Positions 1 through 42,633 of a stretch of 42,633 bases of DNA are shown in pieces. Under the pieces are notes generated by a model, which was not told where the DNA came from, searched no databases, and was given only the letters and a program-made list of their open reading frames with translations. This DNA comes from Nanobdellota archaeon. Its GTDB lineage: Archaea; Nanobdellota; Nanobdellia; Pacearchaeales; GW2011-AR1. Numbering within the stretch: the first letter of the stretch is position 1; every line of letters starts with the position of its first letter. Location of the stretch: NCBI GenBank assembly GCA_018816335.1, contig JAHIVP010000007.1, forward strand, positions 1 through 42,633, read 5' to 3'. Both the position numbers and the translations under genes were made by a program.

Positions 1-15
1 TAAGTCTGACGAGAC

Positions 16-82
16 AGATAGGTGGAAGAGAAATCACTCTAGAGCCTTGACCTTTAGACAGCGATACTCTGTCCACCTATCT
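16..82. other. Candidate structured RNA or hairpin: perfect 11-bp inverted repeat AGATAGGTGGA / TCCACCTATCT closing a 45-nt interior, followed by a T-run
   Basis: Direct reading of both arms (16-26 and 72-82); CTTTTT follows; no ORF covers it. Confidence 0.45.
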
Positions 83-274
83 TTTTAAAAATATTATAAT
101 CTATCAAAGATGGATTACTATTTAAATACTTCGTTTTTGAACTAAAATTCAAAATAGTGAATTCTTTTTTACAACCAATTTCATTTAACAAGGCATACAA
201 CCAAATTTATTTGGTTAAAGATGTCATTGATGGATGTTTACATAATTTTAAATAATTTTTTTCTATTCAGGTAT

Positions 275-1081
275 ATGAAACATGGCTTGCTGGATAAATT
301 TGAAAAAGAACTAAAATTGAGAAATTACTCTAGAAAAACTATAAAGGGTTATGTTAATTCTGTTGGTCATTTTTTAGATTATTCAAAAGATAAAGGGATA
401 AATGAAATAACTTTTAGGGAGTATATAATTAATAAATTAGAAACCCAAAATCCTTCTTCTGTTGCTAGAATGTCCTTTGCAGTCAAATTCTTTTTTGAAA
501 ATATTCTTAATATTAATATTAATCTCCAAACAATAAAAAGAAACAAAACTATCCCAAACATACTGACAGCAGAAGAAGTAAAAAAATTAATAGATTTTAC
601 AGTTAATATAAAACATAAATTAATTATTAAACTTCTTTATGGATGTGGGTTGAGAGTTTCAGAATTAGTTAATTTAAAAAAAGAAGACATTAATTTTGAA
701 GAGGGATTGATACATATTAAATTAGCAAAGGGAAGGAAAGATAGATTTGTCAAGATTCCGGATTCTGTTGTTGAAGAGTTGGGAAATTATTGTAAATTGG
801 TGGATCCAGGGATATTATTTGTTTCTGCCCGAGGAGGAAAATTAACAACAGCAACAATTCAGGCAATCTTGAAAAAAGCAGGGAAAAAAGCTGGAATTAA
901 AAAACGAGTTTATCCTCATTTATTAAGACATAGTTTTGCGACTCATCTTCTTGATTCTGGAATTGATTTGAGGATTATACAAAAATTGTTAGGACATTCT
1001 GATATTAAAACAACTCAGGTTTACCTTCAGGTTTCAAACCAGTCAATCAAAAATATTAAAAGCCCTCTTGATTCTATATAG
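275..1081 (+). CDS. xerA: Tyrosine recombinase, XerA/XerC-D-like
   Basis: HLLRHSFATHLL and LLGHSDIKTTQVYLQ catalytic motifs; N-terminal SAM-like core-binding domain; start at MKHGLLDKF preferred over 221. Confidence 0.88.
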   Translation: MKHGLLDKFEKELKLRNYSRKTIKGYVNSVGHFLDYSKDKGINEITFREYIINKLETQNPSSVARMSFAVKFFFENILNININLQTIKRNKTIPNILTAEEVKKLIDFTVNIKHKLIIKLLYGCGLRVSELVNLKKEDINFEEGLIHIKLAKGRKDRFVKIPDSVVEELGNYCKLVDPGILFVSARGGKLTTATIQAILKKAGKKAGIKKRVYPHLLRHSFATHLLDSGIDLRIIQKLLGHSDIKTTQVYLQVSNQSIKNIKSPLDSI

Positions 1082-1084
1082 ATT

Positions 1085-1330
1085 ATGTTACAAACAATAC
1101 TCTACATAGGAATTTTAATCTTAGCTGTTCCAATAGGATTTTTGTTGAAAAAGTTGACAAATGATGAACAGAAAAAAGGAAAGAAATGGTTTGCTGTTTT
1201 GCTAGGGGTTTTAGTTTTAGCTCTAGTTGTTAATTTGTTTTTTGATTATGCTTTGAGAAGTGTTGTGAGATTGAGTCTGGCTTTTATGATTATTGTTGTT
1301 TTGATAAATTATTATCCGTTTGGTAGATAG
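1085..1330 (+). CDS. Small membrane protein
   Basis: 81 aa with two or three hydrophobic segments, directly downstream of xerA. Confidence 0.6.
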   Translation: MLQTILYIGILILAVPIGFLLKKLTNDEQKKGKKWFAVLLGVLVLALVVNLFFDYALRSVVRLSLAFMIIVVLINYYPFGR

Positions 1331-1331
1331 T

Positions 1332-1787
1332 TTATTCACCATTTTCTATTCTTTGATGTAACTCTTCTATTTGTTGTTGATAAGTTTTATTCATCATAGA
1401 CATATAAAAAAATTCTGTTGCCTTAGACATTTTCATTCTAAACCCTTTTGGGGGTTTTGAGGGATCTAATACTTCTCCTTCACAATCCACCCACATATGA
1501 TATGTGCCATTAAATGAGCTTAAAGAAAGAATTCCTACATCTATTTTTGAAGGAATCCCTTTTTGTTTTAATAAATATTGTAGGTATGCTGCTTTATCTG
1601 AACAATTTCCTTTTCTTAATTTTGCTGTTTGTTTTGGGGTTTGAAAATAATTATCTGCTCTATGATCATGAGGTATTTTCGCTGTTTGCTCTAAACAGTC
1701 TTGAACAATATCAATTTTTTTAGAATGGGTAGAACAACCAACTAAAGAAATAGTTATTAATAATGAAGCTGCTAATCTTCCTAACAT
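1332..1787 (-). CDS. Transglutaminase-like lipoprotein
   Basis: Lipobox LVGC; candidate Cys-His-Asp triad in GNCSDKAAYLQ, YHMWVDC, VLDPS. Confidence 0.65.
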   Translation of the reverse strand: MLGRLAASLLITISLVGCSTHSKKIDIVQDCLEQTAKIPHDHRADNYFQTPKQTAKLRKGNCSDKAAYLQYLLKQKGIPSKIDVGILSLSSFNGTYHMWVDCEGEVLDPSKPPKGFRMKMSKATEFFYMSMMNKTYQQQIEELHQRIENGE

Positions 1788-1827
1788 TAATTTTATTATA
1801 ATTCTTAGTTTATATTAATTATTGTGA

Positions 1828-2025
1828 TTAGTTTTTTCTAAGATCTAAATCTGCTAATCTACTAAGATTGTAATCAAAATGTATGTGGGTCCCATCACTT
1901 GCTGCTCTTGATAAAGTGTCAGATAGAACTGTTCTAATTCTTCTTTCTCCTTGGTCTGTAAAATCTGAATCTATTTTTCTACAAGGAATTTTTGATACTT
2001 CATAATCTAAATTATATTGTTTCAT
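1828..2025 (-). CDS. Hypothetical 65-aa protein (start MKQYNLDYE)
   Basis: ORF 1828-2079 trimmed to the ATG just after the stop of the upstream gene. Confidence 0.5.
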   Translation of the reverse strand: MKQYNLDYEVSKIPCRKIDSDFTDQGERRIRTVLSDTLSRAASDGTHIHFDYNLSRLADLDLRKN

Positions 2026-2026
2026 T

Positions 2027-2332
2027 TTAAGCTGAATCTCTCCTATCTTGTCTGATTTTTCTTGCTTTAATTTCAGCATCTAATAGTAAATCCATAAGTT
2101 CATCAGCTCTTGAATCTGATAGAGTCTGATTGTCTTGAGAATATAAAACTCCTTTTTGAATTCTTTTGCAGATTAATTCATTTCTAGACTCTCTGGCAAG
2201 AGAATAAGCTTTTGCTAAATCTTGGGGAAATAATTCTGTTACTTGGTCAAGATCAATAATCCTTAAATATCTTAGTCCATCTTCTGGATAGTGTTCCATT
2301 AATGTTTGAAAATATAAAGCTCTTTCATCCAT
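2027..2332 (-). CDS. Hypothetical protein
   Basis: 101-aa ORF in a tight same-strand cluster. Confidence 0.55.
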   Translation of the reverse strand: MDERALYFQTLMEHYPEDGLRYLRIIDLDQVTELFPQDLAKAYSLARESRNELICKRIQKGVLYSQDNQTLSDSRADELMDLLLDAEIKARKIRQDRRDSA

Positions 2333-2333
2333 T

Positions 2334-3047
2334 TTATGCTGCCTCTCTTACATGATATCCTTTAGCTATATGATTTCCCCACCTTCTTGATGGTTTTCTT
2401 TTTCTTCCTACATTTTCCGCTGTATCTACATGAACAAATGTATCATAAACTCCAATTCCTCCTCGAATTCCTAATTTTGCTAACTCTTGTGCAAAAATAT
2501 CTGCAAGTTCTCTTATAGGTAATTTTGATTTACAATCAGCTGCTCTTCCTGAAGTATGTTGTGATAATTTTGAAGCTTTAACCCCATGACTTCTTAAATA
2601 ATTATTATACCAATTACTTCTATAACCAGATACTACATCAATTGGACCAACTAAATCTCTTGTATTTTGAAGTAAAGTAACTAAATTTGGATCTAATCTA
2701 ATAAAATCATCATGTAGTGAACCATCTTTATTATTTGCTAAAGTTGATCTTTTATTGAATTCATGAACTTGAAAATTTTTTGCAATATAAATCTCTCTGT
2801 GTTTTCTTACATCATAAAGAGGAACTCTCCCAAAATTAACTCTGTCTGTATAATCTTTAGATTTTACTGCATCTTCTGGAGCTATGGGAAGATCATTTAC
2901 TGAAATTATTCTTTTAGGTTGTGTTGTCTGAGCTTGAGCTTCATCTGTATCTAATACAGCACTTGCTAGATAAAGTCCACTTGCTGTTTTTGTAAGATCC
3001 CACATTTGAGACAGGAATCCTCTTCTTGACATTTCTTCTTCTGACAT
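2334..3047 (-). CDS. Tat-signal M15/DUF882-like metallopeptidase (D-Ala-D-Ala carboxypeptidase fold)
   Basis: SRRGFL twin-arginine signal; VSGYRS, SQHTSGRAADC and FVHVDT zinc-site motifs. Confidence 0.82.
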   Translation of the reverse strand: MSEEEMSRRGFLSQMWDLTKTASGLYLASAVLDTDEAQAQTTQPKRIISVNDLPIAPEDAVKSKDYTDRVNFGRVPLYDVRKHREIYIAKNFQVHEFNKRSTLANNKDGSLHDDFIRLDPNLVTLLQNTRDLVGPIDVVSGYRSNWYNNYLRSHGVKASKLSQHTSGRAADCKSKLPIRELADIFAQELAKLGIRGGIGVYDTFVHVDTAENVGRKRKPSRRWGNHIAKGYHVREAA

Positions 3048-3063
3048 TTTTATTGCACCTTAT

Positions 3064-3324
3064 TTATTTGTAATCTGGTTGAGTTTGCGGACTATTATAA
3101 TGAGGTTGACTTTCTGGAGCTACTACTGCTGGTCTTTTAGAAAAAGCTCTATTAACTTTTTCCATTGTCTCTTGAAATCTACTAGTAACCCCAATAACTA
3201 TGATTGCTGAAGCAACTAAAGCTAAACCTGCATAAACACATCCATTCAATAGTGTAGGTTCACAACCAGGTCTTGAATTTAAATCTTCTGGTGTTTCTCT
3301 TGGAACATTTTGAGTATCTCTCAT
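3064..3324 (-). CDS. Small single-TM protein
   Basis: 86 aa, one hydrophobic segment GLALVASAIIVIGV. Confidence 0.5.
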   Translation of the reverse strand: MRDTQNVPRETPEDLNSRPGCEPTLLNGCVYAGLALVASAIIVIGVTSRFQETMEKVNRAFSKRPAVVAPESQPHYNSPQTQPDYK

Positions 3325-3386
3325 TTTATAATATTATTAATTTAGTGTATTGTTACTACCAAAAAGTGGTTTAAAAAGCTTTCGAT

Positions 3387-3435
3387 GCTAGACAAACTAA
3401 CAGTTTTTCTAGCGAACTTTTCCCTTGAATTTAAA
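3387..3435 (+). repeat. Dispersed hairpin family 2, copy A
   Basis: GCTAGA-N15-TCTAGC then CGAACTTTTCCCTTGAATTT; also at 7114 and 17462. Confidence 0.7.
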
Positions 3436-3496
3436 TCCTATAACTAGGATTATATCATTTCGGCAAGTTTATAAAATTTGGAAAATTAAGATAAAT

Positions 3497-3910
3497 ATGG
3501 ATTTCAATGAGTTTATGGAGCATTATGGATGGATTATATTTGTAGTTGTGATAGTCTTTGTTGTTTTGTTGTATTATGTTCCTGAAACAGAGGGTGTTGA
3601 TTTTGATTGTTATATGGAATGGCCATTTGTTTGTGAGTCTTTTTTTGTTAATTCTAATTCTGTTGTTTTAGAAATAAAGAATATTGATAATAGAAGTTAT
3701 GGTGTTAAGGGGATGATTGTTTCAAAGTGTGGAAGTGTTAGTGAGATAAAAGATTTTGGTGTTGATGAATCTAGAACGATTTTCTTTGAATGTAAGGCTG
3801 GATTGAAAGGGTTGGTTTTAGATACAACTTTTTCATTGATTTATTTTTCTGAGAATGATGTGATTAGTTCTAATGGTGTTTTGATTTCTAATATAAGTAG
3901 AGCTATATAA
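3497..3910 (+). CDS. Membrane-anchored hypothetical protein
   Basis: N-terminal TM segment WIIFVVVIVFVVLLYYV; start MDFNEFMEHYG. Confidence 0.6.
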   Translation: MDFNEFMEHYGWIIFVVVIVFVVLLYYVPETEGVDFDCYMEWPFVCESFFVNSNSVVLEIKNIDNRSYGVKGMIVSKCGSVSEIKDFGVDESRTIFFECKAGLKGLVLDTTFSLIYFSENDVISSNGVLISNISRAI

Positions 3911-4021
3911 TATAGATAAATTTAAAAAGTTGTTTGGAGTTAATTTAATATGATAAATGAAACTAAGATAACCATTTGAAGGTTTGATTAGTTTTAAATA
4001 TTAAATTCTTTTAACTATATC

Positions 4022-5713
4022 ATGAAGATACTAACATTACATTGTGATTATATTAAGTTCAAGGCGTTGAAGAAGGCTTTGAAGTCAGTCGAAGATGTGG
4101 AAAGTAAGGAAGTTGTTGTGAAAGGAAATCCGCTTGTTGTTTTGACTGCTGTTGAAAAAGGGGATAATGAAAAAGATTCTGTTGATGATTTGATTAAAGA
4201 AATTGTTGATATTGCTGAAAGAGTAAAGACTGATAATATTGTTCTTTATCCTTATGCTCATTTGAGTTCTAATCTAGGAAGTCCTGATTTAGCTATTGAA
4301 ATTTTGAAGAAAGCTGAGGAAGAATTGAAAAATAAAAATTTTAAAGTTAGTGTTGCTCCGTTTGGTTATTATAAAGAATTTGAGTTGAAGGTTAAGGGAC
4401 ATCCTCTTTCTGAGTTAAGTAGGGAGATTGTTTCTGGGGTTGAAGGTGAGGATGAGGAGAGTTATAACGTAAAGAATTTATTGAGGAGTATTTCAAAAAC
4501 AACTTTAGATAGGGAGAAATTAAAAGATAATGATCATAGGATTATTGGAAGGAATTTGGATTTGTTTAGTTTTAATGAGACTGCTCCTGGAATGGTTTTT
4601 TTTCATAATAATGGTTTGATAATTTGGAATGAAATTATAAAATATTGGAAAGAAGTTCATGAAAAAGCAGGATATCATGAGATAAGGACGCCGCAGATTT
4701 TAGATGAAAAATTGTGGAAGATTTCAGGACATTGGGAAAAATATAAGGAGAATATTTTTTTGACTGAATATGAGAAGAGAATGTTTGCTGTTAAACCAAT
4801 GAATTGTCCTGGAGGAATGTTGGTTTATAAAAATTCTTCTAAATCTTATAAAGATTTTCCATTAAGGGTTGCTGAATTAGGGATTGTTCATAGACAGGAG
4901 CTTTCAGGAGTTTTATCTGGTTTGTTTAGAGTTATTCAGTTTACTCAAGATGATGCTCATATTTATTGTACAGAAGAACAGATTGAAGAAGAAGTTGTAG
5001 GAATAATGAAACTAGTTGATGAGATTTACAAAAAGTTTGGAATGAAATTTAGAGTTGAATTATCTACAAGACCTGAAAAAAGAATTGGGAGTGATGATAT
5101 TTGGGATAAGACTGAAAAGATTTTAGAAAGGGTTTTGAAAAAACAAAAAGTTAATTTTAAGATTAATAAAGGAGATGGGGCATTTTACGGGCCTAAGATT
5201 GATTTTCATTTGAAAGATTCTTTAGGAAGAGAATGGCAAACAGCGACGATTCAATTAGATATGTCAATGCCTGAAAGATTTGAGTTAGAATATACTGATA
5301 AAGATAATAAGAAAAAAAGACCTTTGATGTTGCATCGAACTGTTTTGGGAGGTATTGAAAGATTTTATGGGATTTTAGTTGAGCATTTGAATGGGGCTTT
5401 TCCTACATGGTTATCACCAATACAAGTTAGAGTTATTAATTTTACAGATAGAAATACAAAAGCTGCAGAGAAAATTGTTAAAGAATTAAAAGAAGCTGGA
5501 ATTAGGGTTGATTTTGATTTTGAGTCTACAAGAGTTAATGAGAAAGTTAGAGATGCTTCTATACTCAAAATACCATTTATTGTAACTGTAGGAGACAAGG
5601 AGGAAAAAGATGGGACTTTGGCTGTAAGGACTAGAGATGGTAAACTAAAATACAATGTTAAAGTTACAGATTTTATAAAAGAGATAAAGAAATTAATTGA
5701 AGAAAGAAACTGA
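4022..5713 (+). CDS. thrS: Threonyl-tRNA synthetase, archaeal type with N-terminal editing domain
   Basis: MKILTLHCDYIKFKALKKA editing domain; MNCPGG, HRQELSGVLSGLFRVIQFTQDDAHI, MLHRTVLGGIERFYG class II motifs. Confidence 0.95.
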   Translation: MKILTLHCDYIKFKALKKALKSVEDVESKEVVVKGNPLVVLTAVEKGDNEKDSVDDLIKEIVDIAERVKTDNIVLYPYAHLSSNLGSPDLAIEILKKAEEELKNKNFKVSVAPFGYYKEFELKVKGHPLSELSREIVSGVEGEDEESYNVKNLLRSISKTTLDREKLKDNDHRIIGRNLDLFSFNETAPGMVFFHNNGLIIWNEIIKYWKEVHEKAGYHEIRTPQILDEKLWKISGHWEKYKENIFLTEYEKRMFAVKPMNCPGGMLVYKNSSKSYKDFPLRVAELGIVHRQELSGVLSGLFRVIQFTQDDAHIYCTEEQIEEEVVGIMKLVDEIYKKFGMKFRVELSTRPEKRIGSDDIWDKTEKILERVLKKQKVNFKINKGDGAFYGPKIDFHLKDSLGREWQTATIQLDMSMPERFELEYTDKDNKKKRPLMLHRTVLGGIERFYGILVEHLNGAFPTWLSPIQVRVINFTDRNTKAAEKIVKELKEAGIRVDFDFESTRVNEKVRDASILKIPFIVTVGDKEEKDGTLAVRTRDGKLKYNVKVTDFIKEIKKLIEERN

Positions 5714-6866
5714 ATCTTCTAAATATCTTTTTCCTTTAGAAGTAATTCTATATTTAAAAAAAGATCCCCTATTTGTATAAATTTTCTCAAAAGGTTCAAT
5801 CAATTGATTTTTATTCATCCAGCTAATATGATTTCCTATTAATTTTATATCTTTATTTAAATAATCTGCAATTTCTCTTCTCTTTTGATTTCCTTCTTGT
5901 ATAGATAATAAAACATCCTTATGAAAGACTCGTGTTGGTTTCTTCTTGAAATTTTTAATGATTTCTTTTAATTTTTCTTTTCTTTTTTTATGTAAAGGTT
6001 GAATTATATCATTAAATTTTTTTAAGTTAATAATATGATATATAAATAAACGATATATTGGAGTTTTTCTGTTCTTAGTCTCTTTAAAAACTCTTGATTT
6101 TATTTTTAGTTTTACTAAGATCTCTTGTAAATTATCTACCCATATTTTACTATTTGAAGAAATAGATATTCTTCTTGATCCTGTAAACGTAATACTCCCT
6201 TCGGCGTCAAATGCTGCTCTAACTGCTGCAATAGCAAATTCTTGTTTATTTAAAATGAATTCTTTAATTGGAGTTTCTTCTTTTTTTCCTGAAGGAATTC
6301 CAAAAATTCCATTAAAAATATGAGCTAATATAGAGGATCTTATTATAATTATATATACTCTTTTCTTATTGTATAGCGAGATTCTTTTCTTATCTAATCC
6401 TAGTGAAATAAAAAAGTTTTTTATGATATCCACTAATCCTTTATCTTTGTTTGTAAAAGATATGTTCCAAAAATTATGATTTATATGGCTATCTCCTTTT
6501 ATTAACTCCGAAACATAAATCCAGTTTTTATCAATATTAATTGTTGGTCCAATGTTTAAGAATTTTCCTGTATTATTTAACTTTAGTTCTATTTTGTTTT
6601 GTAGATTATTTAAATTTAAATTTGATATTTTGAATAATTTATTAAAGAGCTTTAAAGGCATTGACCTAGAGCGGTTCCTATATCTACTTAAATTTTTCAT
6701 AGAGATATCTAAATATTTTGACCATTGTGTTAAATTTTTTCCATTAAATAAAAGCTCTACTAGATTTTTAGGTAGTTTAACTTTTGTTTTTTCCGGGAGA
6801 TATTGCAGAATATTAAACTTCATATGATATTATAGTATCTGGAGATTATAAATGTTTATTTAGATT
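5573..6866. mobile_element. Putative homing-endonuclease cassette carrying a replacement 3' end of thrS
   Basis: Last ~47 thrS codons and the convergent LAGLIDADG gene lie upstream of a second readable thrS C-terminal fragment; boundaries approximate. Confidence 0.7.
5693..6823 (-). CDS. LAGLIDADG/DOD-type homing endonuclease, free-standing, with N-terminal HTH-like and C-terminal winged-helix-like parts
   Basis: LIKGDSHIN and AAFDAEGSITF motifs; C-terminus EIADYLNKDIKLIGNHISWM...GSFFKYRITSKGKRYLE. Confidence 0.85.
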   Translation of the reverse strand: MKFNILQYLPEKTKVKLPKNLVELLFNGKNLTQWSKYLDISMKNLSRYRNRSRSMPLKLFNKLFKISNLNLNNLQNKIELKLNNTGKFLNIGPTINIDKNWIYVSELIKGDSHINHNFWNISFTNKDKGLVDIIKNFFISLGLDKKRISLYNKKRVYIIIIRSSILAHIFNGIFGIPSGKKEETPIKEFILNKQEFAIAAVRAAFDAEGSITFTGSRRISISSNSKIWVDNLQEILVKLKIKSRVFKETKNRKTPIYRLFIYHIINLKKFNDIIQPLHKKRKEKLKEIIKNFKKKPTRVFHKDVLLSIQEGNQKRREIADYLNKDIKLIGNHISWMNKNQLIEPFEKIYTNRGSFFKYRITSKGKRYLEDSVSFFN

Positions 6867-7012
6867 ATGAAGTAGTTATTGTTATTGGAGATAAAGAAGA
6901 GAAAAATAAGACAATTGCTTTGAGAAGGAGGGGGAAAGGGGCGGTGGAGTATGGGGTTGAGCTTGATGGATTTATTGGAGAGATAAAAAAAGAAATAAAG
7001 CTCCGAACTTGA
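6866..7012 (+). pseudogene. Displaced 3' fragment of thrS
   Basis: Translates YEVVIVIGDKEEKNKTIALRRRGKGAVEYGVELDGFIGEIKKEIKLRT*, about 21/49 identical to the intact ThrRS tail IPFIVTVGDKEEKDGTLAVRTRDGKLKYNVKVTDFIKEIKKLIEERN*. Confidence 0.85.
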
Positions 7013-7075
7013 TTTCATCAAAGTTCTTCGCTAAAAGATTTATTAATTGAAAAAATTTTAAAGATAGGTTATCAG
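7006..7075 (+). repeat. Dispersed hairpin family 1, copy a
   Basis: AACTTGAT-TTC-ATCA(A)AGTT, CTTCGC, then GATTTATTAATTG...AAAGATAGGTTATCAG. Confidence 0.7.
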
Positions 7076-7113
7076 GTTAATGATTTGTTATAACAAAGTT
7101 GCAATAAATTTAT

Positions 7114-7159
7114 GCTAGACAACCCAACGAGTTTTCTAGCGAACTTTCCTCTTGAATTT
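7114..7159 (+). repeat. Dispersed hairpin family 2, copy B
   Basis: GCTAGACAACCCAACGAGTTTTCTAGCGAACTTTCCTCTTGAATTT. Confidence 0.7.
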
Positions 7160-7210
7160 GTCAAACTTTCCTTCCGTCAAGTTTAAATATTCATTTACTT
7201 AATAATAAAC

Positions 7211-7708
7211 ATGGTAAAAGTTGGTGAATTTATTCAGACATTAGAGAAAAACAAAGAGTATGGGGAGTTTAGAAAAAAGAATTCTGATGCACCGTTGTGT
7301 GCTGGGTTTTTTGTTTTGGATTTAGGGAAAGGGAAGAATGCTTATCAGTTAGATTATTATTTGAAAAATAAAAAGGTTGAGACTTTTGATATTGATGGGA
7401 AAAAGGTTGTTAGAAACACTTCTCAACATGAGTTGAAAAAAGTTCCTCAGGAAATTAAAGGAGATATTAATATTGATTTGGATATGTTGAAAGGAATTGT
7501 TGCTGATGAGATGAAGAATAGGGGAGTTACTGAAAAGGTTTCTAAGATTATTGCTGTTTTGCAGCAGATGGGGAAGGAGAAAGTTTGGATATTGAATTGT
7601 ATGACAAATGGGATGGATATAATTAAGGTTCATGTTGCTGATAATGATAAGAGTATTTTAGAGTTTGAGAAGTTTTCTTTGATGGATGTTATTAAGCAGG
7701 TTAAGTGA
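7211..7708 (+). CDS. Hypothetical protein
   Basis: 165-aa ORF; TATA-like TTTAAATATT ~25 nt upstream. Confidence 0.7.
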   Translation: MVKVGEFIQTLEKNKEYGEFRKKNSDAPLCAGFFVLDLGKGKNAYQLDYYLKNKKVETFDIDGKKVVRNTSQHELKKVPQEIKGDINIDLDMLKGIVADEMKNRGVTEKVSKIIAVLQQMGKEKVWILNCMTNGMDIIKVHVADNDKSILEFEKFSLMDVIKQVK

Positions 7709-7760
7709 TTCTATACTAGGGTTTCATAATCCTTAAAAACTGATATATAATTCTAATGAT

Positions 7761-8696
7761 ATGAATAAGAAAAAAGTTGTTACAATCGGGGGAGGCACAG
7801 GAACATTCCAGTTGTTGAAAGGTTTGAAAAATTATAATATTGATTTAACTGCTGTTGTAAATATGGCTGATGATGGAGGGAGTTCTGGAAAATTAAGAGA
7901 TGAGATGGGAGTTTTGCCTCCTGGGGATATAAGAAGAGCTCTGGTTGCTTTGAGTGATGATGCAAAAATGTTGAGAGAGTTATTTGAATATCGGTTTGAG
8001 AATAATAATGGAGATCATTCTTTAGGGAATTTAATTTTAGCAGCATTGGAAAAGATTACAGGGGATCATGGGAAAGCTATAAAGCAGGCTTCTGAGATTT
8101 TAAATTTAAAGGGGAAAGTTTTACCTGTTACAATTCAAGAGACAAATATATTTGCTGAGTTAGAAAATGGGAGAGTATTGCAAGGTCAGACTGAAGTGAG
8201 TTATTCAAAAACAGATGCTAAAATAAAGAGGGTTTTTTTAGATCCTTTGGTGAATATTTATGAAGAGACTGAAAAAGCTATTTTAGATGCAGATGTGATT
8301 GTTATATGTCCTGGAGATTTATATGGTAGTTTGATTCCTAATTTGTTGGTTAATGGTATGAAAGAAGCTATTCAAAATTCTAATGCTAAGATTGTTTATG
8401 TTTGTAATATTGTTGGTAAAAATAAAACTGAGAATTTTAAAGCTTCAGATTTTGTGAGAGAGATTGAGAGATATTTAGATAAGAAAATTGATAGTGTTGT
8501 GTTAAATACAAAAAAGCCAACTGAGAAATTATTAAATGATTATAGGATGGAGAATTCTAGTTTTGTTGAAGCTGATTTAGATGATAGTTATGAAATTGTT
8601 AAGGGAGAGTTTTCAAATGAAGTTTGGAGTGAGATTAAGACAATTTTGAGGCATGATTCAGAGGAGATTTCTAGGGTTTTGATGGGGATGATTTGA
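7761..8696 (+). CDS. YvcK/CofD-like (gluconeogenesis-factor family) protein
   Basis: IGGGTGTFQLLKGLK, NMADDGGSSGKLRDEMGVLPPGDIRRAL, ICPGDLYGSLIPNLLV. Confidence 0.92.
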   Translation: MNKKKVVTIGGGTGTFQLLKGLKNYNIDLTAVVNMADDGGSSGKLRDEMGVLPPGDIRRALVALSDDAKMLRELFEYRFENNNGDHSLGNLILAALEKITGDHGKAIKQASEILNLKGKVLPVTIQETNIFAELENGRVLQGQTEVSYSKTDAKIKRVFLDPLVNIYEETEKAILDADVIVICPGDLYGSLIPNLLVNGMKEAIQNSNAKIVYVCNIVGKNKTENFKASDFVREIERYLDKKIDSVVLNTKKPTEKLLNDYRMENSSFVEADLDDSYEIVKGEFSNEVWSEIKTILRHDSEEISRVLMGMI

Positions 8697-8737
8697 GAAG
8701 GTTTAGGTTATGATGTTTTCGCCTGCCCTTGTTCTCT

Positions 8738-8785
8738 GAAATCGTCTTCGACAGATTTCTTCGCTTTAGTAATTTATTAACTAAA
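8738..8785 (+). repeat. Dispersed hairpin family 1, copy c
   Basis: GAAATCGTC-TTC-GAC(A)GATTTC, TTCGC, TTTAGTAATTTATTAACT. Confidence 0.68.
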
Positions 8786-8853
8786 AAAATTTATGTTGTT
8801 GAGCTTAAGTTTATTAGGAATATTTTGGATTAATAATTTTAAAAATTGAGGGG

Positions 8854-9462
8854 TTATTTCTCAACTGTTATACACAGACTTCTGTGAACAAAAACTTCTT
8901 TTATTTTAAAGCCGACTTTTTTTAGAAGTTTTGTGATTTCATCTTCGTCATAGAGATAGTAATATCGTTGGACTTTTTCTCCTGTTTCTTCATTGAGATT
9001 GAATCCTACATAATGATTTTTTGTTTTGTTTTTGAATTTTTTTTGGTTTTTGTTCCAGATAGTTATTAAGGCTTGTTTTCCTTTTTTTAGTGTTCTATAT
9101 AATTCTTTTAGTGAGTCTTCTCTTGCTTTTTTTGTTGTTATACAATGTAGAGCGTTTATGTAAATTGCTGAGTCAAAGAAATTGTTATTAAAAGGAAGTT
9201 TGTTTAGGTTTGATTTAAATAAAACTGCTTGTATATTTTTTTTAGATGCATTTTGTTCTGCTAATTCTAACATTTGTTCTGAGAAATCTACTCCGTAATA
9301 AGTTATGTTTTTTTTATTTATGAAGTTTCTTCCTGAGCCACATCCCATATACAAAACTTTTCCTTTTTTTCCTTTTAAAAATTGTTTGACGTGGGAGGAG
9401 GGGAGGGTTTTGTATTGGTTCCATAAGGGGGCTATTTTATTCCAGACTGTTTTTTGTTGCAT
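8854..9462 (-). CDS. Class I SAM-dependent methyltransferase (Trm9-like)
   Basis: VLYMGCGSGRNF, YGVDFSEQMLELA, FDSAIYINALHCI; start MQQKTVWNKIAPLWNQY preferred. Confidence 0.78.
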   Translation of the reverse strand: MQQKTVWNKIAPLWNQYKTLPSSHVKQFLKGKKGKVLYMGCGSGRNFINKKNITYYGVDFSEQMLELAEQNASKKNIQAVLFKSNLNKLPFNNNFFDSAIYINALHCITTKKAREDSLKELYRTLKKGKQALITIWNKNQKKFKNKTKNHYVGFNLNEETGEKVQRYYYLYDEDEITKLLKKVGFKIKEVFVHRSLCITVEK

Positions 9463-9584
9463 ATGGGGATTAAAGAAATTAAGTATATAAAAACTATTCT
9501 CCTTCAAATTCAATCATACAATAAACAGGATATTTAGTTAATTATGAAGATTAAAACCGAAAAATATAAAAGCTGCATAAGATT

Positions 9585-9728
9585 ATGTCAAATATGGAAA
9601 TGATAACTATCCCAAAAGAAGAATATGAAAAGTTAAAAATGCAAGCAAACATAGATGTAGATTTATTAAAACAATTAATTGGAAGTTTTAAAGACATAAG
9701 TTGCGGAAGAATAAGAAGAGTTAAGTAA
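9585..9728 (+). CDS. Small RelB-like antitoxin, 47 aa
   Basis: Not in the ORF list; MSNMEMITIPKEEYEKLKMQANIDVDLLKQLIGSFKDISCGRIRRVK*, pattern of small archaeal antitoxins. Confidence 0.65.
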   Translation: MSNMEMITIPKEEYEKLKMQANIDVDLLKQLIGSFKDISCGRIRRVK

Positions 9729-10056
9729 TATCATCGCTTTTTCTATTAATTAAATTCTCTATTTCTTCTTTGAAATAATCAAATAATAATCTTATTGTGT
9801 TTATTGTTTTTTGTTGATCTTTTTTGATACTTATAGCTACCATAAAAATCGATTCAATTTCTTCATAAATTAAATAAAAAATCCTATAATTCTCATACCT
9901 TGCTTATCTAAACCATCTAACTCCTAAAGGAGAACCATATTCAGGATTATCAACTAATTTATCTTCTATTTTATCAACTCTTTGTTGGAAAATATTATCA
10001 AATTTTTTCAATTCTTTATCAAACCCCTCTGAATGATACACCTTATATTTTTTCAT
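9721..10056 (-). pseudogene. RelE/ParE-like toxin interrupted by one in-frame TAA
   Basis: MKKYKVYHSEGFDKELKKFDNIFQQRVDKIEDKLVDNPEYGSPLGVRWFR*ARYENYRIFYLIYEEIESIFMVAISIKKDQQKTINTI...; stop at 9904-9906. Confidence 0.8.
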
Positions 10057-10104
10057 ATAGAATTTAATTAATCAGATTATATAAAATTATTCTAACTTCT
10101 GACC

Positions 10105-11463
10105 TTATCCACTCTCTTCATAATTAATAATACTAAAAACTTTTTGTCTTTTTTCTTCTAACTTCTGTCTTCCACCTAAATCATCTAATTCTATAACAAA
10201 AGCACATTCAACTATGTCTCCTCCGAGTTTTTCGATGAGATCACAGGAGGCTTTTGCTGTGCCTCCTGTTGCGATGAGGTCATCGACTAACAACACTTTT
10301 TCCCCGGAAGAGATTGCGTCTTTATGAATTTCAACTGTGTCTGTTCCATACTCTAAAGAGTATTCTTGTGATTCTGTTTCTGCAGGAAGTTTTCCTTTTT
10401 TTCTTATTGGAACAAATCCTGCATTTAGATTTTGAGCTAGAGCTCCTGCAAGAATAAAACCTCTTGATTCTATTCCTGCTATTTTATCTATTTGTTTATC
10501 TTTGTATCTGTTTGTTAGAATTTCTAGTGTTTTTTTCATTCCTTGTTTATCTTTGAATAATGTTGTCACATCTCTAAACATTACTCCTGCTTGTGGCCAG
10601 TTTGGGATTGTTCTGATTTTTGATTTTATGAATTCTAAATCTGAGTTTGATGATTGAGTAGATTGTTGTTGAGAATGAATAGGATGAGAAGATTGTAATG
10701 TTAAATCTGATGGTGAGAATTTTTCAATTGTTTTTAATAAAACTTTTTTTACATTTTCTGAGTTTTTTTCCATTACTTCTAAAACTGCTTCCCAAGTTAC
10801 AGGGGGTTCGTCTGTTTTCCAGCAGTCATAATCTGTTGCCATTGCAATTGCTGCGTATTCTAATCCTAGTTCTTTAGCAATAGTTGCTTCTGGAGCTACT
10901 GACATGTTTATTACATCTGCTCCCCATTGTTTGAATAAATTTGATTCTGCTCGTGTTGAAAATCTTGGGCCCTCAATTGTTATAACTGTTCCAAAAGGGT
11001 AGAAAGACATTCCTAAATCTTCACATGTTTCAATTATGTTTTTTCTTATTTCTTCTGAAAAAGGGTCTGATAAAGAAACATGTTGAGGGGAGTTTGGTTC
11101 AAATTTGTTGTGGATTGTTATGTGTCGATGTTTTGTGAAATCTATGAACTGATCTAATATAACAAAATCTCCTCTTTTAACTTCTTGATTTAATATTCCT
11201 ACAGCTGTTGTTGCTATGATGTGTGTGCATCCTAATTCTTTTAGTGTATAGAGGTTTGCTCTATTATTAACATGTGTTGGAGGTATTGTGTGTTGTTTTC
11301 CGTGACGAGATAAAATTACTACATCTGTATTGTTTATTTTTCCTAAAATTAAGTTTGAAGATGTTTTTCCATATGGGGTTTCTTGAGGTTCAACTTCTTG
11401 CATGTCTTCTAGTATTTTTGGATCTTCTAATCCTGAGCCTCCTATTATTCCTATTTTAACCAT
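10105..11463 (-). CDS. Fusion: S-methyl-5'-thioadenosine/purine nucleoside phosphorylase + adenine phosphoribosyltransferase
   Basis: N-term IGIIGGSGLEDP, LSRHGKQHTIPPTHVNNRANL; C-term IPNWPQAGVMFRDVTTLF, GIESRGFILAGALA, VLLVDDLIATGGTA. Confidence 0.93.
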   Translation of the reverse strand: MVKIGIIGGSGLEDPKILEDMQEVEPQETPYGKTSSNLILGKINNTDVVILSRHGKQHTIPPTHVNNRANLYTLKELGCTHIIATTAVGILNQEVKRGDFVILDQFIDFTKHRHITIHNKFEPNSPQHVSLSDPFSEEIRKNIIETCEDLGMSFYPFGTVITIEGPRFSTRAESNLFKQWGADVINMSVAPEATIAKELGLEYAAIAMATDYDCWKTDEPPVTWEAVLEVMEKNSENVKKVLLKTIEKFSPSDLTLQSSHPIHSQQQSTQSSNSDLEFIKSKIRTIPNWPQAGVMFRDVTTLFKDKQGMKKTLEILTNRYKDKQIDKIAGIESRGFILAGALAQNLNAGFVPIRKKGKLPAETESQEYSLEYGTDTVEIHKDAISSGEKVLLVDDLIATGGTAKASCDLIEKLGGDIVECAFVIELDDLGGRQKLEEKRQKVFSIINYEESG

Positions 11464-11717
11464 TGAATTAAGTATGGGAAGGTATTTATATAGATTATTT
11501 TAGTGGAATGTATATATTAAGAATTAATCTGTTCTAATTTAAATCTTCCCACGCAAATCCGCTCGCAAAGGCTCGCTTTCCATTTGCTTTCCTTGAAAAT
11601 TATTAATACAAATATTTTATTAATAAAGTTAAGTGAGAGTGAGAATGATTTTATGAGTGGAGCTCGAGCATATTTTTAAAAGGATTATTTTTTAAAGTGA
11701 TTATTTCTATGTTGAGT

Positions 11718-13322
11718 ATGAAGATTCCAAAGAAAAATGAGATAAGAAAACCTTCGAAGACAAAGGCTGGGGTGACGCCTGTTGCAGTTATACTCCCGCC
11801 TCAGAAGTGTAAGCACGGGACTTGCTTGTTTTGTCCGACACTTGATGTTCCTCAGAGTTATACTCCTAAGAGTCCTGCGATTATGAGGGCTATGTCTTTG
11901 AGATATGATGCTGGAAAACAAGTTAAAGCTAGGATTAAATCATTTGAAGTAATGAATCATCCAACAGATAAAATTGAATTAATAATTATGGGAGGGACTT
12001 TTTTTGATTATGATAAAAAGTTTCAGGAGAGATTTGTGAAAGAGTGTTTTGATGCTATGAATGAAAAAGTTTCTAAGAATATTAAAGAGGCTCAAAAGAT
12101 TAATGAAACTGCTAAACATAGATGTGTTGCTTTGTGTTTAGAAACAAGGCCTGATAGTTGTTCTGATAAAGATATAGAAAGAGCTTTGAATTTTGGGGCT
12201 ACAAGAGTTGAGTTAGGAGTTCAGATTATTGATGATAAGATTTATAAGAAAGTTGGAAGAGGACATAGTGTTAAAGATGTTGTTGATGCAACAAAAAGAT
12301 TAAGAGATGCTGGATTTAAGATTGGTTATCATTTAATGCCAGGACTTCCAGGAAGTAATATTAAACATGATTTAGATATGATTAAGAAAGTTTTTTCTGA
12401 CTCGAAGTTTAAACCAGATCAAATTAAGATTTATCCGTGTCAGGTTATTAAAGGAGCTGAGTTAGAGAAATTGTTTTATGAAGGAAAATATAAACCTTAT
12501 ACAGAAGAAGAAACTAAGAATTTGATTATTGAGATTTTGAAGATTGTTCCATCTTATTGTAGGGTTATGAGGATTATGAGAGAGATTCCTCCTGAATATA
12601 TGACTGCTGGTTTGAAGAGGATTGATTTGAGAAAAGATATTACAGAGGAGTTGAGGAAGAATGTTAAAGATGTCAAGGAGATAAGGTTTAGGGAGATAGG
12701 ATTTAATTCTGGTGTGAGAGATTTTAATTGGAAGATTGAGAAGATTGAATATGATGCTAGTGGAGGAAAAGAGATATTTTTGCAAGCTGTAAATAAAGAT
12801 AATATTTTGTTTGGTTTGTTGAGGTTGAGGATTAAAGGGAAGAAGAATTTAAAGATAGGTTATGACACTAAAAGTGCAAATGCTAATAATAAGATTGGAA
12901 AAAAAGAAATGGGTTCGAGCGGAACAGAACCCAACTGTTTGATACGCAGTAATAATATATGTAATAAATCAAAATATTTAAATGTTTTGCTTAATTCAAG
13001 TAATAGTCGCGTCGGGATGGCGGAACGTCCAACGCAACTGTTTGATACGCAGTGCCCTTCGGGGTTTGTGGGTTCGAGTCCCACTCCCGGCGCGGCGATA
13101 ATCAGAGAATTACATGTTTATGGTCAGGCTGAGAAGTTGGGAAGTTTGGGAAAAGGGGTGCAACATAAAGGTATTGGTAAAGAGTTGATGAAAAAAGCTG
13201 AGGAAATTTGTTTAGGGGAAGGGGTAGGAGAGGTTAGGGTTATTTCGGGGGTGGGGGTGCGGGGGTATTATAGAAAGTTGGGGTATAGATTAAAAAATAA
13301 TTATATGGTTAAAAGAATATAA
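11718..13322 (+). CDS. elp3: Elp3 family radical SAM/GNAT tRNA U34-modification enzyme, with an ~80-aa in-frame insertion in the linker
   Basis: CKHGTCLFCP cluster motif, IMGGTFFDYD, LCLETRPD, VELGVQ; C-term IIRELHVYGQ, GIGKELMKKAEEI, VRGYYRKLGY. Confidence 0.92.
   Translation: MKIPKKNEIRKPSKTKAGVTPVAVILPPQKCKHGTCLFCPTLDVPQSYTPKSPAIMRAMSLRYDAGKQVKARIKSFEVMNHPTDKIELIIMGGTFFDYDKKFQERFVKECFDAMNEKVSKNIKEAQKINETAKHRCVALCLETRPDSCSDKDIERALNFGATRVELGVQIIDDKIYKKVGRGHSVKDVVDATKRLRDAGFKIGYHLMPGLPGSNIKHDLDMIKKVFSDSKFKPDQIKIYPCQVIKGAELEKLFYEGKYKPYTEEETKNLIIEILKIVPSYCRVMRIMREIPPEYMTAGLKRIDLRKDITEELRKNVKDVKEIRFREIGFNSGVRDFNWKIEKIEYDASGGKEIFLQAVNKDNILFGLLRLRIKGKKNLKIGYDTKSANANNKIGKKEMGSSGTEPNCLIRSNNICNKSKYLNVLLNSSNSRVGMAERPTQLFDTQCPSGFVGSSPTPGAAIIRELHVYGQAEKLGSLGKGVQHKGIGKELMKKAEEICLGEGVGEVRVISGVGVRGYYRKLGYRLKNNYMVKRI
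12911..12950 (+). repeat. Shuffled partial tRNA-like fragment
   Basis: GGGTTCGAG + CGGAAC + CAACTGTTTGATACGCAGT; the last 19 nt repeat exactly at 13035-13053. Confidence 0.65.
13011..13092 (+). tRNA. Type II tRNA-like sequence (Leu/Ser-like body), possibly degenerate, inside elp3
   Basis: Acceptor GTCGGGA/TCCCGGC, T-arm GTGGG-TTCGAGT-CCCAC, long variable arm CCC-TTCG-GGG, ACTGT-TTGATAC-GCAGT anticodon arm; D-loop lacks the GG pair. Confidence 0.6.
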
Positions 13323-13330
13323 AAGACTTC

Positions 13331-13395
13331 GAGCCTGACTTTGTCAAGGCTCTTCGTTAAAGAATTTATTAATTGGGAAAGATTCTAGATAGGTT
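13331..13395 (+). repeat. Dispersed hairpin family 1, copy b
   Basis: GAGCCTGAC-TTT-GTCA(A)GGCTC, TTCGTTAAAGAATTTATTAATTG...AGATAGGTTGTGAG. Confidence 0.72.
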
Positions 13396-13467
13396 GTGAG
13401 TTTTTATTAGAAAAAGTAAAATTTAAATTAAAAAATAAAGAACTCTAAAAATTAAGGAGTAAAATAA

Positions 13468-13884
13468 TTAAGGTGTTGCTGCAACACAAGTTGTTTGACC
13501 ACTAGTAACTGGACATGTGTCGCCTGTTGTTAAAACAGCTGTTACTTCTACTGTATCATCTGCATTTACATCAGCACTACAAACTGCTGTTGCAAGTTCT
13601 GCTGGAGCTGCTGTACATGGTGCTACACTAGCACCTTCATTAATAACTATTTTTAGAGATGCTACTTCTCCTTGACCTGCATTTCTAATAATATTAACAT
13701 TACCAGTATCTCCTGCTGTACAAGATGTAACTTCTAGATCTAAATTAATACATCCTGATTCAAGTGCTCCTGCAGTGTCTTTTATACTTGGCTTTAGAAC
13801 AGACCATAGAATTAAAACTGCAGCAATTGCAATAATTATTATTAGAACAGTTGTGACAACTGGACTTAGAGCTTTTTTGTTCAC
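13468..13884 (-). CDS. Archaeal type IV pilin-like protein
   Basis: MNKKALSPVVTTVLIIIIAIAAVLILW class III signal/pilin N-terminus. Confidence 0.8.
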   Translation of the reverse strand: MNKKALSPVVTTVLIIIIAIAAVLILWSVLKPSIKDTAGALESGCINLDLEVTSCTAGDTGNVNIIRNAGQGEVASLKIVINEGASVAPCTAAPAELATAVCSADVNADDTVEVTAVLTTGDTCPVTSGQTTCVAATP

Positions 13885-13953
13885 TTTTTTCCTCCTTTTG
13901 ATTATTTAAAATATAAATTAAAACCCTAGAAAATTAAAGGGAATAAAAATAAA

Positions 13954-14430
13954 TTAACTACATGTGTATGGTGTTCCTGATGGATTACATACTTGTTCTT
14001 CGCCGTTTTCTAGTGTGATTATAGCTGCTACATCGATTTCATAATCTGTTGTAATACCTATAGTTGCTAATGTTTGAGTACAGTCTGTGTAATCTTTGCC
14101 TGTTGCTGTAGTTCCGAAAGTGTGTGTTTCTAAAACTTCCTGGGAATGTATACACTTAGCTGTTGGAACATCATCAATATCTTTTTGGATTAATAAAGTA
14201 ACTCCTGCTATATCTCCTCCACCTGCTCCTCTTCTAACTGTTACTCTATTATTTGTGGTATCACAACCTGTAACTTCAAGTTGAACATCTAAACAGCTTC
14301 CTGTTAGAGCATTTCCTGTTTGTTCTATCATTGGACGGATAACTACCCAGAGAATGATAACTGCAGCTATTGATATTAATATAATCAATACAGTTGTAAC
14401 GACAGCGCTTATGGCTTTCTTGTTTAACAT
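13954..14430 (-). CDS. Archaeal type IV pilin-like protein
   Basis: MLNKKAISAVVTTVLIILISIAAVIILW; near-identical N-terminus to the next gene. Confidence 0.8.
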   Translation of the reverse strand: MLNKKAISAVVTTVLIILISIAAVIILWVVIRPMIEQTGNALTGSCLDVQLEVTGCDTTNNRVTVRRGAGGGDIAGVTLLIQKDIDDVPTAKCIHSQEVLETHTFGTTATGKDYTDCTQTLATIGITTDYEIDVAAIITLENGEEQVCNPSGTPYTCS

Positions 14431-14457
14431 TTTACCTCCTTTTGATTAAAATGAAAA

Positions 14458-14958
14458 TCAGGTACTACATAAGTATGGTGTTCCTGATGGATTACATACT
14501 TTTTCGTCGCCGTTTTCTAGTGTTATTATAGCTGCTATATCTGCTTTGTCGTCTGGGTTTATTTGAATTGGATTTCCTGACTCAGTAGTAGCACATTCTG
14601 GACTTATTGGATGTGTTGGAGTGCTGGTATCTGGAGAGATATAAAACTTCTTTGTTTGTAAGGGAGTAACTGCAAAATAACAGTTTATTGTTGGAGTACT
14701 TTCAACACTTTGTTCAATTAAAAATTTTACACCTGCTATGTCTCCTCCTCCTGCTCCTCTTTCAAAGGTTACTGATTCATCAGTAATATTACAATTTGTA
14801 ACTTCTAATTGAACATCTAAACAGCTTCCGGTTAAAGCGTTTCCTGTTTGTTCAATCATTGGACGGATAACTATCCATAGGATGATAACTGCAGCGATTG
14901 ATATTAGTATAATCAATACAGTTGTTACGACAGCGCTTATGGCTTTCTTGTTTAACAT
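14458..14958 (-). CDS. Archaeal type IV pilin-like protein
   Basis: MLNKKAISAVVTTVLIILISIAAVIILW; shared CNPSGTPYxC C-terminus with 13954-14430. Confidence 0.8.
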   Translation of the reverse strand: MLNKKAISAVVTTVLIILISIAAVIILWIVIRPMIEQTGNALTGSCLDVQLEVTNCNITDESVTFERGAGGGDIAGVKFLIEQSVESTPTINCYFAVTPLQTKKFYISPDTSTPTHPISPECATTESGNPIQINPDDKADIAAIITLENGDEKVCNPSGTPYLCST

Positions 14959-15030
14959 TTTACCTCCTTTTTCTTCTATTAGTAGGATTTTTTTATTTTT
15001 AAATATGATGTTTTTTTTAATTTTTACTGA

Positions 15031-15103
15031 ATACTCCCACCCCTTACAATTTGCTTGTGAATATTATTATTTTTGTTTGAGCAAATTGTTTTTATTAATT
15101 CCA
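15031..15103. repeat. Dispersed hairpin family 3, copy 1
   Basis: ATACTCCCACCCCTTACAATTTGCT...GAGCAAATTGTTTTTATTAATTCC; related copy at 19683. Confidence 0.65.
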
Positions 15104-15231
15104 AATACTAATAAATTATTGTTGGCATGATGGACAACTTTAAGGGTTACAGATGTTGGAAATTTTTAAGATTTCCTTCCATAAATAAGTCTTATCCACC
15201 TCCAAAAGACGGCTCCTTTATGTTTAACGAC

Positions 15232-16881
15232 TTATTTATGACTAAACCAAAATTCAAAATATCCTTTGTTTGTTTGGTCAAATCTGCAAAATCCAAATCT
15301 TTCAAATTGAATGACTTGTCCTGGTTTTAGGTTTTTTATTCCGTCATCTGCTAATCCTTCAATCCAGTTTCCGTTTTCCATTAAGATTTTTGTTTTTACT
15401 GATTTGCTAACCCATTGGATTTTTTGTATGTTTTTGTTTTCAGTGTCTGTAAATTGAGGGTTTTCTGATAAGTTTATATTAAATAAATTTATTAATCTTA
15501 TTTCTTTGTCTTTGAATTGAGTGTAATCATTTCTTGAAATAAAGATTTTGTCTACTGAGATGTTTCTTTGTTTTGGTTTTGAATGATTGAGTTTTATTTT
15601 GATGTTTTTTATTTGAGGTTGGTTTTCTATGTTTAGTTGTATTGGGTCTGTTATAAAAAAATATCTATCTGCGTCATTGTCTATTTTTTTTCTGTTTATT
15701 GCATAAAGATTTTCAATTGGAATAATTGTGTCGTTTTGAGTTAGACCTACTTCTTTAACAAAATCTTTGATTGATTCTGGAAGAATTCCTCTTCTAATTA
15801 AAGAATGGATTGAAAAAGTTCTTGGGTCATCCCATCCTGTGAATTTTCCTGATTTTACATCTGCTTGAGATTTTGACTTTGAGATTTTTGCACCTTCTAT
15901 TCCTTCTAGTCTCATCATCCCGCTGTGAATTATTTCAGGATGTGGCCATTTGAATATGTCCCAGATAAATTTTTCCATTTCAGATTCCATCATTAAATCT
16001 TTTCCTCTGATAATATGTGTGATTTTTAGTAAATGGTCGTCGATAGCCCAAGAGAAATCTAAAAGAGGCCAGACTTTGAATTTTTTTCCAACTTTAGGAT
16101 GAGGTCTTTCTGAAATTCTAAATAAAACTCTGTCTCTGAAAGCAGGATTTCTGTGTTGCATGTCTGTTTTTAATCTAAGAACTGCTTGACCTTGTTTTTG
16201 TTTGAACATTTGTTTCCATCGCTTTATTTGTTCTTTTGGTGGGAATTGTCTACAGGAACATTCTTTCATTTCAACTTTTAATTTATGAAATTCTTCTTGA
16301 GTACAGTGGCAGACATAAGCTTGTCCTAATTTTATTAATTCTTCTGCATATTTGTAATATATTTTAAGTCTGCTTGATTTGTAAATTACTGGTTTTGAGT
16401 ATTTTACTCCTAGAAGTTTGAATGTTTCTGGAATTAAGTCATAAGCTTCTTTTATTAATTGTTTTTCGTCGCTTCCAATTGTATCATCCATAATTAGTTT
16501 TATTTTACCTTTGTATTTTTCTGCATACATTGCGTTTAGAAGATATGTTCTTGCGTTTCCAATATGTAAATCTCCTGAAGGATAAGGAGCTAGACGAACA
16601 GTGAAATCTTTTGTTACATTTTCTAGTTCAGGAAGTGTTCGTTCTTTTTTTTCTGGTTTTTTTACAAGTTTGTTTAGAGAGTTGAATTCTTTTTGCTGGT
16701 CTTCTAGAGATAGTTTGTTTATTTCTTGGACAATCTCATTGATAATAGGAAATGTTTTTTGTATGTCTTTTTTATTTAATCCTGCTTTTATTAGGTGACC
16801 TATAACTGCGTTTGGGTTTGCTTTTCCATCATGGGAGATTGAGTTTTCTAAAACATAGGCTTTTATTTTTTGTTTGTCCAT
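15232..16881 (-). CDS. gltX: Glutamyl-tRNA synthetase, archaeal type
   Basis: VRLAPYPSGDLHIGNARTYLLNA, IMDDTIGSDEK, GAKISKSKSQ, WDDPRTFSIHSLIRRGILPE. Confidence 0.92.
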   Translation of the reverse strand: MDKQKIKAYVLENSISHDGKANPNAVIGHLIKAGLNKKDIQKTFPIINEIVQEINKLSLEDQQKEFNSLNKLVKKPEKKERTLPELENVTKDFTVRLAPYPSGDLHIGNARTYLLNAMYAEKYKGKIKLIMDDTIGSDEKQLIKEAYDLIPETFKLLGVKYSKPVIYKSSRLKIYYKYAEELIKLGQAYVCHCTQEEFHKLKVEMKECSCRQFPPKEQIKRWKQMFKQKQGQAVLRLKTDMQHRNPAFRDRVLFRISERPHPKVGKKFKVWPLLDFSWAIDDHLLKITHIIRGKDLMMESEMEKFIWDIFKWPHPEIIHSGMMRLEGIEGAKISKSKSQADVKSGKFTGWDDPRTFSIHSLIRRGILPESIKDFVKEVGLTQNDTIIPIENLYAINRKKIDNDADRYFFITDPIQLNIENQPQIKNIKIKLNHSKPKQRNISVDKIFISRNDYTQFKDKEIRLINLFNINLSENPQFTDTENKNIQKIQWVSKSVKTKILMENGNWIEGLADDGIKNLKPGQVIQFERFGFCRFDQTNKGYFEFWFSHK

Positions 16882-16935
16882 TATTATATTATATAGAAAG
16901 GTGGTTATAAATTTGTTGATTTGTTAAACAGTTTA

Positions 16936-17412
16936 TTAATAAACACCTGATTTTCTTTCAAGTCTAGCTAGTTTTTGTTCGAATAGTTCTAGTTTTTGTT
17001 TGATATCATAAAGTTTGTCTGAGAGGTCTTCGACTTTAGAGTGTAAGCTATTTACATGGTTTGAAGATGTAGATGATAGAGATGATGTTGAAGAGGATGA
17101 ATCTGATGATGCTGCCATATTACTTAGAAATCCTAGAGCTGAGTCTGAATCTGATGAGGAGGTGGTTGGAGTTGAAGAAGGTTCTGAAGTAGTGGTTGCT
17201 CTAAATGTTGGTTGTTGTGATGTTGATCCAGGAATAAATGTTGATATTGATTCTGAGGATGTTGGAGAAGAATTGCTTAGGTCTGCATATCCGTCTTTAT
17301 TTATTGTTACTCTATCTTCTGGAATTGTTGTTTCTAGTTGTTGTCTTATATCTTCTTCTCTTAACTGAGTTAAATCAACTACTTTGTCTTTTTTTCTTAA
17401 GAATTTGAACAT
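16936..17412 (-). CDS. Ser/Thr-rich protein with C-terminal coiled coil
   Basis: Basic N-terminus, low-complexity S/T linker, heptad-like LSDKLYDIKQKLELFEQKLARLERK. Confidence 0.65.
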   Translation of the reverse strand: MFKFLRKKDKVVDLTQLREEDIRQQLETTIPEDRVTINKDGYADLSNSSPTSSESISTFIPGSTSQQPTFRATTTSEPSSTPTTSSSDSDSALGFLSNMAASSDSSSSTSSLSSTSSNHVNSLHSKVEDLSDKLYDIKQKLELFEQKLARLERKSGVY

Positions 17413-17461
17413 GATAATATAAGAGTGATTTGTTATTTAAATATTTGGATAAATTTAAATT

Positions 17462-17507
17462 GAAAGACAACTAACAGTTTTCTTTCGACTTTCCCTTGAA
17501 TTTCTTA
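17462..17507 (+). repeat. Dispersed hairpin family 2, copy C
   Basis: GAAAGA-CAACTAACAGTTT-TCTTTC-GACTTTCCCTTGAATTT. Confidence 0.68.
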
Positions 17508-17647
17508 AATTTGATTAACATCAAATTTAAATATGTGGCTTTCTATTTTATTAATATAAAAGAGTGGGAAATTAAGGGGGATGTTTATTCTCTCTTGCTG
17601 CGAAGCTCCTCGCTTTGCTGCGGGCTTTCTCGCTACGGAGAACAAAC

Positions 17648-19030
17648 ATGGGAGAAGTAGATAATTTTATAGCAGAGATTAATCCGAAATATAAGGATCC
17701 ATTAGAAGAGCATCAGTTAATTTATGATAGTCCGACTGAGGGAATGGAGCCTGTTTATTTTTGGCTGTTGGATTTTTTACAGCCATTTGGTAAAATTGAA
17801 AAAGTTGTTGATAATTTTAGTTCTACACCTGGAAGTGGGCATTTTTCTGAATTAAGTGGAAAGAAAACACAGATGCAGAATGAGATAAGTAAATTGTTGG
17901 GACAAGTTAATCTTGTTGTTAAAGGAGTTATAAATTTGATTTATGATTTGAAAGAGTATGAGATTCGTTTGAAAGAATATGATGATGCTAAATCAAGTGA
18001 TAAAAAAAGAAAAGATGCAGGAGATTTGGGGTTGAAACAAGTATGGATGGATGTTGTTGATGTTAAGAGAGGTGCTGGAAGTATTAATGGAATGAGTCAG
18101 CAGTTGAACTTTGTTACTTTGAGAGATGCTTATATGATGGCAAAATCAGAAGATGATGTTGATAAAATGGATTTGAATGATAGAGTTAAGAGAGTTTTGA
18201 AGTATAAACTTATTGAGTTTTTTGAGTGGAAGAAGAGAAGTGAACAAGAATTAAGAAAGAGATTTGAAATTGAGAAGACTTATTTGAAAAGTCAGGTTTC
18301 AACTTTGAAGTTGTATTCAAGATGGTTGAAGCCTTATATGAAAGCAGCTGCTGAACTTGAAATGAAAAATTCTGATGATGCTGCTTTAGTTACTGCTTTT
18401 TCAACTACAATTTTGGAACTTACATTATTAGTAACAGGAGATATTGATTTTGAACAGGCAATAATTGATGGAGATTTACCTGATGCTTTTGCTGGGAAAA
18501 AATTAAAACGAGAATATCATCCTGTTGTTTTAGTTGAATTTAAACATAGAGGATTTCCTCAAAGGGTTTCACAGCAGGGACAGTATGCTTTTGGTGGAAG
18601 AACAGAGGTTTCATTTAAAGCATATAGTATGAATGATGAAGAACTTGCTGCTTTAAAAACAAAATTAGATGAACAAGATATCAGTGATATATTTAAAATC
18701 AATCAAGGAGTTGCTGATGAAAGTTTAGATCAGTTGCAAGATGATATTGAATATTATTTAGGAGAAGATAGTGTTTTGAAAAAGAAAGATGAAAAAAAGA
18801 AAGAGGATAAAGGTGATGTTAATCCATTTTCTGCTTTGTGGAGTATTTTTAAGAGAGATAAAGGAGATGGTGAAAATAAAAAAGGAAAAATAAAAAAAGA
18901 TAGTTTTATTGAAAAAACAATTAGAGAGTTAGCTGAAAATATAGCTAAGAAAAATACTTTTAATGCTTTTGATGTTTATAAGAAAGGACATAGAATGCCT
19001 TCTCCTCCTGAACCTTTTTATGATAATTAA
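17648..19030 (+). CDS. Hypothetical protein
   Basis: Long ORF, start MGEVDNFIAEINPKYKDP; no recognised family. Confidence 0.75.
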   Translation: MGEVDNFIAEINPKYKDPLEEHQLIYDSPTEGMEPVYFWLLDFLQPFGKIEKVVDNFSSTPGSGHFSELSGKKTQMQNEISKLLGQVNLVVKGVINLIYDLKEYEIRLKEYDDAKSSDKKRKDAGDLGLKQVWMDVVDVKRGAGSINGMSQQLNFVTLRDAYMMAKSEDDVDKMDLNDRVKRVLKYKLIEFFEWKKRSEQELRKRFEIEKTYLKSQVSTLKLYSRWLKPYMKAAAELEMKNSDDAALVTAFSTTILELTLLVTGDIDFEQAIIDGDLPDAFAGKKLKREYHPVVLVEFKHRGFPQRVSQQGQYAFGGRTEVSFKAYSMNDEELAALKTKLDEQDISDIFKINQGVADESLDQLQDDIEYYLGEDSVLKKKDEKKKEDKGDVNPFSALWSIFKRDKGDGENKKGKIKKDSFIEKTIRELAENIAKKNTFNAFDVYKKGHRMPSPPEPFYDN

Positions 19031-19092
19031 TCTATTTAGAAAATATTAAATATATGTTTGTCTTCTATAAATTAAGTATTTTTAAGATTAAA

Positions 19093-19665
19093 ATGGGAAA
19101 ATTTGTTGAGATAAAAAAGAAAGATAAATCAGATGAAGATAGTGATAAACTCGAAGAGATAACTGAAGAGGAAGATGTAGGGCCGAGTGATTATGAAGAT
19201 GGTTTTGGAGAGTTTATGACTTCTCCTGGAATGGGAGATTTTGATATTATTAATCCTGGTTTGGAATCAGAGCCTGGAGTTATACAAGGGTTTGGAAGAG
19301 GAGAAAATATTGAAGCAAATGTAGCTGATGCTCCTTCTACTCCTGGAGTTGAAGAAGATAATCAACTTGATTATGCTCAAGGTCCTAGTTATGAACAGAG
19401 TCAGGGATTATATGAAAATGTAGATTATGAAGAAATGCAATTTGATTCTACTAAAAATAATGTTAATGATTCTGATAGAATAATTAATCCTGGGTTAGAA
19501 AGAAGACAAAATTTTCATCATGAGGAGGGGCAGAGAATGAATATTGGTCAGTTTCAAAGAAGAATGGCTGGAAATCAGGGAGGAGCTAAACCAGATAGAG
19601 ATTATAGTCATACTGGAAAAGTTGAAAAAAAGAAAAGAGGAGGAGTTCTTCCTTTTGACGAATAA
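19093..19665 (+). CDS. Acidic, probably disordered hypothetical protein
   Basis: Acidic N-terminus, repeated IINPGLE motif. Confidence 0.65.
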   Translation: MGKFVEIKKKDKSDEDSDKLEEITEEEDVGPSDYEDGFGEFMTSPGMGDFDIINPGLESEPGVIQGFGRGENIEANVADAPSTPGVEEDNQLDYAQGPSYEQSQGLYENVDYEEMQFDSTKNNVNDSDRIINPGLERRQNFHHEEGQRMNIGQFQRRMAGNQGGAKPDRDYSHTGKVEKKKRGGVLPFDE

Positions 19666-19682
19666 TATATAATTTATAGTAA

Positions 19683-19760
19683 ATATCCTCCTCCCTTGCA
19701 ATTTGCTCATGTATATAACTAATTTGTATGAGCAAATTGTTATTAATAATTCCCAATATT
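19683..19760. repeat. Dispersed hairpin family 3, copy 2
   Basis: CAATTTGCTCAT (19699-19710) / ATGAGCAAATTG (19728-19739) with conserved flanks. Confidence 0.68.
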
Positions 19761-19851
19761 GAAAAAATATCTATAAGCTGTATAAATATCTTAAAAAGTT
19801 AAGTTATAAATAATTATTTAAACTAATTTTGAGTAGTAATAATATATAAAA

Positions 19852-21603
19852 GTGGCATATGAATATTTTCATGATAAAGGTCCTAATGAACTGAAAGAAG
19901 ATAGTGGAGATTTATATATTGGATATAGAATTCCGCAAGGAGAGTTAGGAGCAACAACAAGTGTTCAGACTGCTAATCAAATTAAGGAAGTTACTAATTT
20001 ATTAAATCAGGGAATTAAAAATATTGAGATATCTACTATTTCTGCTGATGTTTTTGAGATGATTCCTAAGCAACATTTGAAAGAGATTAATAGATTAACT
20101 AAATTAACAGGAAGTGAGACTTCTCTTCATGCTCCTGTTATTGATCCTTCTGGATTTACTCAGCAAGGTTGGAATGAGTCAAATAGAGAAGTTGCTGAAA
20201 ATCAATTTTCAAATGTTATGAAAAATAGCCATGAATTAAATCCTGATGGTAATATTCCTGTTACAATTCATGCTTCTCAAATTCCTGGGACAACTCATAT
20301 GAAAGATCCTGTGACTGGTGAGATGATTGCAAGAAGTATGGTTGCTGTAAATCAAGAGACAGGGGAGTTGAGAAATTTAGAAAGGGAAAAAATACATTTT
20401 CCAGATATGCAAAATATTGAAGCAGGAGAAGAATTTACTCCTGAGAGAAGATTGAAGTCTGCAAATGCTACACATTGGGAAAATCAACTTTCTCAATTAG
20501 TTTTTTATAAAGAGAGGGCTGATGAATTATTAGATGGAAATTGGCCTTCAATTGTTGGAGAGAAAAAAGAGGATTATAATGAAAAACAAATTATATCATC
20601 TCAAAAAGTTGAAAATGCAAATGTGTATTTACATAATGCTTATCAAAATGTTAATAGTTTATTTGACCAAGCTTATAAAAATTCAGATGCAGATGGAAAA
20701 GAGAAACTGAAAAATGCTTCTGATAAATTTAAAGTATATTGGAAAAAAGCTGCTGATGAAGAAGGTAGATTAAAAAATCCTGCTTTTTTTTCTGGAGCAC
20801 TACAAGTTTTGATTGGTGAGATGCAAAATATAACACAAGAAACTCCTCCTCAAATTTACAAGCCTATTGAAGATTTTGCAACTTCTAAGGCTTCTCAGAC
20901 TTTAGGTAATGTTGCTTTTAAATCTTGGAAAGAATTTGGGAAAAATTCTCCAATTGTTAGTATTGAAAATCCTCCTTATGGTTCTGCTATTTCTACTGCT
21001 AAAGATTTAAGGAATTTGGTTGATGCAACTAGGAAACAGTTTGTAGAGAAAGCTAAAACCGAAGGTTATTCTGAGAGTGAGGCTAAGGAAGCTGCTGAGA
21101 AATTGATTGGGGCGACTTGGGATACTTCACATATTTCTATGATTAGGCAACATGGTTTTGGGAAAGATACTTTGATTGATGAAGCTAAGCATATTGCTCC
21201 TGTTGTTAAGCATGTTCATTTTAATGATAATTTTGGTGGTTCACATACTGATTTGCCTGCAGGAATGGGAACTGTTCCTATGAAAGAGATTATGGGAGAG
21301 TTGGAAAAAGGTGGGGCAAAAGGTAAAAAGGTTTTTGAAGGTGGACAGTGGTTTCAGCATTTTCAGACGTCTCCTCATCCTGTTGTTATGGAGGCTGTTG
21401 GTAGTCCTTTATATGGAATGATGGCTGCTCCTTATTGGAATCAAATTAGAGATACAATGGGAAATTATATGCTGGGTCATGGTGAAATATTACCTGATCA
21501 ACATTTTTCAACTTATGGATCTGGATTTGCAACACTTCCAAGGGAATTAGGTGGGCAAATGGGTGGTGGGCAGTCAAGATTTTCAGGAGCTCCAAATCAA
21601 TAA
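19852..21603 (+). CDS. Xylose-isomerase/endonuclease IV-like TIM-barrel protein
   Basis: ETSLHAPVIDPSG, VTIHASQIPG, SIENPPYG, ATWDTSHISM, VKHVHFNDNFGGSHTDLPAGMGTVPMKEI; GTG start. Confidence 0.7.
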   Translation: MAYEYFHDKGPNELKEDSGDLYIGYRIPQGELGATTSVQTANQIKEVTNLLNQGIKNIEISTISADVFEMIPKQHLKEINRLTKLTGSETSLHAPVIDPSGFTQQGWNESNREVAENQFSNVMKNSHELNPDGNIPVTIHASQIPGTTHMKDPVTGEMIARSMVAVNQETGELRNLEREKIHFPDMQNIEAGEEFTPERRLKSANATHWENQLSQLVFYKERADELLDGNWPSIVGEKKEDYNEKQIISSQKVENANVYLHNAYQNVNSLFDQAYKNSDADGKEKLKNASDKFKVYWKKAADEEGRLKNPAFFSGALQVLIGEMQNITQETPPQIYKPIEDFATSKASQTLGNVAFKSWKEFGKNSPIVSIENPPYGSAISTAKDLRNLVDATRKQFVEKAKTEGYSESEAKEAAEKLIGATWDTSHISMIRQHGFGKDTLIDEAKHIAPVVKHVHFNDNFGGSHTDLPAGMGTVPMKEIMGELEKGGAKGKKVFEGGQWFQHFQTSPHPVVMEAVGSPLYGMMAAPYWNQIRDTMGNYMLGHGEILPDQHFSTYGSGFATLPRELGGQMGGGQSRFSGAPNQ

Positions 21604-21654
21604 CATTTAAAAGTTATAGTTATTTATTTATAATAATAAAAAAGAAAGAGGAAT

Positions 21655-22560
21655 ATGGTAAAATTTGAAAAGATATCTAAGAAAGAGATTAGTGAAGAGT
21701 CTAAAGATGCTAAAAAGAAATCTAAAAAAAAGTTGAAGTTTCATAAGATGAAGTCACAGTTTCCGACTTTGAATTTTGAAAGTGATAGAGATATTGCAAT
21801 GGATTTTGCTACAAAAGTTTATAAGAAATTTAGTAAGATGATTAAATCAATTATTCATTTTGGTTCAACTGTTAAGCATACTTCAAATTCAACTTCTGAT
21901 ATAGATGTGATAATTATTATAGATGATGCTAGTATTGGTTGGGATGAAGAATTGATTGCGTGGTATAGAGAAGAGTTGAGAAAGATTATTCAGAATAATC
22001 CTTATAATAGAGAGTTACATATTAATACAACTAAGTTGACAGTTTGGTGGAAAGATTTATTGATGGGTGATCCTGTTGTTATTAATATTTTGAGGTATGG
22101 TGAAGAGTTGATTGATTTTGGTGGGTTTTTTACTCCTTTGAAATCTTTGTTGCAGCAAGGGATGATTCATTCTACACCTGAAGCTGTTTATACTGCTTTG
22201 AATAGAGCTCCTCAACATTTAGAGAGAAGTAGGATTGCTGAGTTGACTGCTGTTGAAGGTTTATATTGGACAATGGTTGATTCTGCGCATGCTTTGCTTA
22301 TGACTGTTAAAGAGGTTCCTCCAAGTCCAGAACATGTTCCAATAATGTTGAAAGAATTATTTGTTGATAAAGGATTGTTAAAGATGGATTATGTTACATT
22401 ATATAGAGATGTTTATGTTTTGAATAGAAAAATTATTCATGGAGAAGTTACTGATATGAAAGGTTCTGAATTAGAAGTGTTACAAGATAAAGCTAGAGAT
22501 TTTTTGAAAGTTATGACTAATTTAATAAATGAAATAATTAAAGAGAGAGAAGGGTTGTAA
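21655..22560 (+). CDS. MNT-like nucleotidyltransferase with C-terminal HEPN-like helical region
   Basis: IIHFGSTVKHTSNSTSDIDVIIIID; helical C-terminus with a possible HEPN arrangement. Confidence 0.75.
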   Translation: MVKFEKISKKEISEESKDAKKKSKKKLKFHKMKSQFPTLNFESDRDIAMDFATKVYKKFSKMIKSIIHFGSTVKHTSNSTSDIDVIIIIDDASIGWDEELIAWYREELRKIIQNNPYNRELHINTTKLTVWWKDLLMGDPVVINILRYGEELIDFGGFFTPLKSLLQQGMIHSTPEAVYTALNRAPQHLERSRIAELTAVEGLYWTMVDSAHALLMTVKEVPPSPEHVPIMLKELFVDKGLLKMDYVTLYRDVYVLNRKIIHGEVTDMKGSELEVLQDKARDFLKVMTNLINEIIKEREGL

Positions 22561-22579
22561 TTAAAATAAAAAATTATTC

Positions 22580-23173
22580 TTAAGGAGTAGCTGGTGCTGT
22601 AGGGTGTATTTGATTATGTTCATTAACAATGCTTTCTATTGTTCTTTGTTCTCCTCTTGCTAATGCTTCTGGGTAAGCTACAGCTTCAATATAGTGTTTT
22701 TGTGCAGTTCCTACTAAACTTAATGCTCTAATTGCATCTCTATTGCTATATTTGTCAGCTGCTTCAGCTTTAGCTACATCCCTTAAATCACTAATATACA
22801 TTCCTTCATAAGGTTTTAATATTTCTTTTGCTTCATCTGAAAGACTTAATCCTGAGAAGTCTACAAAATCAGCTGTTCTTGAACCATCAAATGCATCGTC
22901 AAATTTTCCACTATATAAACTAATTGCTTTTAATATTCCCTCATGGGCTAAATGACCTGCACTTAATCCTCTTCTTGCTGAACTTAGAGCGTCGTTTAAT
23001 ACTGGATCATCTGCATCATTTGAATTTTCTCCGAAATAGAATTCATCCATAGCATCTACTGCTACTCCTCTTCTTGATTGATCATTCATAGTTATTTGAG
23101 CAAGAGCACCATGTCTATATCTTTGTAATCTTGCTTTTACATTCTCAAAATCATATCCGTCATCTGCTGGCAT
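22580..23173 (-). CDS. Hypothetical protein
   Basis: 197-aa ORF, no recognised family. Confidence 0.65.
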   Translation of the reverse strand: MPADDGYDFENVKARLQRYRHGALAQITMNDQSRRGVAVDAMDEFYFGENSNDADDPVLNDALSSARRGLSAGHLAHEGILKAISLYSGKFDDAFDGSRTADFVDFSGLSLSDEAKEILKPYEGMYISDLRDVAKAEAADKYSNRDAIRALSLVGTAQKHYIEAVAYPEALARGEQRTIESIVNEHNQIHPTAPATP

Positions 23174-23239
23174 TTTTTATTAAATTATTATTAATTTTGT
23201 TACTATTACGCAGTTAATATAGTATTTAAACTTTTCGAT

Positions 23240-23812
23240 TTAGTAGTTTTCACACAATACCTCGTAGTAAGATTGAGGGTGATTACAAGCTGGACAAACA
23301 TCAGGGGCCTCTTCTCCTTGGTGAACATATCCACAGTTTCTACATTTCCATTTAACTGATTTATCTTTCTTGAAAACTGTTGAATTTTCTATGTTTTCTA
23401 GCAGTTTTCTGTATCTTTTTTCATGTTGTTCTTCTACTTCTGCTATTTCTTTGAATGATTCTGCAACATCTTTGAAACCTTCTTTTTCAGCTGTTTTTTC
23501 AAAATCTGGATAAATTGTTCCGTATTCTGCTTTTTCTCCGTCAGCTGATGCTAATAAATTCTCTACAGTTGAGCCTATTTTTCCTGCTGGATATGTGGCT
23601 GTTATTTCTAAATCATGACCTTCTAAATATTTAAAGAAAATTTTAGCATGTTCTTTTTCATTATCAGCTGTTTCTAGAAATATTGCTGCTATTTGTTCAT
23701 ATCCTTCTGCTTTTGCTGCAGATGCAAAGTATGTGTATCTGTTTCTTGCTTGGGATTCTCCTGCAAATGCTTTTAGAAGGTTTTTTTCTGTTTCACTTCC
23801 TTTTAATTCCAT
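23240..23812 (-). CDS. rbr: Rubrerythrin
   Basis: AFAGESQARNRYTYFA, ETADNEKEHAKIFF, C-terminal rubredoxin-like CRNCGYVHQG...CPACNHP. Confidence 0.95.
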   Translation of the reverse strand: MELKGSETEKNLLKAFAGESQARNRYTYFASAAKAEGYEQIAAIFLETADNEKEHAKIFFKYLEGHDLEITATYPAGKIGSTVENLLASADGEKAEYGTIYPDFEKTAEKEGFKDVAESFKEIAEVEEQHEKRYRKLLENIENSTVFKKDKSVKWKCRNCGYVHQGEEAPDVCPACNHPQSYYEVLCENY

Positions 23813-23987
23813 TATTATAATTGGGATTTTGAGTTTTTATATTTTCGGGTGTGAATTTTAGAATTTAAAGTATAATTAGAAGCATTTAAAAGGGATGTAT
23901 TTTTCCTATATATAACAGAAATTTTAACTATTTGTGATTAATTTTTAACAAATTTGTTAGAGTTTCTGAATTAAATACGGAGTAAAA

Positions 23988-24257
23988 ATGAAAGGAATAG
24001 TAAAGTTTTTCAGTCAAGAAAAGGAATTTGGATTCATAGCTGCAGATGACGGAAAAGAAGTTTTTGTTCATAAGTCAGCGCTAGATGATGGTGTAACTAT
24101 AGATAAGGATGATAAAGTTACATTTGATGTTGAAGAAGGCGATAGAGGACCAAAAGCTGTTAATGTGAAGAAAGAAGGATCAGCTGAAGCAGAAGATGAA
24201 GAAGAAGATGAAGAAGAAGCAGAAGAAGAAGAAACTGAAATGAAAGAAGCAGCTTAG
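23988..24257 (+). CDS. Cold-shock domain protein with acidic tail
   Basis: GIVKFFSQEKEFGFIAADDGKEVFVHKSAL CSD motif; Glu/Asp-rich C-terminus. Confidence 0.92.
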   Translation: MKGIVKFFSQEKEFGFIAADDGKEVFVHKSALDDGVTIDKDDKVTFDVEEGDRGPKAVNVKKEGSAEAEDEEEDEEEAEEEETEMKEAA

Positions 24258-24347
24258 TTAGATTTTTAATTTATTTTATTTTTAATTTATTGTTATTTTT
24301 CTTGGGGGGGTTTTGATAAATTTATATAGTGGAATTTTCACTTAATT

Positions 24348-24383
24348 TTATGGGATTTTACTTAATAGGATTGGGATTGAATG
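24348..24383 (+). repeat. 36-bp direct repeat, copy 1 (displaced dph5 5' end)
   Basis: TTATGGGATTTTACTTAATAGGATTGGGATTGAATG, identical to 25038-25073; TATA AAATTTATATAG upstream. Confidence 0.95.
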
Positions 24384-24432
24384 TTGTTCTGAATAACAAT
24401 TAATCTTAAAAACTTGAGATCTATTTATTATA

Positions 24433-24954
24433 ATGGAAGAAGTTTCAATGATTACTTTTGATAATCTTGAGGTTCCAAATGCAAGGGATGTTTTGGATAG
24501 GCAATGGACAGGGTGGGATATGGAGGGCGGAAGGATATTTTATGAAAACTATGCACAAACAGGAGAGTCTGTACATCAAGAAGTTGGATTAAGTGCAGGG
24601 CCTTATGCTCTTGTTGCTTTAGCAAACAGGTTTAATGTAAGAAAAACCACCTCTTATGAAGGGGAGAGTAAAAAAGATGAAGAGGGATTTGTATTTGATG
24701 GAGTTCTTTGGATTCATCCTCAGCAGCAGACAGAAGGAGAATGTGGTGGTGGAGGTAGAATTCTTTGCTGGGTTCCTGAAAATATAAATGATTTAACAAA
24801 ATTAATCAGAGGAGATTGTAAAACCTCTGGGGAATTTGAAGCAAGATTGGTAGCTATTAGGAGAAGTTATGAACAGCAAAGAATAGAAAAAGCAGAAGCG
24901 AAAGATAGAGCGTACACAGCTGGATTAAGGGAAGAGGATCTTGCCGGAAGATGA
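24433..24954 (+). CDS. Hypothetical protein on the dph5-associated insertion
   Basis: 173-aa ORF, no recognised family; lies between the 36-bp repeats. Confidence 0.65.
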   Translation: MEEVSMITFDNLEVPNARDVLDRQWTGWDMEGGRIFYENYAQTGESVHQEVGLSAGPYALVALANRFNVRKTTSYEGESKKDEEGFVFDGVLWIHPQQQTEGECGGGGRILCWVPENINDLTKLIRGDCKTSGEFEARLVAIRRSYEQQRIEKAEAKDRAYTAGLREEDLAGR

Positions 24955-25037
24955 AATGCTAGACATGGCTCACCATTATAGTTTTATTTAATATCTTAGA
25001 ATTCTAAAGATTTATTAATTAACTTTTTTCTATATAA

Positions 25038-25073
25038 TTATGGGATTTTACTTAATAGGATTGGGATTGAATG
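25038..25073 (+). repeat. 36-bp direct repeat, copy 2 (start of intact dph5)
   Basis: Same 36 nt as 24348-24383. Confidence 0.95.
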
Positions 25074-25735
25074 AGAAATCAGTTAGTCTGGAAGCTCTTG
25101 AAATAATTAAAAAATGTTCTAAAGTTTACTTGGAAAGTTATACAATTGAATTTCCTTATGAGATTCCTGAGTTGGAGAAAGTTTTAGGAAGAGAAGTTGA
25201 TTTGTTGGATAGAGATAAAGTAGAGGGAGAGGATTTTGTTTTAGATGGTAAATCTGAGGATATTTGTTTGCTTGTTTATGGAAGTCCAATGATGGCTACA
25301 ACTCATGTTTCTTTGTTAGAGAGATGTAAGAAAGAAAAGATAAAATATAATATTGTTCAGAATGCTTCTATATTTGATGCTGTTGCTGAGACAGGACTTC
25401 ATGCTTACAAATTTGGGAAGACAGCGAGTTTGATTAAGTCTGATGAGAAAGTTGAGAGCATTGAAAAAATAATTAAAGATAATTTAGGGATTGGAGCTCA
25501 TAGTTTAATTTTGGTTGATATTGGTTTGAGCTTTGGAGAGGCGGTGGGGGAGTTGAAGAAGTATCATACTGGAAAGATTGTTGTTTGTTCTAAGATGGGG
25601 ACTGATGAGCAGAAGATTGTTTATGGGGATGTTGATGGGTTGAAGAATGAAGATATTAAGGCGCCGTTCTGCTTTATAATTCCTAGTGGGGATTTACATT
25701 TTGGGGAGGCGGGGTTTCTTAAGACTCTAAACTAG
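25040..25735 (+). CDS. dph5: Diphthine synthase
   Basis: GFYLIGLGLNEKSVSLEALE, YGSPMMATTHVSLL, VQNASIFDAVAETGLHAYKFGKTAS. Confidence 0.93.
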   Translation: MGFYLIGLGLNEKSVSLEALEIIKKCSKVYLESYTIEFPYEIPELEKVLGREVDLLDRDKVEGEDFVLDGKSEDICLLVYGSPMMATTHVSLLERCKKEKIKYNIVQNASIFDAVAETGLHAYKFGKTASLIKSDEKVESIEKIIKDNLGIGAHSLILVDIGLSFGEAVGELKKYHTGKIVVCSKMGTDEQKIVYGDVDGLKNEDIKAPFCFIIPSGDLHFGEAGFLKTLN

Positions 25736-26087
25736 ATTCTACATGTTGAATTATATCTAATAAAGTTTCTGGAGAACCAGGCCTATTCTTACTAACTGTA
25801 AAATCAACATTCTCTCTACCTGATTCAGGAAGTGGCCATGCGCTATAAACAATAACTTTTCCTTTTGGATTTTTTCTTTTAAAATATTCTGCTAATTCCA
25901 AACCATCTCCTTTAGATGCCTCCACAGCTAAATCTGTTATTAAAATATTGATATTTGGGTCTGTGTTTATCATGCCTCTTGCATCATTGACAAAACCGGT
26001 GGTTGCTATAGAGTATATTCTAGATAAACATCTCTTCATGTACTTAAGGATCCTAGGGTCATTTTCTACTAATAATATTTTTGCCAT
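25719..26087 (-). CDS. Response-regulator receiver-domain protein
   Basis: KILLVENDPRILK, NILITDLAVE, KGKVIVYSAW. Confidence 0.75.
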   Translation of the reverse strand: MAKILLVENDPRILKYMKRCLSRIYSIATTGFVNDARGMINTDPNINILITDLAVEASKGDGLELAEYFKRKNPKGKVIVYSAWPLPESGRENVDFTVSKNRPGSPETLLDIIQHVESSLES

Positions 26088-26170
26088 AATTCCCCATAAA
26101 CTATTAATTTATAAATTTAATCAAAAAGAGAAAGATTTATATAGTAATATCAATTGATATTATTAATAAA

Positions 26171-26479
26171 ATGAAAACCAAAACTGTTAAAGATAAAAAT
26201 TATTTTGAGTCTAATGAAATAGCGAGAAGTCCGACTTTGCAGACTGTGCTGATGGTTGAAAAATTTATTGATGATAATTCTGGAGAATATAAGAAAACTG
26301 AACTGTTTAATAAACTACCAAAGAAAGTAATGTGGCAGACTTTTCAGGTTATTATGGAATATCTTGAAAGCATAAATAAAATTGCTTATGATAATGAAGG
26401 TTATGTTGTTTATATTTGGAGCCCTGAACTTTATGAGAAATATAAAGATAGAAAAGATTTAGAATGGAATCCAGAATAA
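26171..26479 (+). CDS. Winged-helix-like protein, putative antitoxin
   Basis: 102 aa; overlaps the downstream toxin-like gene by 16 nt. Confidence 0.6.
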   Translation: MKTKTVKDKNYFESNEIARSPTLQTVLMVEKFIDDNSGEYKKTELFNKLPKKVMWQTFQVIMEYLESINKIAYDNEGYVVYIWSPELYEKYKDRKDLEWNPE

Positions 26480-26784
26480 TATTTGTTGACGAAAAATTGA
26501 AACAAGCATTTGCAGAACTTTCAGATAGAAATAAAAGACTTCATAAAGAAATTGAAAAGGCACTAAACAAAATCAAATTCAATATTTTTTGTGGCAGAAA
26601 TATTAAAAAGAACTTAATTCCTAAAATATTAAAACAAAAATATGATGTTGATAATTTATGGGTTTATAATCTTAGTAAAGATTGGAGACTTCTTTATTCA
26701 GTTGCAGATAATGAAATAGAAGTTTTAGCAGTGGTTTTGGATTGGATGGATCATAAAGATTATGATAGGTTGTTTGGGTTTTAG
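26464..26784 (+). CDS. RelE/YoeB-like toxin
   Basis: LWVYNLSKDWRLLYSVADNEIEVLAVVLDWMDHKDYDRLFGF. Confidence 0.7.
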   Translation: MESRIIFVDEKLKQAFAELSDRNKRLHKEIEKALNKIKFNIFCGRNIKKNLIPKILKQKYDVDNLWVYNLSKDWRLLYSVADNEIEVLAVVLDWMDHKDYDRLFGF

Positions 26785-26805
26785 TGAGGAAGAATTTCTT
26801 GAGAA

Positions 26806-27173
26806 CTATTCAGTTTGAGTATCAATTGATTCTACATGTTTTATTATTGCAGTGATAAGTTCGTCTCCCTTTTTTATATCTTCAGGAGTTGTTAATCTAT
26901 TTCTTTGATCAGTTTCATCTATATGTCTTTCAAACTCTCTTACTTTGTCTGTTAAAGGACCATCAAATAATTCTAAGAGATCTCCTAAGTCAATTAAATT
27001 ATAGAGCCCTTGAAACCAGCCAGCTCTAACCTTAAATCTTGGAGCAATTATTCTTTCAGATCCAACATAAATAGTACTATGAACTAATTCTTGGGAATTT
27101 CACCACTCCAGTTATCTCTAAGATCTCGAGCATATTCTAGGTATTGTTGGGGGGTTTTAGATAATCTTTCCAT
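26806..27173 (-). pseudogene. Hypothetical gene with a single frameshift
   Basis: MERLSKTPQQYLEYARDLRDNWSGEIP | QELVHSTIYVGSERIIAPRFKVRAGWFQGLYNLIDLGDLLELF...DTQTE*; 368 nt, shift at the GGG run 27093-27095. Confidence 0.7.
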
Positions 27174-27334
27174 GGATTTCAATAGAAGTGAGTTTTATAA
27201 ATTTAACTCAATCAGCTCAGGGTTCGCTAATATCGTTTAGGAAATTTATTAATGTAAAGAGAATTTTAAGATAGGTTCTATAGTTGTTTGATAAAAATAT
27301 ATATAAAGATTACTTGTGGTTAGTATATACAAAC

Positions 27335-28717
27335 ATGGAAAAGATATTCAACCCAAAGAGTGTGGCTGTGATAGGAGCGTCACATGAAAAAGAAAAAGTT
27401 GGTAGATTAATATATGATAATTTAATTGGGAATTCTAAACTGAAGATTTATCCTGTGAATGTTAAGGGAGGGAAGATAAATGGGGAGAGAGTTTATTCTA
27501 GTGTTTCTGAAATTGAAGATGAGGTTGATGTTGGGATTATTGTTGTTCCTGCTAAAGTTGTTCCTGTTGTTTTAGAAGAAGTTGGAGAAAAAGGAATTAA
27601 AAATGCTGTTATAGTGTCGGCGGGGTTTGGGGAGGTGGGAAATAAAAAACTAGAAGAAGAATTAGAGAGAGTTGCTGAGAAATATGGGATAAAAATTGTT
27701 GGGCCTAATTGCATGGGAGTTATTAATCCTTATTCAGAAATGAATGCTAGTTTTTTTAAGAAAATTCCTCCTAAAGGAAAAGTAGCTTTTTTATCTCAGA
27801 GTGGAGCAATAGGAAGTTCAATTTTAGATAAAGATATTTCTTTGAGTGGGTTTGTTAGTTTAGGAAATATGTTAAATTCTGGTTTTGATGATTGGATTGA
27901 TTATTTTTCTAAAGATGATAATACAAATACTTTGATGTTATATATTGAAGATGTTAAGGATGGGGAAAAGTTTTTTGAATCTGTTAAAAAGTGTGATAAG
28001 AATATTGTTGCTTTGAAATCTGGGAAAAGTTTGAAAGGAATGGAGGCTGCGAAGTCTCATACAGCTGCTTTAGCTTCTGATTATAATGTTTACAAAGGTA
28101 TTTTTGAACAGTTGGGAATTGTTGAGGTTGATAATATATATGATTTAACTAGAGCTGCTAGGGTTTTGTCTATTCATCCAAACTTAACAGGAAAGAAAGC
28201 TTGTATTGTTGGAAATGCTGGAGGTTTAGGAGTTTTAGCTTCTGATTATGCTGAAAAGTATAAAATTGATTTGCCTAATTTGCCTGAAGATGTTAAGAAA
28301 AAATTAAATGAGGTTATGCCAAAACAGTGGAGTAAACATAATCCAATTGATATTATTGGAGATGCTAAGGCTGAGAGATACATGAAAGCTATGGAAGTAT
28401 TGGACTTAAACGGTTGTCTTCAAAATTCTTCTAAGAAGAATTTTGGACAATCAGAATTCAAGACTGCGCCTACGCGCAGAGATGGAGGAGAAAATTCTGA
28501 TTGGTTTGATTTTTTTATTATTATTTTGACTCCTCAGCAAATGACTCAACCTATGGAAACAGCAAAGGTTATTTCCAAATTAAAGAAACCTGTTTTTGCT
28601 GTTTATAGTGGGGGAGAGGGGTTGGGAGATAGTGTTGATTATTTGAGAAAAAAAGATGTGGTTGTTTTTTCTGAACTTGAGAATTTGTTTAGGGTCCTTG
28701 GGAGGATTGTGAGATGA
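27335..28717 (+). CDS. ADP-forming acetate/acyl-CoA synthetase alpha-type subunit (CoA-binding/ligase domains) with an in-frame palindromic insertion
   Basis: SVAVIGASHEKEKVGRLIYDNL, IVGPNCMGVINP, FLSQSGAIGSSILD, KSHTAALASDY, IVGNAGGLGVLASDYAE. Confidence 0.92.
   Translation: MEKIFNPKSVAVIGASHEKEKVGRLIYDNLIGNSKLKIYPVNVKGGKINGERVYSSVSEIEDEVDVGIIVVPAKVVPVVLEEVGEKGIKNAVIVSAGFGEVGNKKLEEELERVAEKYGIKIVGPNCMGVINPYSEMNASFFKKIPPKGKVAFLSQSGAIGSSILDKDISLSGFVSLGNMLNSGFDDWIDYFSKDDNTNTLMLYIEDVKDGEKFFESVKKCDKNIVALKSGKSLKGMEAAKSHTAALASDYNVYKGIFEQLGIVEVDNIYDLTRAARVLSIHPNLTGKKACIVGNAGGLGVLASDYAEKYKIDLPNLPEDVKKKLNEVMPKQWSKHNPIDIIGDAKAERYMKAMEVLDLNGCLQNSSKKNFGQSEFKTAPTRRDGGENSDWFDFFIIILTPQQMTQPMETAKVISKLKKPVFAVYSGGEGLGDSVDYLRKKDVVVFSELENLFRVLGRIVR
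28421..28503. repeat. In-frame palindromic element in the acyl-CoA synthetase gene
   Basis: 25-bp palindrome CAAAATTCTTCT-A-AGAAGAATTTTG plus 11-bp inverted repeat CAATCAGAATT/AATTCTGATTG enclosing CTGCGC/GCGCAG. Confidence 0.75.
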
Positions 28718-28935
28718 GTACTGATGTTAGTTTTTTGAAAGTTAATGGTGAATTAGTTCCTAATGATATGAATGTTAGAGAAGATTGTAGACATAGAGAG
28801 CTTATTAGAGATTTTTTTTATGGAAGACAAATATTAATGGAGTTGCCTGGTGAGTTGGCTGCTATTGAAGCTGAAAATGGTGATCATTATTGTTGGGAGG
28901 GGTGTGGGGTGGATTGTAGGTATAGAGTTAATTGA
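28714..28935 (+). CDS. Hypothetical Cys-containing small protein
   Basis: 73 aa, overlaps upstream stop; C-terminal CWEGCGVDC. Confidence 0.55.
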   Translation: MSTDVSFLKVNGELVPNDMNVREDCRHRELIRDFFYGRQILMELPGELAAIEAENGDHYCWEGCGVDCRYRVN

Positions 28936-29649
28936 TCACCACATCAAATTAAAAATAAATCTTTCTTTATCTGCAACTTGTTTATTTTTTATTAAAATTC
29001 CTGTGAGTTCACCTTTTAGTGTTAAGTTAGCTGTATAATTTTCTGTGATCATTGTGTAGGTATTTATTTTTGAAAGTGGTTTGTTTATTTTAACTTCTCT
29101 TAGCTCTTTATTGTTTTTTATATATTCAGGAAGTTTGTCTATAATTGCTTTGATTTTGATTTTTTTGTTTAATCTTGTTTTTCTCCAGTGTAAAGATTGG
29201 TATTCAATTAGTTTTTCTGCTATTGAGACATTTCCGTATGCTAAAACTTCTTTGTTTTTTTCTGCATCTTTTAAAATTATGTCAAACATTGAGACAATTC
29301 CTTGTTTTCCTTCGAATAAGCTTGTTTCTGGTTTTTCTTGAATTTGGTTTTGTTTTGATTTTAGTTCTGGAATTATTGTTCTTATCTTATTCTTTTTTTC
29401 TTCTAATAATGAAAGAATGTTTTCAGGAGATATTGGTTTGAAAAATTGAATTTTATTTTTATCTAATATTGAACAGAATCCTTTTTCATGAAGAGATTTT
29501 AGTAATGTGTAGGTTGTTATTCTATTTAGATTTGCTATTTGGCTTACCCTTGTTGCTGGAGATTCTCCTAGTTGAAGTAGAGCTAGGTAGACTTCTGCTT
29601 CTTTTTCTGTTAGGCCTGTTTGTTTTAGTATTTCTTTTGTTTCTGTCAT
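28936..29649 (-). CDS. TrmB-family transcriptional regulator
   Basis: LTEKEAEVYLALLQLGESPATRVSQIANLNRITTYTLLKSLHEKG. Confidence 0.9.
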   Translation of the reverse strand: MTETKEILKQTGLTEKEAEVYLALLQLGESPATRVSQIANLNRITTYTLLKSLHEKGFCSILDKNKIQFFKPISPENILSLLEEKKNKIRTIIPELKSKQNQIQEKPETSLFEGKQGIVSMFDIILKDAEKNKEVLAYGNVSIAEKLIEYQSLHWRKTRLNKKIKIKAIIDKLPEYIKNNKELREVKINKPLSKINTYTMITENYTANLTLKGELTGILIKNKQVADKERFIFNLMW

Positions 29650-30335
29650 TTTAATGGGGAATCTTGAAAATCTTGTTTAGTTAAGAGGACATATTTATTT
29701 ACTGATTTTATTAGATAATTACTTCTTGAGAAAGGAGTATTTCTTTTGGATTCATAATAAGTATAAAGGATTATTCTTATTCCTTTTTCTCTTAAGAACT
29801 TAACTACTGGAACAAAATCACTATCTGAAGATATTAGAATTATTCTTTTCATTCCTGGAAAATTTATTGGAATACTCATTAAATCCATAGCCAGAAGAAT
29901 GTCTACTGCTTTTTGTTTGTAAACAAATTTTTCTTCTGATTTTATTCTCTGACATCGACCTTCTCTAATAGTTATTTTATCACTTCTGTTTAATTTTCTT
30001 ATGAATCTATCATAACCTTCTTTTTTTAATTCCTCGTCTTTTGTGGGAATATTCCCTTGAAAAGGAGGAGAGGTATAATAGAGAATATTTTTACAATTTA
30101 ATCTTTCTTTTTTACATAAGTTTTGAGCAAAAATTATTTTATTAAATTTTAAGTATTTTCCTTTGCCAAAATGTTTGCTTAATTTTCCTAAAAAACCTTC
30201 ATCAATAAATACAATAGTAGAATTTAAAGACTCATCCGGCGACCCTTGCAGATCACCGGGGAGCATACTAATATTATTACTTTCTTCAGATTTATAAAGT
30301 TTGTGTTTTGACTTTTGTTTTTCGTGTTCTGTCAT
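29646..30335 (-). CDS. NYN-domain (LabA/DUF88-like) PIN-fold putative ribonuclease
   Basis: STIVFIDEGFLGKL, KQKAVDILLAMDLM, RIILISSDSDFVPVVKFLREKGIRIILY. Confidence 0.8.
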   Translation of the reverse strand: MTEHEKQKSKHKLYKSEESNNISMLPGDLQGSPDESLNSTIVFIDEGFLGKLSKHFGKGKYLKFNKIIFAQNLCKKERLNCKNILYYTSPPFQGNIPTKDEELKKEGYDRFIRKLNRSDKITIREGRCQRIKSEEKFVYKQKAVDILLAMDLMSIPINFPGMKRIILISSDSDFVPVVKFLREKGIRIILYTYYESKRNTPFSRSNYLIKSVNKYVLLTKQDFQDSPLK

Positions 30336-30461
30336 TAATGTTTTAAGGGGGTTTGATTTATTAATCTTTCTGTTTTGTTGTTATTTTTTTACTACAAATG
30401 TATAAATATGTTATTTTGTCGAATAGTTATTATTGGTTAGTAATTAAATTTAAGGAGAAAT

Positions 30462-30863
30462 ATGAAAATGATAGAAAGAAATGAAGGAGAAGGAAAGGAA
30501 AAGTCAGATATAGAGAAAGCTTTAGCTTTAAGTCAGTCATATAAAGATATGAGCACTACTGAAATCACTGATGGAGAAGCTTACCAAAGATTGAGAGCTT
30601 TGGAATCGGCGTATCAAGAATTACAAAGAGCTGGAAGAGAGGTTAGGCCGGAAATTAGAGAAAGACAATACCAGATTTTAGAAGCTGTTTTAGGAGTTGT
30701 TGATCTTGAATTAGATAGTATTAGAGGAGCAGTTCACAATAGAAATCCAACTACTCATGGAATGAGTTTTCCAAGTTTAAGTAGAGGGGTTAGAATTTTA
30801 TCTGAATATTGTAGAAAATTATTTCCCTCGGAAGAACTTAATGAACATAATCAGTTTGATTAA
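30462..30863 (+). CDS. Hypothetical protein
   Basis: 133-aa ORF. Confidence 0.6.
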   Translation: MKMIERNEGEGKEKSDIEKALALSQSYKDMSTTEITDGEAYQRLRALESAYQELQRAGREVRPEIRERQYQILEAVLGVVDLELDSIRGAVHNRNPTTHGMSFPSLSRGVRILSEYCRKLFPSEELNEHNQFD

Positions 30864-30897
30864 ATTTTTATAGTTAGACTTGTTAGAGAAATAAAAG

Positions 30898-31692
30898 ATG
30901 GGAAATATGAAAACTTATAAAACTCCAAACATGGAAAAAATCTTAAAACCTCGGTGGGAACATAAGCCGGGGTTTGGGATGAGTGAAAAATTTGTATTAC
31001 ATCATAGGCCATCATTTCAACAGTCAACTGTTCCTGAAGATCCAAATCTTTTGAAAGAATTGGGAATTAAAAAAGGAGATGAAGTTTTAGCGATTGCTAG
31101 TTATTACGCGTCTTGGGCTTCTGCATTGGCAAAATTAGGAGCAAAAGTAGATTATTCTGATATTTCAAAATCTTTAGTAAATTGGAGCAGAAAAAAATAT
31201 GGAAAACTTTTTCAAAAATATATTTGTAGTAATTATGAATTAATCCCAAAAAAACTAGAGGAATATGATTGGACTTTTACATTTGAAGCTTGTGGTGGGG
31301 GGAGTGGTTTGCCTATTGCATATCTTAGATCTTTGCTAAATAAAAAAGGGGGAATTTTAGTTTATCACTTGAGATATGGTAAAGCAAAAAAGAAGATGGG
31401 GAGTAAATCTAAAAGATATCCTTTAATTGTTAAAACTCTCTCAAAAATATATGGGATCAAATTTAAAATAAAACAAATTAAAATTAAAAGTCATAGATTT
31501 GAAAAACCAACAACAATGATAGCACATAAAGTGCATATTCTTAAGACAAATAAGAAAGCAAGGGAGTTAGCTCAACAGGATTTAAATGCCCTCTTTTCAA
31601 ACAAATTCTCTCAAGAAAATTTGAGGAGATTAGATCAGCTTTCTAAATCAATCTCTGAGGAGTATCTTAAAGAGAAAAGAATAACTAATTAA
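30898..31692 (+). CDS. SAM-dependent methyltransferase-like protein
   Basis: GIKKGDEVLAIASYYASWASALAKLGAKVDYSDIS, Rossmann-like pattern. Confidence 0.6.
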   Translation: MGNMKTYKTPNMEKILKPRWEHKPGFGMSEKFVLHHRPSFQQSTVPEDPNLLKELGIKKGDEVLAIASYYASWASALAKLGAKVDYSDISKSLVNWSRKKYGKLFQKYICSNYELIPKKLEEYDWTFTFEACGGGSGLPIAYLRSLLNKKGGILVYHLRYGKAKKKMGSKSKRYPLIVKTLSKIYGIKFKIKQIKIKSHRFEKPTTMIAHKVHILKTNKKARELAQQDLNALFSNKFSQENLRRLDQLSKSISEEYLKEKRITN

Positions 31693-32809
31693 TCAAAAAC
31701 TTATCAACCTGTTTCTTAGCTTTTTCCCTAGCTGCTTGGTGTTGTTTTAGAAAGGTGTTAATTTTATCAATTAAAATTTTCTTTAATTCTCCTGTTAGCA
31801 ATTTTCCTGATTTGTAATCTTTTTCTATTTTTGCGATTTTTTTGTCATCTGGTTCAAAGAAAGCTCTTAGATATTGAAATGAAACATCTACATCTGGGTT
31901 GCCTCCTTTTTTTCTGTGTTCTTCTAGTGTTGCTTGTCCTCCACTAAATGCGTATTTGTTAATTTTGTTTTTTACTTCTTCTGGAGTGTCTGTTAAAGCA
32001 ATGTAAGATGATGGGTCTGATGAAGACATTTTTCCTCCTTCTTTTAATCCTGGAAGAAATAAGTGATAAGTTGAAGATATTTGTTCAAAATCATGATCTT
32101 TGTATCTGTTTCCTATGTCTCTTGCTATTCTTATATGTGGATCCTGATCAACTCCTACTGGAATAAATGTTGGAGTTTTTCCTTCAAATTCAGGAAGCTG
32201 GGGATGAAACATGTCTGCTGCTTGAAGTAATGAAGCATTCATTTTTCCTGGAGAAATTTCTCCGTAAACTGCTTTGAATTCATTAAATGTTACATACCTT
32301 GAAAAGTTTGAAGCTAAACGATAATAAGCATTTGATTTTTTTGCATCAGGTGAACGAGCAGATTGAAAATATATTTCACATTTTTTTGGGTCAATTCCCA
32401 TTGCAATGTAATTTGTTAGGTATTGTTCTATTGCAACTTCTTTTAATTCTTTTAAACTTTTTTCTCTTGCGTTATAAGCTTCTAAATCTGCCACAGCAAT
32501 ATATAATTTTGCTCCGAGTTTTTGATAAAAAACCATTTGTTGAACTAATAACATGTGCCCTAGATGCATATCTCCAGAAGGCATTAATCCAGTCATCATT
32601 ATAAATTTCTTTTTATGTTCTATTGCTGAAATTATTTTTCCAAAATCCCTATGAGCAAAGACAATTCCACGTCTAAATAAAACATTCTTTTTGAAAACTT
32701 CTGGAAGGTTTTGGAGTTTTTTTATACCAAACTCTTTGGAAAGTTTATCATAATCAATATCTCCGGAAACTTCCCATGGTGTTACTTTCATCTCATTTTT
32801 CATATACAT
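31685..32809 (-). CDS. trpS: Tryptophanyl-tRNA synthetase, archaeal type
   Basis: TGLMPSGDMHLGHMLLVQQM, VADLEAYNA, GKMSSSDPSSYIALTD, AFSGGQATLEEHRKKGGNPDVDVSFQYL. Confidence 0.93.
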   Translation of the reverse strand: MYMKNEMKVTPWEVSGDIDYDKLSKEFGIKKLQNLPEVFKKNVLFRRGIVFAHRDFGKIISAIEHKKKFIMMTGLMPSGDMHLGHMLLVQQMVFYQKLGAKLYIAVADLEAYNAREKSLKELKEVAIEQYLTNYIAMGIDPKKCEIYFQSARSPDAKKSNAYYRLASNFSRYVTFNEFKAVYGEISPGKMNASLLQAADMFHPQLPEFEGKTPTFIPVGVDQDPHIRIARDIGNRYKDHDFEQISSTYHLFLPGLKEGGKMSSSDPSSYIALTDTPEEVKNKINKYAFSGGQATLEEHRKKGGNPDVDVSFQYLRAFFEPDDKKIAKIEKDYKSGKLLTGELKKILIDKINTFLKQHQAAREKAKKQVDKFLIN

Positions 32810-32946
32810 TTATTGTTAGAATTGTTTATAAAATTATCCTAATAAAGTTTATATTTAAAGAAACCAAGTTTTCTTTATAACTTCCTTTAAATTTGATAAA
32901 GATTTTGTATAAAAATCTTTATATATTCAACATGTCTAAATAATAT

Positions 32947-35169
32947 ATGAAAAGGGGAATGATTTTAGGAGTTTTATTTATTTTAGTTATGATAAATATA
33001 GTAAGTGCTGGAGTTAAGTATGGTGGGTTGGATGGTTCTTATAGTTTAGGAGATATTGTAAATGTGCAGATAGAAGTGACAGCTGATCATGAGATTAATA
33101 GTTTTATGAAAGTGAGGATGAGTTGTGGTTCGATTAGTGAGGATTTTTATTTGTCTCCGTTGATTCTTGGAATAGGTGAGGATAAAACAGTTGAGATTCC
33201 TTTGTACTTATCTAAAGATTTTTTAGGAGTTATGAAAGGAAGTTGTAAAATTGTTACGAAGATTGGAAGTACAGAATATAGTTCTGGAGCAATTGATGTT
33301 AGTGATTTAATTATTGTTTCTGTTGATTTAAATGAAACAGCTTTTGATCCAGGAAGTGTTGTTTTTATTGAAGGAAAGGTTACTAAAAAAAATGGAGGAA
33401 CAGTTAGTGGAGGGATTGAAGTTTCTCTTATTAATACTACTGTAATGGAAATAATTAATGTTGATGGAAATAATTTTAGTTTAGATTTAATAATTCCTGG
33501 AGATTTAGCATATGGAGAGTATACATTGAATACAAGAGCTTATGAGTTTCATGAAACATCAATATCAAATGAAGGAGAATCAAATCTTAAAGTAACAATT
33601 AATCAGGTTTTGAAACAAATTGAATTAATATTATATCAACAAAATGTTACACCTGGTGAGAATCTAACTTATCTGACACATCTATATGATCAGACTGCTA
33701 ATTTTATAGAGAGGGATTTTGAGATTAGTTTGAAAGATGCTGAGGGGGAATTAAAGACTTATTTGATTTCTTCTGGTGTTGAAGATTATATAGATTTTGA
33801 ATCAGATGCTGTTGAGGGTTTATGGACAATGTCTGCTAGTTTTGATAATGTTAGTTCTGGGGCTGAGTTTTTTGTTAATAGAAATGTAGAGGTTGTTTTT
33901 TCTGTTCAGAATGATACTATTGTTGTGACTAATGTTGGAAATGCTCCTTATAGTAAAGAAGTTAGAGTTGATATTGGAGAAGATGTTGTGTATAAAGATG
34001 TAGAGGTTGAAATTGGAGAAACAAAAAGTTATAAATTAAATGCACCAGATGGAGTTTATGATATTTATATTTCTGATGAAGCCAAGGATTATTCAAAAAC
34101 TGGTGTTTCTTTGACAGGTAATGCTGTTGGTATAGATGAAGTTAATGAGGGTAAGTTAACAATTTGGGTTTTGGTTGTTGTGTTTATAGGAATAATTTTT
34201 GTTTTAGCTGCAATATTTGTTATTTTACAATTTATGAATAAGAAAAAGAAAAAAGGAGTAATTAAGGAGGAGCATCATGATGTTGTTCATCATAAAGTTG
34301 AACATCATAAGAAAGAGCATCATATAATTCCTCATCATGAAAAAAAAGATTGGCATATGCCTTTTCCAATTGGTGTAAAGGAACATAAAATTCCTCATCC
34401 TTCTGGAATAAAACCTGAAGAACATCATAAGAAAGAGCATCATAAACCTAGAGAACCTGCAATAAAAAAACAAGAGAAAAAAGAAATTAAGGAATTTGAT
34501 GTGAAGAAAAAAGTTCTTTATGATGATTTTAAGAATTTAGATAATGTTAAGTTGTTGGAAGCTGAGCATAGTCTTGTTAGTAAAGGTTCAAAAGAAAAAT
34601 CTGTTTTTGTTGGATTAAAGATTAAGAATTTTAAAACAATTAGAGAGAGAAAGGGAATTGGTTATGATTTGATTAGTGATATTATTTATTATATGTCTGC
34701 TAAGAAAGGAGCTGTGTATCAAACTCATGATTATATAATTGGTATTTTTATTCCAAGGATTACTAAGAGCTACAAAAATGAGAAGTTAGGAGTTTCTGTT
34801 GGTAAGAAAATTGTTGATGAGATAGTTGACCATAATAGAAGATATGCTGAAAAAATTAATTTTGGGATTGGAATAACTTCTGGAAGTATTATTTTTCAAA
34901 AAGAGGGAGATAAAGTTAGTTTTACAAGTTTGGGAACAGAATTGAATAATATTAAAATTATTGCTGAGAAAGCTGAGAAAGATATATTGATAAGTGAAAA
35001 AGTAAATAAAGAATTAGATTCTTCTGTTAAGACTGTTTTGAAGGATGATTATTGGAAACTTTATGCAATTGATAAGATGATTGATAGAGGAGCTCATGAT
35101 AAATTTATTAACTCGTTTTTGAAGAGACAGACAGAAGAGAGGAAAAAAGGAGATAATACTTATTCTTAG
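32947..35169 (+). CDS. Membrane protein: secreted Ig-like sensor region, TM helix, His-rich linker, class III nucleotidyl-cyclase-like domain
   Basis: N-terminal signal; TM LTIWVLVVVFIGIIFVLAAIFVIL; HHKVEHHKKEHHIIPHHEKK; C-term INFGIGITSGSIIFQKEGDKVSFTSLGTELNNIKIIAEKAEKDILISEKV. Confidence 0.7.
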   Translation: MKRGMILGVLFILVMINIVSAGVKYGGLDGSYSLGDIVNVQIEVTADHEINSFMKVRMSCGSISEDFYLSPLILGIGEDKTVEIPLYLSKDFLGVMKGSCKIVTKIGSTEYSSGAIDVSDLIIVSVDLNETAFDPGSVVFIEGKVTKKNGGTVSGGIEVSLINTTVMEIINVDGNNFSLDLIIPGDLAYGEYTLNTRAYEFHETSISNEGESNLKVTINQVLKQIELILYQQNVTPGENLTYLTHLYDQTANFIERDFEISLKDAEGELKTYLISSGVEDYIDFESDAVEGLWTMSASFDNVSSGAEFFVNRNVEVVFSVQNDTIVVTNVGNAPYSKEVRVDIGEDVVYKDVEVEIGETKSYKLNAPDGVYDIYISDEAKDYSKTGVSLTGNAVGIDEVNEGKLTIWVLVVVFIGIIFVLAAIFVILQFMNKKKKKGVIKEEHHDVVHHKVEHHKKEHHIIPHHEKKDWHMPFPIGVKEHKIPHPSGIKPEEHHKKEHHKPREPAIKKQEKKEIKEFDVKKKVLYDDFKNLDNVKLLEAEHSLVSKGSKEKSVFVGLKIKNFKTIRERKGIGYDLISDIIYYMSAKKGAVYQTHDYIIGIFIPRITKSYKNEKLGVSVGKKIVDEIVDHNRRYAEKINFGIGITSGSIIFQKEGDKVSFTSLGTELNNIKIIAEKAEKDILISEKVNKELDSSVKTVLKDDYWKLYAIDKMIDRGAHDKFINSFLKRQTEERKKGDNTYS

Positions 35170-35220
35170 TAGTGAAAAGATTTTGAAAAGATTTTTAAAG
35201 AACTACATAGATTAATAAGT

Positions 35221-36366
35221 ATGACAAGTGATAGAGTTAAGATAGCGATTGCAGGTGTAGGAAATTGTGCTTCTAGTTTGATTCAGGGAATTCATATGGC
35301 TAGAGATCCTGATTGTCAAGAAGAAGCTAGAATTGGGATTGCTCATCCTGTAATTGGTGGTTTTGGAGTTGAAGATATTGATGTTGTTGCTGGTTTTGAT
35401 ATTGATTTAAGAAAAGTTGGAAAAGATGTGGGAGATGCTATTCATGCTAAACCTAATAATACTAAGGTGTTTTATGAAGGTGTTCCTCATTTAGGAGTTG
35501 AAGTTTTAAGAGGACCTACATTAGATGGGTTTGCAAGAGAAGCTATGCAAAGTGTTTCTGAAGATAGAAGATTTGTTGAATCTGATATACCTGAAAAAGA
35601 TTTTAGTGAAGTTGTTGGATTATTGAGAGAGTCAGGAGCTGATATGTTAATTAATTATTTGCCTGTTGGAAGTGAAAAAGCAACTGAATTTTATGCTGAT
35701 GCTTGTTTGCATGCTGGTATTGGATATGTTGGAGCTATTCCTGTTTTTATTGCTTCTGATCCAAAATGGATACAGATGTTTGAAGATAGAGGTTTAGTTT
35801 GTGCTGGAGATGATATTAAAGCTCAGATTGGAGCTACTATTACTCATAGAACATTGACAAAAATGTTTCAAGATAGAGGAGCTGTTTTAGATAGGACATA
35901 TCAACTTAATACTGGTGGGAATACTGATTTTTTAAATATGAAAGATCAATCTAGATTAGAAAGTAAAAAAACTTCTAAGACAGGAGCTGTTCAGTCTCAG
36001 CTTGATGTTCCATTACCGGATGAAGATATTCATATTGGTCCGAGTGATTATGTTGCTTGGCAAAATGATAATAAAGTTTGTTTTATTAGGATGGAGGGGA
36101 GGGGGTTTGGTGGCGTTCCTCTTAATTTAGAATTAAGATTAAGTGTTGAAGATTCTCCAAATTCTGGAGGAGTTATGATTGATGCTATAAGAGGTGTAAA
36201 AGTTGCTCAGAATAGAGGAGAAAAAGGATTATTAAGAGAGGTTTCTGCTTATTCATTTAAACATCCTCTTATTCAATTATCTGATCCTGAAGCTAGAGAA
36301 GCTTTGGATTGTTATGTTGAAGGAAGAGTTTTGCCTGGGCCAATAAGAGTTAAGCTTTATGATTGA
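35221..36366 (+). CDS. Myo-inositol-1-phosphate synthase
   Basis: IAIAGVGNCASSLIQG, INYLPVGSEKATEFYA, GDDIKAQIGATITHRTL, LNTGGNTDFLNM. Confidence 0.93.
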   Translation: MTSDRVKIAIAGVGNCASSLIQGIHMARDPDCQEEARIGIAHPVIGGFGVEDIDVVAGFDIDLRKVGKDVGDAIHAKPNNTKVFYEGVPHLGVEVLRGPTLDGFAREAMQSVSEDRRFVESDIPEKDFSEVVGLLRESGADMLINYLPVGSEKATEFYADACLHAGIGYVGAIPVFIASDPKWIQMFEDRGLVCAGDDIKAQIGATITHRTLTKMFQDRGAVLDRTYQLNTGGNTDFLNMKDQSRLESKKTSKTGAVQSQLDVPLPDEDIHIGPSDYVAWQNDNKVCFIRMEGRGFGGVPLNLELRLSVEDSPNSGGVMIDAIRGVKVAQNRGEKGLLREVSAYSFKHPLIQLSDPEAREALDCYVEGRVLPGPIRVKLYD

Positions 36367-36905
36367 TTTTTTAGAAAAGCATTTACAATAGAATTTTTAA
36401 CTTCTGGGTGTTTTGTTTCTAATTGATTTATGAAAGTTATTATTGAAGAGTTAGATTTTTTTACAGGGTTTTTCATTCTTTTTATTTTAGCATAGAGTTG
36501 TATTTCTGAATCTGATAAGAGGTAGAGAGGGTTGATTGTTTTTTTGAAAACTGGTGAAGATTGAGAAAGTTGTTTGTGAGATTTTTTTATTATTGTGTTT
36601 ATTATTTCATATGCTTCATCGTCCATGCTTGATCCTGAGATTGTTTTGTTGTGTTTTGATGAAGGGGATATTGTAAGTTTGATTCCTCTTGTTTGTGTTA
36701 GTTGTTTTATTATTGGATATATGACTGGGAAGTTTTTTTCTGTGTGTTTAAAGAGGAGGGAGTCAGAGTTTTTCAACATTGAGAATTTTCTGATTGTGTA
36801 GTAAATCTTTTTTTCAAAATATCTAATAAAGTGTTGTTTGCAGAGCTGTTGCTTATTTGTGAATGTGTGGACTGGTTTTTGTTGGCAGTTTTTGCATGAT
36901 TTCAT
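36357..36905 (-). CDS. Degenerate TtuA/Ncs6-like tRNA-thiolation protein lacking the PP-loop
   Basis: CKNCQQKPVHTF...LCKQHFIRYFEKKIYYTIRKF; GSSMDDEAYEIINTI; INQLETKHPEVKNSIVNAFLK; no SGGKDS. Confidence 0.65.
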   Translation of the reverse strand: MKSCKNCQQKPVHTFTNKQQLCKQHFIRYFEKKIYYTIRKFSMLKNSDSLLFKHTEKNFPVIYPIIKQLTQTRGIKLTISPSSKHNKTISGSSMDDEAYEIINTIIKKSHKQLSQSSPVFKKTINPLYLLSDSEIQLYAKIKRMKNPVKKSNSSIITFINQLETKHPEVKNSIVNAFLKNQS

Positions 36906-36940
36906 TTTATATATTACTAGGGGTAAGTTTATAAGTTTAT

Positions 36941-37002
36941 ATTTTGATTATTGTGTAGAAGCAACTGACATATGTCACCTGCGTGCACAATTTTGATTAT
37001 TG
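36941..37002. repeat. 13-bp direct repeats flanking a palindrome-bearing interval
   Basis: ATTTTGATTATTG at 36941-36953 and 36990-37002; TGACATATGTCA at 36966-36977. Confidence 0.75.
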
Positions 37003-37005
37003 GGA

Positions 37006-37269
37006 ATGAGATATTGGTATAGAGCTGTTTTGTTAAGAGGACATGAAGGTGCAAGAAAACAAAAGGAATTAACAGCTTATCTTTTTGCAGAAAATCCTGT
37101 TGAAGTAAGAGATAGAATTATAGAAATGCCAGCAGTTAGAGGAAGATATAAAAGTATAAGAAGAATATCAGATGATCAAGCTATGAGATTAGAAAAAAGA
37201 ATTGTTGATGAAGGAAGAATTACATTAGAGAAAGCAAGAGAAACTTGGTATTATCCAGATATTAATTAA
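37006..37269 (+). CDS. Hypothetical protein
   Basis: ORF 37000-37269, start MRYWYRAVLLRG preferred. Confidence 0.6.
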   Translation: MRYWYRAVLLRGHEGARKQKELTAYLFAENPVEVRDRIIEMPAVRGRYKSIRRISDDQAMRLEKRIVDEGRITLEKARETWYYPDIN

Positions 37270-37280
37270 TTTAATGACAA

Positions 37281-38189
37281 TTAACTGAAAGATTTAATTT
37301 TATGTTTAGAATATTTCTGAATTAATTTCTTTGCTTGTTCTATTAAAGATTTGTCTTTTACTAAAGCTGTTGGGCCTGGCTGTTGGGGTGTTATTTTTAT
37401 TCCTTTCTGCTTCTCTAAAATTAGATTATCTTGGTGGTTTTTTCCTAAGATTATTTTTGATGCTTCAAAGTGTCTTCCTATAGACAGGAGTTCTATGTCT
37501 GTTTGGGTTATGTCTTTGTTGGGAAGAATTTGTTCTAGTTTTTTGCAATATTCTTTTTCACATAATAAACAACCTCCGCCAGGAGTTGGGAAATCTATTT
37601 TGTATTTTTTTGCTAGAGCTATTTGTGGAACTCTTCTTCTTCCTTTAATATCTAAAAGTTTTGATCTGTCTATTAATCCTTTTTTTTCATAATCTGTTTC
37701 TGGAAGAAGTTTTGCTGATAAAGGACGGAGAATTTTATTTTTTAGTTTTGCTTGTGTTTCTATTTCGATTAATGCTTTTTTGTGTTGGGAAAGAGGACGT
37801 TCTCCTAGAACTTCTCCTGTTGCTATTATTTCTGCTCCTATTTTTTTTGCTATTGATTTTGCTTTTTTAAACATAAATAAATGACAGTCTATGCAAGGGT
37901 TTAGAGCTGTTCCTCTAGTGTGTTCTGGGTTTCTTAACATGTTTATGTATTCTTTGAAAAGTTTTCCTTTTGTTACATCTTTAACATGTAATTTTATTCT
38001 TTGTTTTTGTGTGAATCTAAATACACAAAGTTTATCTGAGCAACATCCTCCTCCGAATGGGAGCTGAAAGAAAACTGCTTCTACGTTTTCTTTTCCTAGT
38101 TGATCTTGTAGGACTTTTATTGCTAATCTTGAATCTAGGCCTCCTGAGAATAGGACGAGGGCTTTTGTTTCTTGTTTATTTTTGTTCAT
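37281..38189 (-). CDS. PP-loop ATPase, MnmA/ThiI-like tRNA thiolation enzyme
   Basis: ALVLFSGGLDSRLAIKVL, NPCIDCHLFMFKKA, TGEVLGERPLSQ, PGGGCLLCEKEYC. Confidence 0.82.
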   Translation of the reverse strand: MNKNKQETKALVLFSGGLDSRLAIKVLQDQLGKENVEAVFFQLPFGGGCCSDKLCVFRFTQKQRIKLHVKDVTKGKLFKEYINMLRNPEHTRGTALNPCIDCHLFMFKKAKSIAKKIGAEIIATGEVLGERPLSQHKKALIEIETQAKLKNKILRPLSAKLLPETDYEKKGLIDRSKLLDIKGRRRVPQIALAKKYKIDFPTPGGGCLLCEKEYCKKLEQILPNKDITQTDIELLSIGRHFEASKIILGKNHQDNLILEKQKGIKITPQQPGPTALVKDKSLIEQAKKLIQKYSKHKIKSFS

Positions 38190-38253
38190 AAAGTTAGTTA
38201 TGATTTTGAGTATATAAAAATTTATAAGGAGGAAATTAAGTTAGAATTATACA

Positions 38254-38616
38254 ATGACAGGAGAAAGATCAACTTATGTTTTTGGGGTGGATATGAGAGA
38301 TGAACAATTGAGAAGAACTGTTGAGGGTCTTAATATTGGTATATCTCCAAGAGTTCCTCAATGGGGAAAATATAGTTTTAGAGATTCAGAAGGAAAAGAA
38401 GTATTTTTGAGAGTAGTTGATGCAGAGAGTGGGCAGAGTGGACAAATATGGGTTAGTAATCATCCTGAGGTTGTACAAGAAGCTCTAAGAAAGAGGAGAG
38501 TTTCTTATAAAGGACCTACTAGAGTTGATAAAGATTTAATTCAAGATCCTGATAATGAATTTGTTGGACCTATAAATTATGCTCATCAGGAAGATTTTGG
38601 AGATATTGTTCAATGA
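38254..38616 (+). CDS. Hypothetical protein
   Basis: 120-aa ORF. Confidence 0.6.
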   Translation: MTGERSTYVFGVDMRDEQLRRTVEGLNIGISPRVPQWGKYSFRDSEGKEVFLRVVDAESGQSGQIWVSNHPEVVQEALRKRRVSYKGPTRVDKDLIQDPDNEFVGPINYAHQEDFGDIVQ

Positions 38617-38975
38617 AAAATCATATGATCAGGAATTCCAAGATAGTTAAAGACTTCTTTGAATTCATTTAATTGTTTTTCAGAAACACCTGAGCTTCTT
38701 AAATAAGAGACTACTGATTCTGTAAAACAAAAAGGGCATACAGAGTGATGTTTTTGACAAGATATACAGGTTGTAGTAGAATTGTCTGTCATTCGATCAC
38801 TCTGCTGCCCCAGAACCTCAGTTGCATTTTTACAAATTTTTTTTAATCTCTCTGTCTTGTCTTCAGCCCAAACAAGAATTTCGTGAGATAAACAGGAAGG
38901 ACAAAGAGGATTAGTAATTGCTTGGCTACAAAGAACACATACAGAAGATGGATTTTTTATATATTTGTTAATCAT
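38610..38975 (-). CDS. Protein with three Cys-pair (zinc-ribbon-like) motifs
   Basis: CVLC...CPSC, CISC...CPFC. Confidence 0.6.
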   Translation of the reverse strand: MINKYIKNPSSVCVLCSQAITNPLCPSCLSHEILVWAEDKTERLKKICKNATEVLGQQSDRMTDNSTTTCISCQKHHSVCPFCFTESVVSYLRSSGVSEKQLNEFKEVFNYLGIPDHMIFH

Positions 38976-39311
38976 TTTAATTTATGTTCAAAGCCCAGGA
39001 TTTATGAAGGACTTAGAAACAAATGGTAGAGAATTTAGTGTAACAATCCCAGACTGGTCTAATAAGTAACATAGAATTCAAAAAATGAAAACTTTTGTCT
39101 GTGATTTCCATACCTATGATAATACTATTTTGTATATAAATATTGTGGTGAGGTTTTGGTTATTGGGGAGGGGTGACAGTAAGATTTATGAAAGATTTTT
39201 AAAGATTGATTTATTAATTGGAAAAGATTTTAAAGATAAGTTAGTAGTTTCTTTGAAGATGATACTTATTTAAAGCGAGATATTATAGTAATACAATAGA
39301 AAGGATATAAA

Positions 39312-40079
39312 ATGAAGGTATCAAGTTTAGCTTCTGGAAGTTCTGGAAACTGTTTTTATGTGGAGAATGGAAACGATGCTCTACTTGTAGATGCAGGGAT
39401 TTCTTGTAAGCAGATTTGGGAGAGGATTTCTGAAGTTGGTGGAGATGTGAATAAAGTTAGAGGAGTTTTTGTAACTCATGAACATTCTGATCATGTTCGA
39501 GGAGTAGATGTTTTTGCTAGACATTTTAATGTTCCTGTTTTTGCTCCAAAGAAAGTTGCAGAGAATTGTTTTTTATGTTCTAATCAAGATTTGATTCAGC
39601 CTTTTATGAAAGATGAAAATTTTAAAATTGGAAGTTTGAATATTCAGTCATTTCCTAAATCTCATGATGCTCTTGATCCTGTTTCTTATAATATTGAAAA
39701 TGGAGCTAAGTTGTCGATTATAACTGATATTGGTTTTATATCTGATAATGTTAAAGATTTTATTACTGATTCTGATTTTTTGATTATTGAGAGTAATCAT
39801 GATAAGAATATGTTGATGGAAGGACCGTATCCGTGGTTTTTGAAAAATAGAATTAATTCTGATAGAGGTCATCTTTCGAATTTAGATTCTGCTGTTGGTG
39901 TTTTACAATATGCTCAACCTCATTTAAAGAACTTGATGTTGGCTCATTTATCACAGACAAATAATACTCCTAATTTAGCTTATAATTTTTTTAAGAATGT
40001 TTTGAAAGATAATAAAACTTTGAAACCTAATTTGATTGTTGCTGATAGATTTTCGACTTCTGATTTACTTAAAGTTTAA
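39312..40079 (+). CDS. MBL-fold metallohydrolase, YycJ/WalJ-like
   Basis: SLASGSSGNCFYVENGNDALLVDAGIS, FVTHEHSDHVRGVDVF, DRGHLSN, LAHLSQTNNTP. Confidence 0.92.
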   Translation: MKVSSLASGSSGNCFYVENGNDALLVDAGISCKQIWERISEVGGDVNKVRGVFVTHEHSDHVRGVDVFARHFNVPVFAPKKVAENCFLCSNQDLIQPFMKDENFKIGSLNIQSFPKSHDALDPVSYNIENGAKLSIITDIGFISDNVKDFITDSDFLIIESNHDKNMLMEGPYPWFLKNRINSDRGHLSNLDSAVGVLQYAQPHLKNLMLAHLSQTNNTPNLAYNFFKNVLKDNKTLKPNLIVADRFSTSDLLKV

Positions 40080-40131
40080 TTGTTGTTTTAGAGAGTATAA
40101 ATGTTTTTAAAGAAATAATTGATGTATTATT

Positions 40132-40719
40132 ATGAATGTTAGAGATTTGGGGTTGAGATGGTTGAATCCTGATAGATTGTTTGATGAAATTTCAAGAACT
40201 ATGCCTGGAAGCCAAGTTGTTTGTTATGGGGCTTTTAGACCTACAAAATTAACATTGCCTATAAGAAAGTTGTGGAGAGATTTTAAATTTGGCCAGTTGG
40301 TAGATGTTCGAGTAAAAGCTCCTGTTTTTTATAGTAGTAATGAAGAAATTTATAGAGTTGGAAGTTTGTTGGTTGTTTCAGGAGTTTATAGAGAAGATGT
40401 TGATTATGAAGATGCTTGTCCAAGAACATTTGAAGAGATGAGATTTAAGTTGGGGATGAATGTTCCTGTTGAGGAAGAAGGAAGAATGATTATTGGTTCT
40501 ACAACAGTAAAAGCTAGTAGTAAATCTGGAGAACTTAAAGGATACTTTAGTAGGAGAGTTAGTAGAGAGGATGAAGGACTTCCTTATAAGAATAGGTTAC
40601 CGATGAAAGAGTGGTTTTTTAGGGAGGGGTTGGGTCCTCAAGAAGTTGATGTTGAGGAGTTGTTTGCATCTCCTGAGAGAACAGAAGAAAGTCAAGTTAA
40701 TGGTGAGGAAGTAGGATGA
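40132..40719 (+). CDS. Hypothetical protein
   Basis: 195-aa ORF. Confidence 0.65.
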   Translation: MNVRDLGLRWLNPDRLFDEISRTMPGSQVVCYGAFRPTKLTLPIRKLWRDFKFGQLVDVRVKAPVFYSSNEEIYRVGSLLVVSGVYREDVDYEDACPRTFEEMRFKLGMNVPVEEEGRMIIGSTTVKASSKSGELKGYFSRRVSREDEGLPYKNRLPMKEWFFREGLGPQEVDVEELFASPERTEESQVNGEEVG

Positions 40720-40727
40720 TAATATTT

Positions 40728-41651
40728 TTACATTCTGTCTAACAAAGCAATTCTTTTATCTAAACTTGGGTGAGTAGAGAAAAAGTCTGATTGTTTTTTA
40801 TCTGCAGATGCGTCTGATTTTGCTGGGTCGTTCATGAATAAAGGATTGATTGCTCCTGAGACTTTTATTGGTTTATCATTTTTTATTTTCTTTAGTGCGT
40901 TTTTTAATCCTGTTGGTGTTCGTGTGAATTTAACTGCTGTTGCATCTGCTGTGAATTCTCTTTTTCTTGAAATTGAAAGTTGGACAATTTGAACAACAAT
41001 TGGAGCTAGGATTGCTAAAACAATTCCTATTATCATTATTATTGCTTGACCTTTTCCATCTCTGTTTCCTCCGCCTCCTCCACCCCGTGAGAACCACAAA
41101 CTTCTTAAAAATATTTGAGAAATTATTGCAATCATTCCCACCATAACAGCGACGAGAGTCATGAATCTAATGTCATAGTTTGCAATGTGGGAAAGTTCGT
41201 GAGCTAAGACTCCTTCTAGTTCTTGTTTGTCTAATTTTTGTAAGGCTCCCTCGGTTACGCATATTACAGCGTGTTCAGGGTCACGGCCAGAAGCGAAGGC
41301 ATTGATTTGTTCTGATTTCATTACATAAAGTTTAGGCATAGGAAGTCCTGATGCTAGAGTTAGTCCTTCAACTAGATGATAGTATTGTCTATGTTCTGTT
41401 TGTGAAGCTAGTTTTGCATTAACAGAAGCTAGAGCTATTTTATGTGAATTGTAATAAGAAATTAAAATATAAGCTAAGGATATTATGATTGCAAGAATCA
41501 TTATGATAAAAAAGAATCCTGGGTCTGTTAACAGAGAGATTACATATCCGAATGCTAAAAAAACTAGGAAAATTATGAATATTAGGAAGAATGATTTTCT
41601 TTTGTTTGATGCTATTTGATTGTGGAAGACAATTCTTGGAAGTTCTTTCAT
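40728..41651 (-). CDS. htpX: HtpX-like M48 metalloprotease
   Basis: LEGVLAHELSHIANYDIR HExxH motif, AFASGRDPEHAVICVTEG, RKREFTADATA. Confidence 0.94.
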   Translation of the reverse strand: MKELPRIVFHNQIASNKRKSFFLIFIIFLVFLAFGYVISLLTDPGFFFIIMILAIIISLAYILISYYNSHKIALASVNAKLASQTEHRQYYHLVEGLTLASGLPMPKLYVMKSEQINAFASGRDPEHAVICVTEGALQKLDKQELEGVLAHELSHIANYDIRFMTLVAVMVGMIAIISQIFLRSLWFSRGGGGGGNRDGKGQAIIMIIGIVLAILAPIVVQIVQLSISRKREFTADATAVKFTRTPTGLKNALKKIKNDKPIKVSGAINPLFMNDPAKSDASADKKQSDFFSTHPSLDKRIALLDRM

Positions 41652-41679
41652 GTTTTATTATAAGGATTTAGATATATAA

Positions 41680-42150
41680 ATGTTAATGATAAGTTTTATA
41701 AGTGTATATTATCTGAGGAAAATTATTGGAAGGAGACATTTTGATAGGACTTTGTATGGGCCGCGACATCCTAGAGCTAACTCTTATGTTATTAATGGAA
41801 AGCATAGAATTAGTTTGGTTGAGAGTTTAGGAACAGATACTGCTTATGTTTTAATACAAGGGTTAGGTGCTGAAAGAGGTAATGGTTATTGGGAGATGCA
41901 GGAATTAATTGTTGAAGGAGGAAGACCAAATAGTTTGAATAGTTTGAAGATTCCAGGCCAAGAAGAAGAAAAAACTGATGAAGATTTTAAAGGGTATGTT
42001 CAGTTGGTTGATATGTTTGAAGTAAGAGATGGGATAAATCGTGAAGGATTTCCAAGAAGAACAAAAGAAGGAATTGTAAAGATAAGATTTAAACCTAATG
42101 AAAGAGTTTGGTTTAAAGTTCAAGAGGTTGATAGTCCACATAAAAAATGA
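41680..42150 (+). CDS. Hypothetical protein
   Basis: 156-aa ORF. Confidence 0.6.
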   Translation: MLMISFISVYYLRKIIGRRHFDRTLYGPRHPRANSYVINGKHRISLVESLGTDTAYVLIQGLGAERGNGYWEMQELIVEGGRPNSLNSLKIPGQEEEKTDEDFKGYVQLVDMFEVRDGINREGFPRRTKEGIVKIRFKPNERVWFKVQEVDSPHKK

Positions 42151-42488
42151 ATAAAGATCATTTGAAGAAAAGTTGTGAGAAAAAATTTCCAGATTCTGAT
42201 TATAGTAGATTATACTGGTTTATGGAAGAAGTTGCTAAGTTGAATTTTTGTGTTGCTACAGGATGGGAAGCTGATGAAGTTAGTGTATCAAAAGATTGTG
42301 CAATTAGAGGGAGAATTTTTAAGACCACTAAAAATTATACTAGATTACAAATGCCTAATGGGAAAGAAATTAAATTAGACAGATTAACTTATGAAGATAT
42401 TGTTAGGTATTTGCCAGTTAGAGGTTTTGAAGGACAACATAGACATTGTGATGCTGATAGTTTTGATCATCCTGAGATGAGAGAGTGA
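42147..42488 (+). CDS. Hypothetical protein
   Basis: 113-aa ORF overlapping the previous stop. Confidence 0.6.
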   Translation: MNKDHLKKSCEKKFPDSDYSRLYWFMEEVAKLNFCVATGWEADEVSVSKDCAIRGRIFKTTKNYTRLQMPNGKEIKLDRLTYEDIVRYLPVRGFEGQHRHCDADSFDHPEMRE

Positions 42489-42495
42489 TTGATTC

Positions 42496-42560
42496 AAATC
42501 AGGCTTTGCCATGATTTTCCTCTAAGAAATTTATTAATTGAGAGAAATTTTAAGGGGTGT
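42496..42560 (+). repeat. Dispersed hairpin family 1, copy f
   Basis: AAATCAGGC-TTT-GCC(A)TGATTT, then CTAAGAAATTTATTAATTGAGAGAAATTTTAAG. Confidence 0.7.
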
Positions 42561-42633
42561 GATTAGTTTGATTGTTAAGGGAAGAGATTTATTAAAAAAT
42601 TTAATCAAAACTTACATCAAGCTCGAGCCCACA

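Follow-up and report, generated by a model that had tools for sequence, protein, structure and literature searches.

How does the beginning of a conserved gene come to stand twice in succession, once at the head of the intact gene and once a short distance upstream where it leads nowhere? The question is raised by dph5 of an uncultured Nanobdellota archaeon with a small genome, in contig JAHIVP010000007.1 of assembly GCA_018816335.1, from which a stretch of 42,633 nucleotides, here called the window, was analysed. We describe the locus and the gene lying between the two starts, then further genes of this genome at which the architecture recurs, and we weigh the ways in which it may have arisen.

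Two starts for one dph5 gene

The 36-bp sequence TTATGGGATTTTACTTAATAGGATTGGGATTGAATG is present in two exact copies at a spacing of 690 bp, each covering the dph5 start from -2 to +34, so that the insert is bounded by long direct repeats (Table 1). By a rough estimate from base composition, such an exact pair is expected by chance ~1e-11 times in the window and ~1e-8 times in the genome, and a chance repeat was ruled out by the 36-bp length. The downstream copy opens the intact diphthine synthase gene, and the upstream copy translates as MGFYLIGLGLNVVLNNN followed by a stop codon, a 17-codon dead-end ORF. Outside the 36 bp the sequences around the two copies are unrelated on both sides, with no homology running into the spacer, and the arrangement is therefore not a tandem duplication of dph5. 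Neither a transposase nor terminal inverted repeats were found in the cassette or at its ends, which led us to reject a DNA transposon, and no integrase is encoded there, the sole sizeable ORF being the 173-aa gene, which belongs to no known family.

When 501 gene starts likely to have promoters of their own were piled up, a TATA box beginning at -29 relative to the start codon emerged as a genome-wide feature, which implies that most transcripts in this organism are probably leaderless. When scored against the genome's own motif, three promoter-like starts follow one another at the locus, those of the remnant, the 173-aa gene and intact dph5, with boxes at -29, -28 and -29, respectively, and the first of these leads solely to the 17-codon ORF. 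Intact dph5 has a new -29 box and a new start with its reading frame kept, and the old box and start are stranded. These results bear out the first-pass annotation of the sequence, which had reported the repeat pair, a truncated Dph5 start at the first copy, the intact gene at the second and TATA-like boxes before both. Its reading of the interval as a gene cassette that inserted in the 5' end of dph5 and regenerated the gene is also supported, with similar duplicated ends around cargo recurring across the genome (see below).

Table 1. Features of the dph5 and thrS loci, in window coordinates
Feature	Position	Strand	Evidence
Cold-shock-domain gene (csp), left flank of presumed empty site	23988..24257	+	PF00313 E=1.6e-19
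Native-type TATA box TTTATATAGT, at -29 of stranded dph5 start	24320..24329	+	90th percentile of 501 starts
Repeat copy 1, stranded old dph5 start: MGFYLIGLGLN, then VVLNNN and stop out of the gene	24348..24383	+	exact repeat; similarity ends at 36 bp
Interval between copies, no dph5 similarity	24384..25037	+	sequence comparison
TATA-like box CTTAAAAACT of 173-aa cargo gene, -28 to -29	24404..24413	+	84th percentile
173-aa cargo gene, no known family	24433..24954	+	ORF; distant homologue in G045 (DAOWFF010000057.1)
Replacement TATA-like box TTTATTAATT of intact dph5, -29	25011..25020	+	77th percentile
Repeat copy 2, functional dph5 start	25038..25073	+	exact repeat
Intact dph5 (diphthine synthase), host gene, 231 aa	25040..25735	+	TIGR00522 E=1.3e-48, above cut-off; TP_methylase
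thrS, host of mirror-image 3' event	4022..5713	+	TIGR00418
LAGLIDADG gene, cargo of thrS 3' event	5693..6823	-	PF14528 E=1.3e-14
Stranded old thrS 3' end	6866..7012	+	48% identity to last 43 ThrS residues; 1161 bp past thrS stop

The gene between the repeats had been termed an orphan. The 173-aa ORF is present as described, with its own promoter-like box and as a single copy in the genome, but it is not a strict orphan since one homologue, 31-32% identical, occurs in another genus (genome G045). The gene is rare and was detected in 2 of 144 relatives, 2 of 211 genomes of the order and 1 of 382 of the phylum, in samples that overlap and with its own genome counted. The protein yielded no match in Pfam, NCBIfam or PADLOC and no credible match in PHROG, no homologues were found in viral contigs, phages or plasmids, and fold predictions with pLDDT values of 49 and 41 were not usable and gave no confident fold. 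A homing endonuclease cassette at dph5 was rejected on these grounds, the cargo having neither a family match nor a confident fold, as was a restriction-modification unit, no such family having been matched.

The homologue in G045 lies between a member of the family of the window's 165-aa gene and a methyltransferase gene, close to thrS and elp3. The window carries the order thrS, 165-aa gene, methyltransferase and elp3, with other genes intervening and without the 173-aa gene at that place. Occurrence of the family at two different places in two genera fits a mobile gene, although two points prove little. The elp3-like ORF of the window (11697-13322) contains an in-frame tRNA gene on the same strand (13011-13093; tRNA-Ile GAT by ARAGORN) and a 23-bp near-repeat at 12928 and 13031; its G045 homologue lacks that stretch.

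Conservation of the cargo gene and both repeats in relatives, against which the first-pass annotation had set its reading, was not observed. At the dph5 loci of about 40 relatives there is a single start each and no second one, and the 173-aa gene is absent from all those examined. The closest Dph5 among 191 family genomes is 57-58% identical, with no close relative among them, and relatives at or below 58% have one start. A Dph5 scan of genome contigs for an empty site gave no match, and no exact 29-mer of the dph5 start was found in viral contigs. In genome G087, from a different family, the first ~100 bp of dph5 are exactly identical on two contigs, at C83:1-96(-) and C42:737 (L102 and L107), and the upstream sequences differ, with the switch right at the dph5 start codon; this difference is due either to variation between strains or to a similar event.

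Insertions that replace gene termini and strand the old ones

The genome, a single MAG that is 82% complete, was scanned over 899.7 of its 899.9 kb, with genes taken as simple ORFs, and the first and last ~60 bp (or 45 aa) of every gene were sought again just outside that gene. Ten strong and two weaker duplicated gene ends were found in the ~900 kb, mostly of conserved genes and nearly always around short cargo; paralogues were excluded and events were curated by eye after the scans, so that the count of 12 is approximate. At a score of at least 25, the DNA scan yielded matches on the expected side for dph5, an SbcD-like phosphoesterase, PCNA, rad50, scpA and a HerA-like ATPase. These lie well above the wrong-side and mid-gene control scans, which produced about two scattered matches, one of which lies in a pair of tandem paralogues. 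With the protein scan we also detected thrS, RuBisCO, cyaB and a second HerA-like gene, the last with a spacing of 159 bp and no cargo gene, and a further event, on contig C24, came from the raw repeat scan. The same scan detected no events in two large contigs from related genomes, G011 (576 kb) and G002 (511 kb). Moreover, the detached N-terminal copy of the SbcD-like gene occurs in one of the 98 family genomes carrying the gene, namely its own.

In every event the copy beside the cargo runs on into the intact gene, and the orphaned copy is found past the cargo. The likening of dph5 to a mirror-image 3' event at thrS was also confirmed, the stranded thrS end being real (Table 1). The cassettes are mostly 0.4-1.3 kb and their contents are diverse. 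The SbcD-like phosphoesterase gene has undergone two successive insertions, each with its own old start left, bringing first a gene for a nucleotidyltransferase protein together with a small gene and then a MazE-like/PIN pair (VapBC-like). Fic is the cargo at rad50 and a 110-aa orphan that at PCNA; LAGLIDADG genes lie beside the regenerated 3' ends of thrS and RuBisCO, and small orphans are carried in the C24 and C5 events. At cyaB there are genes for a HEPN-like protein, a nucleotidyltransferase and a histone-like product and at scpA two lipoprotein-like orphans, where the HEPN-like and lipoprotein-like labels come from reading the sequence and have no family match behind them. The detached ends measure ~11-46 codons despite host proteins of up to 682 aa, and hence the observed insertions are restricted to gene ends and do not spread along the genes.

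For ten pairs of ends that were compared there are 29, 11 and 45 differences at first, second and third codon positions, respectively, with a third-position excess at p=1.5e-4. No stops interrupt the remnants that were compared, their residue changes are mostly conservative, and dph5 is alone among the pairs in having identical copies. Such a pattern is expected where both ends evolved in working genes, and in the diverged events the cargo probably brought with it a functional end taken from a diverged homologue, the remnant being the old native end. The core sequence differs from event to event, none of the cassettes examined carries an integrase, and no shared end motif was found.

Several raw matches were removed or set aside. 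The hydrolase genes on C36 and the pilin-like genes on C37 and C15 are tandem paralogues that mimic duplicated starts in the raw scan, and a 66-bp promoter repeat at C5:43605 was omitted from the count as ambiguous. Also ambiguous and uncounted is a 52-bp exact repeat of promoter and start codon on C35 (L067/L091, G000:C35; positions 23383 and 24255), which precedes two different small proteins. The window itself contains tandem pilin-like genes (13468-14958, minus strand), of which the two larger share near-identical N- and C-terminal coding ends with diverged middles. A further HerA-like ATPase piece, in L038 (G000:C5; 14349-16894, minus strand), begins with an intein splicing C-terminal motif and is directly preceded by a 280-aa gene, an arrangement that looks like a gene split at an intein.

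Candidate routes of insertion

The explanation that we favour, with a probability of about 0.65, is that an imported cassette carrying a gene, a promoter and a dph5 5' end replaced the native start by recombination at the start of dph5. The ancestral order would have been csp, native promoter and dph5, and the incoming DNA would have consisted of the 173-aa gene followed by the replacement promoter and the replacement 5' end. Once this DNA had recombined into the start of dph5, the body of the gene would be driven from the imported promoter and start, such that the conserved gene stays intact, and the old promoter and first 36 bp would remain beyond the cargo, reading the dead-end ORF. As a candidate mechanism, the recombination most likely relied on homology, or on a short core, within the conserved gene end at one junction, with a non-homologous or short-core join at the opposite one; at thrS and RuBisCO, breaks made by the LAGLIDADG homing endonucleases possibly started the recombination. 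Retention may have been favoured by the regenerated host gene together with potentially addictive or selfish cargoes (VapBC-like, nucleotidyltransferase, Fic and LAGLIDADG). We infer the direction, insertion and not loss, as well as the route and the origin of the end in another genome.

A transposition-like insertion, in which staggered cutting and fill-in produced a 36-bp target-site duplication and no end was imported, is unlikely but accounts directly for the exact identity of the two dph5 copies; for this reason dph5 alone cannot separate a close donor, or a foreign end, from plain target-site duplication. Precedents exist among restriction-modification units, for which insertion with long target duplication has been reported (Nobusato et al. 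2000, cited in PMC1643837 and PMC3874152). A long target duplication, however, predicts copies that are identical when made, and among the compared pairs this is seen at dph5 alone; the mostly third-position and conservative differences of the diverged events are unlike those of a decaying duplicate. The cassette lacks a transposase and terminal inverted repeats, and the two dph5 copies have different promoters, although a duplication restricted to -2 to +34 would have the same outcome.

It is rather improbable that a tyrosine recombinase acting in trans used the 36 bp as an attachment core, the cassette being then a non-autonomous element of the dusA/prfC type. The genome does encode two tyrosine recombinases, an element-provided promoter and N-terminus is the outcome reported for dusA and prfC elements (PMC8409611), and the detached ends found are all short and restricted to the termini of genes. 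Against this, the examined cassettes carry no integrase, the two enzymes of the genome (PF00589) are located elsewhere and are probably of the housekeeping Xer type, and the core is different in each event, so that one enzyme would not recognise all of them. Alternatively, the order csp, 173-aa gene and dph5 could be ancestral and the 36-bp copy before the 173-aa gene a newcomer, inserted as templated filler. This is very unlikely given the strong and well-placed TATA box before the stranded start, the recurrence of the architecture at many genes, and the absence of the 173-aa gene from the relatives' dph5 loci examined and from nearly everywhere else. An assembly chimera has to be considered for any metagenome assembly and is the most remote of these explanations: a 36-bp junction repeat is shorter than the long k-mers that are usual in metagenome assembly, joins induced by repeats cannot explain all of a dozen loci whose copies have diverged, and the host genes remain intact.

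Returning to the imported cassette, about a dozen comparable insertions were seen at the termini of further core genes, which suggests that genes are repeatedly gained in a manner that leaves the target unbroken. More tentatively, the events could represent a distinct class of very small cassettes, active in this lineage, that inserts specifically at core-gene ends, supplies either a new promoter with a start or a new 3' end, so that the target survives, and moves toxin-antitoxin, Fic, LAGLIDADG and unknown genes by one shared recombination system; we consider this possible but doubtful.

Relation to known elements and dispersed repeats

Integrative elements are known at the 5' ends of dusA (IMEVchUSA3) and prfC (SXT) and at the 3' ends of trmE and yicC (PMC8409611). 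With the dusA element, the host gene receives a new promoter and an N-terminus that has diverged, at 61% identity over 35 residues (PMC8409611). The cassettes described here resemble the dusA and prfC elements in striking the end of a conserved gene, supplying promoter and N-terminus and leaving the host gene readable. However, those elements are large and have a dedicated integrase and one target gene, whereas here the insertions are mostly 0.4-1.3 kb, lack an integrase and involve many genes. Restriction-modification insertions with long target duplication are also comparable, being small and potentially addictive units flanked by direct repeats far longer than transposon duplications, with no transposase named. 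Their duplications, described as copies of the target of ~100 bp (PMC3874152), are longer than the 36 bp at dph5 and differ from repeats placed on gene ends and, apart from dph5, the copies compared here are diverged with a coding-type spectrum and the cargo is not restriction-modification.

Homology-facilitated illegitimate recombination is known from competent bacteria and from conjugation in E. coli (PMC3240628). It does not in itself explain why all the detached ends are short. The thrS and RuBisCO events, with LAGLIDADG next to the regenerated 3' end, recall free-standing homing endonuclease genes, but dph5 and most of the other events have no recognisable endonuclease in their cargo. Nothing specific on such a pattern in DPANN archaea emerged from the literature searched.

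Small compact genomes offer little non-essential DNA in which a foreign gene can land, a problem that is solved when the target gene has its end exchanged and is not disrupted. If general, the process would provide an entry route for toxin-antitoxin, Fic, LAGLIDADG and orphan genes at core-gene ends in minimal archaea, and the promoters and termini of essential genes would be silently swapped. Since the stranded remnants form a readable fossil of each event, the phenomenon can be counted and can be tested by comparing strains.

Two dispersed intergenic repeat families were seen, neither of them at the dph5 cassette. One is a ~46-bp element, consisting of a GCTAGA...TCTAGC inverted repeat followed by GAACTTTYCCYTTGAATTT, present in the window at 3387 and 7114, two copies that flank the thrS region, and at C8:7731, C18:706 and C24:1986. 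The other, TTTATTAATTGRAAAARATTTTAAAGATAGGTTGTGAG, occurs in the window at 7038 and 39210 (plus strand) and at five or more other sites in the genome, often after a hairpin, and one copy lies directly 3' of the stranded thrS end. The window also encodes an XerA-like tyrosine recombinase (221-1081, plus strand), one of two in the genome. Finally, the 3030-bp contig L062 (G000:C30) encodes an AAA-type ATPase-like protein of 490 aa and has 141 identical bases at both ends, which may mark either a circle of 2.9 kb or a tandem repeat.

Follow-up and report, generated by a model that had tools for sequence, protein, structure and literature searches.

Rickettsia palindromic elements (RPEs) and their Wolbachia counterparts are palindromic repeats of 100-150 bp that occur between genes and in frame within unrelated conserved genes; they are restricted to their lineages, and what moves them is unknown (PMC3767692, PMC2229807, PMC10969869). 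Coding palindromic repeats have also been reported in an archaeon, Methanocaldococcus jannaschii (Suyama, Lathe and Bork 2005, as cited in PMC2229807). In-frame selfish palindromes have so far been associated mainly with the Rickettsiales, with this one early archaeal report. The hairpins of REP/BIME and IS200/IS605-type elements, which are moved by Y1 transposases, are imperfect, keep conserved unpaired bases, and are found both dispersed and in arrays. REPs are extragenic and 20-40 bp long (PMC3733652). Fungal and sponge mitochondria contain double-hairpin or repetitive hairpin-forming elements with complementary substitutions in their arms and with tandem and in-gene copies (PMC2800124).

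Here we describe what is very probably a non-autonomous double-hairpin DNA element that has multiplied in three genera of archaea and whose in-frame inserts would be translated as protein loops. A search of the open-access literature found no description of the element in Pacearchaeota or Nanoarchaeota.

The insert in an acyl-CoA synthetase gene

The window, a stretch of 42,633 nucleotides from a Nanobdellota archaeon, carries a gene for an ADP-forming acyl-CoA synthetase (27341-28717, + strand, 458 aa) with a CoA-binding part followed by a succinyl-CoA-ligase-like part (Pfam CoA_binding_2 and Succ_CoA_lig). The initial annotation had noticed extra in-frame residues in this protein relative to its family and placed an insertion at 28409-28509. 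The insertion exists, with limits a few bases off: as set from orthologs and sister copies, it spans about 28406-28501 on the + strand (96 bp, 32 codons, residues 356-387, ends within about 6 nt), and it matches the covariance models R2 and R3 described below. The reading frame is open across the whole palindromic region. The insert is absent from 10 of 10 orthologs, all from other genera, which are about 29 residues shorter between the AMEVLD end of a helix and the strand FFIIILTPQ. The nine orthologs in alignment A3 are 37-47% identical to the window protein. Two overlapping small ORFs elsewhere in the window (26171-26784) resemble, by eye, an antitoxin and a RelE/ParE-like toxin.

The palindromes reported earlier were recovered exactly. 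A 25-bp palindrome at 28421-28445 (CAAAATTCTTC-TAA-GAAGAATTTTG, two 11-bp arms and a 3-nt loop) forms the upper part of hairpin A, which extends over 28414-28450 (+ strand) as TTGTC-(bulged TT)-CAAAATTCTTC-TAA-GAAGAATTTTG-GACAA. The 11-bp inverted repeat CAATCAGAATT (28448-28458) and AATTCTGATTG (28493-28503), whose arms are exact reverse complements, is the outer stem of hairpin B (+ strand), supported by covariation; the first bases of its 5' arm may close hairpin A instead. Enclosed by this repeat is the conserved core hairpin (28464-28479, + strand), CTGCGC-CTAC-GCGCAG, with its arms at 28464-28469 and 28474-28479 and AAGA directly 5'. RNA folding adds a possible closing stem, P1, in which TTAAAC (28406-28411, + strand) pairs with GTTTGA (28504-28509) and so forms a three-way junction. 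A third stem closes some other copies in this way (e.g., C29:10484), and that of the window copy is not conserved in every copy of the element.

Folding of the 96-nt insert as DNA is far more stable than that of dinucleotide shuffles (z = -5.9 on the + strand, -7.1 on the - strand), and none of 200 shuffles folded as well. As RNA, the insert region (116 nt) gives z = -3.5. The AlphaFold2 model of the protein has a mean pLDDT of 86 and a single segment below 50, residues 358-385. The insert is thus predicted to be a disordered loop, and the only disordered segment of the enzyme.

Copies of the element and its paired architecture

The insert proved neither unique in its genome (G000) nor conserved in orthologs, the two outcomes that the initial annotation had named as refuting its RPE reading. 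The genome has about 24 copies; twelve lie in ORFs, and of these 11 share one reading frame. A DNA search found nine further places besides the window insert, a pattern search for the core hairpin found about 17 copies (and zero control matches), and model R2 gave 23 matches. The full-length model R3, comprising hairpin A plus B, gave about 24 matches in G000, 22 in G008 and 19 in G022 at E<=0.001, where the E-values are rough and weak matches are possibly generic double hairpins. R2 and R3 were built from hand-made alignments and used in place of R1, a covariance model from an automatic alignment that caught only four pairs.

Exact sequence identity around copies identifies G022 as archaeon BMS3Abin17, classed as Pacearchaeota (PMC11537232), and G008 as Nanoarchaeota isolate UBA9966. 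Together the carriers span three genera within a single archaeal family. When 180 genomes of this family (87 genera) were scanned, matches were confined to the genome of the window, BMS3Abin17 and UBA9966; a second scan, which covered 378 genomes of the class and partly overlapped with the first, gave matches only in the genome of the window and BMS3Abin17. The viral contigs searched held no copy. The exact core pattern was otherwise found, among genome contigs, in the two other carriers and in one Nitrospirae contig; the latter match, without the stem of the element, is likely due to chance.

The settings of the copies vary. UBA9966 has tandem arrays (C1:6999-7171, C16:65602-65985 and C11:80707-80833) and no confirmed in-gene copy. 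In the genome of the window one copy (L038, C28:9392) lies between two tRNA genes with its end adjoining the second, and others precede the starts of genes for a histone (C4:5766), DnaG (C13:1588), L40e (C45:20178) and RNase P protein (C40:29523); a copy in BMS3Abin17 (C44:28986) precedes an S12-like start (all five names by sequence reading).

Two hairpins make up the element: A, which carries an unpaired T, is followed by B with the core AAGA-CTGCGC-CTWC-GCGCAG. The usual in-gene copy can be written AAC-NCT-(stem A)-NNN-(stem A')-GGN-CCACAAAATC-YAAGA-CTGCGC-CTWC-GCGCAG-N10-GATTTTG-NNGG. The unpaired T is kept in most sister copies, and the window copy has TT at this position. Several UTR copies have the hairpins in the order B-A. 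No consistent inverted repeats are formed by the ends of the element.

Both stems covary strongly. When 18 copies are aligned by hand according to their structure, 97.9% of the cells are paired, with 27 double-sided changes and no G-U; for hairpins A and B together, 96.2% are paired and there are 30 double-sided changes versus three one-sided (G-U) ones. Since G-U intermediates are nearly absent, what is kept would seem to be the DNA palindrome with its complementary arms, and not an RNA fold alone. The pattern also bears on the idea that the family is mainly a structured RNA, a 5'-UTR regulatory or protein-binding element with the in-gene copies as by-products. Such an RNA could account for the conserved core loop, for the several copies that immediately precede the start codons of genes for DnaG, a histone, an S12-like protein and the RNase P protein, and for the mostly sense orientation of copies between co-oriented genes. 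Against it, the covariation hardly passes through G-U pairs, the family matches nothing in Rfam, its downstream genes are unrelated to each other, and some intergenic copies, mostly in UBA9966, are antisense or lie between divergent genes. We consider this explanation improbable. Copies upstream of start codons may affect translation initiation.

Insertions inside genes

Twenty in-gene insertions were identified in 19 genes of two genomes, that of the window and BMS3Abin17, and many of these genes are essential. The hosts in the former encode the acyl-CoA synthetase, LeuRS, MetRS, IleRS, Cbf5, RtcB, an R15P-isomerase/eIF2B-like protein, a methyltransferase, a DNA alkylation repair protein, a CYTH-like protein, a PMT-like membrane protein and a small ORF. 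In BMS3Abin17 they are TRM5/TYW2, GatD, archease, rpS2, chorismate mutase, a glycosyltransferase and an FmrO-like methyltransferase with two copies. Names come from Pfam or PDB matches, except that IleRS combines a Pfam class I synthetase match with sequence reading and the CYTH-like protein, for which Pfam gave no match, was named by sequence reading.

The inserts are 63-135 bp long, mostly 81-90 bp. All 20 are multiples of three, in sense orientation and free of stops. The same frame of the element is used by 19 of the 20, a count to be taken as a pointer, given the common descent of the copies and their detection through an open frame. Of the 19, 12 are open in frame +1 as well, and most have at least one open antisense frame; avoidance of stops is therefore insufficient by itself to account for the use of one frame. 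It could reflect selection for loops that are hydrophilic and tolerated, or biased insertion. Changes among in-gene copies fall on the three codon positions 69, 46 and 64 times. With no third-position excess, the insert peptide is not visibly under selection.

The IleRS insert is composite, an 81-bp canonical element with a 54-bp element nested in its core loop. The nested 54 bp form an A-plus-B double hairpin of their own, and the reading frame is unbroken, both lengths being multiples of three. A similar composite occurs in two intergenic copies.

Because all of the inserts found keep the frame, RNA-level removal or ribosome bypassing is unlikely. Stable hairpins within conserved enzymes might be taken out before or during protein synthesis, as a bulge-helix-bulge archaeal intron or as a hairpin skipped by the ribosome in the manner of Magnusiomyces mitochondria, and ribosome-skipped inserts are indeed known elsewhere (PMC5009743). 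Neither a length in multiples of three without stops (20 of 20) nor a common frame (19 of 20) would be required of an insert that is removed, and the bypassed inserts of Magnusiomyces disrupt frames (PMC5009743), unlike those described here. The in-gene count is biased by detection through open frames; even so, none of the 13 intergenic copies inspected, a part of the total, was seen to split a gene, and the downstream genes that could be recognised each have a start of their own. Removal or skipping thus appears very unlikely, and we infer that the host proteins are made with the loop present.

Empty sites are found in other hosts as well. Cbf5 in 12 of 12 relatives, both other carriers included, has an empty site at which the flanking matches abut, and the Cbf5 of the window's genome has about 26 extra residues there. 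PDB homologs of Cbf5, LeuRS, RtcB and R15P isomerase are without the inserted stretch, a comparison that excludes GatD, whose insert precedes the part aligned to its PDB homolog. These empty sites, and the near-identical DNA in unrelated genes, make it hardly credible that the inserts are ancestral protein loops merely resembling palindromes, with no mobile element involved, even though every insert sits at a loop-tolerant place.

Proposed movement of the element and comparison with known systems

A mobile double-hairpin DNA element best accounts for the dispersed copies, empty sites, in-frame placement, stem covariation and nesting that can be read from the sequences. The element would insert both into intergenic DNA and into genes. 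Within genes, only inserts that keep the frame would survive, i.e., those that are 3n bp long, in sense orientation, with a stop-free frame and at a loop-tolerant place. Transcription and translation of such an insert would add a hydrophilic loop of roughly 21-45 residues to the protein. Comparison with relatives in other genera argues for movement, and copies may move as DNA that folds into hairpins and is acted on by an activity supplied in trans. It is possible, if doubtful, that the element is adapted to genes: it has a hydrophilic, stop-free 3n sense frame, enters essential enzymes and nests in itself, and it may favour the coding strand or a codon phase.

Candidate movers were sought in the carriers, whose drafts are 82-92% complete, so that a mover may have been missed. 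A Y1 transposase was found in BMS3Abin17 and in neither the genome of the window nor UBA9966 (drafts 82-84% complete); as it was not found in two of three draft carriers, it is a doubtful candidate for the common mover. Reverse transcriptase was rejected, with none found in UBA9966 and the sole one in the genome of the window reading as part of a diversity-generating retroelement. At that locus (L146, C45) the reverse transcriptase (23376-24038, ORF of 349 aa) adjoins a 281-aa protein whose end reads as a C-type-lectin-like variable region, and the locus is likely a retroelement of this type.

A target-site duplication gave no signal (mean longest direct repeat 5.1 versus 4.8 in mispaired controls). 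With neither this nor consistent terminal inverted repeats, the element was rejected as a MITE. One UTR copy (L020, C4:5766 in the genome of the window) is flanked by a direct repeat of about 17 bp, GAAAGGAGGAAATTTAA, that includes a Shine-Dalgarno-like motif; no such long repeat was seen around other copies.

In-frame insertions in these reduced archaeal genomes number at least 20 and affect aminoacyl-tRNA synthetases, Cbf5, RtcB, GatD, a ribosomal protein and further hosts, which suggests that in-frame palindrome behaviour arose independently in these archaea. The family is a natural experiment on the acquisition of new protein loops. Both other carriers are public genomes, and the mode of movement is therefore open to study through the sequencing of close relatives.

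The mitochondrial elements have in common with this one the double hairpins, compensating arm changes, and tandem and in-gene copies; those reside in organelle genomes. We know of no systematic in-frame translation of them. REP/BIME and IS200/IS605-type hairpins are likewise imperfect, with conserved unpaired bases, and likewise dispersed and arrayed. The present element differs from REPs in having in-gene copies, and a Y1 transposase was found in one of three carriers.

The initial annotation held that an archaeal counterpart of RPEs would be notable. An RPE-like element is present, and the earlier case of M. jannaschii (Suyama 2005, cited in PMC2229807) takes away its priority. The repeats of M. 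jannaschii are also archaeal, palindromic and in some instances inside protein genes. The two differ in phylum and in the 20 in-gene cases found here. The study of Suyama, Lathe and Bork is said to have only three in-gene cases.

The match to RPEs holds up as a likeness of behaviour: copies are dispersed and in frame in genes, and orthologs are empty. Both are dispersed foldable repeats, this one, at mostly 81-96 bp, slightly shorter than 100-150 bp, and both insert repeatedly in one frame into existing ORFs that stay intact, with orthologs outside the lineage empty. In contrast to RPEs, the archaeal element combines two neighbouring hairpins, has a bulged T and a conserved core, measures mostly 81-90 bp within genes, nests in frame, and has an archaeal host.
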